Positions 1 through 64,000 are shown, counted from the stretch's first letter. The stretch is 64,000 nucleotides of DNA from Bacteroidia bacterium (GCA_021740845.1 JAIOYZ010000009.1:1-64000); one strand, 5' to 3'. Made by a program: numbers and translations. Notes: generated from the sequence alone by a model not told the origin.

Positions 1-750
1 GTTAACAAAACCATCCAATGTTTGCGCAGCAATCAATTTATATTTACAGATACAACCTCAGCCACTGGCTTAACTTACGATTGGGATTTTGGCAATGGAG
101 CAACGTCTACCAATCAATCTGAAACTATTAGTTATGCTTACCAAGCAGCCAATGTTTACAAGGTAAGATTGATTACTTCATTTGGTGGTTCTTGTGCAGA
201 TACAAACTATAAAAACGTATATACGGTAAGCGATCCAATAGCCAAAACCATCACAGGATTAGACCAAGTAGGAAGATTAGACACTGCCAGTTATTTCGTG
301 CCACATTCATCAGGTTCTAGGTATAGTTGGGCGTTTGATAATGGTCAATTAAAAGGCAATGGAACCGGCAACCAAATACAAATAAAGTGGACTGCCGTTG
401 GCACAACTCAACTAAAAGTTGTAGAGACATCTTCAGGAAATTGTGTGGGCGATACGGCTTATTTAGACATTACTATTTCACCAGCTTTGGAGATAGAAGA
501 GTTAACAAACGAGAATGCATTTCAAGTGTATCCAAATCCAAACAAGGGCAGTTTTGTAATAGGCGGTTTGAACCAAAAAGAGTTTACGGTAAACGTATAT
601 GATGCAAGAGGCGCATTAGTGAAAACCCAAGTGATACAAGGCGAAACGAGAATTGATTTAGATAATGCTAGAGCAGGATTGTATGTAATTCAACTCATCA
701 ATTCAGACGGAATGGTGTATCAAAAGAAGATGCAAATTTATGCGGAATAG
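1..750 (+). CDS. C-terminal part of a T9SS-secreted PKD-domain protein (5' end outside window)
   Basis: The reading frame is open from base 1, so only the last ~249 codons are visible. The first ~60 visible residues look like a PKD domain (YDWDFGNGATS, then SYAYQAANVYKVRL), and a second Ig/PKD-like segment follows (YSWAFDNGQL). The last ~80 residues are a type A T9SS sorting domain, with the typical VYPNPNKGSFVI entry, a GLYVIQL strand and the terminal YQKKMQIY. The protein should be exported by the type IX system and either anchored to or released from the cell surface. Its enzymatic or adhesive part lies upstream and cannot be judged. A copy of the iterated motif (reverse orientation, 565-576) is read here as GLNQ. 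Confidence 0.85.
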   Translation, partial: VNKTIQCLRSNQFIFTDTTSATGLTYDWDFGNGATSTNQSETISYAYQAANVYKVRLITSFGGSCADTNYKNVYTVSDPIAKTITGLDQVGRLDTASYFVPHSSGSRYSWAFDNGQLKGNGTGNQIQIKWTAVGTTQLKVVETSSGNCVGDTAYLDITISPALEIEELTNENAFQVYPNPNKGSFVIGGLNQKEFTVNVYDARGALVKTQVIQGETRIDLDNARAGLYVIQLINSDGMVYQKKMQIYAE

Positions 751-801
751 GGGTGCTTACAATTGGTAGTTTTTAGAAGAATCTAAAACCCAACGCCTAG
801 T

Positions 802-842
802 AAAACCCATCATTTTCTTTGGTTCAAACCAAAGGGTTTTTA
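802..842 (+). terminator. Terminator-like hairpin built around an iterated-motif copy
   Basis: AAAACCC (802-808) pairs with GGGTTTT (834-840), and inside it CTTTGGTT pairs with AACCAAAG. The inner arm is a motif copy, TTTGGTTCAAACCAAA, at 818-833. It lies about 50 bp after the stop of the T9SS protein and is followed by a short T run. A very similar block (ATCATTTTCTTTGGTTCAAA) recurs at 3557-3576. Confidence 0.5.
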
Positions 843-940
843 TAAGATTATCTGCTAAGCAAATTGATTTTATTTGTTAGATTACTGTATGGTCTTAGGG
901 TGCTAAATTGTTATTATTTATTTTAAAACTTCACAGGAGA

Positions 941-1930
941 TTACCTGCTTTCTATTTTGTATTTTACCTTGTACTCCGAAGGAGATAAGCCTGTAACACG
1001 ATTAAATACTATCCTAAAAGCTTTTGCATCATTGTAACCTACTTCATTCATTATTTCACTAACTGTTTTTCGTGTTGTTTCAAACATCTTTTTGGCAGAT
1101 TCTATTTTTACTCTTTGCAAATAATCAAGTGGAGTAAGATTGGTTGCCTTTATAAACCTTCGGTCAAAATTTCTCCTACCTATGTTTAAATCTGAGGATA
1201 ATTTTTCAATTGAAATCTTGTCCTGATAATTTTCTTCAATAAATTTTTGAGCCATCAAAATCTCTTCATCATTATGTTTTTTATGTCCACTGAAAATTGA
1301 AAATTCTGATTGAAAATGTCTATCTAAATCAATTTGAAAATATTTGGCACAGTGTATTGCAGTTTGTCTGTTATAAAATTTTTCGACCAAATACATTAGC
1401 AAATGTAAAAATGAATAGGCTCCACCATTGGTATAAATTCCTTTTTCGTCGGTAATTAACTTATCAGTTTGCAAGTTTACATTGGGAAACAATTCTCTAA
1501 AATTTTCAGACAAGGCCCAATGTGTAGAGCACGTTTTTCCATCAAGGATTCCAGAGGAAGCTAACATAAAACTTCCAGCACACATGCTCGCTATTTCAGC
1601 GCCTTGTTCATATTGATTTTTTAGCCAATTAATCAACAATTTATTATTTGAGGTTGCTGTTTTGTAGCTACGGATTAAAGAAGCAGGTATGATAATAAGA
1701 TTTGTTTTATCTATTTCATTTATGGCAAACTGGTGCTTTATGGAAAGCAGGTCGTTGTTTAAAAAATTGCTTTTTGTTGCACCAACCAACTCAATTTTAA
1801 AAATTGCCTCTTCACCTTTCTTTGTCAAATAATTATTTGCTTCGCTAAATACCTGGTACGTCCCAATAATACAGGCGATTGTGCTCATATTTGTTTGGTC
1901 GTCAGGCACTAAAATTGACAAATGTTTCAT
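941..1930 (-). CDS. GlxA/AraC-family transcriptional regulator (DJ-1/PfpI domain plus HTH)
   Basis: A protein of about 329 aa is read from the ATG at 1930; a 22-codon extension upstream looks non-coding. The N-terminal ~180 residues resemble a DJ-1/PfpI amidotransferase-like sensor (ELVGATKS, then IASMCAGSFMLASSGILDGK, with Cys in the nucleophile-elbow position). The C-terminal ~100 residues form two AraC HTH motifs (ISIEKLSSDLNIGRRNFDRR and VGYNDAKAFRIVFNRVTGLS). This is the GlxA-type architecture. The gene is divergent from two SRPBCC genes and so may regulate them, which is inference from position only. The family is usually a ligand-responsive activator, but no ligand can be inferred. Confidence 0.85.
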   Translation of the reverse strand: MKHLSILVPDDQTNMSTIACIIGTYQVFSEANNYLTKKGEEAIFKIELVGATKSNFLNNDLLSIKHQFAINEIDKTNLIIIPASLIRSYKTATSNNKLLINWLKNQYEQGAEIASMCAGSFMLASSGILDGKTCSTHWALSENFRELFPNVNLQTDKLITDEKGIYTNGGAYSFLHLLMYLVEKFYNRQTAIHCAKYFQIDLDRHFQSEFSIFSGHKKHNDEEILMAQKFIEENYQDKISIEKLSSDLNIGRRNFDRRFIKATNLTPLDYLQRVKIESAKKMFETTRKTVSEIMNEVGYNDAKAFRIVFNRVTGLSPSEYKVKYKIESR

Positions 1931-2020
1931 TATTTTTTTAACAAATATACCTAAAACATTTGTCCAAATCCACCCATTGTAATGTCTATATAGCACAGCC
2001 TTAGTTTGTTTTTCAGACTT

Positions 2021-2028
2021 TATTTTTG
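2021..2028 (+). promoter_or_regulatory. Putative -7 element (TATTTTTG) for the SRPBCC genes
   Basis: TATTTTTG matches the Bacteroidota TAnnTTTG -7 consensus and lies 20 bp before the ATG at 2048, in the divergent gap with the AraC-type gene. No convincing -33 TTG was found at the right distance. Confidence 0.35.
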
Positions 2029-2047
2029 TGATATAATTTTTTTAAAA

Positions 2048-2476
2048 ATGGCAGATCAAAATTTTCAATACAGTTTTACTACTTCAAAAGAGGCAAATGA
2101 AGTATTTAATCATCTAATCAATCCTAAGAATTGGTGGGTGGGTTTATTTGGAGAAAGAATTGAAGGGAAAAGCGAAAGTATTAATGATGAATTTACTTTC
2201 AAAGCAGGCGATGATGTTCATTATTCCAATCAAAAATTGGTGGAACTTTCTACCAACAGAAAAATTGTTTGGCTAGTAACCGAAAGTAATTTATCGTTTT
2301 TAAAAAATACAAATGAATGGGCAGGAACAAGAATTTGTTTTGAATTTGAACAAATTAAAGCCGAAACAAAAATAACATTTACTCACATTGGATTAATTCC
2401 ACAAATTGAATGCTATGGCAATTGTTCAAGTGCCTGGACACAGTATCTTCAAAATCTTCATGAATCTCTCAAATGA
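2048..2476 (+). CDS. SRPBCC (AHSA1/START-like) domain protein, first of a tandem pair
   Basis: A protein of about 142 aa is read from MADQNFQYSF; the 14 upstream codons look non-coding. The pattern FTTSKEANEVFNHLINPKNWW, then EWAGTRICFEFEQ and TKITFTHIGLIP, fits an SRPBCC/AHSA1-like hydrophobic-ligand-binding fold of usual length. It is a clear paralogue of the next gene, sharing the NPKNWW/NFKAWW, KNTNEW/KNKTEW and FTHxGLxPxxECY signatures. The two genes overlap by a few bases in the longest reading, but the likely second start lies 90 bp downstream. The substrate is unknown. Confidence 0.8.
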   Translation: MADQNFQYSFTTSKEANEVFNHLINPKNWWVGLFGERIEGKSESINDEFTFKAGDDVHYSNQKLVELSTNRKIVWLVTESNLSFLKNTNEWAGTRICFEFEQIKAETKITFTHIGLIPQIECYGNCSSAWTQYLQNLHESLK

Positions 2477-2565
2477 AATATTTAATACAATTTATAATAA
2501 TAATATCATGGCCTTATTCCAATAAAGGGGAAATCGCTTCAATTAAAAATTTTAAAATAAACATA

Positions 2566-3060
2566 ATGACAAATCGTAATTATACCGCTGAAATAACTGT
2601 TGATAAAGACATCACCAGTGCATTTAATTCAATTAAAAATTTCAAAGCATGGTGGTCTGAGGAAATTGAAGGAAGTACAGACATTTTAGGAGAGACTTTC
2701 TTTTACCATTATAAAGATGTTCACCTTTGCAAAATCAAACTTATTGAGTTGGTTGCTAATAAAAAATTAGTTTATCAGGTTATCGACAATGAATTTAATT
2801 TTACCAAAAACAAAACGGAGTGGATTAATACAAAATTGATTTTTGAATTATCTACCGAGGGAAACAAAACTAGAATTGTATTTACTCATGAAGGTTTGGT
2901 GCCAGAATACGAATGCTATAATGTTTGTAACGATGCTTGGTCAAGTTATATAAATGGTAGTTTGAAGAATTACATAGAAACAGGGAAAGGAAAGCCAAAT
3001 GGAAAAGAGGGTGGTTTAAACGCTGAATTAGTTGAAAAATGGGGGCTTCCAAATAGATAA
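2566..3060 (+). CDS. SRPBCC (AHSA1/START-like) domain protein, second of a tandem pair
   Basis: A protein of about 164 aa is read from the ATG at 2566 (MTNRNYTAEITVDKD). The frame is open further upstream, but those codons give a low-complexity, non-domain sequence. The domain spans essentially the whole length: ITSAFNSIKNFKAWWSEEI at the start, TRIVFTHEGLVPEYECYNVC in the middle, and an amphipathic C-terminal helix (DAWSSYINGSLKNYIETG). It duplicates the preceding gene and is probably cotranscribed with it. The family binds hydrophobic ligands or acts as a chaperone-activator-like module. No specific role can be assigned. Confidence 0.8.
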   Translation: MTNRNYTAEITVDKDITSAFNSIKNFKAWWSEEIEGSTDILGETFFYHYKDVHLCKIKLIELVANKKLVYQVIDNEFNFTKNKTEWINTKLIFELSTEGNKTRIVFTHEGLVPEYECYNVCNDAWSSYINGSLKNYIETGKGKPNGKEGGLNAELVEKWGLPNR

Positions 3061-3070
3061 AACAAAGAAC

Positions 3071-3189
3071 CACTTTCAACTTCATAACGCTTCTGACCCA
3101 ACTGCACAAAAATTGATGACATTCTTAATTCCAATATTCCAGCCGACAAACAAAGACTTTGGCTTTTTGACCTTCTAGAGGAAAAATGA
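3071..3189 (+). pseudogene. Possible degenerate gene tail
   Basis: Protein-like sequence continues across a one-base frameshift at a run of five A's near 3107-3113. One frame reads HFQLHNASDPTAQK. The next continues KIDDILNSNIPADKQRL and ends WLFDLLEEK before a TGA at 3187-3189. One extra A would join them. No family was recognised, and the call rests only on amino-acid composition and the homopolymer position. Confidence 0.3.
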
Positions 3190-3342
3190 TTATGTAAAAA
3201 CTGGCTATAACAGATAAGAGTCCAACCCATCCATAGCACACACTTTGAGCCCTGAGTAGAGCTAAACCATTCTCAATCTTGAGTCTTTTCGGCCGATTAA
3301 CTTTGAATGCCGAACCTAAAACTAAAATTGATTTACCTCGTA

Positions 3343-3401
3343 CTCGTAGGCCGAAGCTTCAGCGCAGATTAAATTATCTCGTAGGCCGTAGCTTCAGCGT
3401 A
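3343..3401. repeat. Two-copy direct repeat containing GGCC-GAAGCTTC-type palindromes
   Basis: CTCGTAGGCCGAAGCTTCAG at 3343 recurs as CTCGTAGGCCGTAGCTTCAG at 3378, a 35-bp offset. The second copy is followed by CGTAGGCC, giving nested inverted repeats. It is similar in style to REP-like intergenic palindromes elsewhere in this window (22.1 and 38.6-41.5 kb). Confidence 0.6.
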
Positions 3402-3564
3402 GGCCTATGGGTTTAGCATTTTATTATCTTAACCTTAATTGAGTAGTAACATATTTTGCATTGAGGCCAGGCCACATTTTGAATGGCATTTTCAGTTAAT
3501 TGGGATTAAATTCTTTTACCGGTGTAGAAGCCTTTTCCAACCCCAACCAAAAAATATCATTTTC

Positions 3565-3580
3565 TTTGGTTCAAACCGAA
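3565..3580 (+). repeat. Iterated motif, full 16-bp copy
   Basis: TTTGGTTCAAACCGAA in the spacer before the Fic gene. Confidence 0.85.
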
Positions 3581-3769
3581 TGGTTTTTAAGAGAATTTGA
3601 AAAGACGTTTTCATAGAATATTTAGAAAGCAAATTGTTTTAAATTGCAGATGAGTTTTAGTGGTTATAAATTAGTTAGCGAATGTGCAATACCATTCTAT
3701 CTTGAAAGTTGAGAATAATGATGTTAATTTACCATTTCAAAAAGTTACGACTTAAACCTATTTCTGAAT

Positions 3770-4813
3770 ATGGATAATTTTGAAGAATATTTACGGCAAG
3801 GTGAACCCAACAAAGTAGAAAAGACGAAAGTTTGGAAAACTGCTATTGGATTGCAACAAGTAGATGGGTTAATTCCTTCTGATTATTTAATAGCAGCTGC
3901 AAAACAGAATATTGAAGGTGATATTTCTATTAATGAGGTAAAACAGCTATTAGATAGTTATTACAAAAAAAATCCTTTAAAAGATTCTGAAAACCGCACT
4001 GAAGAGGCAGATAAAGTTTCGGCACAAATTGCCGATATATTAAGCGAACAAACGTTTAAGTTTTCGCCAACTGAATACCTTTCCATTCATCGCAGGTTGT
4101 TTCAAGGTATATACAACCATGCAGGTAAAATCCGTGATTATAATATTACAAAAAAAGAATGGGTATTAAATGGTGAAACAGTTTTATATGCAAGTGCCGA
4201 AAGTATAAAAGCAACTTTGGAGTATGATTTTGAACAAGAAAAAAAATTCATTTATAAAGGTTTAAGTCAACAAGAAATTTTAGAACACATAGTTCATTTT
4301 ATTAGCGACTTGTGGCAGATTCACATTTTTGGTGAGGGTAACACCCGAACAACAGCAATTTTTTTAATAAAATATCTCCGAAAACTTGGTTTTAAAGAGG
4401 TAAACAACAACCTCTTTGCAGAACATTCGTGGTATTTCCGTAATGCCCTTGTGCGAGCCAACTATGAAGACTTATCAAAGAGCATTTATAAGTCCGAAAT
4501 ATATCTTTTTCACTTTCTCTCAAATTTATTGCTTGGCGAAAAGCATTCCTTGATAAATCGAGAAATGCATATTAAATTCATTGACCCTGCAAAAACGCAA
4601 AATGACACTGTAATTATCAAAAATGACACTGAAAATGACACTGTATTTTATTTGATAAAGCAAGAGAACAAAATTACAGCAACTGAAATCAGCAAAAAAC
4701 TAGAGATAAGTTTGAGTACAGTGAAACGGAAAATTAAAGAGCTTAAAGATAATGGTAAAATTGAACGTATAGGAAGTGATAAAACTGGTGTTTGGAAAAT
4801 AATTGAGAAGTGA
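3770..4813 (+). CDS. Fic family protein with C-terminal winged HTH
   Basis: This 347-aa protein has the Fic active-site loop at residues 185-194 (HIFGEGNTRT; consensus HxFx[D/E]GNxR), so His185, Glu189, Asn191 and Arg193 are present. The preceding SIHRRLFQGIYNHAGKIRD is typical of the family. Residues ~300-347 form a winged HTH (ATEISKKLEISLSTVKRKIK), and a linker carries a triplicated NDT/KNDTENDT stretch. Fic enzymes transfer AMP or related groups from nucleotides to protein hydroxyls. The HTH suggests DNA binding or autoregulation. It stands alone, with no antitoxin gene beside it. Confidence 0.85.
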   Translation: MDNFEEYLRQGEPNKVEKTKVWKTAIGLQQVDGLIPSDYLIAAAKQNIEGDISINEVKQLLDSYYKKNPLKDSENRTEEADKVSAQIADILSEQTFKFSPTEYLSIHRRLFQGIYNHAGKIRDYNITKKEWVLNGETVLYASAESIKATLEYDFEQEKKFIYKGLSQQEILEHIVHFISDLWQIHIFGEGNTRTTAIFLIKYLRKLGFKEVNNNLFAEHSWYFRNALVRANYEDLSKSIYKSEIYLFHFLSNLLLGEKHSLINREMHIKFIDPAKTQNDTVIIKNDTENDTVFYLIKQENKITATEISKKLEISLSTVKRKIKELKDNGKIERIGSDKTGVWKIIEK

Positions 4814-4892
4814 AAACAAACTACCAATTATAAATGAAAAGCAATTTAGAAAGTAAAGAGCCATCATCCAAAATTCTAATCTCAAAATCTCT

Positions 4893-4908
4893 TTTGGTTC
4901 AAACCGAA
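4893..4908 (+). repeat. Iterated motif, full 16-bp copy
   Basis: TTTGGTTCAAACCGAA in the 100-bp convergent gap, 6 bp from the hrpB stop. Confidence 0.85.
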
Positions 4909-4913
4909 TATTG

Positions 4914-7397
4914 TTATTTCTTTGGCCGACCTTTAGCCACGGGAACTGCTGCCCAAGGGTCTTCTGGCCATGCGTGTTTGGGATACCTGCGTTTCAATTC
5001 TTTCTTTACCTCGTGGTAGGTATTGTTCCAAAAGCTTCTTAAATCACTTGTTACTTGCACTGGCTTAAAACCGGGTGAGAGCAAATGCATCACCAATTTG
5101 GTTTGATTGTTATTGATACTTGGTGTATCGCTTAGGCCAAACACTTCTTGCAAACGCACCGCCAATACTGGAGTCTCGCCATTTGGCAAATAGGTTATTT
5201 CTATGTTTGAGCCACTTGGAACTTTAATTTTAGCTGGTGCCAATTGGTTCAATGCAAGTTGTTGTTCGTAAGAAAGTGAATGAAACAAGGCCTCACTTAA
5301 ATTGAGTTTTTTTAAATCTTCTGGTTTTTTTATGCCCGTTAAAAATGCACTTAACCATTCTTTATTTCTCAGCAATAAAGTGCTTGTGTTTACCTCTGGC
5401 CATTGCTCATTGGGATTCCATTTTCTAAGACTTTGAATTCTGTTTTGCAATTGCACCATTGCTTCATCAAAATCGAGCAAGTTTTCTCCTTCTGTTTTTA
5501 AAGCATCTGAGATAGCCGAAACCAAATGCTCGCTTCCAGGGTCGGGCAAGGGTTTTGATTGCAGCACAATGCTTCCTATGCGCAAATCCTTGCTAGCAAT
5601 TAGTCCGCCTCTACGTGTATCCCATGTAATAATTTCCTTTTCTTTCACCAAGGCTCTTAAATCTCTTGGATTAAGAGGTGAAGCCAAAAATATTTTACCC
5701 AAACCATCGCGAGTATCCATATGTGCAACCGCTAACCAAGGCTCGTGAGCAAGGTTATCTCTATGTCCTGCCGCCGCATATTTTCCATTTGATAATTGAA
5801 ACTGCGCGTTATTTCCTGGTCGTGCACAAGCAATTCTTTCTGGGTAAGCATGAGCCAAAAGCAAGCCCGTTTCAAAAGAATCAAAAGGATTATTATCCAC
5901 CTGAATGTTTAGCAAACGCCTATAACTTTCTGCTACTTTTTCTATGCGCGCAAAACCTTTTCCCACAGCATTATTTTGCCTTGCTCTACGCAAAGCTTCC
6001 ACTCTTAAGTTAATATCAATTCCGGTATCTCTTGGCAAAGGATCTCGTTCTTCTAATACCGCAGCCACATCGGTTGCCAAGCCAATGGTTTTATCTTCTT
6101 GGGCCAAAAGTAGCATGTGCGCAATACGTGGATGACAAGCCAATTGATGAACTTGTTTTCCATGTTCTGTTAACCTTCCATCTTCCAGAGCACCTATCTG
6201 ATGCAAGGTATCCATGGCTTGGTTTACATGTGATTTAGGCGGCAGGTTCATCCAATTTAATTGTTCTATATTGCTAATTCCCCATTGCGATAAATCCAAA
6301 AGTAAGGATGCTAAATCGGCCTCCATAATTTCAGGAATGCGGTGTTCTGCTAATCTATCGTGTGTGGCTTTGGTCCACATGCGGTAACAAATACCTGCAC
6401 TCAATCGTCCGGCTCTACCCGCACGTTGGTCGGCCGCATCTTTAGAAATTTGTATGGTTTCTAATCTGCTCAAACCTGTTTTTGGGTCAAACCTAGAAAC
6501 TCTGCCGTAACCAGTATCTACAACTATCTTAATGCCTTCAATGGTTAAACTAGTTTCTGCAATTGAGGTAGCCAGAACCACTTTTCGCTTGCCATTTTTA
6601 TTGGGCATTATGGCTGCAAATTGTTCGTTAGGAGGCAACATTCCAAAGAGTGGATGAATGGCAATATCTCTCAAATCGCGTTTCAATAGCTCTGCACATT
6701 TTCTAATCTCTCCTTCGCCAGGAAAGAAAACTAAAACATCTCCTTCGTGTTCGCGCAAGGCATCTAAAACTAATCTGGCAGTGGTTTCTGGCAGCAATCG
6801 CTCATCTTGCCCGCCCACATGTTTTACCTCAACGGGGTATTGTTTGCCTTCACTTTGAATTACTGGAGCATCCAATAACTTGCTCAATTGTGGCATGTTT
6901 AAGGTAGCCGACATTACTAAAATTCTAAGGTCGGGACGTAAGACTTGCTGTGCCTCTCTGCACAAAGCCATGGCCAAATCTGCATGAATACTACGCTCGT
7001 GAAATTCGTCGAAAATTACCATTCCCACATCTTGCAAAGCATTATCAGATTGCAACATGCGAGTAAGAATTCCTTCGGTAACCACCTCAATTTTTGTATT
7101 GGGGCCAATTCTATTTTCAAAGCGAATGCGGTAACCAATTGTTTCGCCAACGGCATCGCCCCACAAAGAAGCCATGCGCATGGCAATGGTTTTGGCAGCC
7201 AAGCGGCGAGGCTCCAACATAATTATTTTTTTGCCAGCCAACCACGGTTCGTTTAATAAAGCCAATGGCAGTAAAGTGCTTTTTCCTGCGCCTGGTGGGG
7301 CTTGCACAATAAGTGTGTTTTTTTGGTTTAGTTCGGTTTGAACCAAAGCAATGATTTCGGTTACAGGTAAATCTATTTTAAAAGGATCGAAGGACAA
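4914..7397 (-). CDS. hrpB: ATP-dependent helicase HrpB
   Basis: This 827-aa DEAH-box helicase has the usual HrpB length. Walker A is APPGAGKST (residues 33-41), motif II is DEFH (130-133, DEFHERS), and motif VI is QRAGRAGR (about residue 335). HA2/OB-type regions follow, and the HrpB-specific C-terminus has the closing pattern WPEDPWAAVPVAKGRPKK. The start appears to be TTG at 7397; no in-frame ATG lies close upstream, and the N-terminus reaches Walker A at the normal distance. It probably remodels RNA, but the cellular role of HrpB is poorly defined. The iterated motif at 7332-7347 encodes residues 18-22 as LVQTE. Confidence 0.93.
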   Translation of the reverse strand: MSFDPFKIDLPVTEIIALVQTELNQKNTLIVQAPPGAGKSTLLPLALLNEPWLAGKKIIMLEPRRLAAKTIAMRMASLWGDAVGETIGYRIRFENRIGPNTKIEVVTEGILTRMLQSDNALQDVGMVIFDEFHERSIHADLAMALCREAQQVLRPDLRILVMSATLNMPQLSKLLDAPVIQSEGKQYPVEVKHVGGQDERLLPETTARLVLDALREHEGDVLVFFPGEGEIRKCAELLKRDLRDIAIHPLFGMLPPNEQFAAIMPNKNGKRKVVLATSIAETSLTIEGIKIVVDTGYGRVSRFDPKTGLSRLETIQISKDAADQRAGRAGRLSAGICYRMWTKATHDRLAEHRIPEIMEADLASLLLDLSQWGISNIEQLNWMNLPPKSHVNQAMDTLHQIGALEDGRLTEHGKQVHQLACHPRIAHMLLLAQEDKTIGLATDVAAVLEERDPLPRDTGIDINLRVEALRRARQNNAVGKGFARIEKVAESYRRLLNIQVDNNPFDSFETGLLLAHAYPERIACARPGNNAQFQLSNGKYAAAGHRDNLAHEPWLAVAHMDTRDGLGKIFLASPLNPRDLRALVKEKEIITWDTRRGGLIASKDLRIGSIVLQSKPLPDPGSEHLVSAISDALKTEGENLLDFDEAMVQLQNRIQSLRKWNPNEQWPEVNTSTLLLRNKEWLSAFLTGIKKPEDLKKLNLSEALFHSLSYEQQLALNQLAPAKIKVPSGSNIEITYLPNGETPVLAVRLQEVFGLSDTPSINNNQTKLVMHLLSPGFKPVQVTSDLRSFWNNTYHEVKKELKRRYPKHAWPEDPWAAVPVAKGRPKK

Positions 7398-7537
7398 GTT
7401 TGCAAAAATTAGGTGGGCGAAGGTAAGTAATAGGAGCGATTTGCTTTCAAGGAATTGTTTATAGTTAAATCAGTTGAATTAATCTTAAAATAAATCGATA
7501 TCTGGACTTCAATTTAAGACTTTGATTTCGATGCGCT

Positions 7538-7553
7538 TTTGGTTCAAACCGAA
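7538..7553 (+). repeat. Iterated motif, full 16-bp copy
   Basis: TTTGGTTCAAACCGAA in the divergent gap between hrpB and the fasciclin gene, 82 bp before the latter's ATG. Confidence 0.85.
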
Positions 7554-7634
7554 ATTATTTTTTAGTAACTTAAATCCAGTTTACCCAAGAGCTGCGTATA
7601 TGCTTTAAATCTTTAAACATTTAAACAAAAACAT

Positions 7635-8207
7635 ATGAAAAGCATGAAATCAATCTTAGCAGGAATGCTATTAACAGCGGTAGTTTTGGTTAGCAATGCC
7701 AGCGCACAAACCATGGACAAAACCATTAAAGTTGGTGGCGAAGCCATGTATACAGCAAAAAATATTGTTGAGAATGCTGTAAATTCTAAAGCACATACCA
7801 CTTTGGTTGCAGCAGTAAAAGCTGCTAGTTTGGTAGAAACGCTAAAAGGTAATGGTCCGTTTACCGTATTTGCACCCACCAACGATGCCTTTGAAAATTT
7901 ACCGGCAGGTACAGTCGAGACTTTGTTAAAGTCAGAAAACAAAGCCACGTTAACCAAGGTATTGACCTATCATGTATTGGCAGGAAAATATGATTTTGAT
8001 GCTTTAGCCAAATTAATTAAACAAGGTAATGGCAAAGCAAGTATTAAAACGGTTAGTGGTGGCACCTTGTATTTTTCTATGAATGGCAATAAGAATATCA
8101 TGGTTTGGGACGAGAATGGTAATGGCGCCAATATTAGTGTTTATGATGTTTACCAATCTAATGGCGTAATTCAAGTTATTGATGCGGTATTGTTACCAAA
8201 AATGTAA
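7635..8207 (+). CDS. Secreted fasciclin (FAS1) domain protein
   Basis: This 190-aa protein starts with a signal peptide (MKSMKSILAGMLLTAVVLVS then NASAQ). One FAS1 domain follows from about residue 50 to the end, with the H1 motif GPFTVFAPTNDAFENLP and the closing NGVIQVIDAVLLP. FAS1 domains mediate adhesion or matrix interaction. In bacteria they are usually periplasmic or surface-exposed. The gene is monocistronic and ends at a strong bidirectional terminator. A second ATG three codons in could also be used. Confidence 0.9.
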   Translation: MKSMKSILAGMLLTAVVLVSNASAQTMDKTIKVGGEAMYTAKNIVENAVNSKAHTTLVAAVKAASLVETLKGNGPFTVFAPTNDAFENLPAGTVETLLKSENKATLTKVLTYHVLAGKYDFDALAKLIKQGNGKASIKTVSGGTLYFSMNGNKNIMVWDENGNGANISVYDVYQSNGVIQVIDAVLLPKM

Positions 8208-8238
8208 TACCAATTCAAGAGAATCAAGGTTTCAAAGC

Positions 8239-8253
8239 TTCGGTTTGAACCAA
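8239..8253 (-). repeat. Iterated motif, 15-bp copy (reverse)
   Basis: TTCGGTTTGAACCAA lies directly before the shared terminator in a convergent gap. Confidence 0.85.
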
Positions 8254-8262
8254 CCAAAAACA

Positions 8263-8293
8263 AAAAAGGCTGTCCGCAATGGACAGCCTTTTT
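8263..8293. terminator. Bidirectional intrinsic terminator
   Basis: GGCTGTCC (8268-8275) pairs with GGACAGCC (8281-8288), flanked by A-runs and T-runs on opposite sides. It can serve both the fasciclin gene (+) and the cstB-like gene (-). Confidence 0.9.
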
Positions 8294-8312
8294 CAGTTAA
8301 TGAGGGAATTGC

Positions 8313-9734
8313 TTACAACAAAGTTGTTGGGCAAACGTATTCAGTTTTTGGTAGGGATGTAGCTTTGATATCTTTAAAGCCGCCAATTACATCTACAAAA
8401 TTTTCATAACCTCTTTGCTTCAACATAGACGCTGCAATCATACTTCTATAACCGCCTGCACAATGAAGTACAAAAGTTTCTTCTTTCGGAATTTCAGCTA
8501 AATGATTGTTCAATACATTTAATGGAATGTTTTTAGCATCCAACAAATGCTCTGATTGAAACTCACTTACTTTACGAATATCAATGATATGAACGGCTCC
8601 AGCTTGTGCACGTTTCTCTAATTCTTCTGCGGTAATTCTGTTCACTGTATCAAATTCTTTACCTGCATTTTTCCAAGCATCAAAACCACCTTCCAAGTAC
8701 CCAATAGAATTATCGTAACCCACGCGAGACAAGCGGATGATAGCTTCTTCTACTTTTTCATTGCTTTCGGCAACAAGTAGAATTTCCTGTTTAATGTCCA
8801 AAATTAATTCGCCTACCCACATGGCAAAACTTCCGTCGATGCCAATATTGATGCTATTGGGAATAAAGCCTTTTGCAAAATCTTCTGGTTTTCTAACATC
8901 CAAAACTAGTGCTCTAGTTTCGTTAGCAATTAATTCAAATGCATTTACATCGTATCCTTTTTTTCCTTTTTCTAAAATTGAATCCAAGCTAGAATATCCT
9001 TGAATATTCATCAATACATTCTTAGGGAAATATTGAGGAGGAGTGGTTAATCCAGTTAAGATAGCTTCTACAAATTGTTCTTCATTCAACTCTGGGTTCA
9101 AAGCGTAATTGGTTCTTTTTTGATTGCCCAAAGTATCAGTAGTTTCTTTGCTCATGTTTTTACCACAAGCACTTCCAGCACCATGATTTGGATACACAAT
9201 TATATCATCTGCCAACGGCATAATTTTATTGCGTAGAGAATGGTATAAATGGCGCGCCAATTTATCTTGAGTTAAATCTTCAATTACGTGTTGAGCCAAA
9301 TCTGGTCGGCCTACATCACCAATAAATAGAGTGTCTCCAGAGATTAATCCAGTTTCTTTTCCAGCTTCGTCAGAAACCAAAAAGCAAGAACTTTCCATGG
9401 TATGACCAGGAGTATGGATTAACTTAATTTTTATTCCACCCACTTCAAAAATTTCACCATCTGTTCCAACATACATATCAAAACCAGTTTTCATAGAAGT
9501 TGGTCCGTAAACAATGGTAGCGCCTGTTTTCTTGGCTAAGTCTATATGGCCAGAAACGAAATCTGCATGGAAATGGGTTTCAAAAATATATTTCAATTTC
9601 ACTCCATCGCGGTGCAAACGATCAATATAAGGTTGAGTTTCTCTAAGAGGATCTACTATTGCTGCTTCTCCATTGGAGGTAATGTAATAGGCTGCTTCTG
9701 CAATGCAACCGGTGTAAATTTGTTCTAATTTCAT
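8313..9734 (-). CDS. cstB: Persulfide dioxygenase-rhodanese fusion (CstB-like)
   Basis: This 473-aa protein has three domains. Residues 1-240 form an MBL-fold persulfide dioxygenase with THFHAD (His54, His56), His111 in HTPGH and Asp134 in SGDTLF, all expected Fe ligands. A first rhodanese domain (~265-360) has LLVAESNE where the active-site loop should be, so it lacks the catalytic Cys. The second (~370-460) has an intact HCAGGYRS loop. A dioxygenase followed by a dead and then a live rhodanese matches Staphylococcus CstB, which oxidises and processes persulfides. TauE and SQR genes directly upstream support a sulfide-detoxification role. The symbol is by architecture, not proven orthology. 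Confidence 0.85.
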   Translation of the reverse strand: MKLEQIYTGCIAEAAYYITSNGEAAIVDPLRETQPYIDRLHRDGVKLKYIFETHFHADFVSGHIDLAKKTGATIVYGPTSMKTGFDMYVGTDGEIFEVGGIKIKLIHTPGHTMESSCFLVSDEAGKETGLISGDTLFIGDVGRPDLAQHVIEDLTQDKLARHLYHSLRNKIMPLADDIIVYPNHGAGSACGKNMSKETTDTLGNQKRTNYALNPELNEEQFVEAILTGLTTPPQYFPKNVLMNIQGYSSLDSILEKGKKGYDVNAFELIANETRALVLDVRKPEDFAKGFIPNSINIGIDGSFAMWVGELILDIKQEILLVAESNEKVEEAIIRLSRVGYDNSIGYLEGGFDAWKNAGKEFDTVNRITAEELEKRAQAGAVHIIDIRKVSEFQSEHLLDAKNIPLNVLNNHLAEIPKEETFVLHCAGGYRSMIAASMLKQRGYENFVDVIGGFKDIKATSLPKTEYVCPTTLL

Positions 9735-9794
9735 TGTGTTTTATTTGTTGTTATTTAATTTTTTTGCTAAGTGTATTAGGCCTTAATTCTGATA

Positions 9795-9838
9795 CAAAAT
9801 TAGGTGCTGAAATTTCTTAATTTGTCACATAAGTTACA
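9795..9838 (-). promoter_or_regulatory. Crp/Fnr-like operator and -7 element upstream of the cstB-like gene
   Basis: In gene direction, TGTAACTTATGTGACA (9838-9823) is a 6-4-6 near-palindrome. It begins 36 bp before a perfect TAATTTTG -7 element (9802-9795), which is 60 bp before the ATG. The same arrangement precedes sqr and the rhodanese operon. Confidence 0.6.
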
Positions 9839-9871
9839 CTTGAGAAAAATCAGGAAAAAAACCAATTCAAC

Positions 9872-10675
9872 TTATTTTAGTAATGTTTCTTTTAAGATAA
9901 TATAAATGCCCATTGCCAATACAAACCACCCAAAACCAACTTTAAGCTTTTCACCTTCAATTTTTTTAGATAGGAAACTACCAATAAACACTCCCACAAT
10001 AGAACAAAGAGTAAAAGTGATTAATAGTTTCCAATCCATTGCTTGATCTGGTCTAATATCTCCCATAAAGCCAATGAGCGATTGCGCTGAAACAATAAAT
10101 AAGGAAGTGCCAACCGCCATTTTCATTGGAGTTTTTGCTAAGAATAATAAGGCAGGAATTATTAAAAATCCTCCACCAGCACCCACAAAGCCAGCTACCA
10201 AACCAATAAATAATCCTTGAACCAAGATGCCCAAATAGTTTGTTTTATCGTTTGTATTATTTGGGGTTTCTTTAATAGGTTTAATCATTCTTATAGAAGC
10301 AAAAATCATTACAAAAGCAAACACCACCATAATAAACATGGATTTGCTTATAGTTAAAATTTCGCTAGAAAAAATAATCTCTGGTATGGAGGGAACAATA
10401 AATTTTCTTGTAAGGTAAACCGCAAGAATGGTTGGAATACCAAACAAGATTACTTTTTTAAAGTCGACTAATTTTTGTTTGGCTTTTTGTATGCCACCAA
10501 AAAGTGCGGTGGTACCAACTACAAATAGAGAATAACCTGTAGCTAAAATTGGTTCAACCCCAACTACATATACCAAAATTGGAACGGAAAGTATAGAGCC
10601 GCCGCTGCCAATTAAGCCAAGAGTTATACCTACAAGAACTGCTAAAAGGTAACCTATTATTTGTGTGATTTCCAT
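9872..10675 (-). CDS. TauE/SafE-family sulfite/organosulfur permease
   Basis: This 267-aa protein is almost entirely hydrophobic, with about eight membrane helices in two TauE-like halves. The characteristic glycine-rich segments are GLIGSGGSILSVPILVYVVG near the N-terminus and LVAGFVGAGGGFLIIPALLF in the middle. Members of the family export sulfite, thiosulfate or related anions. It sits 67 bp after sqr and 137 bp before the cstB-like gene on the same strand. The order matches Staphylococcus cst-type clusters, so disposal of the sulfite or thiosulfate formed from sulfide is likely (inference). Confidence 0.85.
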   Translation of the reverse strand: MEITQIIGYLLAVLVGITLGLIGSGGSILSVPILVYVVGVEPILATGYSLFVVGTTALFGGIQKAKQKLVDFKKVILFGIPTILAVYLTRKFIVPSIPEIIFSSEILTISKSMFIMVVFAFVMIFASIRMIKPIKETPNNTNDKTNYLGILVQGLFIGLVAGFVGAGGGFLIIPALLFLAKTPMKMAVGTSLFIVSAQSLIGFMGDIRPDQAMDWKLLITFTLCSIVGVFIGSFLSKKIEGEKLKVGFGWFVLAMGIYIILKETLLK

Positions 10676-10742
10676 TAATTCTCAATGGGTTTGATTTAAG
10701 TTTATAAAGATGGACAATTAAAGAACAAAGAGGCTTATTTAA

Positions 10743-12002
10743 TTAAACGTTTTCACCCTTCATCATTTTGTTCCAATATAAATAAGGTAACATATATTTT
10801 TTTAGGAACCACAATCTCCAATGCGGTTTGTTACTATTAAAAACGAGCATTTGTTTTAATTTTGGATCAGGAGTAAACTCACTTTTATAATTAAACTCTG
10901 CCAAAACCATTTCACCATAACCGGTAACTAAAGGACAAGAAGAATAACCTTCATAAGATACATTATCTGCAGCTTGGTTATTTACCAGTTTCAGAAGATT
11001 ATCTACCACAACTGGAACTTGCTTGCGAATGGCAGCACCAGTTTTTGCGGTAGGTAGAGCCGCTACATCGCCTAAGCCAAATACATTGGGATATTTATTG
11101 CTTTGCATGCTATTATGGTTTACATCCATCCAACCTGCACCATTAACCAAGCTTGAGTTTTTTACAAAAGCAGGCGCTTCTTGTGGTGGTGCAAGGTGCA
11201 AAAAGTCGAAAGGAATTTCGATGGTTTCATTACCAATATGTTTTTCTTTTAACACATTTCCTTCATTTACCACACATGAATTTTCTCCAGTGCTCACTTC
11301 TTTAAAACGGATGATTTTATTCTCGCAATCAATTTTTACTGGAGCATAAAATGTCTTTAAGTGAATATTATATCTTCCAATAACTTGCATCAAAGTATCA
11401 GCAATAATTTTTACTCCAAAAATTACAGAACCTGGAGTGGCAAATACCACATTGGTTTTATCTGAGATGCCTCTTTTCTTAAAATAGTGTGCCGATAAAT
11501 ATGCCGTCTTTTGTGGAGCACCACCGCATTTGACTGGTGTAGTAGGTTGTGTAAAAATTGCATTTCCACCATTGAATTTTTGAAGCAATTCCCATGTTTT
11601 ATTTGGGTCAACATAATTGCTACAAACCAAGCCTTTTTCTAAGCCTTCACGCAAACCCTCAATGCCATCCAAGTTATTTACCAAGCCAGGCGCAACTACT
11701 AAATAATCGTATCCAATTTCACCCGATTTTTCTGTTGTGATGGTGTTTTTTTCTGGGTTTAATTGTATGGCATATTCTTTAATCCATGTTACATCTTTTG
11801 GAATATAATCTGCATTGGGGCGCATAGTTTTCTTGTAATCAAAAGCGCCAGCACCCACCAAAGTAAAAGCAGGTTGGTAATAATGATTTTCGGAAGGCTC
11901 TACAATTGCAATGCTAACTTTTTTGTTCTTTTTACGCATTTGCGATGCCACCATAATTCCGGCAGTTCCTCCGCCAATAATTAGTACTTGATATTTTTCC
12001 AT
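10743..12002 (-). CDS. sqr: Sulfide:quinone oxidoreductase
   Basis: This 419-aa flavoprotein oxidises sulfide to polysulfide or persulfide and passes electrons to quinone at the membrane face. The FAD Rossmann motif is GGGTAG at 10-15 (VLIIGGGTAG). The three redox cysteines of SQR are visible at Cys127 (GLVCSNY), Cys159 (PVKCGGAPQK) and Cys356 (YSSCPLVTGYGE). The C-terminal PHWRLWFLKKYMLPYLYW is the usual amphipathic membrane-binding tail. It leads a transcript with the TauE gene and has its own putative operator and promoter at 12022-12066. The type I/II subdivision was not attempted. Confidence 0.92.
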   Translation of the reverse strand: MEKYQVLIIGGGTAGIMVASQMRKKNKKVSIAIVEPSENHYYQPAFTLVGAGAFDYKKTMRPNADYIPKDVTWIKEYAIQLNPEKNTITTEKSGEIGYDYLVVAPGLVNNLDGIEGLREGLEKGLVCSNYVDPNKTWELLQKFNGGNAIFTQPTTPVKCGGAPQKTAYLSAHYFKKRGISDKTNVVFATPGSVIFGVKIIADTLMQVIGRYNIHLKTFYAPVKIDCENKIIRFKEVSTGENSCVVNEGNVLKEKHIGNETIEIPFDFLHLAPPQEAPAFVKNSSLVNGAGWMDVNHNSMQSNKYPNVFGLGDVAALPTAKTGAAIRKQVPVVVDNLLKLVNNQAADNVSYEGYSSCPLVTGYGEMVLAEFNYKSEFTPDPKLKQMLVFNSNKPHWRLWFLKKYMLPYLYWNKMMKGENV

Positions 12003-12021
12003 AGTTTGAGTTTTAGTAAGG

Positions 12022-12066
12022 TAAACCTATTTGGATTTTGCCTTAAACTAAGGAACAAATGTTACA
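12022..12066 (-). promoter_or_regulatory. Crp/Fnr-like operator and -7-like element upstream of sqr
   Basis: In gene direction, TGTAACATTTGTTCC (12066-12052) starts 37 bp before TAGGTTTA (12029-12022), a one-mismatch TAnnTTTG. That element lies 20 bp before the sqr ATG. Confidence 0.55.
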
Positions 12067-12199
12067 ATATTGATTTTTAAGCGTTTGGGAGCAGCAAAAT
12101 TGCATTTCATAAAATGAAAAAGATTTTCATGTTAAAGCAAAATGTATATTTATGTTAAAATCAAAATCGTTTTATTAAGTTAAATATTTTTAAATGCAA

Positions 12200-12215
12200 T
12201 TCGGTTTGAACCAAA
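12200..12215 (-). repeat. Iterated motif, full 16-bp copy (reverse)
   Basis: TTCGGTTTGAACCAAA in the gap between sqr and the gene ending at 12271. Confidence 0.85.
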
Positions 12216-12270
12216 TTTTGATTTTAGAATGGATTGAAATTATATCAAAGTTGTGTGGCAATTATCCATG

Positions 12271-12969
12271 CTAGCAAATCAACAATAACCTTAGTTCTCC
12301 CGGCTTTTCTTTTGGTGCTCGGTGAAGGCAAGGTAGAACATTGCTATTGGGATAATCAACTGCCAACTTCCACATATTTCCAATGCCTAAATTAATAAGG
12401 TTTGCATTTGGTTTTGCCTGATAATGTAAATCAAAGAAATGTTCTATTAAGAATGATTCAAATCCTTCTTCTTCTCCTTGATATAATTTTTGAAGTTCAT
12501 TGCGAATTTCGGGAATAAGCACTTTTTGTTCCGCTTGCGAATTAGGTAAAATATCACTCGACGCTCCATAATATGTGCACAAAAATGTATCTGTTGGTAT
12601 GGGTGAACGATCTACATGAAAGGAATATACATCAGTTGAAAAAAATGGAAGAATAGCATCTCTATCGTAATATTTTATCACATTTAGTGTAGGCGATGCT
12701 CCATATTCTTTTAGAAGTTTTAGGTCGTCCAATAGAATTTGGCGTGCAAGATTCCCTTGCTCACTTAATTGAAGTTCTAAAAGCAGCTCTTCTTCAATCA
12801 CCTCTATATTCTCATTGATTTCAATCTTTTTAACAATCTCAGAAAAATCACCTGCGAGATTCCGCTTCCAGCAATTGGCATTCCTTTCTCCAACAAATGG
12901 CTTGAGAACTAAATCTTGAAAATTTGTTACATACTGAATTTGATTTTCTGTAGAAGATATGTTTGTCAT
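12271..12969 (-). CDS. Hypothetical protein, possible DUF1826 family
   Basis: A protein of about 232 aa is read from the ATG at 12969 (MTNISSTENQ); 15 codons upstream are open but look non-coding. The central segment FHVDRSPIPTDTFLCTYYGA, the DDLKLL stretch and the late PCLHRAP resemble DUF1826 proteins, recalled from memory and not checked. His and Asp in FHVD could be metal ligands. There is no signal peptide and no membrane segment, so it should be cytoplasmic. No operon partner is evident. The function is unknown. Confidence 0.6.
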   Translation of the reverse strand: MTNISSTENQIQYVTNFQDLVLKPFVGERNANCWKRNLAGDFSEIVKKIEINENIEVIEEELLLELQLSEQGNLARQILLDDLKLLKEYGASPTLNVIKYYDRDAILPFFSTDVYSFHVDRSPIPTDTFLCTYYGASSDILPNSQAEQKVLIPEIRNELQKLYQGEEEGFESFLIEHFFDLHYQAKPNANLINLGIGNMWKLAVDYPNSNVLPCLHRAPKEKPGELRLLLIC

Positions 12970-13166
12970 AATGCAACTATTAGATAACGCGAGCAGCCTT
13001 TTAATTAACCACAATTAAAGCTCAAAAATAGAGCATTATTCGACTTTAAAACTAATGGATGTAAAATACTTTCGCATAGTAAGAAAGCCTTGCTACCGTT
13101 ATTATATAGGCCGTCAAATCTTTTTCATCAGCATCATTTTTGCTAATAAAACGCATTTAATTTCAA

Positions 13167-13199
13167 TTCGGTTTGAACCAAAATTAGGTTCAGACCGAA
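13167..13199. repeat. Inverted pair of iterated motifs forming a 33-bp dyad
   Basis: TTCGGTTTGAACCAAA (13167-13182) is followed at once by TTAGGTTCAGACCGAA (13184-13199). Together they make a long imperfect palindrome about 105 bp upstream of the secreted-protein gene at 13304. This is the only head-to-head pair in the window. Confidence 0.8.
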
Positions 13200-13303
13200 A
13201 TATTTTAAAGCCTATATAAAACGAAATAGGGGTTTCATAGGATAAAAAGGGTGTTTCATTAAACGGCATAAATTCGAGAAAACGATTTCCATAATGTTGT
13301 ACC

Positions 13304-14221
13304 ATGAAAACACATAAAATACTATTAATTCTAAGCCTTGCTTTTATTTCTTTACAAGGTTTAGCTCAAAAAAATGAAAAACAAAAGGACACTTGTGGTA
13401 CTTTTTATAAGATTGATGAAGGAAATATAGAAGTGTCAGAAAAAAAGAAAAGTACTCAATTAGATTTTACTTATTCTTTAACTGCCAACAGCGATAAAAC
13501 TTCTTCTATTGAGGTTTTGGTTACAATTAAAGATTGCAAAGGCACAGAAAAACAAATCCCAACAACCTTGAAGTTTGATCCTAAAACAAATAAATGGACA
13601 AGCTCTTTAACTATTGAAAATAACAAGGATTGTCCTTGGCAATTGGTTTCATTTAATTTGAGTTTAGAAAACAATTGTGGCGAGAAATTCTCTACTGATC
13701 CCATGTCGTTTTCGGAATTAAAAGACAAGAAAAACGTGAGTCATAGCAACCACAGAACCAAAAAACGTTTCAATCCAAACTTGCAAACCAAGGGTTCTGG
13801 TAATGGTAATTCAAACAACGAAAACGCAAAAGATTCTTGTGATTTTAATAACTTCACCATTGAAGATGGAAGCATAACCGTTAACGATGTAAAGTCGGCA
13901 ATGGGTATTTATGTTACCTTAAGCTTAAGCGAGAAAAAAGGAATGGCAAGCAGAGTAGTAATGCTTATAGAAATTGAAAACTGCAAAGGCGAAAAACAAT
14001 ATGTAAAATTAGAACTTACTTATGATAGTAAAACCGGTATGTGGGTTGGCAAACAAGTTATTCCACAAAACCCAGAATGTGCTTGGAAAATTAATTCATA
14101 CAAGTATTTAATCTACAACGCTTGTGATGATGAATATGAAACAGATGTTATTGATTATTCAACTGTTAAAAGCACTACGAGTTTAACCAAACGAGCAAGA
14201 AGAGTTAAAATTCATAAATAG
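13304..14221 (+). CDS. Secreted hypothetical protein with two homologous halves
   Basis: This 305-aa protein has a signal peptide (MKTHKILLILSLAFIS then LQGLAQ). Two repeats of about 115 aa follow. Each starts with Cys-x-x-F (CGTFYKIDEGNIEV, CDFNNFTIEDGSITV) and contains a KDCKG/ENCKG turn, a K-x-W/G-M-W strand and a late C-x-W (CPWQLVSF, CAWKINSY). Conserved cysteines suggest disulfides in a beta-sandwich-like fold. A Gly/Asn-rich linker (GSGNGNSNNENA) separates the halves. No family was recognised. An intrinsic terminator follows. Confidence 0.75.
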   Translation: MKTHKILLILSLAFISLQGLAQKNEKQKDTCGTFYKIDEGNIEVSEKKKSTQLDFTYSLTANSDKTSSIEVLVTIKDCKGTEKQIPTTLKFDPKTNKWTSSLTIENNKDCPWQLVSFNLSLENNCGEKFSTDPMSFSELKDKKNVSHSNHRTKKRFNPNLQTKGSGNGNSNNENAKDSCDFNNFTIEDGSITVNDVKSAMGIYVTLSLSEKKGMASRVVMLIEIENCKGEKQYVKLELTYDSKTGMWVGKQVIPQNPECAWKINSYKYLIYNACDDEYETDVIDYSTVKSTTSLTKRARRVKIHK

Positions 14222-14254
14222 ACAGTAGTTCTCTTTTAAACCCCTCATTTCAGA

Positions 14255-14308
14255 GCAAGCAAAGTGAAGCAAACTTAAAATAGATTGCTTCACTTTGTTT
14301 GCTTTTTT
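14255..14308 (+). terminator. Intrinsic terminator
   Basis: GCAAGCAAAGTGAAGCAA (14255-14272) pairs with TTGCTTCACTTTGTTTGC (14285-14302), with one G-T pair, and six T's follow. Confidence 0.85.
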
Positions 14309-14341
14309 GTTTATCGGCCAATAGGGATTTACTGGACAAAG

Positions 14342-14800
14342 TTAGTTTGCTTTGTTTCTTTCATCGTGGGATTTAAACCCAAACCGTATTGCCTCTTTTA
14401 GTATTTCTAAGTTGATATCTTTAAGGGTTTTAAACTTAATGCAATAGCCTGTAATACTTGCCTTGCCAATTTTATTTAAGAAGGTATTGGACAATAACAT
14501 TTTATCCTCCAAACCAATAATATAAATAGAAATTCCACTCGTATTTGCACTAATACCTACCTGATAAAACGCCCTTGTTGTGTCTTTGCTTTTTGCACCA
14601 GAAGCTGCTTTAATTATTTGAGAACCGTAGCCAATATTCGGATTAGAAACAACTTTACCTTGTTCGTTTTTACCATCCAAAAACCAAAGTTTAGTTGTTG
14701 GCATAATATCCAAAATAAGTGTGTGCAACTCCTCCATCTCATTGCTTTTAGCCTTTGGCAAACTTGTAATATACTCTTTGATTTCTGCCTCTGTGTTCAT
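14342..14800 (-). CDS. DUF1801-domain protein
   Basis: This 152-aa cytoplasmic protein begins MNTEAEIKEYITSLPKAK, typical of DUF1801 (YdhG-like) proteins. It continues with a LHTLILDIMPTTKLWFLDGK segment and a late KIGKASITGYCIKFKTLKD, where lysines and hydrophobics match the domain's conserved basic patch. The length is normal for the family. It lies 106 bp downstream of hsdR on the same strand but is probably separate. The biochemical function of the family is not established. Confidence 0.75.
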   Translation of the reverse strand: MNTEAEIKEYITSLPKAKSNEMEELHTLILDIMPTTKLWFLDGKNEQGKVVSNPNIGYGSQIIKAASGAKSKDTTRAFYQVGISANTSGISIYIIGLEDKMLLSNTFLNKIGKASITGYCIKFKTLKDINLEILKEAIRFGFKSHDERNKAN

Positions 14801-14906
14801 TTTGTTTTTATATGATTGAAGATTAATTTTTGCTGCCTTTTTTCCAGTTTTATATTGGATTTTTTTTTATTTTCAATAGTTGATTTACTCTCAATTAACT
14901 TTGATA

Positions 14907-17288
14907 TTATGCACTAATCTGTTTGTATAAATGTTGCTGAAATTCAATAAATAGCTTGCTAATACTACCTACATCGCCTAATATTCCTTTTGCATCTTCG
15001 AGTGATTGATATTTGTTGGTGAGTAGAATAGGTAGTTTTTCTTGATCCAATTCTTCTACTCCAGTTTCTACATATTTGCTTAAAACAAACTCAATGAATT
15101 CCTTTTGCTTGTCATTTAGTAAAGCAAAAATTGTTGCTTGTGTGGCGGCTACTCTTGCTTCTCTTGTAATAGATTGGTAATTGCCATTAAAGATATATTC
15201 TAAAACATCAAAAAGGTCGCTCTTTTCCATATTTACTAAGGATTGCACCATTAATAAATCACTTTTTGGAAAACCTGCTTCTTCCAATTTTTCTAATAGT
15301 GTTTTTCTAGTTAATGGATTGCTCCATAAGATTCTTAATTCCTCTTCACTTTTAAAAAGGTTGGGTAGTTCACCAAACAAATTATTTAGAAATTCTTCAG
15401 AAGAAATTGGCCTGCCATCTGCACTCCAAAAGGAAGTAGAAATCATAGATTGTATTTCGCGTTCTTTCCCGTCTCTAAGTCTAATTTTGATTTTAGTTGG
15501 CCTTTCTCTAGTACTATCTGCATCACTTTCTTCTTTTTCTCTAGGTGGTCTTTGGTATCCTTCTTTTGGTTCTTTAAATAAATCTTGTTCTGGTTCCAAT
15601 GGCTCACCATCCCATTCAGGGTCTGAGAAATGGTGATAGGCATCTACATAGTCATAAATAGTAAAAAACTCTTTGCCTTCAAATAAACGGGTGCCACGAC
15701 CAACAATTTGTTTAAACTCTATCATGGAGTTAACTGGACGTAGTAAAACTATATTGCGAATGTTTCTTGCATCTACACCCGTTGAAAGCTTTTGTGAGGT
15801 AGTTAGAATTGTAGGAATGGTTTTTTCATTGTCTTGAAACTCTCTTAAAAACCTCTCTCCAATTTCACCATCATTTGCTGTTACACGAACGCAATAATTG
15901 GGGTCATTGCTTTTCTTACCCTGGCTTACTAAATCTCGTATAGCAGCTGCATGGTCTTGTGTTGCACAAAAAATGATAGCCTTTTCTTTTTGATTTGCTT
16001 CGTCTAAATATATCTGAACACGCTTTGCTTCTCTTGCTTTTATCTCAATTATCTTATTGAAATCTGCTTCTTTGTATAGTTTTCCTTCTTCAATTTCTCC
16101 TTCAATTATTTGGTCGTCGCTTGTGTAGATATAATCATCAAGTGTTGTCTTAATGCGTTTTACCTTAAACGGGGTTAGAAAACCATCGTTAATACCTTCT
16201 TTAAGAGAATAAATATAAACTGGGTCCCCAAAATATTTATAGGTATCCACATTATCTAGCCTTTTTGGTGTGGCTGTTAAACCCAATTGAACAGATGGTG
16301 CAAAGTAGTTAAGAATTGCTCTCCAATTACCTTCATCATTGGCTCCGCCTCTATGACATTCATCAATAATAATAAAGTCAAAATAGTCTGGTGGATATGC
16401 TCCAAAATAGGGTGCAGAGTTTCCATCTGCATCTGTACCACTCATAAAAGTTTGAAAGATGGTAAAGAAGATACTTCCATTGGTAGGTACAGAACCTTTT
16501 TTCTTTATTTCATTTGGTTTGATCCGAACCAATACATCTTCTGGAAATGCTGAAAAGGAATTAAAAGCTTGGTCTGCTAATATATTTCTGTCTGCTAAAA
16601 ATAATATTCTTGGTCTGCGAGAATTATACTCTGAGCTCATGGCAGACAAATTCCAACGAGTTTGAAACAGTTTCCAAACCAATTGAAAAGCTATTGCAGT
16701 TTTGCCTGTACCAGTTGCAAGAGTTAATAATATCCGAGTCCTACCATTTGCTATGGCTTCAAGGCTATTACGGACAGCTATTTCTTGATAATACCGCAAT
16801 TGCCAAGTTCCACTTTTGTCTTCAAAAGGAATATCAGCAAACTTTAAACGCCATTCATTAATAGGTTTGTAAATGGTTAGCGCTTGTGTAGTTTCTGCAA
16901 TGGGATAAGTTTTATTCCAAAGTTCTTCTGGGGTAAGGTAATCTGAAACTAAACCTTCAGCACCTGTTTTCATACAGATGCTATAAATCTCTTTACCATT
17001 GGTTGAGTAGGTAGTTTCTAGTTTTAATTTTTCAGCATATTGCTTGGCTTGAGCCACGCCTTCGCCCACGCCTAAATCATCACTTTTGGCTTCTACAACT
17101 GCTAGTTTAATGCCTTTATAAACCAATACATAATCTGCAATTATCTTTTTAGACCTACCGCCACCAGATTGTATTTTACCCGCTGTTATATTGTATTCAC
17201 GCAAAACCTTAGAGCCTTCAATTAGGCCCCAACCACAAGCCTTAAGCTTTGGGTCTATGAGTTCTGCGCGGGTTTCTGCTTCGTTCAT
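14907..17288 (-). CDS. hsdR: Type I restriction enzyme R subunit (EcoEI-like)
   Basis: This 793-aa protein is the nuclease-translocase of a type I system and matches the shorter EcoEI-like R subunits. The nuclease core is near the N-terminus (Asp52 in ADYVLVY, Glu66-Ala-Lys68 in VVEAK). Walker A is ATGTGKT (about 190) and motif II is DECH (about 315, IIDECHRGG). Motif VI lies in IVGRGTRLFEGK, and an EcoEI-type C-terminal helical region follows. It is separated from the hsdM-hsdS-HTH-doc operon by about 330 bp of AT-rich DNA with inverted repeats. That suggests its own promoter and possibly delayed expression (inference). Confidence 0.93.
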   Translation of the reverse strand: MNEAETRAELIDPKLKACGWGLIEGSKVLREYNITAGKIQSGGGRSKKIIADYVLVYKGIKLAVVEAKSDDLGVGEGVAQAKQYAEKLKLETTYSTNGKEIYSICMKTGAEGLVSDYLTPEELWNKTYPIAETTQALTIYKPINEWRLKFADIPFEDKSGTWQLRYYQEIAVRNSLEAIANGRTRILLTLATGTGKTAIAFQLVWKLFQTRWNLSAMSSEYNSRRPRILFLADRNILADQAFNSFSAFPEDVLVRIKPNEIKKKGSVPTNGSIFFTIFQTFMSGTDADGNSAPYFGAYPPDYFDFIIIDECHRGGANDEGNWRAILNYFAPSVQLGLTATPKRLDNVDTYKYFGDPVYIYSLKEGINDGFLTPFKVKRIKTTLDDYIYTSDDQIIEGEIEEGKLYKEADFNKIIEIKAREAKRVQIYLDEANQKEKAIIFCATQDHAAAIRDLVSQGKKSNDPNYCVRVTANDGEIGERFLREFQDNEKTIPTILTTSQKLSTGVDARNIRNIVLLRPVNSMIEFKQIVGRGTRLFEGKEFFTIYDYVDAYHHFSDPEWDGEPLEPEQDLFKEPKEGYQRPPREKEESDADSTRERPTKIKIRLRDGKEREIQSMISTSFWSADGRPISSEEFLNNLFGELPNLFKSEEELRILWSNPLTRKTLLEKLEEAGFPKSDLLMVQSLVNMEKSDLFDVLEYIFNGNYQSITREARVAATQATIFALLNDKQKEFIEFVLSKYVETGVEELDQEKLPILLTNKYQSLEDAKGILGDVGSISKLFIEFQQHLYKQISA

Positions 17289-17396
17289 TTTATGATTGTT
17301 TTTTAAGCATTATACTATTTTCTCTCAGTTTTATACTTAATATAACCGATTGATAAACAATATTAAACAAAAGTTTTATTAAATTTTATTAAGCAC

Positions 17397-17441
17397 TTTA
17401 TTAAGCAAAATGGCATTTTCTCACACTTTTTGCTTAATAAA
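17397..17441. promoter_or_regulatory. Perfect inverted repeat in the AT-rich hsdR leader
   Basis: TTTATTAAGCAAAA (17397-17410) pairs perfectly with TTTTTGCTTAATAAA (17427-17441) around a 16-nt spacer. Two more TTTATTAA direct copies lie just left, and TAGTTAA-TATAG-TTAACTA lies near 17470. It is about 110-150 bp upstream of the hsdR start and could be an operator or a transcript hairpin. Confidence 0.45.
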
Positions 17442-17561
17442 ATATTTTATCCATTTTCGATCTTCTAGTTAATATAGTTAACTAATAGTATTTAAATTTA
17501 TTTAGTTCAATATTTTATTTATAGCATTTGTAAACTCTTTATAGATTTTTTTTTAAGCTCC

Positions 17562-17621
17562 CTAACCACATACTTTAAGCTTTGGGTCAATTAGTTCTGC
17601 GTGGGTTTCTGCTTCGTTCAT
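17562..17621 (-). pseudogene. Remnant of a second hsdR 5' end (19 codons, then stop)
   Basis: The sequence reads MNEAETHAELIDPKLKVCG then TAG. It matches the first 19 residues of the intact hsdR (MNEAETRAELIDPKLKACG) with two changes, and the next Trp codon TGG has become TAG. The ATG is 2 bp after the doc stop, so this is the spot where hsdR would sit in an uninterrupted operon. DNA identity is high but not perfect, so the copy is diverged or comes from another allele. Confidence 0.85.
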
Positions 17622-17623
17622 AA

Positions 17624-18112
17624 TTAAAATAAATCTTTATAAAATTCAATTCCAATATTCAAAGGCTCGTTGTCTGTTTCAACCCGACTTAAAGCATGAA
17701 TTATCTTGATTTTCAATTCTTCACTATAATCTGTTTCATTAATTATTGATGTTACAATTTCTAGTAATAAATCCTTTTCAATGTTGTTATCGGCAATAGT
17801 CACAGCAATATTTTCCATTTCAATGATAAATTTATCTATAAATATATCAAGCCCATTTACTTCTAAAAAGAATGCTCCCATCGCAATAGATGTTCTTTTA
17901 TTTCCATCATTGAATGCGTGAAATTTATTGAATGAAAATACAAGATGTGTTAGTTTTTCTTCAAAAGTTGGGTAATAATCATTGTTTTGAATATGGCTAA
18001 GTGGGCTATCTAAATTTCCATAGGTTTTCACACCTTCAATACCTCCTGAAATTTCAATGATTTTGTCATGGATTTTGATGGCGTACTCCGTTGTAAAGTA
18101 ATTGTATTCCAT
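17624..18112 (-). CDS. doc: Doc/Fic-type toxin in the type I R-M operon
   Basis: This 162-aa protein has the Fic/Doc loop HAFNDGNKRTS at residues 65-75 (His65, Asp69, Asn71, Lys72, Arg73). Upstream is the Doc-like YNYFTTEYAIKIHDKIIEIS start and the GNLDSPLSH signature. Its length is typical of death-on-curing proteins with extra C-terminal residues. Such enzymes phosphorylate or AMPylate a cellular target such as EF-Tu. The gene begins 2 bp after the preceding HTH gene, so the two are a likely toxin-antitoxin or effector-regulator pair inside the restriction operon. It differs clearly from the solitary Fic at 3770. Confidence 0.85.
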   Translation of the reverse strand: MEYNYFTTEYAIKIHDKIIEISGGIEGVKTYGNLDSPLSHIQNNDYYPTFEEKLTHLVFSFNKFHAFNDGNKRTSIAMGAFFLEVNGLDIFIDKFIIEMENIAVTIADNNIEKDLLLEIVTSIINETDYSEELKIKIIHALSRVETDNEPLNIGIEFYKDLF

Positions 18113-18114
18113 CG

Positions 18115-19200
18115 TTATCTATCTTTTAATCGCTTAAATACATCCTTATAATCTTCCAATCTCTTTTCTAAATCCATACTTCGTTCACCCAAAAACTTTT
18201 CATAATCTTCTGAGCTTACTACATTTACATATTCTTTCAGTTTCTCATGCAAAGCATCTCTGAAGGCCAAATCACGACTCGCCATTAAACTTCTAGCTTT
18301 TTCTCTCAATGGAATCAATGTAGCTTCTGTTATTTGCTCATAGGAAGCAAACAAGGAGTTTGCTTCTGAAAGACTTAATTTTCTACCGAATTTTTCAAAT
18401 TCAATTTTCAAAAAATTAGCATACCCATTCTCATAACCTGCTATCAAGTCCAATACTTCTGAATACATCGTACTTCTTACACTTTCCTTTGAGTTGAGTT
18501 TCAAAATTTGCCTGTATTCTTTTGCATTTTCTTTAAAAATGCTTTTGTAAATTTTATCGGTCAGTTGCCCGTATTTGAATTTGTTTTCTACAATGTAATA
18601 ATCCAAGGCATTAGTAAACTCTTGACGATAATTGTATTCACGTATGGCACTTGGTAAAAATTCCTCCTCTCTTTGATTGATGTATTTTGTTTTACCGCCC
18701 AGTTTTTTATTTAAAACATCAATTACAATATCCAGGATTGCTGAACGTAATTTTTGTGCTTTTTCTGAACCTATTAGCAACATACCAATATTCAAAAAAG
18801 CTTTGTAGGTAAAAACAGATAGTTGAGGTGCTTTTGTCCATCCATCTATCTCATTTGCATATAGTTGTACTATGTCTCCGACATGGATGTCGGAAACATC
18901 CGAATGCATTTTAATTTTGTTCAGATAACCAGCAACGTCTTCCTTAAACTGCCGAAGTCGGATACCAGAAAAAACCTCATAACCGCTTTGTTCCAACTCA
19001 GATTTATTGTTTTCCACGATTCGCTCAATTGTCCTGATATCTACTTCAAAGTAATGGGCTAATTGCTGGCGTGTAAACCGATACTTTCCATCGAATTTAA
19101 TTCCATAGAAACCCACTTGCTCATATACTTCCTGTATAGCAAAATTATTGTTTAATATATTTTTCCTTTCTAGACTGGAATTAGTTAAATCTTTGCTCAT
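18115..19200 (-). CDS. HTH DNA-binding protein paired with Doc
   Basis: This 361-aa protein has an N-terminal helix-turn-helix (residues ~40-65, FTRQQLAHYFEVDIRTIERI). A helical middle follows (FLNIGMLLIGSEKAQKLRSA, then LGGKTKYINQREEEFLPSAI), and a long helical or coiled-coil C-terminus is rich in Glu, Lys and Arg. Similar proteins sit next to Doc or Fic genes in Bacteroidota restriction loci. A relation to the RhuM group is possible but uncertain. It lies 7 bp after hsdS and 2 bp before doc. The most economical role is a Doc antitoxin and/or transcriptional regulator of the operon (inference). Confidence 0.6.
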   Translation of the reverse strand: MSKDLTNSSLERKNILNNNFAIQEVYEQVGFYGIKFDGKYRFTRQQLAHYFEVDIRTIERIVENNKSELEQSGYEVFSGIRLRQFKEDVAGYLNKIKMHSDVSDIHVGDIVQLYANEIDGWTKAPQLSVFTYKAFLNIGMLLIGSEKAQKLRSAILDIVIDVLNKKLGGKTKYINQREEEFLPSAIREYNYRQEFTNALDYYIVENKFKYGQLTDKIYKSIFKENAKEYRQILKLNSKESVRSTMYSEVLDLIAGYENGYANFLKIEFEKFGRKLSLSEANSLFASYEQITEATLIPLREKARSLMASRDLAFRDALHEKLKEYVNVVSSEDYEKFLGERSMDLEKRLEDYKDVFKRLKDR

Positions 19201-19207
19201 ATTATTT

Positions 19208-20395
19208 CTAATTTTTTAATTCCCCCTTAAATGCCTTCTCCAAAATGCTTTTCTTTAACTCTTCTAAATCATTTATTTTTTGCTGATAAATGGCTTCTAG
19301 TTTTTTGGTTTCTGCCTTTAAAGCATTGAGCTTTTGAACTATGTTTTGTTGTTCATTTAATGATGGCAGGTTGATTTTAAATTCCAAAACTGTATTCATA
19401 TTTGCTCTTGGTAAAGTAGCTCCTGTCCATGTTGCATTTATTTTCTTCATCGTTTCATTTGAGATTAGCCATTGAAATAAAAAGCCTCTATCTAAAACAT
19501 TATTCTTTGGTTTAATTGGGAATATTTCTGTTGAACAATGTCCTTCAAAATCAGGTAACAATACTTTATTTAAATAAGGACGCAATCTGCCATACAAAAC
19601 ATGTTCGTCATTAAAATAGAAAGTTAAACTTTTCATACTTCTTGGTTCAAAAGGACCGATAAAAACGCCTGTTTCTGATTGAATATCCTCAAGACCTACA
19701 TAAGGCAGATTATCTCTTTTATTTGATGTTTTTTCATATTCGCAAACATTCCATAATCTTTTCTCCTCCCAACCATTACCTTTATTCTCAAACACCCCTT
19801 GCAAATAACTCTCAAAAAGTTCTTTAGCATTTTTAAGGTTTTGTTCTGCATTGGCTTTTGCTTTATCAATTGCTGCATAGGCTTTATCTAAAAGGGCTAC
19901 AATGCGTTGCTGTTCTGGAAGTGTTGGCAGGTGAATGTCTAAATCTCTAAATGAAGTTTTATTAAATTTCTTTTGTGCTGCTCCAGTAGAAATTTCTTCA
20001 ATTTGCTTTTTCCCTTTTTCAGATAAAAAGTAATGATGCAAAAACTTGGAGGATGAATATTTTTTGTTTGGTCTTATCAAAATTGAATTTGGACCAAGTG
20101 TCATTGGTTGTTTTAAATCTGGAACAAGAAATACAATACCTGGTTCACCAACATTAGACATAATTAAATCACCTTCAATCAATGAACTCTTCTTCAGAAA
20201 ATCATAGGAAGCCTTTGATACATATACAAAATCCTTACTCCATTTCTTTGTAAAATCAGTTAATCTTACAAGAATTGCATAATCAGGTGATTTAATGTAA
20301 CTCACATTCTCCCTTAATGAAGCAAAACTACCGTTTGCAACAAAATCAGTTACATAGCAAAAGTCAATAACTTTTTGTTTCGCATATTCTTTCAT
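19208..20395 (-). CDS. hsdS: Type I R-M specificity subunit
   Basis: This 395-aa protein has two target-recognition domains (about 10-150 and 215-345). Each is followed by a conserved helical spacer: LPTLPEQQRIVALLDKAYAA and LPSLNEQQNIVQKLNALKAE. The ending KSILEKAFKGEL is standard for HsdS. Each half recognises one part of a bipartite site, and the subunit bridges HsdM and HsdR. It overlaps hsdM by 4 bp (ATGA). The recognition sequence cannot be read from the protein. Confidence 0.92.
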   Translation of the reverse strand: MKEYAKQKVIDFCYVTDFVANGSFASLRENVSYIKSPDYAILVRLTDFTKKWSKDFVYVSKASYDFLKKSSLIEGDLIMSNVGEPGIVFLVPDLKQPMTLGPNSILIRPNKKYSSSKFLHHYFLSEKGKKQIEEISTGAAQKKFNKTSFRDLDIHLPTLPEQQRIVALLDKAYAAIDKAKANAEQNLKNAKELFESYLQGVFENKGNGWEEKRLWNVCEYEKTSNKRDNLPYVGLEDIQSETGVFIGPFEPRSMKSLTFYFNDEHVLYGRLRPYLNKVLLPDFEGHCSTEIFPIKPKNNVLDRGFLFQWLISNETMKKINATWTGATLPRANMNTVLEFKINLPSLNEQQNIVQKLNALKAETKKLEAIYQQKINDLEELKKSILEKAFKGELKN

Positions 20396-21846
20396 AGCAA
20401 TTCCAAAATTGAGTTTAATAATATAACACTTTCCTTATCCAAGGCTTTCATTTCATCCAAAATTTCTTTGGGTTGGCGGAGAGCAGCAGCTTCTTTTTTA
20501 TTGGGGTTTTTAGCACTTAGGTCAAAAGTATTTGGGTCAATATCTTTTATGTTAATGCTCCAAGAGTTTTCACTTTCTCCCTTGGTTTTTTGTAGAGTAA
20601 TAAAGTCTTCTAAATCCTTTTCATTTAAAGCATTGGTCTTGCCTAAATTTCTACTTAAGTTTAATTGATAAAACCAAACCTTTTTAGTTGCACTGCCTTT
20701 TTCAAAAAACAATACCACCGTTTTAACTCCTGCGCCAGTAAAGGTTCCGCCTGGTAAATCCAATACCGTATGTAAATTACAGCTTTCTAATAATAGCTTG
20801 CGTATGCCAATAGAAGCATTGTCTGTATTGCTTAAAAAGGTATTCTTTATTACCACGCCTGCTTTTCCACCAGCTTTTAAAATCTTTACAAAATGCTGTA
20901 AGAATAAAGATGCAGTTTCTCCAGTCTTAATAGGAAAGTTCTGTTGTACCTCTGCTCTTTCTTTTCCTCCAAAGGGTGGGTTGGCTAAAATAATATCGTA
21001 ACGGTCCTTCTCTTGAATATCAGAAAGGTTTTCTGCAAGTGTATTGGTATGAATAATATTAGGAGCCTCAATGCCATGAAAAATCATGTTCATGGTGCCA
21101 ATAATATAAGCTAAAGATTTTTTCTCTTTTCCATAGAAAGTCCTTTTTTGAAGGGTTTCAATATCCTTTGTTGTTAGGTTTTTACTTGCCTGTAAATACG
21201 CAAATGCTTCACATAAAAATCCTGCACTTCCCACAGCACCATCATAAATCTTGTCGCCAATTTTTGGGGAAACCACCTTAACAATTGTGGTAATTAAAGG
21301 CCTTGGTGTATAGTATTCACCTCCGTTACGACCAGCATTACCCATATTCTGAATCTTGGATTCATACAGATGGCTCATTTCATGCTTTTCTGCATGTGTA
21401 CGGAAGCGTAACTCATCAATTAGATTAATTACCTCACGTAAGTTATAACCGCTCTGTATGCGGTTTTTAAGCTCGTTAAATATCTCTCCAATTTTATATT
21501 CAATGGTATCTGCACTTTCAGCACCAACCTTAAATTTCTTGAGGTAAGGAAACAATTTGATATTCACAAAATCTGCTAAGTCGTCACCAGTTAAAGCTTT
21601 GTGGTGGTCTAATTTTCCATCCTTTACCTTGGGGGCAGCCCAAACAGTCCATTGGTATTCAGTATCAATAATTGGGGTATAGGTTTTACCTGTTAACAAA
21701 GCAGCTGTCTCCTTGTCCTTTTCCAAATCATCCAAATATTTAAGAAATAATATCCAAGAGGTTTGTTCTACATAATCCAATTCACTACCACAACCAGCAT
21801 CCTTATGAAGGATATCATCTATATTTTTAAAGGTTTGTTCAAACAT
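20392..21846 (-). CDS. hsdM: Type I R-M DNA methyltransferase subunit
   Basis: This 484-aa N6-adenine methyltransferase has an N-terminal HsdM helical domain (TFKNIDDILHKDAGCGSEL at the start). The SAM-binding motif I is DGAVGSAGFLCEAF (about residue 205), and the catalytic NPPFGG lies near 285 (DIILANPPFGGKE). It is the first gene of the operon and its length is normal. It protects host DNA and is the catalytic core of the MTase. The upstream 260 bp hold a truncated motif copy (TTGGTTCAAACAA at 21870) and no clear promoter. Confidence 0.93.
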   Translation of the reverse strand: MFEQTFKNIDDILHKDAGCGSELDYVEQTSWILFLKYLDDLEKDKETAALLTGKTYTPIIDTEYQWTVWAAPKVKDGKLDHHKALTGDDLADFVNIKLFPYLKKFKVGAESADTIEYKIGEIFNELKNRIQSGYNLREVINLIDELRFRTHAEKHEMSHLYESKIQNMGNAGRNGGEYYTPRPLITTIVKVVSPKIGDKIYDGAVGSAGFLCEAFAYLQASKNLTTKDIETLQKRTFYGKEKKSLAYIIGTMNMIFHGIEAPNIIHTNTLAENLSDIQEKDRYDIILANPPFGGKERAEVQQNFPIKTGETASLFLQHFVKILKAGGKAGVVIKNTFLSNTDNASIGIRKLLLESCNLHTVLDLPGGTFTGAGVKTVVLFFEKGSATKKVWFYQLNLSRNLGKTNALNEKDLEDFITLQKTKGESENSWSINIKDIDPNTFDLSAKNPNKKEAAALRQPKEILDEMKALDKESVILLNSILELL

Positions 21847-22108
21847 GTTATTTTAACTTTCAGGCTTTATTGGTTCAAACAATTAGCAAATAATTGTAAC
21901 TGTTGAATGGGTAAAAATAGTTAAAATGCTTGTTAAAAAATAATGAGGTTTTTTTACCCAATCTTTAGTCTAGAACTTCAGCTAAGTGCAAGTTTAAAGG
22001 TTAATTGTATCTTATCCACCCTCGCTAAATTTTCAAAGGAAAAAAAACTTAACACTTGGAGAAAGGCTATTAGCCATTAGCTCCGACATATTCTTAATAG
22101 ATTGCAGG
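21847..22108. other. Non-coding region upstream of hsdM
   Basis: AT-rich DNA that must contain the hsdM promoter. Apart from a truncated iterated motif at 21870-21882, nothing recognisable was found before the tandem repeats begin at 22109. Confidence 0.5.
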
Positions 22109-22445
22109 TATCTCTTCGCTTAAAACTAACAACCCACAACATTTCCCTACACTACCTGCAGCTAAAGCTGTAGGCTATTGATTTTTTTAAAATATCTCTT
22201 CACCTAAAAATACCAACCCACAACATTTCCCTACACTACCTGCAGCTAAAGCTGTAGGCTATTGATTTTTTTTAAAATATCTCTTCGCTTAAAAATACCA
22301 ACCCACAACATTTCCCTACACTACCTGCAGCTAAAGCTGTAGGCTATTGATTTTTTTAAAATATCTCTTCGCTTAAAAATACCAACCCACAACATTTCCC
22401 TACACTACCTGCAGCTAAAGCTGTAGGCTATTGATTTTTTTAAAA
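22109..22445. repeat. Four tandem copies of an 84-bp repeat with a central palindrome
   Basis: Copies begin at about 22109, 22193, 22278 and 22362, each starting TATCTCTTC and ending GGCTATTGATTTTTTTAAAA. Copies 2-4 are nearly identical; copy 1 differs at a few positions. Each contains CCTGCAGCTAAAGCTGTAGG, a hairpin with one G-T pair, in the style of REP-like elements. There are no variable spacers and no coding potential. Confidence 0.95.
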
Positions 22446-22497
22446 CTTAAAACTTAAAACTTAACACTTAAAACCCAAAACCCAAAACCCAAAACTG
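22442..22497. repeat. Heptamer microsatellite (AAAACTT then AAAACCC)
   Basis: Immediately after the fourth 84-bp copy comes a run of 7-bp units, first AAAACTT-type and then AAAACCC-type. It is probably slippage-prone. Confidence 0.9.
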
Positions 22498-22551
22498 TAT
22501 CCTTCATCACACAATTCCTTGACGCATATCATAGAATTAACTGCATCGGCG

Positions 22552-22565
22552 TTTGGTTCAAACCG
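22552..22565 (+). repeat. Iterated motif, 14-bp copy upstream of a small ORF
   Basis: TTTGGTTCAAACCG directly abuts a TACCTTTG -7 element (22566-22573), so a bound protein would contact the promoter. Confidence 0.8.
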
Positions 22566-22573
22566 TACCTTTG
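22566..22573 (+). promoter_or_regulatory. Putative -7 element (TACCTTTG) for the small ORF
   Basis: It matches TAnnTTTG and ends 9 bp before the ATG at 22582, implying a leaderless or nearly leaderless transcript. The iterated motif fills the spacer where a -33 to -7 gap would be. Confidence 0.45.
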
Positions 22574-22581
22574 TAAGCGTA

Positions 22582-22671
22582 ATGGAAAAGATAATTTTTG
22601 GGATTGTTTTGCTGCATTTGCTAGCAGGTTTTGGTTGGGTAATTTACAAACTAGAAAAAAAAGGAAAATAA
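22582..22671 (+). CDS. Small single-pass membrane protein (29 aa)
   Basis: The frame reads MEKIIFGIVLLHLLAGFGWV then IYKLEKKGK and stop. It has one hydrophobic helix (residues 4-22) and a Lys-rich tail, the topology of an inner-membrane microprotein with its C-terminus inside. A putative -7 element lies just upstream. The composition is far from random AT-rich DNA and resembles the 31-aa ORF at 52267. No family can be named. Confidence 0.55.
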   Translation: MEKIIFGIVLLHLLAGFGWVIYKLEKKGK

Positions 22672-22872
22672 TTTCCTTTGCTATGCCTAGTTGTGTGCTT
22701 TTTGGTGTTTTTATGCCATTAGCTGCTTTTACTTGTTGGGTTCACCCAATTTAAGGATAATTATAAATTCTTCTTTTCGCACTTGGGCATTAAATCCATT
22801 TAACCCTGCCCTAATTGGGATTTATCTTAGGCAGGTGTTTGTTTTTTAGTATATCAAAATTGTATTATTGAT

Positions 22873-22888
22873 TTTGGTTCAAAACGAA
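22873..22888 (+). repeat. Iterated motif, variant copy (TTTGGTTCAAAACGAA)
   Basis: One substitution from the 16-bp consensus. It lies 11 bp before the ATG at 22900. The identical variant occurs at 34247-34262, also directly before a start codon. Confidence 0.7.
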
Positions 22889-22899
22889 AATTGATATTT

Positions 22900-25074
22900 A
22901 TGGATTATAGCAAACATTCTTGGAGCTTCTCAAGTGTTGGAGGAGTAAAACGTGTAAATTTAGAATCTGGCTCAGATTTATTGGCCTTAGAGTATTTAGA
23001 TCAAAAGCTATGGACGGCCTTGAGTTGCCCGATTATCAATTTAGAAATTGATTCTGAAACTTTAAAATTAGTTGACCAAGATAAGGATGGACAAATACGT
23101 GTGCCCGAAATTATTGCTGCGGTAAAATGGGCTTGTAGCTTTTTAAAAGACCCAAGTGATTTGCTAAAACAAAATCAAGAATTGCGCTTGTCTTCTATCA
23201 ATACAAAAACAGAGGAAGGGCAATATTTACTTAAATGTGCACAGTTAATTTTGTCTAATTTAGGCAAGCCAGAGCAAGAGACCATTAGTGCAAATGACAC
23301 CTCTGATTTTGTGAAAGTTTTTGCCGGAACTCCATTTAATGGCGATGGAATAATTACCGAAGATTCTTCGAATAATGATTCTGTTAAAGGCTTGATTAAT
23401 CAAATACTTTCGTGTGGTGCAGGTGTGGCAGATAGAGGAGGAAAATTAGGAATTAATGCCCAAATGATTGAAGATTTTTATGCCGCTTGCGAAGCCTATG
23501 CCGCTTGGCAATTAGAGTCGCAAACACAGGCTGCTACTATTTTGCCTTTTGGTGCAAATACGGCAGCTGCCAATGCTGCTTGGGATTTGGTTCAAACCAA
23601 AGTTGCCGATTACTTTTTACGTTGTAGGCTGGCGGCTTTCGACCCACAAACAACCGAGACTTTAAATCAATTGAATGCGCGTGTTGAGGCCATTGCTGCC
23701 AAAGATTTAAATGCCTGCAAAGAAGAAATTAGCGGTTTCCCTTTAGCCCGCATTATGGCTGGTAAATTCTTGCCTTTACAATCTGGTTTGAACCCAGCTT
23801 GGGAGGATGCAATTGTAGCTGCTAAAACACTTTTGGTTGACCCAATTTACCCAGGCAAAACAGAAATAAGCGAAAGCGAATGGAATGCAATTGGAGCAAA
23901 ATTAAATGCTTACAAAGAATGGATGAATGCCAAGGCAGGCGCTTCGGTTGAGGCATTGGGATTGGAAACCATTCAAGGGATTTTGGCTAGTGGAAGCAAA
24001 GCTGAGTTATTAAACTTGGTTGCAAAAGATATGGAATTAGAAGAAGAAGCTTTGAGCATGATAAAAGTAGATCAGTTGGTGAAGTACCACCGCGATTTAT
24101 TTAAATTGCTTAAAAACTTTGTAACCTTCTACGATTTTTACGCACCAGAAACCAAGGCTATTTTTCAGGCTGGAACCTTGTTTATCGACCAAAGAAGTTG
24201 CGATTTGTGTATCAAGGTAAATGATATGGGTAAGCACAATACCATGGTTTCTTTGAGTGGTTTGTTTTGGGTGTATTGCAATTGCATTTCTAAGACAACC
24301 GGTGAGCAAATGATTATTGCTGCTGCTTTAACTACTGGCGAAATAGATGATTTGATAGTTGGAAGAAATGCCTTGTTTTATGATAGAAATGGATTGGATT
24401 GGGATGCAACTGTTATAAAAGTAGTTGATAATCCTATTAGCATTCGCCAAGCATTTTGGTCGCCATACCGCAAAATTTCTAGGTTTATAAATACCCAAGT
24501 TAATAAAATGGCTGCTGCGCAAGAAAGCAAAGTAGATTCTCAAACTACTGGTGCCATCTCCAAAAAGGCAGACGCTGCGGAGGAACAAGCAAAGGTTGTA
24601 ATGGATGGTTCAGAAGGTCCTGTAATAGAGTCCCCAGCCCCCTTCGACATTGGTAAATTTGTAGGAATTTTTGCTGCCATAAGCCTTGCCTTGGGAGCCA
24701 TTGGTGCAGCGCTAACCTCTGTTTTAACAGGGTTCTTAGGTTTGGTTTGGTGGAAAATGCCTTTAGCAATTTTGGGGATTTTATTGCTTATTTCAACTCC
24801 TTCAATGGTAATTGCTTTTTTAAAATTGCGTAGGCGTAATTTAGCTCCCATTTTGGATGCCAATGGTTGGGCTATAAATGCCAAAGCAACGGTGAATATA
24901 CCTTTTGGCAGAACCTTAACCCAAATGGCTAGCTTGCCTCCTAATTCTAAAGTAAACCTAAATGATCCTTTCACCAAAAAAGGTGTTCCACTTTGGAAAA
25001 TATTGGTCATTATTTCTTTGTTAGTTGGCGCAGCAATCTATCTTTTGATACATTTAGGTATAGTTGTTTTATAG
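22900..25074 (+). CDS. Hypothetical membrane protein with an EF-hand loop
   Basis: A protein of about 724 aa is read from ATG 22900 (MDYSKHSWSF); a TTG three codons earlier is less likely. Residues 59-70 form a canonical EF-hand loop (DQDKDGQIRVPE). A second GNGDGI-like turn (FNGDGIITEDS) lies near residue 150. The middle is long, soluble and Ala/Leu-rich. Two or three membrane helices lie near the C-terminus (IGKFVGIFAAISLALGAIGA, WWKMPLAILGILLLI, and the final ILVIISLLVGAAIYLLIHLG). Calcium sensing at the envelope is possible but speculative. The iterated motif at 23586 is read as LVQTK. No close family was recognised. Confidence 0.65.
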   Translation: MDYSKHSWSFSSVGGVKRVNLESGSDLLALEYLDQKLWTALSCPIINLEIDSETLKLVDQDKDGQIRVPEIIAAVKWACSFLKDPSDLLKQNQELRLSSINTKTEEGQYLLKCAQLILSNLGKPEQETISANDTSDFVKVFAGTPFNGDGIITEDSSNNDSVKGLINQILSCGAGVADRGGKLGINAQMIEDFYAACEAYAAWQLESQTQAATILPFGANTAAANAAWDLVQTKVADYFLRCRLAAFDPQTTETLNQLNARVEAIAAKDLNACKEEISGFPLARIMAGKFLPLQSGLNPAWEDAIVAAKTLLVDPIYPGKTEISESEWNAIGAKLNAYKEWMNAKAGASVEALGLETIQGILASGSKAELLNLVAKDMELEEEALSMIKVDQLVKYHRDLFKLLKNFVTFYDFYAPETKAIFQAGTLFIDQRSCDLCIKVNDMGKHNTMVSLSGLFWVYCNCISKTTGEQMIIAAALTTGEIDDLIVGRNALFYDRNGLDWDATVIKVVDNPISIRQAFWSPYRKISRFINTQVNKMAAAQESKVDSQTTGAISKKADAAEEQAKVVMDGSEGPVIESPAPFDIGKFVGIFAAISLALGAIGAALTSVLTGFLGLVWWKMPLAILGILLLISTPSMVIAFLKLRRRNLAPILDANGWAINAKATVNIPFGRTLTQMASLPPNSKVNLNDPFTKKGVPLWKILVIISLLVGAAIYLLIHLGIVVL

Positions 25075-25090
25075 TAAATAAGTAAAATTA

Positions 25091-25102
25091 GGTTTGAACC
25101 AA
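25091..25102 (-). repeat. Iterated motif, 12-bp core (reverse)
   Basis: GGTTTGAACCAA in the gap before the outer-membrane protein gene at 25195. Confidence 0.8.
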
Positions 25103-25156
25103 ACGCAATAATTTATATATAAAGCTTTAAGAGTATTTTATACATTTAAAGTTTAC

Positions 25157-25184
25157 ATTTGAGTAAGTGTTTTATAACTCAAAT
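25157..25184. promoter_or_regulatory. Inverted repeat upstream of the outer-membrane protein gene
   Basis: ATTTGAGT (25157-25164) and ACTCAAAT (25177-25184) are separated by 12 bp and end 11 bp before the ATG at 25195. It may be an operator or a 5'-UTR hairpin. Confidence 0.35.
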
Positions 25185-25194
25185 AGTTAAATGT

Positions 25195-26217
25195 ATGAAA
25201 TCTGCCCTTCGAATTGTACTACTTTTTATTTTCACGAGTCCGCGTTTATTGTGGTCGCAGAATTGTGCAGAGAAGATTGATTTAGCCAATAAAATGTTAG
25301 AGGCTAGAGAGTACGCAAATGCAATAAATTTGGTTCAACCTTGTTTAGATTCTAACCAAAGCAAGTCTATTCGTTGGCATGCCTACAGAGTGCAGTCTAT
25401 TGCCTATTCATTTATGGGTAGAACAGATAGTGCGCAATGGGCAGCTAAAGAATTATTGAATATTAACCCAGGTTATGTTCCTGATAAATTAAACAACCCA
25501 AAGGCCTTTATTAATTTAGTAAAAAGCCACGTAGATGTAAAGCCATTTACTTTTTATACCAATTTTGTATTGGGTTCAAATTTCAGCCAAGCCAAAGTTA
25601 TAAAATTGTATGGCGTTAACTTATCAACCAAAACCTATATACCTCAAATAGGATTTCAAATTGGGGAGCAATTGGGGATGTTTATAACACCTAGTCTTTC
25701 TGTAGACGTTGGTGCATTGGTTTATGGAAGCAGTTATGCCATAGATTACGATATTCCAAATTGGAGACTAAGATATCAGGAGAACATGTTGAGCATACAA
25801 GTTCCTGTTTCTGCCCAGTATTTATTTCAAGCCAATAAGCGTTTTCGGTTTGGACCACGATTGGGGTTTTACAAACAATATTTAGTTACCTCAGAAAATA
25901 GTTTTAAGTCTACCTATTTGCCCACCAATGAGCATACCAATTTGAATAGGGAGCTTTCCTACGAGCGCAGAAACAAGTGGCAAACTGGCGGTGTTTTGGG
26001 ATTAACAGGTTTGTATAAATTAGGTAGAGGTCATCTTAATTTTCAAATATCCTATTCAAAATCTTTTACTGATTTTAATAAACCAGATACTAGATACAAT
26101 GCTCCCGATTTAATGTATAACTATTTTTATCTGGATGATAATTTGCGCATGAATAATTGGAGCTTTAGCTTTGGTTATACGCATATTCTTCACAAAGCAG
26201 TTGGTAAATTTGAATAA
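25195..26217 (+). CDS. Outer-membrane beta-barrel protein with N-terminal TPR-like helices
   Basis: A protein of about 340 aa is read from MKSALRIVLLFIF; 12 upstream codons look non-coding. After the signal peptide (ending LLWSQ), residues ~22-100 resemble a tetratricopeptide pair (AREYANAINLVQPCLD, then SFMGRTDSAQWAAKELL). The rest alternates aromatic strands typical of an outer-membrane barrel (FGPRLGFYKQYLVTS, GHLNFQISYSKSF) and ends WSFSFGYTHIL. The next gene starts 4 bp after its stop, so it forms an operon with the two lipoprotein genes. It may assemble or anchor them (inference). Confidence 0.7.
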   Translation: MKSALRIVLLFIFTSPRLLWSQNCAEKIDLANKMLEAREYANAINLVQPCLDSNQSKSIRWHAYRVQSIAYSFMGRTDSAQWAAKELLNINPGYVPDKLNNPKAFINLVKSHVDVKPFTFYTNFVLGSNFSQAKVIKLYGVNLSTKTYIPQIGFQIGEQLGMFITPSLSVDVGALVYGSSYAIDYDIPNWRLRYQENMLSIQVPVSAQYLFQANKRFRFGPRLGFYKQYLVTSENSFKSTYLPTNEHTNLNRELSYERRNKWQTGGVLGLTGLYKLGRGHLNFQISYSKSFTDFNKPDTRYNAPDLMYNYFYLDDNLRMNNWSFSFGYTHILHKAVGKFE

Positions 26218-26221
26218 GCCT

Positions 26222-27406
26222 ATGAAGAATCTACTAGTATTTGCAGGAGTTTTTCTTTTGATGGTTTGGTTTGGGTCTTGTCGGAAAACCTATACAGACC
26301 CAGATGTTTCTTGTGTTGTTAATCCTTCACCAGTTATAAAAGGGAAGTTGGAATTGGATGTTACAGGTTTTTTTCCATTAGCCGACAACTCCTTTATTAT
26401 ATCGGTTATACCTACTTTAGGTTCATTTGAAAAAAAAGTTGTTTACCTTCATTACGATGAAAATTTTAATTTTATTGACTCTACTATTTTTTTACATAAC
26501 TGGCAGGTAAAAAATAAATATTTTGGGAAGGGGGTTCAAATAAACAACAGTATCTTTAATGTTTATTCCCGTATTTTATATGATAGTCCCCCCGAGTATT
26601 TTATTATTGAAACAGATTTTAATTATAAAATTAAAGACCAAAGTTCTAATATACAAAATACCTTAAATAATTCGGGATTATCAGTTAATGCCAGGCCTCA
26701 AATCATACAATTGGCAAATGGCAATTTGGTAACAGCCACTTCAACTTATAGTTCATCAGGACAAAATTCCTTAGTATTAAATTCTGTTTATTTGGTGGCA
26801 TTTGGAAAGGATATTCATGGTGCCCCACTATGGAAGAATGATTCTGTTTATACTTTAGGAAATATACAAGGGAAAAAACTAGTTGACATGGCTTCAGATG
26901 GGAATTTCTTTTATGTACTTTGTGGTAATAGTTCAAACCAATCTGATAATGCAGTTTTAAGAAAACACGATGAAAACGGCAATTTAATTTGGATTTCAGA
27001 AGTACCCATTAATTACGGCCATCAAATTTTGGTTCAAGAAGATAAAATAATACTTTTTGGGCAAGGATATGGCATGCAGATTTATGATAAACAGGGTGCC
27101 TTGATAAAGAATACTGGAATAACAGATTATAATTTACTCAGTGATGGAAGTCAGGGTTTTTTAGGTTTAAATATATGGAAATCTCAGGATAATCCACTTA
27201 TCTATAAAAATGCAGTTTTAAAATACAATTCAGATTTTACTGATTATAAACTAAGATTTTATGGAGATAATGTTAATCCCTATAATGTTCTTGGTAGATT
27301 GATTGATGGCTCTTACGTTTTGGTTACGAGTATTAATGGGCCCGGATTTGGAGAACAATTTGTGTTTTATAAATTAGATGCAGACCTCAATGATTATACT
27401 AAATAA
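26222..27406 (+). CDS. Lipoprotein, probable PQQ/beta-propeller-like, first of a paralogous pair
   Basis: A protein of about 394 aa is read from ATG 26222. The lipoprotein signal peptide ends LLMVWFGSC, with mature Cys followed by RKTYTDP. The body has repeated strand-turn units with Tyr/Asp-rich loops (HYDENFNFIDSTIF, LRKHDENGNLIWISEV, VLKYNSDFTDYKLRF) that resemble propeller blades. The tail is FVFYKLDADLNDYTK. It is strikingly similar in order and wording to the next gene and is probably cotranscribed with the outer-membrane protein upstream. The function is unknown. Confidence 0.7.
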   Translation: MKNLLVFAGVFLLMVWFGSCRKTYTDPDVSCVVNPSPVIKGKLELDVTGFFPLADNSFIISVIPTLGSFEKKVVYLHYDENFNFIDSTIFLHNWQVKNKYFGKGVQINNSIFNVYSRILYDSPPEYFIIETDFNYKIKDQSSNIQNTLNNSGLSVNARPQIIQLANGNLVTATSTYSSSGQNSLVLNSVYLVAFGKDIHGAPLWKNDSVYTLGNIQGKKLVDMASDGNFFYVLCGNSSNQSDNAVLRKHDENGNLIWISEVPINYGHQILVQEDKIILFGQGYGMQIYDKQGALIKNTGITDYNLLSDGSQGFLGLNIWKSQDNPLIYKNAVLKYNSDFTDYKLRFYGDNVNPYNVLGRLIDGSYVLVTSINGPGFGEQFVFYKLDADLNDYTK

Positions 27407-27418
27407 TTGGCTAAAATT

Positions 27419-28570
27419 ATGATTCGTTTTTTGAAACATATTGCATTGCCTTCTGCTCTAGTCTTTCTAGGTTTATTTCAATTTTCTTGTCGTAAAACGT
27501 ATTCTGATCCAAAGGTTCCAGATGTGTTTAATCTTTCCCCAGTTAAAACAGGATATATGGAATTAAATACTTCCTATTTTTTACCACTTCCTGATAATAC
27601 CTTTCTTATTTCTGTTAAATCTACTTCTTGGACTTACCTAGACAAGGAGGTTTTCTTGCATTACGATGCAAATTTTAATTTTATAGATTCTACCTATTTT
27701 TCTGAAGATTTGTTTTTTGGAAATGGAGTTGAATCTAATGGCAGTATTTTCAATGTTTTCTTGCAAACCAATTACGAGAGAACAAAATATAATTACACTT
27801 TGCTTGAAACCGATTACAATTATAAAAAGAAAGACCAAAGTGGTAATTTATTGGATTCATTTCAAATTCAACCTTATAAATACAATGCTCCAAAGATAGT
27901 TCAATTACAAAATGGTACCCTTGTTACTGCTATTACTAGTCAGGTAAATGGCAAAGATGTTTCTATTGTTCTAGCTGCGTTTAACCAAGGCTTGCACTCT
28001 AAGCCAGTTTGGAAAAACGATTCAGTATATTCTGTAAACGCTGTAAATGGAACTAACTTGGTTGATATGGGTTCAGACGGCAATAAATTTTATGTGTTGA
28101 CTAAAGACCATAGTAATTCAAAGGGAGTATTGCGCAAGCATGATGAAAATGGGAACTTAATTTGGAAAAGGGAACTTCAAAACTTTTACGATAAACTAAT
28201 TTTGGTTCAAAACGAAATGGTGGTTTTATATAAGAATTATTCTGGCATGTTGTATTATGATAAAGAGGGCAATTTATTGGGAAGCAATAGCTATAAAGAT
28301 TATAATTTAGTTAGCAACAGTAATGCTGGATTCTTAGGATTAAACATGGTTGGAAATCAATGGGGACAAACAACAACAATAACTAAATACAATTCCAATT
28401 TGGTACCTGTTAAATCAAGAGATTTTGGTGATGGACAATTTCATTATAGTGTTCTTGGTAAATTACACGATGGAACCTTTGTTTTGGTAATGAGTATGAG
28501 AATTCAAGACCTCGATGAGAAATTGGTGTTTTATAAATTGGATGCCGACCTTAATTATATTAATCGTTGA
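27419..28570 (+). CDS. Lipoprotein, probable PQQ/beta-propeller-like, second of a paralogous pair
   Basis: A protein of about 383 aa is read from ATG 27419 (MIRFLKHIALPS); a TTG four codons upstream is less likely. The lipobox is GLFQFSC followed by RKTYSDP, the same mature N-terminus as the preceding paralogue. Shared landmarks include HYDANFNFIDSTYF, LRKHDENGNLIWKREL and FYKLDADLNYINR. It starts 12 bp after the previous stop. A variant iterated motif (TTTTGGTTCAAAACGAAA, about 28200) is read through as ILVQNE. The pair arose by tandem duplication. Confidence 0.7.
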   Translation: MIRFLKHIALPSALVFLGLFQFSCRKTYSDPKVPDVFNLSPVKTGYMELNTSYFLPLPDNTFLISVKSTSWTYLDKEVFLHYDANFNFIDSTYFSEDLFFGNGVESNGSIFNVFLQTNYERTKYNYTLLETDYNYKKKDQSGNLLDSFQIQPYKYNAPKIVQLQNGTLVTAITSQVNGKDVSIVLAAFNQGLHSKPVWKNDSVYSVNAVNGTNLVDMGSDGNKFYVLTKDHSNSKGVLRKHDENGNLIWKRELQNFYDKLILVQNEMVVLYKNYSGMLYYDKEGNLLGSNSYKDYNLVSNSNAGFLGLNMVGNQWGQTTTITKYNSNLVPVKSRDFGDGQFHYSVLGKLHDGTFVLVMSMRIQDLDEKLVFYKLDADLNYINR

Positions 28571-28767
28571 GTAAAATAATGGGTTTGATTAATTGATAAA
28601 AACCTGTTTGATAATTTTGTTTAAACCATTGCATTCTAACTAAATTTTAGGTGACTTTTGAGTGCAATTTTCTTAGCAATTGCTAATCCTATTTCTATTC
28701 CTTTGTGAGTTAAGTCATGTTTTAAACCGTTTGAAATCCAGACCTTTGATTGATTAAATTAAAAGCC

Positions 28768-29070
28768 ATGGAAGATCGATTAAAGAGTCTATTATTTATG
28801 GGCGTTGGCTTAGCTTCCACTTCTCGCAAGGCCAAATTACTTTTAGATAAATTGGAGATGGAAGGGCAATTAAGTGAGGAAGAAGGCCGCAGAATTGTGA
28901 GTGAAATTATGGATGGTGTAAAGAGTGAAGGTGCGCATCTGCAAGAAGATGTTTACCGCTATTTACACGAAATTTTAAACGAAGTAGATACGCCAAGCAA
29001 AAAGGAGTTTAATGAACTTAAATTACGGGTAGAGAAATTGGAGGCTATCCTACAAGAAAAACTATCATGA
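28768..29070 (+). CDS. Small phasin-like protein upstream of ubiB
   Basis: A protein of about 100 aa is read from MEDRLKSLLFMGVGLASTSR. A short hydrophobic N-terminal segment is followed by mostly helical sequence with an RKAKLLLDKLEMEGQLSEEE section and a C-terminal coiled coil (FNELKLRVEKLEAILQEKL). This is reminiscent of phasins and the small PHA-granule-associated proteins often found beside ABC1/UbiB genes. Its stop overlaps the ubiB start (ATGA), indicating translational coupling. A direct role with the kinase is inferred from that coupling. Confidence 0.6.
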   Translation: MEDRLKSLLFMGVGLASTSRKAKLLLDKLEMEGQLSEEEGRRIVSEIMDGVKSEGAHLQEDVYRYLHEILNEVDTPSKKEFNELKLRVEKLEAILQEKLS

Positions 29071-30725
29071 CATTCAAACATCTTAAACGGTACAAGTATG
29101 TTTTGCAAGTGTTGATGAAACACGGGCTAGATGATATGATGGCGCATTCGAGTTTGAAAAAATTCCTGCCCAAAATAAAACTTCACCGCAAAATTAAAGG
29201 GGAACTTTCCAAAGTTTCTTATAGCAGGTACCAACGCATTCGAATGGCTTTAGAAGAGTTGGGTCCTACTTATATTAAGTTTGGCCAAATACTTAGTAAC
29301 CGCCCAGATTTATTGCCTGTAGAGTTAATAGACGAACTCAAAAAACTTCAAGATTCTGTTCCCTGTTTTCCTTTTTCCTCGGTTAAAACAATTATAGAAA
29401 CCGACCTCAATGGTAGCTTAGATGAGTTGTTTCATTCTTTTGAAGAGACTCCCATTGCTTCTGCAAGTATTGCGCAAGTCCATTTGGCCAAATTGCATAC
29501 TGGCGAGATTGTAGTATTAAAAGTACAGCGCCCAGATATCGAAGAAATGATTGAGGAAGACCTCAAAATTTTAGGCGATTTGGCAGAAATTGCAGAACAT
29601 AATTTTCCTCAAATAGCTCGGTTTGAACCAATAGAATTGGTAAAGTCATTGGATAAGTCGATGAACAGAGAGCTGAATTTTTTATTGGAAGCCTATAATA
29701 TCAATCATTTTAGGCATTTGTTTGCCAACGACGAAAAGGTTTATGCACCAAAAGTTTATAGCAAATACAGCACACGCCGAGTTATTTGTTTGGAGTATAT
29801 AGATGGGATCAAACTGAACCAATTGGAAAAACTAAGGGCACAAAATATCGATTTGAGTCAATTGGCTGAACAAGGTTTGTATATTTATTTCCAACAGATA
29901 TTTCGCTTTGGCTTTTTCCATGCCGACCCACATCCAGGAAATGTTTTTGTACTTAGAGATGGAAGAATTTGCCTTTTAGATTTTGGCATGGTTGGTACCA
30001 TGAATCGTAAGGACAAAGAGGCTTTCAAAAATTTTATTATTGCCATTGCCAAAGGAGATTTGCGTAACCTCACCGATGCAATAGAGCAGTTAAGTAACCG
30101 TAAAAAATCAATTAACAAATCGGAATTAGAATACGATATAAGTATCCTTATCGAAGAGTTTCCTCCCGAAACCATTGATGAACGCAATATGGGCGAGATT
30201 GTTGACAGGCTTCAAAAAATTATCTTTAAACACAAACTTAGCTTTAGCAACGATTTCTTTTTGTTGCTAAGAGCACTTGTAATTTTAGATGGCATCAGCC
30301 GGCAGCTCGACCCAAAATTTAATACCTTGGAAAGAATCAGGAAACATTCGTTTCGTTTGTTTGAGGAAGGATTAGAGCCTAAAAATTTACTTAAATCTGC
30401 TTTGCAAGAAATGGTAGATATTTGGGATTTTGTGAGAGTTCTACCAGCAGATTTTAAAGGGATTCTCAACCGAATTAAAGAGGGTAAAGTGAAATTAGAA
30501 TTTATCGGTTTGAACCAATTGTTGCATACACTCGATGTTATTTCCAATCGCTTGTCGGCAGCAATAATTTTAGCCGCTATGATTTTGGGCTCCTCAATGG
30601 TAGTTTTGAGTCAAATTCCTCCGCTTTGGAAGGGCATTCCAATTATAGGTTTGATTGGGATTATTGTTTCGGGTATCTTTGGTAGCATGATGCTTTTTTC
30701 AATTTATAAAAACGGCAAATTTTAA
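29067..30725 (+). CDS. ubiB: UbiB/ABC1-family atypical kinase
   Basis: This 552-aa protein has the family's signature blocks. These are the KxGQ motif (YIKFGQILSNRPDLLP, about 70-85), the Ala-rich loop (ASASIAQVHLA, about 130), the ATP-binding Lys (VVLKVQRPDI), and the catalytic HADPHPGNVFVL (about 290) with the metal-binding LLDFGMVG. The C-terminus has two predicted membrane helices (AAIILAAMILGSSMVVLS and IIGLIGIIVSGIFGSMMLF). These ATPases support quinone or isoprenoid lipid metabolism. Here the partners are a phasin-like and a coiled-coil protein. Two iterated motifs (29630, 30507) are read as RFEP and GLNQ. Confidence 0.88.
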   Translation: MTFKHLKRYKYVLQVLMKHGLDDMMAHSSLKKFLPKIKLHRKIKGELSKVSYSRYQRIRMALEELGPTYIKFGQILSNRPDLLPVELIDELKKLQDSVPCFPFSSVKTIIETDLNGSLDELFHSFEETPIASASIAQVHLAKLHTGEIVVLKVQRPDIEEMIEEDLKILGDLAEIAEHNFPQIARFEPIELVKSLDKSMNRELNFLLEAYNINHFRHLFANDEKVYAPKVYSKYSTRRVICLEYIDGIKLNQLEKLRAQNIDLSQLAEQGLYIYFQQIFRFGFFHADPHPGNVFVLRDGRICLLDFGMVGTMNRKDKEAFKNFIIAIAKGDLRNLTDAIEQLSNRKKSINKSELEYDISILIEEFPPETIDERNMGEIVDRLQKIIFKHKLSFSNDFFLLLRALVILDGISRQLDPKFNTLERIRKHSFRLFEEGLEPKNLLKSALQEMVDIWDFVRVLPADFKGILNRIKEGKVKLEFIGLNQLLHTLDVISNRLSAAIILAAMILGSSMVVLSQIPPLWKGIPIIGLIGIIVSGIFGSMMLFSIYKNGKF

Positions 30726-30736
30726 TAATAATAATT

Positions 30737-31363
30737 ATGGACGCAAAACAATTTAGTGATCAGACCAAACAATTTGTTTCTGATTGGCAAAAGAGATTAG
30801 AAGAAATGCAAATGCAATTTTCTTTAGGGAAAATGGATGCAGTTGATGCCTTTGAAAAGCAAAAAGAACAATACCGCAGCATGTTGTTAACCTTCAAAGA
30901 AAACATCGATAAAGGCACCGGAATGGCCGAAGAAAAGGCAACTGAAATGAAAGCCAAAATTGAAGAATTACGTCTTCAATTAACACTTGGTAAAGCAGAT
31001 GGAATGGATGCTTTTGAAGAACAACGTAAGAAAATTGAATTGGCCATGCACGAGTTATATGTTGCTAACAAAAGCAATTTAGACGAGGCATATAATAAGT
31101 CGTTGACCTTTTTTGACCATAATGCTGAAGCATTTAAGACAGGTTTGGAAATTGTAAAATTGCAATTCTCCCTAGCTAAAATGGATGCCAAAGACACCAT
31201 GGAAGAAAAACAAAAAGAGATTGGTGAGAAAATGAATGAAATGAACCAACAGTTTAAAACCATTCAAGACGCTGCCATGGAAAACATAGACGATATGAAC
31301 CGCCAGCTAAGGGAGAATTTTGAGAAAATGAAAGCATACGCCGAAGGTTGGATGAAGAAATAG
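30737..31363 (+). CDS. Coiled-coil protein with three 20-residue repeats
   Basis: This 208-aa hydrophilic, Met/Glu/Lys-rich protein has no signal peptide. Three repeats share the pattern (L/M)QxxLxKxDxxDxxE: MQFSLGKMDAVDAFEKQKEQ, LQLTLGKADGMDAFEEQRKK and LQFSLAKMDAKDTMEEKQKE. They are spaced by about 55-70 residues of helical sequence. It lies 11 bp after ubiB, so it is likely the third gene of that operon. No family was recognised. The helical repeats suggest a scaffold or granule-coat-like protein (inference from context). Confidence 0.7.
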   Translation: MDAKQFSDQTKQFVSDWQKRLEEMQMQFSLGKMDAVDAFEKQKEQYRSMLLTFKENIDKGTGMAEEKATEMKAKIEELRLQLTLGKADGMDAFEEQRKKIELAMHELYVANKSNLDEAYNKSLTFFDHNAEAFKTGLEIVKLQFSLAKMDAKDTMEEKQKEIGEKMNEMNQQFKTIQDAAMENIDDMNRQLRENFEKMKAYAEGWMKK

Positions 31364-31460
31364 TCCCTCATCAACAAAGCCTGACCAGAACAACGATGGC
31401 TGCGCTGCGATGAGGATAAAATACCAATTGAAGGTATAATCTCGCATCGCGTCGAAGCCC

Positions 31461-31491
31461 TTGTTATGTAAGGGTAGAAAACTTACTTTTG
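31461..31491 (+). promoter_or_regulatory. Promoter for prfC
   Basis: TTG (31461-31463) and TACTTTTG (31484-31491) are 20 bp apart, matching the Bacteroidota TTG-N19/20-TAnnTTTG layout. The expected start point (about 31496) lies inside the hairpin that follows. Confidence 0.65.
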
Positions 31492-31493
31492 CG

Positions 31494-31519
31494 GCCCCGG
31501 AGTTTTTCGGGGCTTTTTT
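31494..31519 (+). terminator. Terminator-like hairpin at the 5' end of the prfC transcript
   Basis: GCCCCG (31494-31499) pairs with CGGGGC (31508-31513) and is followed by six T's. It lies between the putative prfC promoter and the ATG at 31528. It may end the upstream operon or act as an attenuator or 5'-end stabiliser. Confidence 0.6.
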
Positions 31520-31527
31520 ATAAATAC

Positions 31528-33138
31528 ATGAGTATCAAACAAGAAATAGATAAAAGGAAAACATTCGCCATAATTTCCCATCCCGATGCAGGTAAAACTA
31601 CCTTAACAGAAAAGTTCTTGCTATTTGGTGGTGCCATCCAAGTGGCGGGTGCGGTGAAGAGCAATAAAATCAAGAAAACCTCTACTTCCGATTTTATGGA
31701 AATAGAAAAGCAACGTGGAATTTCAGTTGCCACTTCGGTAATGGCCTTTGAATACAAAGACAAACGCATAAATATTTTAGATACTCCTGGGCATAAAGAT
31801 TTTGCTGAAGATACTTACCGTACTTTAACCGCGGTGGATAGTGTAATTGTGGTGGTGGATTCGGTAAAAGGGGTAGAAGAGCAAACAAAAAGATTGGTGG
31901 AAGTGTGCAGGATGCGCAATACACCAGTTATTATTTTTATCAATAAATTGGATAGAGAAGGTAAAGATCCTTTCGATTTGTTAGAAGAAATTGATTCTAC
32001 TTTACACATTCAAACTCGTCCGCTTTCTTGGCCTATCAACCAAGGTTCATTATTCAAAGGTGTATATAATTTATACCGAGGCAACCTCAATTTGTTCGAA
32101 TCCAATAAATCGCAATTGGCAGATGAGGTAATAAATATTCCTAACCTTCATGGAGAAGAAATTCTTACTTATTTGAGTCAGAAGGATACTTCCAAATTGC
32201 GCGAAGACGTGGAATTAATCGAAGGAGTTTTTGAGCCCTTTGATGTAGAATTGTATAGAAGTGGTTTGTTAGCACCTGTGTTTTTTGGTTCAGCCATTAA
32301 TAATTTTGGCATACAAGAATTGCTTGAAACCTTTTTGGAGATTGCGCCAAGTCCACGAAGCAGGGAAGCCGCAGAACGTATGGTGGCGCCAGATGAAACT
32401 AAGTTAAGCGGATTTGTTTTTAAAATTCATGCCAACTTAGATCCCAATCACCGCGATAGAATTGCCTTTATGCGCGTGTGTTCTGGTAAGTTTGAACGCA
32501 ATACTTTTTACTACCATACGCGTACAGGAAAGAAATTGAAATTTGCCAATCCTGCTACTTTTATGGCCAACGAAAAAATTCTAACCAGCGAGGCATATCC
32601 TGGCGATGTTATTGGCTTGTACGATAGCGGAAACTTTAAAATTGGTGATACCTTAACAGAAGGCGAGAACCTTCATTTTAAAGGTATTCCAAGCTTCTCA
32701 CCAGAGATATTTAAAGAGTTGGAAAACCGCGATCCAATGAAAACAAAACAATTGGAAAAAGGTATAAACCAATTAAGTGAAGAGGGTGTTGCGCAATTGT
32801 TTAAACAAGAACCAGGAAACAGAAAAATAATTGGAACGGTGGGTGACCTTCAATTTGAAGTAATTCAGTTTCGTTTAGAACACGAGTATGGCGCCAAGTG
32901 TGCGTTTATTCCATTAAAGTTTTTCAAAGCATTTTGGATTACCAGCAAAGACAAGCAGATTTTAGATACCTTTATGCACCGTAAATCATACGCCATTGTT
33001 CACGATAAAGAAGGCAACCCTGTTTTCTTAGCAGAAAGCGAGTGGAATGTTACCCTATCTAAAAACGATTTCCCAGAGGTAGAATTCCATACTATTTCAG
33101 AGTACAATGCAGTAGCCAATGAGGCAGCGGTTAGTTAA
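31528..33138 (+). CDS. prfC: Peptide chain release factor 3
   Basis: A 536-aa GTPase is read from [13 protein letters not shown] at 31528; upstream in-frame codons cover the hairpin and look non-coding. The G motifs are intact: G1 [10 protein letters not shown]3 DTPGHKDF, G4 [12 protein letters not shown]. The RF3-specific domains follow, with [14 protein letters not shown] near the C-terminus. RF3 recycles class I release factors from the ribosome. Length and order match the family. A promoter and a hairpin lie just upstream. Confidence 0.95.
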
Positions 33139-33152
33139 TTAAATTAATAAAA

Positions 33153-33168
33153 TTCGGTTTGAACCAAA
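33153..33168 (-). repeat. Iterated motif, full 16-bp copy (reverse)
   Basis: TTCGGTTTGAACCAAA ends 5 bp before the ATG of the VF530 gene. Confidence 0.85.
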
Positions 33169-33173
33169 CTCAA

Positions 33174-33416
33174 ATGGAAGCACAAAAAAACAATCCTTTA
33201 CACGGCCTCACTTTGGAGTTTATTCTCACCGATATGGTGAACAATGAAGGTTGGGATTTTTTAGGTGAAGAGGTAAATATCAATTGCTTTAAAAGCAACC
33301 AAACCATTAAATCGAGTTTAAATTTTTTGCGCAAAACTCCGTGGGCTAGGGCAAAGGTGGAGAGTTTATATACCTATGTATTGAGGGAGCGGAAGAGGAA
33401 ATTAAACAGGGGCTAA
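33174..33416 (+). CDS. VF530 (DUF2132) family DNA-binding protein
   Basis: An 80-aa protein is read from MEAQKNNPLHGLTLEFILTD. It has the family's compact signature: HGLTLEFILTDMV, then INCFKSNQTIKSSLNFLRKT, PWARAKVESLY and a basic tail RERKRKL. The VF530 fold is an all-helical domain found in small bacterial DNA-binding or nucleoid-associated proteins. It lies 35 bp after prfC on the same strand and could share its transcript. A strong terminator follows. Confidence 0.88.
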   Translation: MEAQKNNPLHGLTLEFILTDMVNNEGWDFLGEEVNINCFKSNQTIKSSLNFLRKTPWARAKVESLYTYVLRERKRKLNRG

Positions 33417-33456
33417 TGTTTCTTTCCTGTGCTTTCATTTCCAAAAATTGGCATAA

Positions 33457-33489
33457 AAAAACACCTTGAAGTTTTCTTCAAGGTGTTTT
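33457..33489. terminator. Bidirectional intrinsic terminator
   Basis: AAAACACCTTGAAG pairs with CTTCAAGGTGTTTT around a TTTT loop. It separates the VF530 gene (+) from the rhodanese-thioredoxin gene (-). Confidence 0.92.
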
Positions 33490-33514
33490 CAATATCTCTA
33501 AAAAAATTTGGCAA

Positions 33515-34240
33515 CTACAAGCCAGTTTCTTTTAAGAAAGTAGCTTCGTCTATTAAGCCAGTATGCTTCCAAATTAGTTTACCGTCTTTGTATAATTCCA
33601 AATAAGGAATGCTTCCTATGCCTTTTGCTTGCAATAAATTGGCATGAATATCTGCATCCAATTTTATTAAAATCATTTTGTCTTGGCGTTCAGCACTTAC
33701 CTTTTCCATTATCGGGGTTAGCTCTTTGCAAGGGCGACACCATACTGCGTTAAAGTCTACCAATACATATTTATCGCTCTTTACCTTTTCTAAGAATTCT
33801 GCTTCGGTATATCCACCTTGTTTAATGGCAGGTGCATCGTTTCCAGTAACTAATTCTTTGCCGGCATTTCTCCAAGCCATAACGCCTGGCATTTCGTAAA
33901 CAGTTGTAAAACCATTGTTACGCAAATAGCTAGCAGCACTTGAGCTTCTGCCGCCAGATAAGCAATAAACAAAAACTGGTTTTTTCTTATCTAATTTAGA
34001 TGCCACTTGCTCAAAGCTTGGGTCGTTAACGGGTACGTTTGCTGCACCTTTTAAATGGCCACCTGCAAATTCATCAGCAGTTCTAACATCTAATAATTGT
34101 GGGTTGGTTTGATCCTTTAATAATTTCTCAAATTCGTCGGCAGAAACCTTTCCGCCAGTGCCTGGTTTTTGTTGGCAAGCGGCAAAAGATACCGACCAAA
34201 CCATGGCTAATACAAAAGCTATTTTATGCATGTTTTTCAT
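33515..34240 (-). CDS. Rhodanese-thioredoxin fusion lipoprotein
   Basis: A protein of about 241 aa is read from ATG 34240 (MKNMHKIAFVLAMVW). The lipobox ends FAAC, giving a lipidated Cys22. The rhodanese domain (~30-130) has the active loop CLSGGRSS with Cys93. The thioredoxin domain (~145-241) has WCRPC with Cys168 and Cys171. It is probably periplasmic-facing, passing sulfane sulfur from the rhodanese to the thioredoxin dithiol for reduction (inference). It follows a rhodanese and a YgaP-like membrane gene on the same strand. A variant iterated motif sits 7 bp upstream of the ATG. Confidence 0.85.
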   Translation of the reverse strand: MKNMHKIAFVLAMVWSVSFAACQQKPGTGGKVSADEFEKLLKDQTNPQLLDVRTADEFAGGHLKGAANVPVNDPSFEQVASKLDKKKPVFVYCLSGGRSSSAASYLRNNGFTTVYEMPGVMAWRNAGKELVTGNDAPAIKQGGYTEAEFLEKVKSDKYVLVDFNAVWCRPCKELTPIMEKVSAERQDKMILIKLDADIHANLLQAKGIGSIPYLELYKDGKLIWKHTGLIDEATFLKETGL

Positions 34241-34246
34241 TTTTTT

Positions 34247-34262
34247 TTCGTTTTGAACCAAA
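34247..34262 (-). repeat. Iterated motif, variant copy before the start codon
   Basis: It reads TTTGGTTCAAAACGAA on the minus strand, followed by an A-run and the ATG at 34240. It is the same variant as at 22873. Confidence 0.7.
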
Positions 34263-34293
34263 AGGATTTTTGGAATAAGGACACTAATTTAAA

Positions 34294-34560
34294 CTAATCT
34301 TGTTTTGGTTTCACTTCTACAAATTCAATGTCTTGAGTTAGATTTTCACCTTCTTTTTTCATTGGAACCGCACAACCCGAAACTCCGCAGCAACCCACAT
34401 TCATAATAACTTGGTACAAAATGAATCCACCTAATAAACCCAAAATGATATCCATTGTTTGCGCAGCCTGAATTAAAATTACGCTTGCCATTAATAAACG
34501 GAGGATACGAATCAAACTCCAGTTGCTAGATTGCTTTAATAAAAATTGATATACAGCCAT
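34294..34560 (-). CDS. YgaP-like membrane protein (DUF2892-type)
   Basis: This 88-aa protein has two hydrophobic helices (LIRILRLLMASVILIQAA and LGLLGGFILYQVIMNVG), like the membrane part of the rhodanese YgaP. A cysteine cluster CCGVSGC follows at about 57-63, and the tail is acidic. It starts within the stop codon of the upstream rhodanese gene (TAATG). The two genes together therefore equal a split YgaP. The Cys cluster could take up sulfur or bind metal, but neither is shown here. Confidence 0.75.
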   Translation of the reverse strand: MAVYQFLLKQSSNWSLIRILRLLMASVILIQAAQTMDIILGLLGGFILYQVIMNVGCCGVSGCAVPMKKEGENLTQDIEFVEVKPKQD

Positions 34561-34835
34561 TATGCAGTTGCTCTATTAACATCTATCCAAGAACCACCGT
34601 TTTCGCAGTTAATTCCAATCTGACGAAGATAGCCCGTTGCTTGCATACTTCTGCCTCCAGAAGCACAACAAAGGATAACTTTTTTCATAGCCTTAAATTC
34701 TTCCACTCTATGTGGTACTTCATTCAAAGGAATATTGATACTTCCAGCTACGTGTCCGCCCATAAATTCTCCTGGGGTGCGCACGTCTACAATTGTAATT
34801 TCACCCGCTTGCATTTGTTTTCCTAAATTTTCCAT
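34560..34835 (-). CDS. Single-domain rhodanese
   Basis: A protein of about 91 aa is read from MENLGKQMQAGEITIVDVRT; eight upstream codons are open but unlikely. The active loop is CCASGGRSM (Cys56, Cys57), with the preceding strand KKVILCC. The CH2A-like INIPLNEVPHRVEEF and the ending GGSWIDV are standard. It is the cytosolic sulfurtransferase half of a split YgaP-like module and the first gene of the operon. It has a putative Crp/Fnr-like operator upstream (34857-34902). Confidence 0.88.
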   Translation of the reverse strand: MENLGKQMQAGEITIVDVRTPGEFMGGHVAGSINIPLNEVPHRVEEFKAMKKVILCCASGGRSMQATGYLRQIGINCENGGSWIDVNRATA

Positions 34836-34856
34836 GTTTCTAGTTTTAAGTGGGGG

Positions 34857-34902
34857 CAAATTTCGGTGCTAGCTAGGCTGTAATTATGGAACATTTGTTT
34901 CA
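34857..34902 (-). promoter_or_regulatory. Crp/Fnr-like operator and -7-like element upstream of the rhodanese operon
   Basis: In gene direction, TGAAACAAATGTTCCA (34902-34887) begins 38 bp before GAAATTTG (34864-34857), a weaker TAnnTTTG. The ATG is 21 bp further on. Spacing matches the sqr and cstB-like promoters. Confidence 0.5.
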
Positions 34903-34980
34903 TAAGCCAATTTTTTACAAATAGAATCCACTTATAGAATTAAAGGAATGCGATACTGTTAACAGCAAATAGAAAATGAA

Positions 34981-35583
34981 TTATTTCCTAATTGTTGAAA
35001 ACCAACTAATGCCATAAACCAATCCATTTCCAGCATTGCCTTGGTATTGAAATTTATAATCTACAAAAGGAGCTAACCTTGATTTATTATTTTGAGAATA
35101 AATATAAAGTCGTACTCCCGCGCTTCCTCCATATATACTTTCTGTACGATCTTGGTAATCGTTTTTAATAAAATTTTGTTGCAATGGATTAATATGAGGT
35201 GAGATGTCAAAGGTTTCGTTTACTCTTATAGAATAAAAAATGCCTTCTGGCAAAACGCCAATTAAAATACCGAGAATGAATGCACCTCCTGGAATGCTAC
35301 TTTCGTCGGAAGCTTTAGCGCTTGAAAATGATTCATAGGTAGAAAAACCTAGTGAAGGGGAGGAGGGTATTTGAAAATAATTGGAGCCTGCCTGTATATT
35401 ATATTCAATTCCAAAGCCATTTTTAAATTCGTATTGAAACCCAAGTCCTACTATTGGTCTGCTTTTAAATTGTTCTAATTCTATTAAGCCAAAATTTGCT
35501 CCAAAATAAGCTCCTTGTGCTTTTGTATTTTGTGACAAAAAGAAAAACACCAAAAGTCCAAATAGGCATTTTATGGTTTTCAT
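34981..35583 (-). CDS. Exported probable outer-membrane beta-barrel protein (paralogue A)
   Basis: This 200-aa protein has a signal peptide ending TKAQ. Aromatic beta-strands follow: GAYFGANFGLIEL, PIVGLGFQYEFKNGFGIEYN, then a Ser-rich stretch, YGGSAGVRLYIYS and FVDYKFQYQGNAGNGLVYGI. This is the usual pattern of a small eight-strand outer-membrane barrel. It is clearly homologous along its whole length to the gene at 35799-36407, so the two are a tandem duplication. The function is unknown. Confidence 0.7.
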   Translation of the reverse strand: MKTIKCLFGLLVFFFLSQNTKAQGAYFGANFGLIELEQFKSRPIVGLGFQYEFKNGFGIEYNIQAGSNYFQIPSSPSLGFSTYESFSSAKASDESSIPGGAFILGILIGVLPEGIFYSIRVNETFDISPHINPLQQNFIKNDYQDRTESIYGGSAGVRLYIYSQNNKSRLAPFVDYKFQYQGNAGNGLVYGISWFSTIRK

Positions 35584-35703
35584 TGTTTTAAATATTGGTT
35601 CAAGAAGAAAAGGTTTTTTGGCATTCTAATTAAAACCTTTTCTAATTTTTCAGGTTTAGTTTTTGAACTAATAGTGTTATCACAAATCTGTTTTCAACTA
35701 GAA

Positions 35704-35715
35704 TTGGTTCAAACC
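35704..35715 (+). repeat. Iterated motif, 12-bp core
   Basis: TTGGTTCAAACC then AAAA, between the two paralogous barrel genes. Confidence 0.8.
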
Positions 35716-35798
35716 AAAATTAAGTAAAAAAGACCAAATTGATTATAAAGGATTGAAAGAGAGGCAAAAATTTAGATGTTTAATAAAAAAGAGATGAA

Positions 35799-36407
35799 TT
35801 ATTTCCCAAAATTTGAAAACCAAGTTAGCCCGTAAACCAAGCCGTTTCTGGCATTTTCTTCATATTGATATTTGTAATCAATAAATGGAGCAAACCTGGA
35901 TTTTTTATTGGGTGAAGAAATAAAAAGACGAATACCCGCGGTACCACCAAATAGGATTTCTGAATCGTCTTGGTAATTGTTTCTAATAAAGTTTAGCTGC
36001 ATGGGATTGATATGAGGGCAGATTCCAAAATGGTCGTTTAGTTTGATATTGTAGTAAAATCCTTCTGGAATTATTGCAATTAAAATCCCTACTAACAAAG
36101 CCCCACCTGGCCTGCTTTTTTCCTCATCTGATGTAGAACTTGAAATTGCGGCGCCTGTAATAAAGCCTAGAACGGGAGAAGATGGCATTTGAAAATACCT
36201 AGAACCAGCATGTAAGCTGTATTCAATTCCAAAACCATTTTTATATTCGTATTGAAATTCTAATCCAACGATAGGCCTTTGGTAAAACCCATCCAAATCC
36301 ATATAGCCAATGTTTGCACCAAAATATGCACCTTGAGCTTTTGTGAATTGAGGCAATAGAAAAAATAGTGAAAGTGCAACTAGGTAATTTGTAGTTCTCA
36401 TAGGCAT
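35799..36407 (-). CDS. Exported probable outer-membrane beta-barrel protein (paralogue B)
   Basis: This 202-aa protein starts at MPMRTTNYLV, or at MRTT two codons in. The signal peptide ends TKAQ, and the mature start GAYFGANIGYMDL is near-identical to paralogue A. Other shared blocks are PIVGLEFQYEYKNGFGIEYS, YFQMPSSPVLGF and FIDYKYQYEENARNGLVYGL. A variant iterated motif lies just upstream (36412-36427). It is probably a surface beta-barrel of unknown role. Confidence 0.7.
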   Translation of the reverse strand: MPMRTTNYLVALSLFFLLPQFTKAQGAYFGANIGYMDLDGFYQRPIVGLEFQYEYKNGFGIEYSLHAGSRYFQMPSSPVLGFITGAAISSSTSDEEKSRPGGALLVGILIAIIPEGFYYNIKLNDHFGICPHINPMQLNFIRNNYQDDSEILFGGTAGIRLFISSPNKKSRFAPFIDYKYQYEENARNGLVYGLTWFSNFGK

Positions 36408-36411
36408 TTGT

Positions 36412-36427
36412 TTTGGTTCAAACTGAA
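36412..36427 (+). repeat. Iterated motif, variant copy (TTTGGTTCAAACTGAA)
   Basis: One substitution from consensus, 5 bp upstream of the start of the minus-strand barrel gene. Confidence 0.65.
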
Positions 36428-36497
36428 AAGCAATTTTAATTTAACAAATTTTTTACTGCCAATTATAATGCCAAAAAATGTTTTCTAAATTCTTAGC

Positions 36498-36932
36498 TTA
36501 GAATTTACGCGTCATAACTTTTATAAATGAAATATGTCTAAAACGCAAAGCACTCCAATCTTCATCAATAGAAACTGCTCTTACTGTTTCAAAGCCTTGT
36601 TCTTTTAAGTATTCCCAGCCTTTATCTCTATTTATTTCAACCTTGTATTTTTTTGAACTTCCTTTTGGAAAGGCAAACCAAAGCAAAGCATCTTCCTTTA
36701 AAAGTGGAATAATAGATTGGCCTAAATTTTCAATTTCCTCTTTTGTTTTTACAAAACTCAACACAAATTCTATGGGTTCGGTTTGAACCAATTTATTTTT
36801 TAGGATAACAAAAGCAGAAATTTCTTTTTGTTCTAATTCAAACTCATTAGGAGGATTTAATAGTAGCATCTCCTTTTGATTTTTGAAGTTTAATTTTTGT
36901 AATAAGGGTGTCATCGGCAAATTTGTTTTCAA
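36498..36932 (-). CDS. DUF3052-like hypothetical protein
   Basis: This 144-aa cytoplasmic protein begins MKTNLPMTPLLQKLNFKNQK then EMLLLNPPNEFELE. It has FVKTKEEIENLGQSIIPLLK, WFAFPKGSSKKYKVEINRDK and VSIDEDWSALRFR. This order (NxP near the start, P-K-x-S, N-R-D-x-G-W, I-D-x-x-W-S-A-x-R-F) resembles short DUF3052 proteins as recalled, unverified here. The function is unknown. The iterated motif at 36777-36791 is read as LVQTE. Confidence 0.6.
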   Translation of the reverse strand: MKTNLPMTPLLQKLNFKNQKEMLLLNPPNEFELEQKEISAFVILKNKLVQTEPIEFVLSFVKTKEEIENLGQSIIPLLKEDALLWFAFPKGSSKKYKVEINRDKGWEYLKEQGFETVRAVSIDEDWSALRFRHISFIKVMTRKF

Positions 36933-37042
36933 CTTGTATTTTTCAAAATGGAGTAAACCAAAGATATGACTTAGATAATGGATCCAAATTCAAAAATTTA
37001 CCAAACTCGGATAAATACCCTAAACCTTAAACATACTTTTTA

Positions 37043-37200
37043 CTATCTCCATAATTCTTCTTTTTCTTGACTATTGAAATAGAAGAGGTATGCATCAGAT
37101 TAAAAACTTCTAACCTGAATTGGAGCGCCGAATAAAGGCTGAGCATTTAACTCCTTGTCAATGGTAAATGCACTAAATTGTCGAGAAGTATAGGGAATAT
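37043..37200 (-). pseudogene. RHS core remnant
   Basis: In one frame the minus strand reads LNAQPLFGAPIQVRSF, stop, SDAYLFYFNSQEKEELWR, stop. This matches the RHS pattern (YPFG..I.GRSF then S..YRFGFN.QEK), interrupted by a stop at the expected junction. A related stretch (SDAGAYLFSINCKEK) lies in the RHS fragment at 39.7-40.1 kb. It is too decayed to be functional. Confidence 0.55.
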
Positions 37201-37212
37201 ATTTTGTCAAAC

Positions 37213-37626
37213 TTATATTTTGTAATTTTTTAAGAATTGAGCTGGGTTAACTATTGGCAAATTTCTAAATGGGTGCATAACCAATAAATCTTTGTCCCCA
37301 CTTATTAAGCAATCAGCCCTTGAGTTCCATGCAAGTGAAAGAAACTTGTCGTCTTTAGGGTCGCGACATGCTATTATCTCTTCATGAATTGGGATAACCA
37401 TGCAGCGAATTTCTAATTCATTTATTGCTTTTATCCTATTTTGTAGGGAAATGTATCGGTCAAATTTTGGGTGCGTAAATTTCTCCGCAAATTCACTTAA
37501 CGTTTCCTTCGATTGAACCAAAGTACCCCAATCCAAAACATATTCATATGCTCTTCTTGGATTAGATACTTTAATAAGATGTGCACTTATTAAAGTATTG
37601 GTGTCAATTACAAAAAGCTTAATCAT
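37213..37626 (-). CDS. PIN-domain toxin (VapC-like)
   Basis: This 137-aa protein has the PIN acidic residues in order: Asp8 in FVIDTNTLIS, Asp in CRDPKDDKFLSLA, and Asp in CLISGDKDLL. It matches the PIN-family group often annotated as putative toxin-antitoxin toxin component. Such proteins are Mg-dependent RNases. It overlaps the end of the upstream gene by 8 bp, as expected for a translationally coupled TA pair. A decayed RHS fragment follows directly. Confidence 0.85.
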   Translation of the reverse strand: MIKLFVIDTNTLISAHLIKVSNPRRAYEYVLDWGTLVQSKETLSEFAEKFTHPKFDRYISLQNRIKAINELEIRCMVIPIHEEIIACRDPKDDKFLSLAWNSRADCLISGDKDLLVMHPFRNLPIVNPAQFLKNYKI

Positions 37627-37849
37627 CCGTTTCCAACAAATCTTTAAGCTTGCCTTCAGTTATTCCATTCCTTTGGGCTTCATCACTCATTTGGTCAAGT
37701 AATATCTTATATTCAGCAGTATCTTTTATTAGGAAAACTTTTTTAAGGTAGGTGTTAATTGCACTGATGATTCGTTCTTTTTTGTCTGACGATTCATTTA
37801 AAAAGGCATTTGCTACCTGATAATCAACTTCAATTACAATCCTGCTCAT
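37619..37849 (-). CDS. Antitoxin partner of the PIN toxin
   Basis: A protein of about 76 aa is read from ATG 37849 (MSRIVIEVDYQVANAFLNES); a 36-codon upstream extension is AT-rich and implausible. It starts with a short beta-strand (SRIVIEVDY) and a helical stretch like ribbon-helix-helix antitoxins, then an acidic C-terminus (LKDLLETDD) that would wrap the toxin. It overlaps the PIN gene by 8 bp. The assignment rests mostly on position and size. Confidence 0.7.
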   Translation of the reverse strand: MSRIVIEVDYQVANAFLNESSDKKERIISAINTYLKKVFLIKDTAEYKILLDQMSDEAQRNGITEGKLKDLLETDD

Positions 37850-38082
37850 ATCTATAAGGTTTATACCCAAATTTAATAGATTTAAATGAATTTTAAAAAT
37901 AGGCTTTAATTTTTTTAGGACTTTAATAAATATGCAAATTATATAGTAGTTAATCAAATCTCGCCAAATGTAAAATCCATCTTTTCTCCAATATTTTTTA
38001 GGCCAGTTTGTTACAATTCAATTTATATTAAAAACGGTTATAGACAATTAGAAATTCTTTCGCCAAGAAAAATTTGAAAAAC

Positions 38083-38238
38083 ATGAAGCCAACTGAAAAA
38101 CAATTTGATGCAGTAAATTTCATTTGTTAACAACGAGACTAATTGAGCGAAAAACACTCTAAAATGTCCAAATCTGAAATTTCAGAATACTTTAAAAATA
38201 TCAAAACAGAAATAGCTGCGAGACCATGCGCAAAATAG
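38083..38238 (+). pseudogene. Broken small antitoxin-like gene
   Basis: One frame reads MKPTEKQFDAVNFIC, stop (38128), QRD, stop (38140), then LSEKHSKMSKSEISEYFKNI and KTEIAARPCAK. The pattern MKxxxxFDAVxFMR-x-QRDxLSxKLxKMxxEEIxxYF is common for short antitoxin-like proteins in TA loci (from memory). The frame is otherwise continuous, so two nonsense mutations killed it. Its end abuts repeat A. Confidence 0.6.
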
Positions 38239-38292
38239 TTTGTTTCCAAAAGGTAATCTTGCCATTTTAGAGGTGTTTTTATGTTTATAGAT

Positions 38293-38618
38293 TTTAGTGC
38301 ATTTATTTGAAAATGCACCAAAATGGCTGTAGTACCTGTTATGTATGCCATCGCAAAGGTTTTGCAATAATAAAACAATTGGATTATTACCTCCTCGTAT
38401 TGATAAAGCAAAATAGGTAATAATATCATTAATGAAGGAAGATTTTAACCTTTGGCAAATATTTAGAACATGTACATCATGTCTTTTTTGGTTCAAACCG
38501 AAATTTGGTTTGGATGGTTGTGGAATGGTTTATTTAAATTAAAACCTGGCTGTAATCTTTTTCCGAGTGCTTAAGGTCCTTTCATAGTCGGACGTAGACA
38601 CAGTCTATGCCCAACGGG
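38293..38618. repeat. Island repeat, copy A
   Basis: This ~325-bp element begins TTTAGTGCATTTATTTGAAA, with a GTGCATTT/AAATGCAC hairpin. It contains GATAAAGCAAAATAGGTAAT and a full iterated motif (38487-38502). It ends in a GACGTAGACACAGTCTATGC palindrome and CCCAACGGG. It is homologous to B and C in the same orientation. Open frames inside it (38139-38496) are not credible genes. Confidence 0.85.
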
Positions 38619-38641
38619 TACAACACCGAACACAACCTACA

Positions 38642-39454
38642 TTACTTAAAAATAAACCTATGCAACCCACCCCAATTCCAAATTGGTATTCCCTTTTGAG
38701 CAGGTGCAAGTTGATATTTCATTGCCCCAACATGTTCAAAACTTTCCATGCTATTTAGGTCTGCCAAAAGACCTTCGAAAGACAAACTATTGTGCAACTT
38801 AATTTCTGTTTTGGGGAGAGCTATCACTTCCCCTAGTCCGCCAGACATAGGGAATCCCATATACATTAATCGACCATCGTAAAATTTTACATTTCTGGTC
38901 ATTACTAAATTGCTATCAAGGAACATAATACTACCAATACCTCTAGCATCAGAAAATAGCGGATAGGAATCATATTCATGTCGATTAATAAAATACAAAT
39001 TCCCTTTGAAAGTAAAAATAATTGCTGAAAGTCCTCGGCTATACTTTGAGGTTACACTCATAATATATTCATTATCAAAAAGCTGTGCAACTCTGAATTC
39101 ATAAACCGATTTACCATTTTGATTATAAACAACTCTACAGATTTTTTTATCCTTATAGTATAAATCAAAGTCTACATCATCGTTATCTTCACTCCCATCT
39201 GATTCCATACTGATAAAACTAAACGAAGAAACTTTTTCATGCTTATTGGAACTAACTGGAGTCTTGATAACAGACTGAGCTTTAGACAAAATCTCAGTAA
39301 ACCAAAATCTTTGACTGGAATCATTTCTTTCATCTGATGCCTTGAATGTTTGACCATGGTCTTCGTTGGCTTTGACTCTTTTTTGCTCCACGTCCTTACA
39401 GGAATTTAGACCTAAAATTACCGAAAGGATAAAAATGTTCTTAACTAACTTCAT
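38642..39454 (-). CDS. Hypothetical lipoprotein next to an RHS fragment
   Basis: This 270-aa protein has a lipoprotein signal (MKLVKNIFILSVILGL then NSC). The mature part starts acidic and polar, followed by beta-rich sequence (FDLYYKDKKICRVVYNQNGK, SAIIFTFKGNLYFINRHEYD, GIGSIMFLDSNLVMTRNVKF). There is no recognised domain. It lies downstream of the RHS remnant on the same strand and ends 24 bp from repeat A. It could be an immunity-type or cargo gene of the cassette, but nothing in its sequence proves that. Confidence 0.6.
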   Translation of the reverse strand: MKLVKNIFILSVILGLNSCKDVEQKRVKANEDHGQTFKASDERNDSSQRFWFTEILSKAQSVIKTPVSSNKHEKVSSFSFISMESDGSEDNDDVDFDLYYKDKKICRVVYNQNGKSVYEFRVAQLFDNEYIMSVTSKYSRGLSAIIFTFKGNLYFINRHEYDSYPLFSDARGIGSIMFLDSNLVMTRNVKFYDGRLMYMGFPMSGGLGEVIALPKTEIKLHNSLSFEGLLADLNSMESFEHVGAMKYQLAPAQKGIPIWNWGGLHRFIFK

Positions 39455-39524
39455 AATGGCACGTATTTAAATATTTTAAGGCTTTGGATTAACATTGGGT
39501 TAATTAGGATTTTTTCCAGTTTCA

Positions 39525-40128
39525 CTAAATCAATCTGCATTTCTGGTTTGAGCTTCTAGACATATCTATTGAACCTCCCTCACTATATGTTGCACCATGT
39601 ATCGAACAAATAAATTATTGATCTTTAGTCCGTCTGTTCCATAGGTTTTTTGTAACCATGAAGTAGCCTAACCTAAACTAGATACTATTAAAAATCCCAA
39701 CCTAGTGCTATTTCTTTCTGTCTTTCTAAATTAAAATCAGCAGAACTATTATCAAGTAATATAATCATAACGTATCCTGTTCGATTATAATTCTGTGCTA
39801 TTAGATCACCTGGACACTCACCTTCAATATCAATTAACCTTACGGGATTATTTGCAGCATAAATATAAGGTGCCCAAAATGAAAAATCATTTGTTCTTGG
39901 ATCTAAAGATAAAAATCTCCCCAACCTCGCATCATAAACCCTCGCACCAAAATCCAAATCATTTCCAGCGCCGTTAATCTCGTTAATTTTCTCCTTGCAA
40001 TTGATGGAGAAGAGGTATGCACCTGCATCGGATTTAAGGTGCGATTTTTTGCCCTTAGTGCATTTATTTAAGAAAGCACCAAAATGGCTGTAAGGCTTGT
40101 TATGTATGCTACTTCGAAGGTTTTGCAT
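39525..40128 (-). pseudogene. RHS-core fragment with decayed C-terminal domain
   Basis: The intact frame (39688-40128) carries the RHS-associated core: KEKINEINGAGNDLDFGARV, YDARLGRFLSLDPRT, YIYAANNPVRLIDIEG. A variable tail ends IALGWDF. The protein-like sequence then continues in other frames (ATSWLQKTYGTDGLKINNLF, then IHGATYSEGGSIDMSRSSNQ) to a stop at 39525. This indicates at least one nonsense and one frameshift mutation. The 5' side is cut by repeat B, so the first ~30 residues (MQNLRSSIHNKPYSHFGAFL) come from the repeat and not from an RHS protein. A full RHS would be far longer. Confidence 0.75.
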
Positions 40129-40384
40129 TAATAAAACAATTGAATTATTACCTCATCGTATTGATAAAGCAAAATAGGTAATAAAATTGAACATTAAAGA
40201 AGGAAGATTTTGAACATTGGCAAATATTTATAACAGGTACTTCAGGTCTTTCTTGGTTCAAACTGATATTTGGTTTGGTGATTGTGGAAAGGTTAATTTA
40301 AATTAGAGGCTGCTTTGTAATCTTCATAGTGGAGCTTAAGCTCCAAAAATAGTCGGACGTAGACACAGTCTACGCCCAACGGGG
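40055..40384. repeat. Island repeat, copy B
   Basis: This ~330-bp element is homologous to copy A over its full length. It starts TTAGTGCATTTATTTAAGAA and ends TAGACACAGTCTACGCCCAA then CGGGG. It carries a variant iterated motif (CTTGGTTCAAACTGA at 40253) and a GGAGCTTAAGCTCC palindrome near 40332. It truncates the 5' side of the RHS fragment. Confidence 0.85.
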
Positions 40385-40518
40385 TTTATTAGCACCAATT
40401 TTATTTATGCTATTTCAAGGCCAATTCACAATTTTTTTATTTCCAGTTTGAATACCTATTTAATCTACAAAACAAGAGGGATTAGCAAAATAACCTAAAA
40501 AATTTATATATTCGTTTT

Positions 40519-40713
40519 ATGGTAATTGAGCGAAATGAAAACGAAATTATTATTCGTATTAATTCAGGCATTTCTGCAAAAAGGCTTGAACAATTAGTTG
40601 ACTATCTTCGTTACAGAGAAATTGCTGATAAATCTAAAGCGAAAAAGGCCGATCTCGATAAACTAATATCTTCAGTTAAGAAGAAAAGACATCTTTCGGC
40701 AATATCAAAATAG
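40519..40713 (+). CDS. Small antitoxin partner of a PIN toxin
   Basis: This 64-aa protein has a beta-strand start (MVIERNENEIIIRINSGISA) followed by helices rich in Lys and Arg (KRLEQLVDYLRYREIADKSK, SVKKKRHL). It lies 4 bp upstream of the PIN gene. Size, charge and position fit an antitoxin of the kind found with VapC-like toxins in Bacteroidota. The sequence alone does not identify the DNA-binding fold. Confidence 0.7.
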   Translation: MVIERNENEIIIRINSGISAKRLEQLVDYLRYREIADKSKAKKADLDKLISSVKKKRHLSAISK

Positions 40714-40717
40714 TGAA

Positions 40718-41152
40718 TTGAAAGTTGTAGTTGATACAAATATTGTTTTTAGTGCATTGCTAAATATTGATAGTAGAATTGCTCGTGTTTTGTTATACAG
40801 TGAAAAGGAGTTGCAATTTTATTCATGTGATTTCTTGAAATTTGAAATAGCGAAACACAAGCAGAAAATTTTGAGACTTACAAATTATTCCGAATCTCAA
40901 TTTTCTGAAATTGAGTTTTTGGTGACAAAAAACATTCATTTCCAAAACCACAATCTTATTAACCCTAAGATATTAGCAAAAGCAGAGGATATGCTAAGGA
41001 CTGTTGATATAGATGACGCTCCATTTTTAGCCTTAGCGCAAAGTTTAAAAGCAAAATTATGGACTGGCGACAAAAAGCTTTCCAATGGATTAATAAAACA
41101 AGGGTATTCAAATATTATTAGTACAGAAGAAATTGCTGGTGTTATATTTTAA
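40718..41152 (+). CDS. PIN-domain toxin (VapC-like), TTG start
   Basis: This 144-aa protein has PIN acidic residues at Asp6 (KVVVDTNIVFSALL), in the TVDIDDAPFLALA block and in LWTGDKKL. The start is TTG at 40718, 4 bp after the antitoxin stop, since no ATG lies before the first catalytic Asp. It is a likely Mg-dependent RNase. It differs from the PIN gene at 37213 and sits between island repeats B and C. Confidence 0.85.
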   Translation: MKVVVDTNIVFSALLNIDSRIARVLLYSEKELQFYSCDFLKFEIAKHKQKILRLTNYSESQFSEIEFLVTKNIHFQNHNLINPKILAKAEDMLRTVDIDDAPFLALAQSLKAKLWTGDKKLSNGLIKQGYSNIISTEEIAGVIF

Positions 41153-41234
41153 GATTGAGAAATTTAGAATTAATAAATCCTCCCTTATTTCTTATTTCAA
41201 GTTTTAAAAAAAGTAGAACTTGTTGTCTTGATTA

Positions 41235-41493
41235 TGCATTAAAAAAACAATTGAATTATTACCTCATCGTATTGATAAAGCAAAATAGGCAATAATATCA
41301 TAAAAGAAGGAAGATTTTAACCTTTGGCAAATAGTTATAACATGTACATCAGGTCTCTTTTGGTTCAAACCGAAATTTGATTTTGGATGGTTGTGGAATG
41401 GCTTATTTAAATTAAAATCTGGCTTGTAATCTTTATCCTGGAGATTAAACTCCAAAAATAGTCGGACGTAGACATAGTCTAAGCCCAGCGGGG
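41235..41493. repeat. Island repeat, copy C (5'-shortened)
   Basis: This ~260-bp element is homologous to the right part of A and B, from TGCATTAAAAAAACAATTGA to the GACGTAGACATAGTCTAAGC palindrome and CCCAGCGGGG. It contains a full iterated motif (41359-41374). The GTGC hairpin end is missing. The 63-codon frame inside (41264-41455) is not a gene. Confidence 0.85.
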
Positions 41494-41503
41494 AAGCCTT
41501 TAA

Positions 41504-41746
41504 TTAAACGACCAATTCTTTTGATTCCAAGAACAAGGTTTCTGGGGCGATATCCAATTCATTTGACCATTGAACAGTTCCCATAAAAACGTGGGCAGTT
41601 TTAAAGAGTTGAATATCTTTCAATTCAACAAAATCGCCCTTGTCGAGATAAGGCTTAACATCGAAAACTTTGTGAGACCCATCCTCAAAGACACAGCTTA
41701 AAGTATAGTCAATATTGCTAATCACCTGTCTTAATTTTGGTAACAT
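41504..41746 (-). CDS. DUF2442 family protein
   Basis: This 80-aa protein has the family layout: YTLSCVFEDGSHKVFDVKPY, then LKDIQLFKTAHVFMGTVQW and the final IAPETLFLESKEL. DUF2442 proteins are short and cytoplasmic and often sit beside toxin-antitoxin-type genes. No partner (such as a DUF4160 gene) is present here. It ends 11 bp from repeat C, like the other island genes. The role is unknown, possibly an orphan antitoxin-like protein. Confidence 0.85.
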   Translation of the reverse strand: MLPKLRQVISNIDYTLSCVFEDGSHKVFDVKPYLDKGDFVELKDIQLFKTAHVFMGTVQWSNELDIAPETLFLESKELVV

Positions 41747-41769
41747 TTCAATTCTTTTTTCAACAATAG

Positions 41770-41784
41770 TTGGTTCAAACCGAA
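41770..41784 (+). repeat. Iterated motif, 15-bp copy
   Basis: TTGGTTCAAACCGAA, 23 bp upstream of the DUF2442 start. Confidence 0.85.
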
Positions 41785-41811
41785 AGTAAATAAAAAATGC
41801 TAAATTCGGTA

Positions 41812-42771
41812 TTATGGTGTGGAGGATAGGAAATTATTTAAGCCATTAATCCACTCTTTTTTGTAGGCATTTAAGTAATTCTCATGACCAGCATTTGGGA
41901 AAAGAAGCAGTTGTTTTTTGCCTTTTAGATTTGCATAAATAGCATCAATTTCTTCCCTACTTACCTTTATATCTTGTTGCCCATACATCAATATTGTAGG
42001 GCAGTTTACCTGTTTTGCATAGGTGCTTGGATTATGATTAAATGCCCAAAAACTATTTTGCATACCTCCCCAAAAAACCAATAAACTTGCCATAGAAAAT
42101 GTTGGAATATTCATGCTTTTAAATCTGGCACAAACCGTTTTGTACATGCTCCCAAAAGGACATTCGAGAATAATTCCTTTGGGTTGAATATCATATTCCG
42201 AAACAGCTTTTAAAATGGCAACAGCACCCATTGAGGTTCCAAATAGATAGCAGTTTTTCTCACCTAATTTTTCCAAATAATCAAAACATGTTTTCACTTG
42301 TTCTGCTTCAAAGTAACCAATTGTTGTTTGGTTTCCTTCTGAGTTTCCTGAGCCCATAAAGTCTACTATAAAAGTTGAATAGCCAAGTTCCTCAAAAACT
42401 TTTGCCTTGTCTAACATGCCAGATTTTTGTCCTCCATAGCCGTGAAAAAGTAAGATTGTGCCTTTAGAAGAATTGGCTTTTATATGCCAACATTCAATTT
42501 TCTTATTGCTGTTTAAGGTAACAACTTCGTATTTAGAGCTTGGTAATTTGGTGTTTATGGGTCGGGGTAAATTAACACCAAAAAACAAACTGCTGAGTTT
42601 TTGAGCCAAATTTTGGTGTTGAGGTTCTAAGGTTTTTATGGCATTGGGTGGGGCAAAATGAGTAAATTTATAGGCATGAAAAAAGGCTATCACATTTGCT
42701 AAAATAAATACACTAGCAAAAATTATTACTAGGTGTTTAGTTAATTTTCTTTTTCGGTTTGAACCAAGCAT
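41812..42771 (-). CDS. Membrane-anchored alpha/beta hydrolase
   Basis: A protein of about 319 aa is read from ATG 42771 (MLGSNRKRKLTK). One N-terminal membrane helix (HLVIIFASVFILANVIAFFH) precedes an alpha/beta-hydrolase domain. Its parts are LFHGYGGQKSGM (oxyanion region), FGTSMGAVAIL (nucleophile Ser), a likely acid in MYGQQDIKVS and the His in AGHENYL. It resembles BAAT/acyl-CoA-thioester-hydrolase-like or FrsA-like esterases found with a lipid-facing anchor. The substrate is unknown. The iterated motif (42753-42767) encodes codons 2-6. Confidence 0.85.
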   Translation of the reverse strand: MLGSNRKRKLTKHLVIIFASVFILANVIAFFHAYKFTHFAPPNAIKTLEPQHQNLAQKLSSLFFGVNLPRPINTKLPSSKYEVVTLNSNKKIECWHIKANSSKGTILLFHGYGGQKSGMLDKAKVFEELGYSTFIVDFMGSGNSEGNQTTIGYFEAEQVKTCFDYLEKLGEKNCYLFGTSMGAVAILKAVSEYDIQPKGIILECPFGSMYKTVCARFKSMNIPTFSMASLLVFWGGMQNSFWAFNHNPSTYAKQVNCPTILMYGQQDIKVSREEIDAIYANLKGKKQLLLFPNAGHENYLNAYKKEWINGLNNFLSSTP

Positions 42772-42901
42772 AGATTTAGATTTTAGATATGGCAATTTTC
42801 ATATTTTCTCCTATAGAAATAGTTTGATGATTCTAGCTTAGGTTAAATCCTTATTACGATCCTAATCCATATTTTCCGAGTAAATTGATAGGGGACAACC
42901 T

Positions 42902-43714
42902 TTAGGTATTAACCGTGTGTATCACTCTTTGTGGGAAAGGAATTTCAATATTGTTGGCTCTAAAATTATGAGTAATGTTTTCGCGTATTTCACTTTTTAT
43001 TTGCTCAACACGAAAGACCTCATTGGTAAAAAAATAAACCCCAAATTCTAAGGAAGAGTCGCCATGGTTCAATAATCTAACAAAAGGTTTAGGTTGATCC
43101 AAAACGGAGGCGCAATTTTCAAGGGATGCCAAAAGAGAGCTTTTTACCAATTCTATATCCGATTGATAGGATACGCCAACCTTAACATCAAATCTTGCTG
43201 CTAATGAATTGTGCGTCCAATTAATAAGTAAATTTCGTGTTAGCTCTGTATTTGGTAAAATAATGTATTTATCTTCTCTAGTAAAAACCAAGGTGGTTCT
43301 GAGATGAATTTCTTGAACCTTACAAACAATTCCATTTATTTCAATTACATCGCCTACCTTTAAGGTAGAGTCAAAAAGAATAATTAATCCTGAAACATAA
43401 TCGCTAAATAAATTTTGTATACCCAGTCCTAAACCAACCAATAGGGCTGCAGAACCTGCCAATAATAAGGATAAATTGAACCCAATTATTTGAAGTGCCA
43501 TTAAGATGGCTAAAACACTAATAAAATATCTAGATAAATTGAAGATAGAATATTTTTTAGCCTCATTTATTTTGGTGGATCTATAAATAATTCGTTTCAA
43601 AATAAAGAGCAAACCAATTACTAAAATAAGGAATACCCCCAATTTTAGTCCATCTATTACTTGGATTTTGAACCCTCCAATATTAATAAGTACAAAATCT
43701 AAAAATTCATTCAT
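42902..43714 (-). CDS. MscS-family mechanosensitive channel
   Basis: This 270-aa protein has three N-terminal membrane helices. The MscS pore and beta-domain entry follow: LLAGSAALLVGLGLGIQNLF, SDYVSGLIILFDSTLKVGDV, then EIHLRTTLVFTREDKYIILP. Size is typical of MscS (E. coli 286 aa). It releases solutes when membrane tension rises. It is the third gene of a minus-strand cluster with a permease and a second, larger MscS protein, 10 bp after the permease. Confidence 0.9.
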   Translation of the reverse strand: MNEFLDFVLINIGGFKIQVIDGLKLGVFLILVIGLLFILKRIIYRSTKINEAKKYSIFNLSRYFISVLAILMALQIIGFNLSLLLAGSAALLVGLGLGIQNLFSDYVSGLIILFDSTLKVGDVIEINGIVCKVQEIHLRTTLVFTREDKYIILPNTELTRNLLINWTHNSLAARFDVKVGVSYQSDIELVKSSLLASLENCASVLDQPKPFVRLLNHGDSSLEFGVYFFTNEVFRVEQIKSEIRENITHNFRANNIEIPFPQRVIHTVNT

Positions 43715-43724
43715 TGGCTACAAT

Positions 43725-45467
43725 TTACATAATTAATCTTACTCCACCCAAATCTGATACACGATAAGAAAACCTATCGCTTGGAGAGGCAATAAACATA
43801 AAGTTCTTTGGTATCATCCATTTTTTAGATAATTCATCAATAAGTGTGGGGCCAAACACGCCTTCCATTTCAATAAATTCTATATGTATTTCTGGGTAAG
43901 CTCTATCCAATACTTCAATGTCTTTGATGAGCATTTCATTGGAGGTATTGTGTAGTTTTACATTCACAATTTTAAGTTTGGTGGTGGTTTCATTTTCTTG
44001 CACATATTGCATTACTTTATTCAAAATAGCCACGTCATCTCCTTTGGTAAAAAACACAAATTCTTGCTCTGTTATTACTTGATTTAATTTCTGCAAATAG
44101 CGGTTACTATTTATCACAAACTTTCTTAAAGGGTTGTACAAATAATCCAAAATATCGATAAGTAATTTTATCAAGAAAGATCGGTTCAGCATAATAACTA
44201 CAAATGCCAAAGCTGGTATCAGATAATTGATAAAGGTATAAAATGAATCAATATTTAGTCTAACATTTCCAACAAAAGCTGCTACAATAAAAGATACAGC
44301 AATAATTACTGCAATGCCTCTTGCTCGCTCTGGTCGTGGTAGTTTTTTACGTTTAAATTTTAGCAGCAAATTTCCAACTCCAAACAATGCCATTACAGCT
44401 AAGAATGAAAAGGTATAAACTCCAGCTAATGCTTCTAAATGACCATTAGTAGCAAACAAAACAGAAAGGCATAAAAGCAGAAAGCTAATTATAATGCGGT
44501 GGTAGGATCCATTCTTGTTTTGTTTCAATAAATAGTTGGGTAAAATTCTATCCAAAGTCATTCGGTTCAGCAAGCCAGAAACGCCTACAAAAGAGGTTAA
44601 AACGGCACCGCATAAAACCAGAACTGCATCTATGGAGATTAGTATTGAAAGCCAAGAGCCACCAGTGGTCTGACCCAAAAATGCCAATAGAGACTCTTTG
44701 TGTTCGCCTACTTGAGTTAAGGGAATGATACATATAATTAGAAAGGCCAAAACTGGATTGAAAAAACTAACAATGGCCCACATATTTCTTAGGGTTTTTC
44801 TAAATACTCCAGGTTGTTGTTCTTCTACAAAGTTTGCAGAACTTTCAAAACCAGAAATACCTAGCATAGCAGCTGAAAATCCCAGGAATAAGGCAGTTGC
44901 GAAGCCACCAGATGCCAATGGCATGTTCCAATTAATGTGAAAGGTAGAAAGGTCGGTATTGAAAATAAACAGCACCGAAGCCAAAACTAATATACTTAAG
45001 GTAACGAGATGAATAATAAAAATTATGACCGCTACAAAAGCAGATTCTCCAATTCCAAGAATTGCTAAAAAAGTAAATAGTAACAGAACCACAATGGTGG
45101 CAATGGTTACATTAATATAAGGTACAATTCCATGTAAATAATGCATGGCTTCTACAGAAGAAATAACCGCAGTTGCCATATAGGATAATACTGTAAGTGT
45201 AGCGGCCAATGAGGCAACACGCTTGGATGAAGTATTTAAAAGTACATTGTACGCACCACCATTTAAAGGAATAGCTCCTACTACTTCATTGTAAATTTTT
45301 CTATATAAGAACAACACAAAAACTACCACCAATAAAGAAATCCAGGCAAATTGGCCCGCATATAAAATGGTTAAGGCAGAAACATATAAACAAGAAGAGC
45401 TGATATCATTACCACAGATTGCGGTGGATTGTAATTCATTTAGTTTGTGGTCTTTTACTTCACTCAT
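43725..45467 (-). CDS. APC-superfamily amino-acid permease with extra C-terminal domain
   Basis: This 580-aa protein has about 12 membrane helices. The first is at LYVSALTILYAGQFAWISLL, and the family's GAIPLNGGAYNVL motif lies at about 66-78. After the last helix (~430), a soluble segment of about 130 aa has a UspA/flavodoxin-like alternation (EFVFFTKGDDVAILNKVMQY, TTKLKIVNVKLHN, YPEIHIEFIEMEGVFGPTLI). Its start overlaps the upstream MscS gene by 8 bp, so the two are translationally coupled. The substrate is unknown. Confidence 0.85.
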   Translation of the reverse strand: MSEVKDHKLNELQSTAICGNDISSSCLYVSALTILYAGQFAWISLLVVVFVLFLYRKIYNEVVGAIPLNGGAYNVLLNTSSKRVASLAATLTVLSYMATAVISSVEAMHYLHGIVPYINVTIATIVVLLLFTFLAILGIGESAFVAVIIFIIHLVTLSILVLASVLFIFNTDLSTFHINWNMPLASGGFATALFLGFSAAMLGISGFESSANFVEEQQPGVFRKTLRNMWAIVSFFNPVLAFLIICIIPLTQVGEHKESLLAFLGQTTGGSWLSILISIDAVLVLCGAVLTSFVGVSGLLNRMTLDRILPNYLLKQNKNGSYHRIIISFLLLCLSVLFATNGHLEALAGVYTFSFLAVMALFGVGNLLLKFKRKKLPRPERARGIAVIIAVSFIVAAFVGNVRLNIDSFYTFINYLIPALAFVVIMLNRSFLIKLLIDILDYLYNPLRKFVINSNRYLQKLNQVITEQEFVFFTKGDDVAILNKVMQYVQENETTTKLKIVNVKLHNTSNEMLIKDIEVLDRAYPEIHIEFIEMEGVFGPTLIDELSKKWMIPKNFMFIASPSDRFSYRVSDLGGVRLIM

Positions 45468-47343
45468 TATTTTTTGGATCTTTTGAATTAAGGTTTACTT
45501 GAAAACTTGGTGTTTTATAATTAGGGTCGAGGTAATTTTCTGGGATTGTAGTTTTGTTACCATCTCTTGCAGCACGATAGTGTGGCGAGAGAATTTCTAT
45601 TCCCATTTCATTGCAACAATCTTGAATATTACTATGTAGATTGGAATAAATTACGGCTTGTAGGTTAGGCTCCTTTGTATAAGCATTAAGCTGATAGGCC
45701 ACATAAAAATCTTCTAAACTGGTTTGCAAAACAAATGGTTTTGGGTCTTTTAAGATAAATTCAGTTTTATCTGCAGCGTTCAAAAGTGCTTGGTGAATGT
45801 CTTTCCAAGGCACATCGTATCCAATGGTAACGGTTGTATTTAGGATCAAACCTCTTTTCTTAACATCACTGCTATAGTTGGTGGTATGACTACTCATTAC
45901 CGAAGAGTTTGGAATGGAGATAATTTCGTTTTTGATGGTTCTAATTCTGGTTACCAATAAAGATTTTTCAATTACATCACCTACTACTTCTCCAATCTTA
46001 ACACGGTCGCCAATTTTAAATAGGCGCATATAAGTTAAAACCAAACCAGCAATTACATTAGATAGAGCGCCTGAAGAACCAAAGGTAAACAAGACACCTA
46101 GAAACACCGAAACACCTTTGAAAATAGGGGAATTACTGCCTGGTAAATAGGGAAAAATTACCACAGCCATAAAGGCGTAAATTACCACAATTATGATTTG
46201 ATAAGTGGGATTTGCCCAATCTGGGTAAAAACCTTTTATGCGCAGTTTACCATTTTCGATTTCTGTTTTAAGAAAATAAATGCCTTTGATAGCATACCTA
46301 AAAAACACAACAATTACCATAATGGTAAATAGGTTGGGAAGGTAATGCCAAATAGCTTTAGCAATGTGTTTGGCAGGATTTAAGATGTAACCAAAAAGTG
46401 TTTCGGTAAAATGTTGTGTCCAGGGAAAGATGCCAAAAATTATTGGTAAAGCAATATAGATGGTCAGTAGAATTAGAATCCATTTCACAAGTTTGTTTAG
46501 GGTAAGCAATACTTTTACCTGCCTACCAGAATCAAATAAGGTATAATTTTTAATTATAATACCTTTAAAAATTTTCCCTTCGTTAATTGAGATTTTATTG
46601 TCTGTCCATTTGCTAAGCCATTTTAAGCCGGCAATAATTAGAATCATGGCAAGCAAAACGATTAGTGCGAGGCCAATTTCCTTTGCTAAAATTAAAAGGG
46701 AGGTTTCTTTTTTATAATTTAAAACGGCTTGTTCAATTAGCAATTTATAATTTGTTGCTAATTGCAATTTGCTGGTATTGTTCCAAAGAGCGTCTGTTTC
46801 TGAGATGCTCAATAAGATGATTTCTTTGTAGTATAAATCGAAGGTGGTTTCATTTTCCAAAACCTGAATGGAGCTGGTGTCAAAACTAAAATCGTCTTTC
46901 AGTTTTTTTATTCTTTCTTGAATTGCCTGAGCTCTATCAAAGGCTGAGAAACTGCCTAGGTTGCCATAAATCTTAAACAAAGTATCCTCAAAAAACCCCA
47001 TTACAGCATAAGATTTAGCAGAGGCACGTAAGGAATCAATTCTTGCTTTTTTTTCTGTTAACCTATTTGTTTCTTTATAATTGAGGGCGTCTATTTCTTT
47101 TTGTAGTTCTTCTTTTTTAAGACTATTACTGGCTTTAAGCAAATAAATTTGTTCTTCCAATTCAACTTTCTTGAGTGAGTCGTTTAGTCTTTGGTTTTCT
47201 ATTTCTTGGTTTTGCTCCCCCAGTCTTTCTAGTATAGCTTTGTTGTGGGCATCGTTAGAGTCTTTTTTACCATCAGTTTGAGCCAAGAGCAGGTTGCTAG
47301 AAAAAAGTATGCTTACATAAAGGAGACCTATAAATTTCTTCAT
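45460..47343 (-). CDS. Large MscS-family channel with exported coiled-coil N-terminus
   Basis: This 627-aa protein has a signal peptide (MKKFIGLLYVSILFSSNLLL then AQ). A Glu/Lys-rich coiled coil (about 30-115) and a helical region follow, then several membrane helices. The MscS core reads FGSSGALSNVIAGLVLTYMR, LFKIGDRVKIGEVVGDVIEK and RIRTIKNEIISIPNS. It is larger than MscS, resembling YbdG/MscM-like channels. It is first in a coupled operon with a permease and a small MscS. That suggests combined solute uptake and emergency release (inference). Confidence 0.88.
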   Translation of the reverse strand: MKKFIGLLYVSILFSSNLLLAQTDGKKDSNDAHNKAILERLGEQNQEIENQRLNDSLKKVELEEQIYLLKASNSLKKEELQKEIDALNYKETNRLTEKKARIDSLRASAKSYAVMGFFEDTLFKIYGNLGSFSAFDRAQAIQERIKKLKDDFSFDTSSIQVLENETTFDLYYKEIILLSISETDALWNNTSKLQLATNYKLLIEQAVLNYKKETSLLILAKEIGLALIVLLAMILIIAGLKWLSKWTDNKISINEGKIFKGIIIKNYTLFDSGRQVKVLLTLNKLVKWILILLTIYIALPIIFGIFPWTQHFTETLFGYILNPAKHIAKAIWHYLPNLFTIMVIVVFFRYAIKGIYFLKTEIENGKLRIKGFYPDWANPTYQIIIVVIYAFMAVVIFPYLPGSNSPIFKGVSVFLGVLFTFGSSGALSNVIAGLVLTYMRLFKIGDRVKIGEVVGDVIEKSLLVTRIRTIKNEIISIPNSSVMSSHTTNYSSDVKKRGLILNTTVTIGYDVPWKDIHQALLNAADKTEFILKDPKPFVLQTSLEDFYVAYQLNAYTKEPNLQAVIYSNLHSNIQDCCNEMGIEILSPHYRAARDGNKTTIPENYLDPNYKTPSFQVNLNSKDPKNNE

Positions 47344-47398
47344 TCGATTTTTGTGCTACTCCAAAAGTGGGCATTTTTGTTATAAATAAGTTAACAAA

Positions 47399-47414
47399 TT
47401 TGGTTTGAACCAAA
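47399..47414 (-). repeat. Iterated motif, near-palindromic copy
   Basis: TTTGGTTTGAACCAAA, about 56 bp upstream of the large MscS gene. Here both outer flanks are TTTGG/CCAAA. Confidence 0.8.
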
Positions 47415-47473
47415 CGAAGAGAAGATTTTGCTTAACCAATTCGGATGAAAGGTTAAAGTTTTAAGTTAAAAGA

Positions 47474-48022
47474 TTACTTATTCACTCTATAAATGTTTAA
47501 TGGATCACCATTGCTAACAATGCGTTTATCTAAGTGCATTCCATTGGCTATAGCTACTTTAGCAGAAGCATGATTGTCTATATGAATCATAGAAATTAAC
47601 GAAGAACTTAATCCATTTTCAAAAGCAAACACCTTACATTTTCTAGCAGCTTCCGTTGCAAAACCTTTTCCCCAAAAGGCGGGCATTAGCGAATAACCAA
47701 TTTCTAATTCCTCCTTTTCTTCAATTGTTTGAATTAACAAACCACATTGCCCTACAAATTGCCCAGTTTGTTTATCAATTAAAGCATTCATTCCACCTAG
47801 ATTATTTTGATAGCGGTGAAAGACCCTATCAAACCAAATTTTGCAGCGCTCTATAGGATCTTCAACTTCCAATTGTTTTTGCGAAAAAATGTATTTCACA
47901 GAGTTGGGATAGTTGCAAAATTCTAACCAAGTATCAAAATCTTGTTCGGTAATTCTCCTATAAAACAAGCGCTCTGATTCTTGTCCTTCTAGTGAGTATT
48001 TAAAGCTGGGTATTATCTCCAT
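47474..48022 (-). CDS. GNAT-family N-acetyltransferase (RimJ/RimL-like)
   Basis: A protein of about 182 aa is read from MEIIPSFKYSLEGQESERLF at 48022; the longer frame would extend into the DoxX gene. The acetyl-CoA loop is MPAFWGKGFATEAARKCKVF, with the preceding acidic strand ELEIGYSL. A late block HASAKVAIANGMHLDKR is typical. The start overlaps the end of the DoxX gene by 23 bp, so it is translationally coupled. The acceptor cannot be named. Confidence 0.85.
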   Translation of the reverse strand: MEIIPSFKYSLEGQESERLFYRRITEQDFDTWLEFCNYPNSVKYIFSQKQLEVEDPIERCKIWFDRVFHRYQNNLGGMNALIDKQTGQFVGQCGLLIQTIEEKEELEIGYSLMPAFWGKGFATEAARKCKVFAFENGLSSSLISMIHIDNHASAKVAIANGMHLDKRIVSNGDPLNIYRVNK

Positions 48023-48377
48023 ACAACTTGTCATTGGTAAAATAAGAAGTAAAGAAAAACGCAAGAACCACCAATAAAACCAACATTGATGGATGAAAAC
48101 CATCTACCATTATGTTTGAATATGCCGCTCCTATCAAATCAAAAAAGAGTCCCGCATAGGCCCATTCTTTTAGCTTTTTAAAACTTGGAATTAAAATAGT
48201 GAGGCTACCCATTAATTTGGCTACACCAATAAAAGGAATAAAGTATTCTGGATATCCCAAATGGACAATAAAGTTTTTGGTTTCTTGTTCCATGGCAATG
48301 TCTGGAATAGCAGAAAAAATCATAAATGCAGCAAACAATAAAGTGCTAATCCAATACCAAATTTTAACGTTTTTCAT
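48000..48377 (-). CDS. DoxX-family membrane protein
   Basis: This 125-aa protein has four membrane helices (WYWISTLLFAAFMIFSAIPD, FIPFIGVAKLMGSLTILIPS, EWAYAGLFFDLIGAAYSNIM, MLVLLVVLAFFFTSYF). The DoxX-like LGYPEYFIPFIGVAKL turn is present. DoxX proteins are small quinol- or redox-linked membrane proteins, mostly of undefined role. It sits between two GNAT genes in one strand-coherent, overlapping cluster. Confidence 0.85.
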   Translation of the reverse strand: MKNVKIWYWISTLLFAAFMIFSAIPDIAMEQETKNFIVHLGYPEYFIPFIGVAKLMGSLTILIPSFKKLKEWAYAGLFFDLIGAAYSNIMVDGFHPSMLVLLVVLAFFFTSYFTNDKLYGDNTQL

Positions 48378-48384
48378 TTTAGTT

Positions 48385-48930
48385 TTAGGAGTTTAAAGGT
48401 GCAAAATCTTCCTCTAAAATAGCATATTCATAATTATCTACCCAATTTCCTCGTATGGGTAATATTTTTTTATGGCAACCTTCGCGTTTAAATCCAGATT
48501 TTTCTAGAACCTTAATTGAACCAACATTTTCTGTAGCACAACCCGCATGGATGCGATGTAGGTGCAATTCTTCAAAGCCAAATTTTAACACCCTATTTAC
48601 TGCTTCTGTAGCAAAGCCTTTGTTCCAATAAATGGGATTTAATTTGTACCAGATTTCGGCGGATTTGTAAGTCAACTTACCCAAATTTAAACCAAACAAA
48701 CCCATAAAGTTTTGGTGAAAATCTTCCACTGCCCAAATGTATTTTAGTCGTGGAAATTCTTGTTGGGCTTCAATCAAAGGAAGAATGATATTTTCTGTAA
48801 CCTCATAATTGGCAGGCAGGCCCAAGGTATTAAATTGGTCTACCTCTGGGATAGAATTGAGTTGATGGATAGGAGGAATATCTGTAGAAGTAATTTCTCT
48901 AAGTACTAATCTATGAGTTTTCAAATTCAT
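48385..48930 (-). CDS. GNAT-family N-acetyltransferase (RimJ/RimL-like)
   Basis: A protein of about 181 aa is read from MNLKTHRLVLREITSTDIPP (ATG 48930; another ATG three codons earlier is also possible). It carries EIWYKLNPIYWNKGFATEAV as the acetyl-CoA-binding loop and VGSIKVLEKSGFKREGCHKK near the end. Length is standard for RimJ-type enzymes. It overlaps the end of the preceding GNAT gene by 20 bp. The acceptor is unknown. Confidence 0.87.
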   Translation of the reverse strand: MNLKTHRLVLREITSTDIPPIHQLNSIPEVDQFNTLGLPANYEVTENIILPLIEAQQEFPRLKYIWAVEDFHQNFMGLFGLNLGKLTYKSAEIWYKLNPIYWNKGFATEAVNRVLKFGFEELHLHRIHAGCATENVGSIKVLEKSGFKREGCHKKILPIRGNWVDNYEYAILEEDFAPLNS

Positions 48931-49537
48931 ACAATACATTTTCGTTTAAACCAATTTCTTGGTTTCTTTCAAAAATATTCTTTTCAATTTTATAAATTAC
49001 CAATTCATGCTCGTGTTCAAATCTGTTTTCGGATAAGTGCATTCCAATTTTCTGCAATACTTTAATGGAGCCATAATTTTCACTTCTCGCTCTCCCAACA
49101 ATTTCATTTAAATTTTCCTGTTTGAACCCAAAATCCAAGCATGCTAAAGCTGTTTCAGTTGCGTATCCTTGGTTCCAATATTCTTTAAAAAAGCGATAAC
49201 CGATATCAAATTCATTTTTATTGGCAGAATAGCCCAAACCACACCATCCCATAAATTTATGGCTAATTTTATTGATTACAGCGAACCTACCTAGTCCATT
49301 TTTTTTTGCTGAAAGATATGTTGTTAAGAACTCATGCGCTTCTTCCACGCATTTGAATGGAATATCACCTGTAAATTTTAAAACCTCTGGATCTAAATTA
49401 AGTTGGTAAAAGTTTTCTGCATCCTCAATAGTTAGGGAGCGTAAGATGGTGCGTGGGGTTTCAAATTGAAAGGTATTTGTCAATGGATTTGGTTGAATAT
49501 TTGGCCAACAAATTAGGCATGATTTATCGACTTTCAA
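48911..49537 (-). CDS. GNAT-family N-acetyltransferase (RimJ/RimL-like)
   Basis: This 208-aa protein has the GNAT core from about residue 25 (FETPRTILRSLTIEDAENFY). FDIGYRFFKEYWNQGYATET is the acetyl-CoA loop, and YGSIKVLQKIGMHL is the C-terminal signature. The first ~20 residues (KVDKSCLICWPNI) are not conserved, so an internal start is possible. It heads a run of three GNATs and a DoxX protein. A full iterated motif lies 13 bp upstream. Confidence 0.87.
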   Translation of the reverse strand: MKVDKSCLICWPNIQPNPLTNTFQFETPRTILRSLTIEDAENFYQLNLDPEVLKFTGDIPFKCVEEAHEFLTTYLSAKKNGLGRFAVINKISHKFMGWCGLGYSANKNEFDIGYRFFKEYWNQGYATETALACLDFGFKQENLNEIVGRARSENYGSIKVLQKIGMHLSENRFEHEHELVIYKIEKNIFERNQEIGLNENVLYEFENS

Positions 49538-49549
49538 GTTTATTTCTTT

Positions 49550-49565
49550 TTTGGTTCAAACCGAA
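49550..49565 (+). repeat. Iterated motif, full 16-bp copy
   Basis: TTTGGTTCAAACCGAA, 13 bp upstream of the first GNAT gene. Confidence 0.85.
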
Positions 49566-49588
49566 ACCTTCTAATAATGCTCTAAATA

Positions 49589-50242
49589 CTAGCTTTCTGC
49601 CTTTAATTGTTCCTCAATAATTTGATTTAATTCTTTGTATTTGTTTAGTGTCATAAGGTGACCGCCATCTTGGATAATATGATTGCATTTTAAATAACGT
49701 AGAGGCAAAATATGGTCTTTGGAACCATGGATATGAAAAGTATTTTTTAGAAGCACTTCATTTTTCCAGCGAGCAACTCTATCCGTTGCCCAAAGTAAAA
49801 ATTGTGGATGTGTATCGAGTAACATTTGACGAAATAATTTCTTCTCAACAGCAGAAGCGGTGCCAAAAAGCCAATTGGTAATTGGGTTTGAATGAACCAA
49901 AAAACTAGCAGGAATAAGTTTGTGAAGTCTCATGTTTCCGGCCCACCGGTAATAAAATGGAATTTCTTTTTTTGTTTTAACGCTTGCTAATAAAATCACT
50001 TTTTCTGTTTCTATTTGTTTGGCAATTTCAATGGCCATAATTCCACCAAATGAGAGTCCAATTAATATGGGTTTTGGAGTACTAATTTGCTTACATATTT
50101 TGCTAGCATAATCCTCAATGCTATCATTTTTATTGGGAATTTCCCACTGAATAAACCTAACAGAATATCCTGTAAAGTTTAGGCGTTTAAACACACGTTC
50201 ATCCGCTCCAAGGCCGCTTAATATGTAGATATTTTTATTCAA
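49589..50242 (-). CDS. Alpha/beta hydrolase
   Basis: This 217-aa cytoplasmic protein has the nucleophile elbow IGLSFGGIMA (Ser64), an N-terminal YILSGLGADERVF (oxyanion region) and a late GGHLMTLN that supplies the catalytic His. The acid is probably in FHIHGSKDHILP. Its small size and LGADERVF start resemble a group of compact Bacteroidota hydrolases. No substrate can be assigned. Confidence 0.82.
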   Translation of the reverse strand: MNKNIYILSGLGADERVFKRLNFTGYSVRFIQWEIPNKNDSIEDYASKICKQISTPKPILIGLSFGGIMAIEIAKQIETEKVILLASVKTKKEIPFYYRWAGNMRLHKLIPASFLVHSNPITNWLFGTASAVEKKLFRQMLLDTHPQFLLWATDRVARWKNEVLLKNTFHIHGSKDHILPLRYLKCNHIIQDGGHLMTLNKYKELNQIIEEQLKAES

Positions 50243-50310
50243 AAAGATAATTATTAGGCATCAATTATACCATTCAATCAACAAGTATAATTCATTTTTT
50301 TTATTGGATT

Positions 50311-50326
50311 TTTGGTTCAAACCGAA
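50311..50326 (+). repeat. Iterated motif, full 16-bp copy
   Basis: TTTGGTTCAAACCGAA, 10 bp from the cyclase stop and 69 bp from the hydrolase start. Confidence 0.85.
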
Positions 50327-50335
50327 GCTATATTT

Positions 50336-52183
50336 TTATGAAGTACTATTGGCTAAATGAACGTAATACATCTCCATTTCTCCCTTACCTTTTGCCGATA
50401 TTTTACCTCGATTTTCAAATGTAAAGAGCTTGTTTTCTTTTAAAATTTGGTAGGTGTTATCACCAATATTTACCATTCCTGCCTCGCCCGAGGATTCAAT
50501 TCTACTAGCAGTATTTACGGTATCTCCCCAGATATCGTATTGAAATTTTTTAACGCCTACAATTCCAGCAACTAGCGGACCTGTATTTATACCAACACGC
50601 ATTTTAAAGGAAGGCCTTCCTAATTCTGCATTGTGTTTACTTCTATTTGCAATAAACGATTGCATTTCTAATGCAGCTAGCACTGTATTTTTAACAGAGT
50701 CAGCAAAAGGAATTGGAATTCCGCCTGCTGCCATATAAGAATCTCCAATGGTTTTTATTTTTTCAATACCATATTTACCAACTATTTCATCAAAGGCTTC
50801 AAAGCACAAGCTAATTTCTTCCACCAATTCTTTTGCACTTAATTTTTCTGAGAGTTGGGTAAAACCAACAAAATCGGTAAAAAGCACTGTAACTGATGTA
50901 AAATCGCGAGCCTCAGATTTACCTGTATTCATTAATTCCTCAGCAATTTCTGAAGGTAGAATATTGAGCAACAGATTGTCGGAACGGACTTTTTCTTTTT
51001 CAATTCCGAGTTTTGCCTGTTTAACAAGTTTGTATCTGAAATAAAAGCTGGCAGATAAAATAAGTAGAATTACTCCAATGCCAAAGAGAATATTTCTAGT
51101 TGTATTTTTTCTTTGAAGCAAGGTTTCATTGGCTAATTTCATTTCTAATAATTCGGTAGCTCTTGCCAAACTGTCCACTTCCATTTGATTTGAAAATTCG
51201 ATGGCTTGCAATTTTTTTATGGTTTCACTCTTGTTTAAGCTATCAGAAACTACGGTCATACGTTCATAAAATTCTAACGCTTTTTTATGGTCGCCCGTGC
51301 TTTTATATGCTTTAAACAAGCAGTTGCAAGCGCTTTTTTCTTGAACCGAGTTGCCTGATGTTGAAGCTTTTTCTAAGGCTCTAGCGCACCATAATTTTGC
51401 TTCTTTGTAATAGCCTTTTGTTTCATAAATCTGACCAATATTATTAAAATGGCGAGCGAGTAAAAAGTTGTCTGAAAGTTCTTCATCCAATAACAAGGAG
51501 CGTTTTATATATTCAATTCCTTGGGCTGGGTTTCCTTCTTGTATTTCTATGGTTCCCAACATAGATAAGCTAATAGAAATGCCTCGTTTGTCGTTTTCCT
51601 CCTCCTGAATTTTAAGTGCTTCTAGGGTATATGCTTTTGCCTCTTTGTATTTTCCTTGATCTTTATAAATGGCAGCAATATTTCCAAAAGGTGCAGCTAA
51701 TTCCTTTTTTAATTTTAAGCTTTTGAAAATTGAAATAGCCTTTTGAAAATAATCCATTGCTTTGCCAAGTTCGTTCTGATTTTGGTAAACCAATCCAATA
51801 ACATTATAGCAATTCCCAATTCCTTTTTGGTCGTTTATTTCTTCTCTAATTTTAAAAGATTGTTGGTAATAATCAAGAGCTAGAAAATGATTACCTCTTA
51901 TGGCAAAGCATACACCTTGAAGTATTAAAGCATCTGAAATCTGCTTTTTTAGACCTTTTTCTGTGGCAAAATTATAGGCTAATTTGGCAAAATAAAAGCC
52001 AGAGTCGTTATAGGTAAAGAGGTACTTTTCCCAAGTCAGTTGGTATAAGGCATTCAATCGTGTGGTATCAGAAAGGTTCGGGTTGATCCAAACTGATTTT
52101 AAGGAATCGAATTGATTTTGTGCACGCCCAATACAGTTTAAGCAAATTAACAAAAGAAGAAAAATTGATTTCTTGTAAAACAT
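50336..52183 (-). CDS. TPR-class III adenylate cyclase
   Basis: This 615-aa protein has a signal peptide (ending NCIGRAQ), about six tetratricopeptide repeats (~60-320, for example GIGNCYNVIGLVYQNQNELG) and a membrane helix (NILFGIGVILLILSASFYF, ~365-385). A linker and a class III cyclase domain (~430-600) follow. Metal-binding Asp437 (VTVLFTDFVGF) and Asp481 (KTIGDSYMA) are present. Lys in KIKTIGD and Asp550 in QYDIWGD indicate ATP rather than GTP. Asn557 and Arg561 (NTASR) complete the site. The TPRs would face the periplasm and couple an outside signal to cAMP (inference). A cAMP-responsive Crp/Fnr regulator could be a target. Confidence 0.9.
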   Translation of the reverse strand: MFYKKSIFLLLLICLNCIGRAQNQFDSLKSVWINPNLSDTTRLNALYQLTWEKYLFTYNDSGFYFAKLAYNFATEKGLKKQISDALILQGVCFAIRGNHFLALDYYQQSFKIREEINDQKGIGNCYNVIGLVYQNQNELGKAMDYFQKAISIFKSLKLKKELAAPFGNIAAIYKDQGKYKEAKAYTLEALKIQEEENDKRGISISLSMLGTIEIQEGNPAQGIEYIKRSLLLDEELSDNFLLARHFNNIGQIYETKGYYKEAKLWCARALEKASTSGNSVQEKSACNCLFKAYKSTGDHKKALEFYERMTVVSDSLNKSETIKKLQAIEFSNQMEVDSLARATELLEMKLANETLLQRKNTTRNILFGIGVILLILSASFYFRYKLVKQAKLGIEKEKVRSDNLLLNILPSEIAEELMNTGKSEARDFTSVTVLFTDFVGFTQLSEKLSAKELVEEISLCFEAFDEIVGKYGIEKIKTIGDSYMAAGGIPIPFADSVKNTVLAALEMQSFIANRSKHNAELGRPSFKMRVGINTGPLVAGIVGVKKFQYDIWGDTVNTASRIESSGEAGMVNIGDNTYQILKENKLFTFENRGKISAKGKGEMEMYYVHLANSTS

Positions 52184-52266
52184 AGCAAATATTTGGGAGG
52201 CAAAGGTTAGGGAAACAAATAATGTAAAGGCATTTTGGAAAGATACTATGCCAATATATTTAAAGC

Positions 52267-52362
52267 TTAATCTTTTTTCTTTTTGTACTTATTAGTTAAT
52301 ACAATTATTACAGGAATAATTGATACCGAAGCAACAATGATAATGTAGGAAAGAGTGTCCAT
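52267..52362 (-). CDS. Small single-pass membrane protein (31 aa)
   Basis: The frame is MDTLSYIIIVASVSIIPVII then VLTNKYKKKKD. It has one hydrophobic helix and a strongly basic tail, the same layout as the 29-aa ORF at 22582. It lies about 85 bp upstream of the cyclase gene on the same strand and could share its transcript. No family was recognised. The codon pattern and clear topology argue for a real microprotein. Confidence 0.5.
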   Translation of the reverse strand: MDTLSYIIIVASVSIIPVIIVLTNKYKKKKD

Positions 52363-52614
52363 AAGGGTTATTTTTTAGGTATAAAACTATTTTAACAAAA
52401 AAACTGCTCTCACGAAGTAAGCGAAATATTTGAATAAAATTACCCATAGCTTCGGTCACGATTTAATTAAAAGAATAAACGAAAAGTATAAATTTACCCA
52501 TAGGCATCAACCATGGCCTCAAACACCCTTGAACAAAAAATCACTCCTTTTTAAACCTTTCTATTTTTTTAGCATCGAAACAAAGTGCAACTTTGAACCC
52601 TTAATTTATCGATT

Positions 52615-55440
52615 TTGAAATTTATACCTATTCGCAGCCTTATATTTCTTTGTTTCTCCTTGCTATTTGTGTCTTTTGGTTCAGCCCAAACCTATAAAAT
52701 TACTGGCAAAATACTAGAAAAAGAGAACCTGCAAGTTGTTATTGGCGCAAGTATTTCCCTTAAAAGCGGACAAAAAATTGTGGGAGGAACGGCGTCTAAT
52801 GAAAAAGGCTTGTTTCAAATCAACAATGTTTTGCCAGATACTTATTCTTTAACCATTAGTTATATTGGCTTAAAAACCAAAGTTGTAAAGCTTATTGTAT
52901 CCGAAGACAAAACCATGGGAGCTATTTTTTTAGAGAAATCGGATCAAGCCTTAAAAGAAATAAAAATTGAAGCAAAAGAAATTAGGGTAGAACAAATTGG
53001 GGATACAACCAGCATCAATGCATCTGCATTTAAAGTTAATCCAGATGCTACAGCAGAAGACCTTTTGAAGAAAATGCCTGGTATCACAATTGAAAATGGA
53101 ACCATTAAAGCTCAAGGCGAGGATGTAAAAAAGGTATTATTGGATGGCAAAGAGTTTTTTGGCGATGATGCACAAATGGCTTTAAAAAACCTGCCTGCAG
53201 AGATTATAGACAAAGTTCAAGTATTTAACCGCTTGGGTGATCAAGCACAATTCACTGGATTTAACGATGGCAATACAGATAAAACAGTAAATATTACTAC
53301 CAAAACGGGCAAGAGCAATGGTAAATTTGGGAAAATATTTGCTGGCTATGGCACCAACGATAGGTACCAAGCAGGCGTAAACTATAATTTATTTAATGGA
53401 GATAGAAGACTAACCGTTTTGGGAATGTCGAATAATATTAACCAGCAAAATTTCTCCATGCAAGATTTGTTTGGCGGCGGTTCTAGTAGAATGCCTTCTG
53501 GCGGTGGTGGCGGCCGTTCAAGATCTTATGGCATGAGTAGTTCCATGGCGGATTTTTTTGTAGGACAACAAACAGGTATTAGCAGAACCAATTCCATTGG
53601 ATTGAATTACTCTGATGTATGGAAAACAAAAACCAAAGTTAGCGCCAGTTATTTCTTTAATAATAGCAATACCAAAACCCAAAGCACCACCAATAGAACT
53701 TATTTGATTAATAACGAAACTGCACAATTATACAAAGACAGTACAACAAGCGAAACCACCAATTTTAATAACCGTTTCAATATGCGCTTGGAGCATATGT
53801 TCGATTCTTCTAATGCCTTGATTTACTCGCCAAGATTGAGTTTTCAAACCAACAATAATACCAGCGATCAGTTAACAGGAAATTACATGAACGATACCTT
53901 GTTAAATGCTACCTTAACCAATAAAAAGCCAATAAATACAGGTTATACCATTACCAATAATATTTTGTTTCGCCACAAATTTTCTAAGGTTGGCAGAACA
54001 ATTAGTTTGAACCTAGTAAATGATTATAGCAAGAAAAACTCGGAAACAGATCAGTATTCTGATATTTATACTCGAGATACAAGCTCTGTTTTGAACTTAA
54101 GAAGTATTCAACAATTAAGCACCACACTTACCACTAGCAATAATAATTCTGCCAATTTAACTTATACAGAAAGGTTAACAGATTCTTCAATGCTTCAGTT
54201 TAGTTATAATCCTGGTTTGAACCTAAATTTTTCTGACAAACAAACTAATGGATTTGACACTATCTCTCAAGAATATTCTACCTTGAATACCTTATTGAGC
54301 AATACTTTTGACAATAAAGTAACCACTCATAAATTTAACGTTGGAGTTAATATTAATAAAGCTAAGTATTCTTTAACTGCAGGGGTAACACAACAATTCT
54401 TAACCTTAAGTAGCTTGCAAACTTATCCTATAAATAACCAGTTTGATAAGAGCTTTAGTAACCTTTTGCCTAATGTTGTTTATAAATACAACCTCAACGC
54501 TACAAAGAGCATTCGCATGGTTTATAGAACCAATACCAATACACCAAGTGTTACGCAATTGCAAAATGTAATAGACAATACCAATCCTCTAATGTTGTCG
54601 GCTGGAAATCCAAATTTGGGGCAAGAATATTCACATACTTTTTTAACTCGTTACGGTTCTAATAATAGACACAGCTCTCAGAGTTTCTTTATTTTTGCCA
54701 TGGCAACCCTTACCAATAATTACATTGCTAATGGAACCTTTACTGCCACCAAAGATTCTATATTACCCAATGGTATGATAATTACCAGAGGAGCACAAAT
54801 TAACCAACCTATCAACCTTGATGGAAATGTGAGCGCAAGAAGTTTTGCTACTTATGGTTTGCCCTTAAGCAAATTAAAAAGCAACCTAAATGTTAACCTT
54901 GGTGTAAACTATTCTAAAGTGCCTGGTATGGTTAATTACCAAGTTAATTATGCCAATACTTTTAATATCACAGGAGGCATGGTTCTAGGCAGCAACATTA
55001 GCGATAGAGTGGATTTTACAGTTAGTCATAATGCAAATATTAATCTTGTTACCAATACCCTATTGGCCAATCAGAATAGCAACTATTTTATTAATTCAAG
55101 CGATTTAAAAATTAATGTAATGCCAACTGTAGCGTGGGTAATAAATACACAATTAAATTATACCAATTACCAAGGTTTGGGAAGCAGTTTCAATCAAGAT
55201 TTCTTATTGTGGAATGCTGGTATTGCATATAAATTCTTAAAGAGAATGGCTGAAGTAAAACTATCTGTATTTGATTTGCTGAACCAAAACAATAGTATAA
55301 GTAGAACCGTTACAGAAACGTATATTGAAGACACTAAATCCAATGTGCTGAACCGTTATTTTATGATAACATTTACTTATAATTTAAGAAAGTTTACCGC
55401 TTTGCCTCCACCTCCAACTTTTCCGGGAGGCATGCATTAA
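52615..55440 (+). CDS. Outer-membrane beta-barrel receptor with carboxypeptidase-regulatory-like domain
   Basis: This 941-aa protein starts at TTG 52615 (MKFIPIRSLIFLCFSLLFVS then FGSAQ, a signal peptide); no ATG precedes it in frame. Residues ~26-110 are a CarboxypepD_reg-like domain (ITGKILEKENLQVVIGASIS, GLFQINNVLPDTYSLTISYI). A plug-like region follows (ATAEDLLKKMPGITIENGTI, VKKVLLDGKEFFGDD). A long barrel (OMP_b-brl_3 type) rich in Asn, Ser and Thr ends YFMITFTYNLRKF. A Gly-rich insert lies near 285 (GGGSSRMPSGGGGGRSR). It resembles TonB-dependent transporters but shows no obvious TonB box. The ligand is unknown. Confidence 0.85.
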   Translation: MKFIPIRSLIFLCFSLLFVSFGSAQTYKITGKILEKENLQVVIGASISLKSGQKIVGGTASNEKGLFQINNVLPDTYSLTISYIGLKTKVVKLIVSEDKTMGAIFLEKSDQALKEIKIEAKEIRVEQIGDTTSINASAFKVNPDATAEDLLKKMPGITIENGTIKAQGEDVKKVLLDGKEFFGDDAQMALKNLPAEIIDKVQVFNRLGDQAQFTGFNDGNTDKTVNITTKTGKSNGKFGKIFAGYGTNDRYQAGVNYNLFNGDRRLTVLGMSNNINQQNFSMQDLFGGGSSRMPSGGGGGRSRSYGMSSSMADFFVGQQTGISRTNSIGLNYSDVWKTKTKVSASYFFNNSNTKTQSTTNRTYLINNETAQLYKDSTTSETTNFNNRFNMRLEHMFDSSNALIYSPRLSFQTNNNTSDQLTGNYMNDTLLNATLTNKKPINTGYTITNNILFRHKFSKVGRTISLNLVNDYSKKNSETDQYSDIYTRDTSSVLNLRSIQQLSTTLTTSNNNSANLTYTERLTDSSMLQFSYNPGLNLNFSDKQTNGFDTISQEYSTLNTLLSNTFDNKVTTHKFNVGVNINKAKYSLTAGVTQQFLTLSSLQTYPINNQFDKSFSNLLPNVVYKYNLNATKSIRMVYRTNTNTPSVTQLQNVIDNTNPLMLSAGNPNLGQEYSHTFLTRYGSNNRHSSQSFFIFAMATLTNNYIANGTFTATKDSILPNGMIITRGAQINQPINLDGNVSARSFATYGLPLSKLKSNLNVNLGVNYSKVPGMVNYQVNYANTFNITGGMVLGSNISDRVDFTVSHNANINLVTNTLLANQNSNYFINSSDLKINVMPTVAWVINTQLNYTNYQGLGSSFNQDFLLWNAGIAYKFLKRMAEVKLSVFDLLNQNNSISRTVTETYIEDTKSNVLNRYFMITFTYNLRKFTALPPPPTFPGGMH

Positions 55441-56529
55441 TTAAGGAATAGCAATGGTGCAACTCACCATTTTATGGTCGCTAAAATTTAATGTATTGGT
55501 ACGGTAATGGTAACTGTTCCAAGAAGGATCGTGTAAGATATAATCAATTCTAAAAGAAGGCATTTTGCCAATATATGTTCTGCTCATGCCTTTTCCAGAC
55601 TCTTTAAAAGAATCCTTCATGTCGCCACGAATGGTATGGTAAGAATAACTCGTTGGAGAGTCGTTAAAATCCCCACATAATACAACCTTATATGGGCTAT
55701 CCAAAAGGCGTTCTCTTATCTTATTTGCTTGCTTAGCTCTATATTGAAAAGCGTATTTTAACTTAGCTATAATCTTCCTAATTTTATAGGTATCAGTTGT
55801 TTCATCTCCATCTTTTAATTCTTGAATAGTTCTGTAATCGTCTTTGTCGAAAACAATTGATTTAAGATGGGTATTTACTATTCTGATAGTATCCCCAGCA
55901 AAAAGTATATCTGCAAAAACGGTGAGGTTACTATTCTGATTTTCTAGTTCTAAAAAGCCTTTGTTTACAATTGGGTATCGAGAAAATATACAAACCCCAT
56001 AGCCCGTTGGAAAGGTATTGCTCAAAGCATCTGCATTTACATTGGAGTAATTGTGGTATTGAGCAAAGAATTTTTTAAACATGGGCTTTTCATAGTTTCC
56101 TCCCAAATTGGCAAATTCCTGCAAGCAGATTACATCAGGTGCAAGCGTGTCGAGCATATTAAAAAAGAAAGAAGAATCGCCTCCACTATAATCGTAAGCG
56201 CCCATATAATGGGTGTTAAAGGTAACTACATTTAATAAATTAGCTTTGTTGTTTTCGGGTATTTCTACTTGGTTAATTTGAATAAAAGCAGGAATATTCC
56301 AAATGGATAAAAGAAATCCTCCTAAGGAAACAAAACTCCATCTGCTTTTTTGGATCAGCCAGAATAATAAAACTAAAATATTGGCTAAAGCTATAAATGG
56401 GAATGAAAGCCCAAAAAATGCCAAAGGCCAAAATTCACCAGGGCTAAAAAATGGTGAAAGGGTGGCTAAGGCCAAAGCCAATGCCAACAGAATACCAACG
56501 GGAATAAATATGCCTCTTATTATTTTCAA
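55441..56529 (-). CDS. Endonuclease/exonuclease/phosphatase-family protein, membrane-anchored
   Basis: This 362-aa protein has three N-terminal membrane helices (GILLALALALATLSPFF, AFFGLSFPFIALANILVLLF, FVSLGGFLLSIWNIPAF). An EEP domain follows: VVTFNTHYMGAYDYSGGDSS, ICLQEFANLGG (catalytic Glu), VLCGDFNDSPTSYSY, and FSDHKMVSCTI (Asp-His). It lacks a signal peptide but should be exported. The family cleaves phosphodiesters of nucleic acids or phospholipids. Its stop directly abuts that of the outer-membrane gene (zero-gap convergence), and the rhomboid gene lies just upstream. Confidence 0.88.
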   Translation of the reverse strand: MKIIRGIFIPVGILLALALALATLSPFFSPGEFWPLAFFGLSFPFIALANILVLLFWLIQKSRWSFVSLGGFLLSIWNIPAFIQINQVEIPENNKANLLNVVTFNTHYMGAYDYSGGDSSFFFNMLDTLAPDVICLQEFANLGGNYEKPMFKKFFAQYHNYSNVNADALSNTFPTGYGVCIFSRYPIVNKGFLELENQNSNLTVFADILFAGDTIRIVNTHLKSIVFDKDDYRTIQELKDGDETTDTYKIRKIIAKLKYAFQYRAKQANKIRERLLDSPYKVVLCGDFNDSPTSYSYHTIRGDMKDSFKESGKGMSRTYIGKMPSFRIDYILHDPSWNSYHYRTNTLNFSDHKMVSCTIAIP

Positions 56530-56535
56530 GGGGTT

Positions 56536-57438
56536 TTAGTCTTTACTTGCCTTAAACAAAATTTCTTTCTCTTTTTTACTTAAACTTTCATAACCATTCT
56601 TGGAAATCTTCTCCAAAATTTGGTCAATTTCTTGCTGACTAGGTTTTGCATTTCCATTGTCTACGCGCATTTTGGAATTGTTGGCTTTGTGATGAATTTT
56701 AAGTTTCGGTTTGGCAACAAATAAGTTTCCAATTGCATTGAAAAAGGCATCCAATTGATTGGCAAAATTACTTTTGCTATATATAATTTTAATAAATAAA
56801 TATCCAAATGCCGCTCCTCCCAAATGGGCTATATGTCCGCCAGCATTGCCATTAGGAATGCTAATTAGGTCTAAAAGAACAGAAAATAAAGCTATGTATT
56901 TTAACCTAACAGGACCTAATAAAAACAACACAACTTGGTATTCGGGTAATAAGGTAGCAGTGGCAACTACAACAGAAAGTACGCCCGCAGAAGCGCCAAG
57001 TGCTCTAGAACTATCCACCATATTGCTAAAGGCAGGAAAAATATTATAGGCCAACATATAGATAAGTCCACCAAAAATTCCACCTAAAAAATATGCTTGA
57101 AAGGTTTTTGAATTACCCAAATATTGCTGAAACAAGTTCCCCATCCAATACAACCAAAGCATGTTAAACAGCAAATGCATAAAGCCTTCGTGCAAAAACA
57201 TATAGCTAATTAAGCTCCAAGGTTGGAGAATAAATTTAGAAAGTGAAGATGGAAGCATTAAGTATTCTATCCAGCTCGACTGAATTCCACCTCTATTAAA
57301 TAGGTATAATATTACACCCATGAGGGCAAAAAGGAGATATACACCAACATTAATCAGAATGATTTTGATGATGGCGTTGCCTTGCTGAAATTTTAATTTT
57401 AATTCTTCTATCACAATTCGGGTATACTTTTCAAACAT
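56536..57438 (-). CDS. Rhomboid-family intramembrane serine protease
   Basis: This 300-aa protein has six or seven membrane helices. The catalytic Ser is in ALGASAGVLSVVV (about residue 148) and the His in GGHIAHLGGAAFGYLF (about 205), forming the dyad. The C-terminal soluble tail (KPSQQEIDQILEKISKNGYE then SLSKKEKEILF) is common to Bacteroidota rhomboids. The gene ends 6 bp before the EEP gene, so the two are probably cotranscribed. The substrate is unknown. Confidence 0.9.
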   Translation of the reverse strand: MFEKYTRIVIEELKLKFQQGNAIIKIILINVGVYLLFALMGVILYLFNRGGIQSSWIEYLMLPSSLSKFILQPWSLISYMFLHEGFMHLLFNMLWLYWMGNLFQQYLGNSKTFQAYFLGGIFGGLIYMLAYNIFPAFSNMVDSSRALGASAGVLSVVVATATLLPEYQVVLFLLGPVRLKYIALFSVLLDLISIPNGNAGGHIAHLGGAAFGYLFIKIIYSKSNFANQLDAFFNAIGNLFVAKPKLKIHHKANNSKMRVDNGNAKPSQQEIDQILEKISKNGYESLSKKEKEILFKASKD

Positions 57439-57493
57439 ACGAATAGCAGAGGGTTTTCAAAAACCAAATATTCTCTTAAATTGCCAAAGCTAC

Positions 57494-57523
57494 TTGCTTT
57501 TAGTATGTTAGGTATTAAGTTTG
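57494..57523 (+). promoter_or_regulatory. Promoter for the amidohydrolase operon
   Basis: TTG (57494-57496) and TAAGTTTG (57516-57523) are separated by 19 bp, an ideal Bacteroidota promoter. It ends 22 bp before the ATG at 57546. Confidence 0.75.
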
Positions 57524-57545
57524 GTTTTGTAAAAATTTAGAACTC

Positions 57546-60515
57546 ATGAGTATAAAGAAATTAGGTTTGATCCTACTGGTTTTTTGGATTTCAATTGGAG
57601 CACTTTCTGCCCAAACTGGCTTTCCCCAAAATGGCCCTAAGGATACTCGTCCGGATTACGTGGCATTGGTGCATGCGAGTATTCAAGTTAATCCTACAAC
57701 GCTATTGAAGGATGCCATATTGTTGATTAAAAATGGGAGGATAGAAAATGTAGGTATAGACATTGCTATTCCTGCAGAAGCCAGAACCATCGATTTACAT
57801 GGCAAATATGTTTATGCCTCTTTTATTGATTTGTATAGTCGTTATGGAATTGATTATAAACCCAGCAATACCCAACGCAACGAATACCAAAACAACCAAA
57901 ATGGTGCTTATGCTTGGAATGATGCGGTAAAAGTTCAGGTAAATGCTGCCGATTATTTTGATTATAACGAGAAGGAAAGCAAACGCTATTTGGCCGCAGG
58001 TTTTGGTGCTACTTTGAGTGGAAACCAAGATGGGATATTTAGAGGAAGTGCAGCTTTGGTATTAACCGGAAATGAATCGGCGCAGAAATTGGTATTAAAG
58101 CCAAAAGCCGCTGCTGGCATGAGTTTTAACAAAGGAAGCAGCAGGCAAAATTATCCTGGTTCTGCAATGGGAAGTATTGCTTTAATTCGCCAAACCTATT
58201 ACGATGCTGCTTGGTATTTAAAGCAAAAGGAAGAAATTAGTTTGAGTTTTGAGGCTTTCCAAACTTTAAAATCTTTGCCCACTGTTTTTGAGGCAGAAAA
58301 TAAATTGGCAATTCTACGTGCTGCAAAAATTGCTCAAGAGTTTCAAATTAAATACATCCTAAAAGGCAAAGGCGACGAATACCAAAGATTGGATGAAATT
58401 GCCCAATTGGGTATGCCTCTTATTTTGCCTTTGAACTTTCCAAAACCTTACGAAGTGGAAAATCCTTTTGATGCCATGCGAATTAATTTGGCAGATTTAA
58501 AACATTGGGAATTGGCACCTGCAAATGCCGGTTTGGTGAGTCAAAAGAAAATCCCATTTGCACTAACCCTAGAAGGTTGCTCAGATGCAAATGAGTTTTT
58601 AAAGAATTTAAGGAAAGCAGTTTATTACGGTTTGAACCAAAGCGAGGCGCTAAAAGCCCTTACCACAGAGCCTGCAAAAATGATTCAGGCAAGCGCGGAT
58701 TTGGGAACCTTAGAAAAAGGCAAAATTGCAAATTTCTTTATTTGTGATAAACCATTTTTTGATAAAGAATCTCAAATTGAAGAACATTGGATAAGAGGCA
58801 ATCAAGAAATTTTGCAAGAGCCAGAAATTGTAAAGCTAATTGGAAACTATGAAGCCAGTTTAGGTTTGAACCAAAAAGCCAGTTTACAAATAACAAAAAA
58901 GGGAAATAAGCTTGAAGGCAAATGGATGGCGGCAGATACATTGCCAATTTCAATTACCGAAAAGGCAGGTATTTATACTTTGAATTTTAAAGAAAATAAA
59001 AGCAGCGAAAACCTAATCAGAGCAAGCGTTTGGGTCAAACAGCAAGATAAAAACACACTCCAAGCAAATGCTTTGGAAGGTACTGCTCAAATGCCAAATG
59101 GAAGTACAATTCCATTTTCAGCAAAATGGGTCTCGGTTCAAACCGAAAAAGAAAGAACCGATTCTTTACCTGCCTTGCAATTGGGAAAAATAATTTACCC
59201 TTTTACAGAATACGGAACTGCCACTTTGCCAAAAGCCACAACAGTATTATTTAAAAATGCCACCGTTTGGACTAACGAAAAGGAAGGTATTTTGCAAGAA
59301 ACAGATGTGGCAATTAGCAATGGAAAAATTGTGGCCATTGGTAAAAATTTAAGCATTAAAGCGGATCAAGTTGTGGATGCAAAAGGGAAGCAACTAACCA
59401 GTGGAATTATTGATGAACACTCGCATATTGCCATTTACCGTGGTGTAAACGAGTGCACCCAAAACAATACCGCTGAGGTGCGTATTGGAGATGTAATTAA
59501 TAGCGATGATATAAATATTTACCGACAGTTGAGTGGTGGAGTTATTGCTTGTCAGCAGTTGCATGGTTCTTGCAACCCAATTGGTGGCCAAAGTAATATC
59601 CTAAAATTACGTTGGGGCATGGCGCCAGAACAAATGAAAATTGCTGGCTCTGATGGTTTCATAAAATTTGCCTTGGGCGAAAATGTGAAGCAAAGTAACC
59701 ATGGTTTTCCTAGCAATAGATTTCCGCAAACCCGCATGGGCGTTGAGCAAGTTTATTACGATGCATTTATAAGAGCCAAAGAATACGAGAAAAAAATGAA
59801 GGCAAATCCTGCACTTACCCGCAAGGATTTGGAGATGGATGCTTTGGTAGAAATTATGAATAAGCAGCGTTTTATTAGCTGCCATAGTTATGTGCAAAGT
59901 GAAATAAATATGTTGATGCATGTAGCAGATAGCATGCAGTTTAAGGTGAATACTTTTACGCATATTTTGGAGGGTTATAAAGTTGCAGATAAAATGAAAG
60001 CCCATGGAGTAAATGCCAGCACTTTTGCCGATTGGTGGGCTTATAAATATGAGGTGATTGAAGCCATTCCTCAAAATGCAGTTATCTTAAACAATATGGG
60101 TGTAGTAACTGCCATAAATAGTGATGATGCAGAGATGGGAAGACGCTTAAATCAAGAGGCAGCTAAAATGATTAAATATGGTGGATTAAGTGAAGAAGAT
60201 GCTTGGAAAATGGTGACCTTAAACCCTGCGAAAATGTTGCATTTGGATGCACAAATGGGAAGTATTAAAGTGGGCAAATCTGCCGATTTAGTTTTGTGGA
60301 GCGCCAACCCATTAAGTATTGATGCCTTAGCAGAAATGACCTTTGTAGATGGTGTTTGTTATTTTAGTAGAGAAATAGATTTGGCCAAGCGCAAAGAGAT
60401 TTTGGCAGAACGCCAACGCATTATTCAAATGATGATTGCCGCCAAAAAGAAAGGTGAAAAAACAGAAAAGAAAATTTCTGAAATTGACAACGATTACCAC
60501 TGCGACGATTTTTAA
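57546..60515 (+). CDS. Exported double amidohydrolase-family protein
   Basis: This 989-aa protein has a signal peptide (ending IGALSAQ). The N-terminal half (~30-425) has an amidohydrolase fold but has lost the metal-binding HxH: it reads YASFIDLYSRYG where an active enzyme has HPGxxDxHxH. A beta-rich spacer (~430-560) follows. The C-terminal half (~565-989) keeps HSHIA, a later His in FISCHSYVQ, FTHILEGY, and Asp in INSDDAEMG, so it is probably active. Two iterated motifs (58629, 58863) are read as GLNQ. The last base of its TAA is the first base of the next ATG (TAATG). It is likely periplasmic or secreted. The substrate is unknown. Confidence 0.85.
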   Translation: MSIKKLGLILLVFWISIGALSAQTGFPQNGPKDTRPDYVALVHASIQVNPTTLLKDAILLIKNGRIENVGIDIAIPAEARTIDLHGKYVYASFIDLYSRYGIDYKPSNTQRNEYQNNQNGAYAWNDAVKVQVNAADYFDYNEKESKRYLAAGFGATLSGNQDGIFRGSAALVLTGNESAQKLVLKPKAAAGMSFNKGSSRQNYPGSAMGSIALIRQTYYDAAWYLKQKEEISLSFEAFQTLKSLPTVFEAENKLAILRAAKIAQEFQIKYILKGKGDEYQRLDEIAQLGMPLILPLNFPKPYEVENPFDAMRINLADLKHWELAPANAGLVSQKKIPFALTLEGCSDANEFLKNLRKAVYYGLNQSEALKALTTEPAKMIQASADLGTLEKGKIANFFICDKPFFDKESQIEEHWIRGNQEILQEPEIVKLIGNYEASLGLNQKASLQITKKGNKLEGKWMAADTLPISITEKAGIYTLNFKENKSSENLIRASVWVKQQDKNTLQANALEGTAQMPNGSTIPFSAKWVSVQTEKERTDSLPALQLGKIIYPFTEYGTATLPKATTVLFKNATVWTNEKEGILQETDVAISNGKIVAIGKNLSIKADQVVDAKGKQLTSGIIDEHSHIAIYRGVNECTQNNTAEVRIGDVINSDDINIYRQLSGGVIACQQLHGSCNPIGGQSNILKLRWGMAPEQMKIAGSDGFIKFALGENVKQSNHGFPSNRFPQTRMGVEQVYYDAFIRAKEYEKKMKANPALTRKDLEMDALVEIMNKQRFISCHSYVQSEINMLMHVADSMQFKVNTFTHILEGYKVADKMKAHGVNASTFADWWAYKYEVIEAIPQNAVILNNMGVVTAINSDDAEMGRRLNQEAAKMIKYGGLSEEDAWKMVTLNPAKMLHLDAQMGSIKVGKSADLVLWSANPLSIDALAEMTFVDGVCYFSREIDLAKRKEILAERQRIIQMMIAAKKKGEKTEKKISEIDNDYHCDDF

Positions 60516-61921
60516 TGCTAAGGAAAATTCAAAATAGTGTGCTATTAGGTCTTTTGATCTTGCTTGGTTTTTTGGCCAAAGCGCAGGCGCCGTTTTGCCA
60601 ATTTTCTACCTTATTTCCCAATGCTCAAGAAAGATTTGTAGAAGCCACACAAACTTGTAGAAGCCTTTCTCTGCTTGAACCAAATGAAAATCTAGTTGAA
60701 TTTGGCTCCTATGAAACCAAAGATAAACTTTTGCGATTTTCTACTTTTATGGCTAGCAACGATAACGGAATTGCCATGTTTCAATGGCAAGAAGGAACTC
60801 AATGTGTGAGTCGTTTTTTAACTGGAAATTGGGTTGGTAAATTGCGTTCTATACAAGAATTAAAACTAGCTAATTGCAAATCGTATCTTTTGCTTTTTGA
60901 ACGCTTGGAAGAAAACACATTAAAACAATCGCTATGTTATTTTACGTTAAAGCCCGGTTTGATCCAATTAGAAGAAATTAAATTCACAGATGAGAATCAT
61001 GTTTTATTAGCAGAAGCCAACGATTGGTTGAGTGGAATAAGAGAAGCTAGCCCAGATGGAAGAGATACTACTGGCAATTATTTTGAACTTCTCGAAAATG
61101 GGTTTACCATAAATAGTAATATGCTAGTGAATGGTCCGGGAGTGATGGTTTATGAAACTGAAAATTATTTGTATGCAGAAGACGGAATATTTTCACAAGA
61201 TATTGGCTCTGTAAATGTTTGGTTCGAACCAGATTTAGAAAATGTGGTGGATACGATTAAAGTTATTCAACAAAAAATTGGAAACAAAACGCTTAGCACC
61301 ATTTTAATGCAATCTTGGTTTATGACTGGGAGGCTTTGGGATTATGGAGTTTTAGAAACCTTTAGTGCAAGTTATTTGTATGATGGACAAACCATTTCAT
61401 CCAGTGAATACAACGGTTTTCAAGATAATATCGACGAGAAAAAGGGAAGCGAAAATGATACTTTATGGAATGGGTTCAAACAGTTTATTCCTGAGTATTT
61501 ATTGTTGGCAGATGGCTCGGTTATTTTTAGAACTCTAGTTGCATCCAATCAATTTGCACCAGGTATGTGTGGAGCATGTGATTATATAACTGAGAGGTTT
61601 ATACAAATAAAAAAAGGTGTGCAAAAAACATTAATTAGCGCTGCCTATATGCCAACCAATGATAAAAGTGAAATAATAGTTTACCATGAAGGCAAAAAAC
61701 CTACCGTAAAAACCTTTGGAGATACCGATGAAGAGGAAGGTTACACCTTTAATTATATTGGAACTAAATGGACTAAAGGCAAGGGTTGGCAAATAAGATT
61801 AGGAGCCACCTTGAATGGAAACGAGCAAGAAAATTTGGTTTTTATCCCACAGTTTATCCCACAAGGAGGGTTTGCAAAAACAAGTTTATTAAAGGCAAAA
61901 GCAAGTAAAAATGGAATTTAA
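60515..61921 (+). CDS. Exported hypothetical protein of the amidohydrolase operon
   Basis: This 468-aa protein has a signal peptide (ending LAKAQ) after MLRKIQNSVLLGLLILLGF. It is rich in beta-strands and aromatics (LLRFSTFMASNDNGIAMFQW, LKSYLLLFERLEENTLKQSL, GKGWQIRLGATLNGNEQENL). A Cys-x-x-Cys turn (APGMCGACDYITERF) occurs late, about residue 355. No domain was recognised. It overlaps the upstream stop (TAATG) and is followed 4 bp later by another amidohydrolase gene, so it must be translated in step with both. It may be a partner or inhibitor domain of the enzymes (inference). Confidence 0.65.
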   Translation: MLRKIQNSVLLGLLILLGFLAKAQAPFCQFSTLFPNAQERFVEATQTCRSLSLLEPNENLVEFGSYETKDKLLRFSTFMASNDNGIAMFQWQEGTQCVSRFLTGNWVGKLRSIQELKLANCKSYLLLFERLEENTLKQSLCYFTLKPGLIQLEEIKFTDENHVLLAEANDWLSGIREASPDGRDTTGNYFELLENGFTINSNMLVNGPGVMVYETENYLYAEDGIFSQDIGSVNVWFEPDLENVVDTIKVIQQKIGNKTLSTILMQSWFMTGRLWDYGVLETFSASYLYDGQTISSSEYNGFQDNIDEKKGSENDTLWNGFKQFIPEYLLLADGSVIFRTLVASNQFAPGMCGACDYITERFIQIKKGVQKTLISAAYMPTNDKSEIIVYHEGKKPTVKTFGDTDEEEGYTFNYIGTKWTKGKGWQIRLGATLNGNEQENLVFIPQFIPQGGFAKTSLLKAKASKNGI

Positions 61922-61925
61922 GATT

Positions 61926-63167
61926 ATGAAAAAGTATATCAGTTTAATGAGTTTGATTTTCTGGGTTTGGGCGGCAATGGCTCAATCTCCAACTACGGTA
62001 ATCCTTAATGGAACCATACATATTGGCAATGGCCAAGTGATAGAAAAAGGAGTTCTAGTTTTTGAAGGAAACAAAATTGTAGAAGTGGGAAAAGAAATGA
62101 AAACACTTTACAAAAACGCCCGTGTTATTGATGCACAAGGAAAGCATATTTACCCTGGTTTAGTTTGCATGAATAATATTATGGGCCTCAATGAAATTGA
62201 TGCTGTTCGCGCAACCTTAGATTTTAACGAACAAGGTAGAATCAATCCCAATGTGCGTTCTTTAGTTGCTTACAATACTGATTCTAAAATATTGCCTACT
62301 TCACTAATCAATGGAATTTTATATACGCAACCGGTTCCACAAGGTGGTTTGTTGAGTGGCACTAGTTGTGTAGTGCGCACCAAAGCTTGGAATTGGGAAG
62401 ATGCTGCTGTAAGTAGCAACGACGGTGTTCATTTAAATTGGCCTTTTGTTGAACCAAACCAAGATGGAAAAGAAAATCAAGGTGAAAAGGACATTCAGGA
62501 ATTGGAGCAATTTTTTGCACAAGCCAAACAATATTGCTCGCAAAAATCACCTGAGTTCAATGCCAAATTAGATGCCATGAGGCATTTATTTTCGGGAGAG
62601 ATAAGTTTATATATTCATGCTCAAGATGCACAAAGCATTATTCGTTCGGTGAGTTTTTTTAAGGCCAAATACCCAGAATTGAAATTAGTTTTGGTGGGAG
62701 CGAGGGAATCTTATTTAATTACAGATTTCATTAAAACCAATCAAGTACCAGTGGTTTTAGGAAACCTTCATCGCTTGCCAGCTTACAATGCAGAAGATAT
62801 TGACCAACCTTATAAAACGCCTTTTCAATTGCAGGCTGCTGGAATTATATTTGCTATTTCTCAGGAAGGAAGTTGGGAAACAAGGAATCTCGCTTTCTTG
62901 GCTGGAACCGCTGCTGCTTATGGCATGAGCAAAGAAGAGGCTTTAATGTCTATTACATTAACTCCTGCTAAACTAATGGGAGTCGACAAACAAATAGGAA
63001 GTTTAGAAGCAGGTAAAAACGCATCTATTCTTATCTCAGAAGGCGATTTGTTAGATATGAAAACCTGTGTTTTGGTTCAAGCCTTTTTAGATGGCCAAGA
63101 ATTAGATTTGAAGAACGAACAGGTTCAATTGTATGAAAAATACAAGAAGAAATACGGCTTAAAATAA
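61926..63167 (+). CDS. Exported amidohydrolase-like protein, likely inactive
   Basis: A protein of about 413 aa is read from MKKYISLMSLIFWVWAAMAQ, a signal peptide. It keeps amidohydrolase landmarks such as VILNGTIHIGNGQVIEKGVL, RVIDAQGKHIYPGLVCMNNI and the closing LMGVDKQIGSLEAGKNASIL. The HxH pair is absent (the expected position reads YPGLVCMNNIMGL), so metal-dependent catalysis is unlikely. It resembles the N-terminal half of the 989-aa protein two genes upstream. It may be structural or regulatory. It starts 4 bp after the preceding stop. Confidence 0.8.
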   Translation: MKKYISLMSLIFWVWAAMAQSPTTVILNGTIHIGNGQVIEKGVLVFEGNKIVEVGKEMKTLYKNARVIDAQGKHIYPGLVCMNNIMGLNEIDAVRATLDFNEQGRINPNVRSLVAYNTDSKILPTSLINGILYTQPVPQGGLLSGTSCVVRTKAWNWEDAAVSSNDGVHLNWPFVEPNQDGKENQGEKDIQELEQFFAQAKQYCSQKSPEFNAKLDAMRHLFSGEISLYIHAQDAQSIIRSVSFFKAKYPELKLVLVGARESYLITDFIKTNQVPVVLGNLHRLPAYNAEDIDQPYKTPFQLQAAGIIFAISQEGSWETRNLAFLAGTAAAYGMSKEEALMSITLTPAKLMGVDKQIGSLEAGKNASILISEGDLLDMKTCVLVQAFLDGQELDLKNEQVQLYEKYKKKYGLK

Positions 63168-63171
63168 ACTG

Positions 63172-63909
63172 CTAAGGATAAATTACCGTATATGTTTCTT
63201 GGTTGGTTTTGAATTCTAGCAAACCATATTCCTTATCTATTATGAAATATTGGTAGTCTTTGGTATTGTTTACATCCACCAAGTCGTTTGTGATTTTATA
63301 AGCATTTTGGTAGGTTTTCCCGTTTCTGATTAAAGTTCCAATATATGTATAACGTTCTTTAGAATGGTTGATAGTAGTTGGTTTAAAGGAAGTAGAATAA
63401 TCCATAATGGTTTTAAAAGCCACCACATTTGTATCAAAGCTTGGCCAAAGAGGCAAGCCAAATTTTACTCTTTTCGATTTCCCGTTCAAATAATCTTCAT
63501 AGAAAGATTCAACTGCTACGTCAATTTTATCATTATACCTCAGGTGAAATGAGTTTCCATATTGATCAATTATATTAGAACCTCTATAGGCAACAGAGAG
63601 AATTATACTAGTTTCGTTAAAGCTATAGTAATAAGTTCTTTGACTGTAATTATAACTCGTGCAATTGCTAGAGGAATAATCAGTATAATTGGAATAATCT
63701 AAACTTCCTGGAGAGGTAATACCTGCTGAGCTTTTATAATGAATATAGGCAGTTCCAGATGATGTTGACATCTTTCCAAGCCAAGCATCAGTTTCACTTG
63801 GTAAGGTGTAATTTTCGGTAGTGTACTTGCATGGATTTTCAATAGTATTAAAACAACCCGAAAACAGCAATATTGCTAATGGTAGTAAAATAGTGAGTGT
63901 CTTTTTCAT
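63172..63909 (-). CDS. Hypothetical lipoprotein (tandem family)
   Basis: This 245-aa protein has a lipobox at ILLFSGC. The mature part is rich in Tyr, Ser and Thr (SPGSLDYSNYTDYSSSNCTS, YNYSQRTYYYSFNETSIILS). It ends with the strand motif FIIDKEYGLLEFKTNQETYT then VIYP, shared with the truncated gene at the right edge. No domain was recognised. Its stop faces the amidohydrolase stop with only 4 bp between them, with no terminator hairpin seen. Confidence 0.65.
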   Translation of the reverse strand: MKKTLTILLPLAILLFSGCFNTIENPCKYTTENYTLPSETDAWLGKMSTSSGTAYIHYKSSAGITSPGSLDYSNYTDYSSSNCTSYNYSQRTYYYSFNETSIILSVAYRGSNIIDQYGNSFHLRYNDKIDVAVESFYEDYLNGKSKRVKFGLPLWPSFDTNVVAFKTIMDYSTSFKPTTINHSKERYTYIGTLIRNGKTYQNAYKITNDLVDVNNTKDYQYFIIDKEYGLLEFKTNQETYTVIYP

Positions 63910-63936
63910 TAATACATTTTTGAGGCTAATAAGCTA

Positions 63937-64000
63937 CTACGGATAAATCACCGTATAAGTATCTTCATTGGTTTTATATTCAAGCAAACCATATTCTTTA
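63937..64000 (-). CDS. C-terminal end of a second lipoprotein paralogue (cut by the window edge)
   Basis: The minus strand reads KEYGLLEYKTNEDTYTVIYP and then tandem stops TAG TAG. It is nearly identical to the end of the upstream neighbour (KEYGLLEFKTNQETYTVIYP), so this is a tandem duplicate whose body lies beyond the window. Confidence 0.85.
   Translation of the reverse strand, partial: KEYGLLEYKTNEDTYTVIYP

Follow-up and report, generated by a model that had tools for sequence, protein, structure and literature searches.

Islands of orphan Rhs tips and toxin-antitoxin genes punctuated by REP-ended spacers in a Bacteroidia bacterium

Several islands in the genome of a Bacteroidia bacterium share all or part of a non-coding repeat that lies between orphan Rhs fragments, putative lipoprotein or immunity genes and toxin-antitoxin (TA) pairs, and that ends in a REP-like double hairpin. 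We consider it probable that these islands are arrays in decay, built of TA modules and orphan Rhs tips and reshuffled by homologous recombination between the dispersed REP-ended spacers. The starting point was a window of 64,000 nucleotides on contig C41 of this genome (G000; 4.09 Mb, 66 contigs), for which a first-pass annotation had proposed an island of gene cassettes.

Repeats of the window, their relatives and their modules

The island of the window contains three repeats, A (38294..38620), B (40055..40386) and C (41232..41495), all on the plus strand. As had been claimed, they are direct repeats in the same orientation, 84-88% alike: identity is 83.6% over 330 bp for A and B, 88.1% over 261 bp for A and C, and 85.0% over 266 bp for B and C. 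When repeat C was compared with 200 dinucleotide-shuffled versions of the region, the best score was 33.7 bits, far below the observed 324 and 297 bits. Repeat B is full length, and its homology extends to the left up to position 39917, into an Rhs-core fragment. No Rhs core is attached to repeat A, and in repeat C the outermost 70 bp on the left, which carry a GTGC hairpin, are missing. The right-end pattern GGACGTAGAC-nnn-GTCTAC-GCCCA(A/G)CGGGG is present in all three copies, the chance expectation being 0. The right end of A is located about 22 bp from the stop of a putative lipoprotein gene (38642), that of C about 10 bp from the stop of a DUF2442 gene (41504), and that of B about 134 bp from the next start; the short distances noted earlier for A and C were thus confirmed. 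Of the left GTGC hairpin described for A and B, the inverted repeat was found in both, but in B it folds no better than shuffled sequences. A scan of the window against Rfam gave zero matches. At the left edge of the island, positions 37061-37094 show 76% identity over 34 nt to positions 39988-40021; this weak remnant of an Rhs junction is perhaps a fourth, decayed repeat.

Related copies are present in three further islands of the same genome, on contigs C61 (71287, 76724 and a tandem piece at 71574), C19 (2947, 6455, 8477) and C42 (4313 and 6569, on the other strand); they are designated below by contig and letter. Among 97 relatives searched, left modules of the repeat were found in G012 (two copies) and G017, and right-end hairpins in G003 and G002, other matches being few, short and weak. 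With related copies in C19, C61 and C42 and partial copies in four congeners, all of them well outside the locus, A, B and C are not a simple local duplication, the explanation which the first-pass annotation had set against its own. The repeat had no match in plasmid and phage records, nor did its left-module pattern in viral contigs, and a search of public genomes with the exact REP pattern gave matches only in the two congeners already found, G003 and G002.

Each repeat is a mosaic of two separable modules, which in A comprise positions 38294-38484 (left) and 38485-38620 (right). The left module (40055-40186 in B) is the part common to G012 and G017, and in B, C61a, C19a, G012a and G017 an Rhs core is fused to it. 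Left modules are about 77-90% identical to each other. A protein-coding left module was rejected, since the pairwise differences are equally distributed over the codon positions (148/140/150), which indicates that the module does not evolve as a protein. The right module extends over about 137 bp from a 15-bp quasi-palindrome, TTGGTTCAAACCGAA, to the double hairpin. Copies consisting of the right module only (C61b, the third C61 piece, C42a, C42b) start at most about 5 bp from TTGGTTCAAACCGAA. The right boundary is sharp after CGGGG in most copies; the left boundaries differ between copies.

The 15-bp motif opens the right module of A at 38488..38502 and is found in C at 41360..41374, both on the plus strand. 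It has 536 exact copies in the genome compared to 0 for the reversed control, and 3 to 206 copies in other members of the genus. In the window, it occurs at 30 places with at most one mismatch (e.g., 3566, 4894, 7539, 49551), 20 of which are intergenic, although about 87% of the window is coding; the flanks of these copies are not conserved. The motif might act as an uptake-type sequence or as a binding site.

Cargo genes and Rhs fragments of the islands

The gene order in the window is PIN_3 pair, A, lipoprotein gene and Rhs fragment, B, PIN_2 pair, C, DUF2442 gene. Left of A, a PIN_3 toxin-like gene (37213..37626, minus strand; PF13470, 53.9 bits) is accompanied by its putative antitoxin partner of 78 aa (37619..37855, minus strand), which has no family assignment. 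Between A and B, a putative lipoprotein of 270 aa without a family (38642..39454, minus strand) fits an immunity or accessory gene by its position. It is followed by the orphan Rhs-core fragment (39688..40128, minus strand; TIGR03696 [Rhs_assc_core], 41 bits), whose 5′ end lies inside B and of which a short C-terminal part is left. The slot between B and C contains a putative antitoxin gene (40519..40713, plus strand; 64 aa, no family) and a PIN_2 toxin-like gene (40718..41152, plus strand; PF10130, 106 bits). The order of cargo proposed initially therefore holds for the Rhs/lipoprotein unit and the PIN pair, but not for the DUF2442 gene (41504..41746, minus strand; PF10387, 37.3 bits), which lies outside C rather than between repeats. 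Beside the island, in the region 34967-36084, two tandem paralogs of about 200 aa each with signal-peptide-like starts were noticed (34981-35583 and 35799-36407).

Different cargo in slots between the same repeat, as anticipated for cassettes, was seen in four islands of the genome and in relatives. In C19, the slot between copies a and b holds genes for an SLFN_AlbA protein, an orphan antitoxin-like protein and a 219-aa protein; copy b is followed by a gene for a 232-aa protein and a PIN pair, then by copy c and a ParE-like pair. In C42, the spacer lies between consecutive genes. The cargo in G012 is a ParDE-like pair, recognized by gene order, size and the match to C19 and having no family match, and that in G017 is an Rhs orphan followed by hicA. 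C19 and G012 have a block of 403 bp with 89% identity in common, which comprises an antitoxin gene and its upstream DNA and has different neighbors: it ends at the start of the toxin gene in G012, and the SLFN_AlbA gene is next in C19. Since the prfC proteins of these genomes are 92% identical, the block may be of vertical or horizontal origin. The accumulation of TA genes in these islands may simply reflect their tolerance of insertions. In the C42 island (L056 2028-9995), long intergenic repeats of a separate family (up to 523 bp, 80%) were also seen; they separate an Rhs gene, the gene for an 860-aa secreted-looking protein and a lipoprotein-like gene.

Flanking genes were used to locate the corresponding sites in relatives. 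In G003, G012 and G002, prfC is close to thioredoxin/rhodanese genes, and this site contains neither a gene of the window island nor the repeat. Relatives thus keep prfC and the thioredoxin/rhodanese genes without the island, which disposes of identical flanks and cargo in all relatives, the other outcome named against the cassette proposal. For the flanking MscS gene, no ortholog was found in the genus at the limit used. The anchor tried for C19, NadB, has orthologs in 7 of 18 congeners, with 42-48% identity.

Rhs cores are associated with the repeats. Of the five Rhs-core matches in the genome, four (C61:76086, C41:39820, C42:2686, C61:71057) are no more than about 2 kb away from a repeat, and the fifth (C41:86240) has no repeat module except the 15-mer. 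All three matches above the family cut-off are at islands, as is one of the two weaker ones. In addition, a degenerate Rhs core adjoins C19a. Rhs orphans without the N-terminal part and with differing C-termini occur in the window, in C61, in C42 and in G017, where the orphan has the same leader and an open frame. Several of the Rhs fragments contain frameshifts or stops, in agreement with the decay between repeats described in the first-pass annotation. The longest Rhs-core frame of the genome has 478 aa, and no full-length Rhs gene was found in the 66-contig assembly, where one could be unassembled; for this reason, we do not classify the region as a canonical Rhs locus.

The right-end hairpin and its RAYT gene

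The REP-like double hairpins at the right ends are located on the minus strand at 38564..38620 in A (67.6 bits with model R1), at 40329..40386 in B (two full stems, -14.3 kcal/mol, z -4.7) and at 41438..41495 in C (found by alignment and covariance model). The covariance model identified 15 hairpins in the own genome and three each in G003 and G002. Ten of the 15 are in Rhs/TA islands, four at or, by inference, at the locus of a gene for a REP-associated tyrosine transposase (RAYT), and one elsewhere. Over 18 hairpins, 84% of the stem cells pair and 17 cells are changed on both sides, values of which neither was reached in 500 shuffles; slid controls were 29-41% paired, and each of them had a lower covariation score. 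A terminator role was considered and rejected: only the hairpin of B was terminator-like in a scan, and the T run is missing from A and from the copies in C19, so what is conserved is not termination.

The RAYT (HuH/Y1) of G003 (NCBIfam NF047646, REP_Tyr_transpos; 99.3 bits, cut-off 80) is encoded at 55613-56176 between two inverted hairpins, at 56185-56241 on the minus and at 55540-55597 on the plus strand. The RAYT of the own genome, 70% identical to that of G003 over 114 aa, is located at the end of contig C54 and cut by it. As in G003, it follows comM; three tandem hairpins lie upstream, and the downstream side is lost at the contig end. A hairpin stands at the start of contig C61, together with genes syntenic to those following the G003 RAYT, which is why C54 and C61 are probably neighbors. 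The inner stem carries GTAG in the upstream copies flanking RAYT and GGAG in most others. A Pfam model revealed other RAYT genes in the genus, and this hairpin is absent from their flanks. Since the hairpin flanks the G003 RAYT, precedes the own RAYT and has compensated stems, the right end of the repeat is a REP element belonging to a low-copy family linked to a Bacteroidota RAYT; because of the low copy number, it was not filed as a canonical REP family. At the comM locus of G002, a truncated RAYT start together with an ORF6N gene is enclosed by two inverted hairpins, and an ORF6N fragment of G003 lies outside the inverted hairpins (L060 3246-4083, L059 8391-10462). In addition, a single hairpin was seen in G002:C257 (L120 1480-3053) upstream of a gene pair which by eye resembles hipB-hipA.

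Among known REP/RAYT (TnpAREP) systems, the Bacteroidetes subclass 2.6 has atypical hairpins and structures, and the canonical guide, GT[AG]G at the foot of the hairpin, is reportedly missing (PMC6006769, PMC2817692). The G003 RAYT contains the motifs NHIH and YIHNNP, which fit this subclass; as a WQ motif was not recognized, the assignment is a suggestion. The system described here is alike in that inverted hairpins flank the RAYT gene and also occur elsewhere, and in that the stems covary. It differs in having about 15 copies instead of the usual more than 100 per genome (PMC6006769, PMC2817692), in the double hairpin with its GGAG or GTAG at the inner stem, and in that most copies end a larger repeat in toxin islands.

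Recombination between spacers and competing explanations

Some copies of the repeat are chimeric. A mosaic test was performed with B, C19a, C19b and C61a, the four copies extending into the Rhs junction. All 14 informative sites of the left part, which fall into 6 clusters, group B with C19b and C61a with C19a, whereas all 12 of the right part pair B with C61a and C19a with C19b. The switch between the two groupings falls between columns 237 and 305, near the start of the right module, and the permutation test with adjacent sites collapsed gave p = 0.004. Recombination or gene conversion involving copies of different contigs would be expected to leave this pattern and is suggested by it. From the mosaics and the differing cargo we infer that the chimeras arose by homologous recombination, which would also move the cargo. 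The region would accordingly be an accessory island in partial decay, made up of orphan Rhs tips, TA pairs and putative lipoprotein/immunity genes, in which the repeats would serve as spacers separating the cassettes. Read on the minus strand, the spacer would consist of the end of the preceding gene, the REP-type double hairpin, a linker with the 15-bp palindrome and the non-coding leader, usually followed by an Rhs core. Copies in no fewer than four islands have all or part of the spacer in common, so that the intervening genes could be exchanged, gained and lost when these copies undergo homologous recombination or gene conversion. The right-end hairpins were probably seeded and dispersed by RAYT.

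The cassette exchange and decay envisaged in the first-pass annotation thus agree with the varied cargo, the shared block, the chimeric copies and the frameshifts and stops, but a site-specific recombinase recognizing the ends is not supported. A tyrosine recombinase (PF00589) is encoded on none of the repeat-bearing contigs C41, C19, C61 and C42, all nine matches in the genome being on other contigs, and the ends are linked to RAYT instead. This makes an integron-like system, in which a recombinase would move genes between the repeats as its recombination sites, highly improbable, despite the same orientation of the repeats, the one to two genes per slot, the TA cargo as in chromosomal integrons and the mostly sharp right boundary. 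Cassette ends in integrons have the attC architecture RYYYAAC...GTTRRRY, and the core-like ends found here, GTCGGAC...GCCCAAC, are in the opposite order; moreover, the variable left boundaries and the presence of cargo on both strands do not fit. Repeated copying of one Rhs/immunity unit with its intergenic region, followed by divergence or loss of the coding parts without any exchange, would account for the uniform orientation within an island and for the Rhs core on most left modules. It leaves unrelated genes in the slots, chimeras across contigs and an antitoxin block common to two species with different neighbors unaccounted for, and we regard it as unlikely.

Two further possibilities give RAYT a larger part. 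The right module of about 137 bp, or the whole repeat, might be a non-autonomous element inserted behind genes by the RAYT of the genome, with the cargo pattern as a by-product. The double hairpins next to both RAYT genes, the right modules without a left one in C61b and C42 and the mostly sharp right boundary are in line with this, but there are only 15 copies, ten of them in Rhs/TA islands, and at its other end the right module has no REP hairpin. No RAYT is known to mobilize gene cassettes. RAYTs have been described as movers of REPs/BIMEs rather than of 330-bp units (PMC6006769), and overall we judge RAYT-driven spread somewhat unlikely. It seems very doubtful that the repeats are a dedicated exchange module, in which the RAYT-linked hairpin and the 15-bp palindrome bound a 137-bp segment, single-strand cleavage by RAYT triggers recombination, and a domesticated REP transposase drives Rhs/TA turnover.

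Among known systems, the closest to reshuffling by homologous recombination between spacers are the Rhs loci of Enterobacteria with dissociated C-terminal tips (Jackson et al., 2009; PMC2935791), which have been explained by homologous recombination between repeats of the core and whose fragments were long regarded as relics. Both have arrays of partial Rhs cores that differ in their tips. In the islands described here, however, the shared block is mostly non-coding (leader and REP) rather than Rhs core, no full-length Rhs gene was found, and TA pairs occupy the same slots. The type VI effector-immunity arrays of Vibrio cholerae (PMC5361080) and the tandem esaG arrays of Staphylococcus (PMC9484751) likewise gain toxin/immunity modules stepwise and recombine between their conserved blocks, but here the role of such a block falls to an intergenic repeat that is scattered over several islands. 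No secretion genes were seen adjoining the window island.

Rhs tip arrays are known in Proteobacteria, with homology provided by the coding core; here, it is a non-coding REP-ended spacer that extends across islands. If recombination between the spacers does take place, it would tie REP elements, whose benefit for the host is unclear, to the turnover of toxin and immunity genes, and it would provide a handle for finding such islands in other Bacteroidota.
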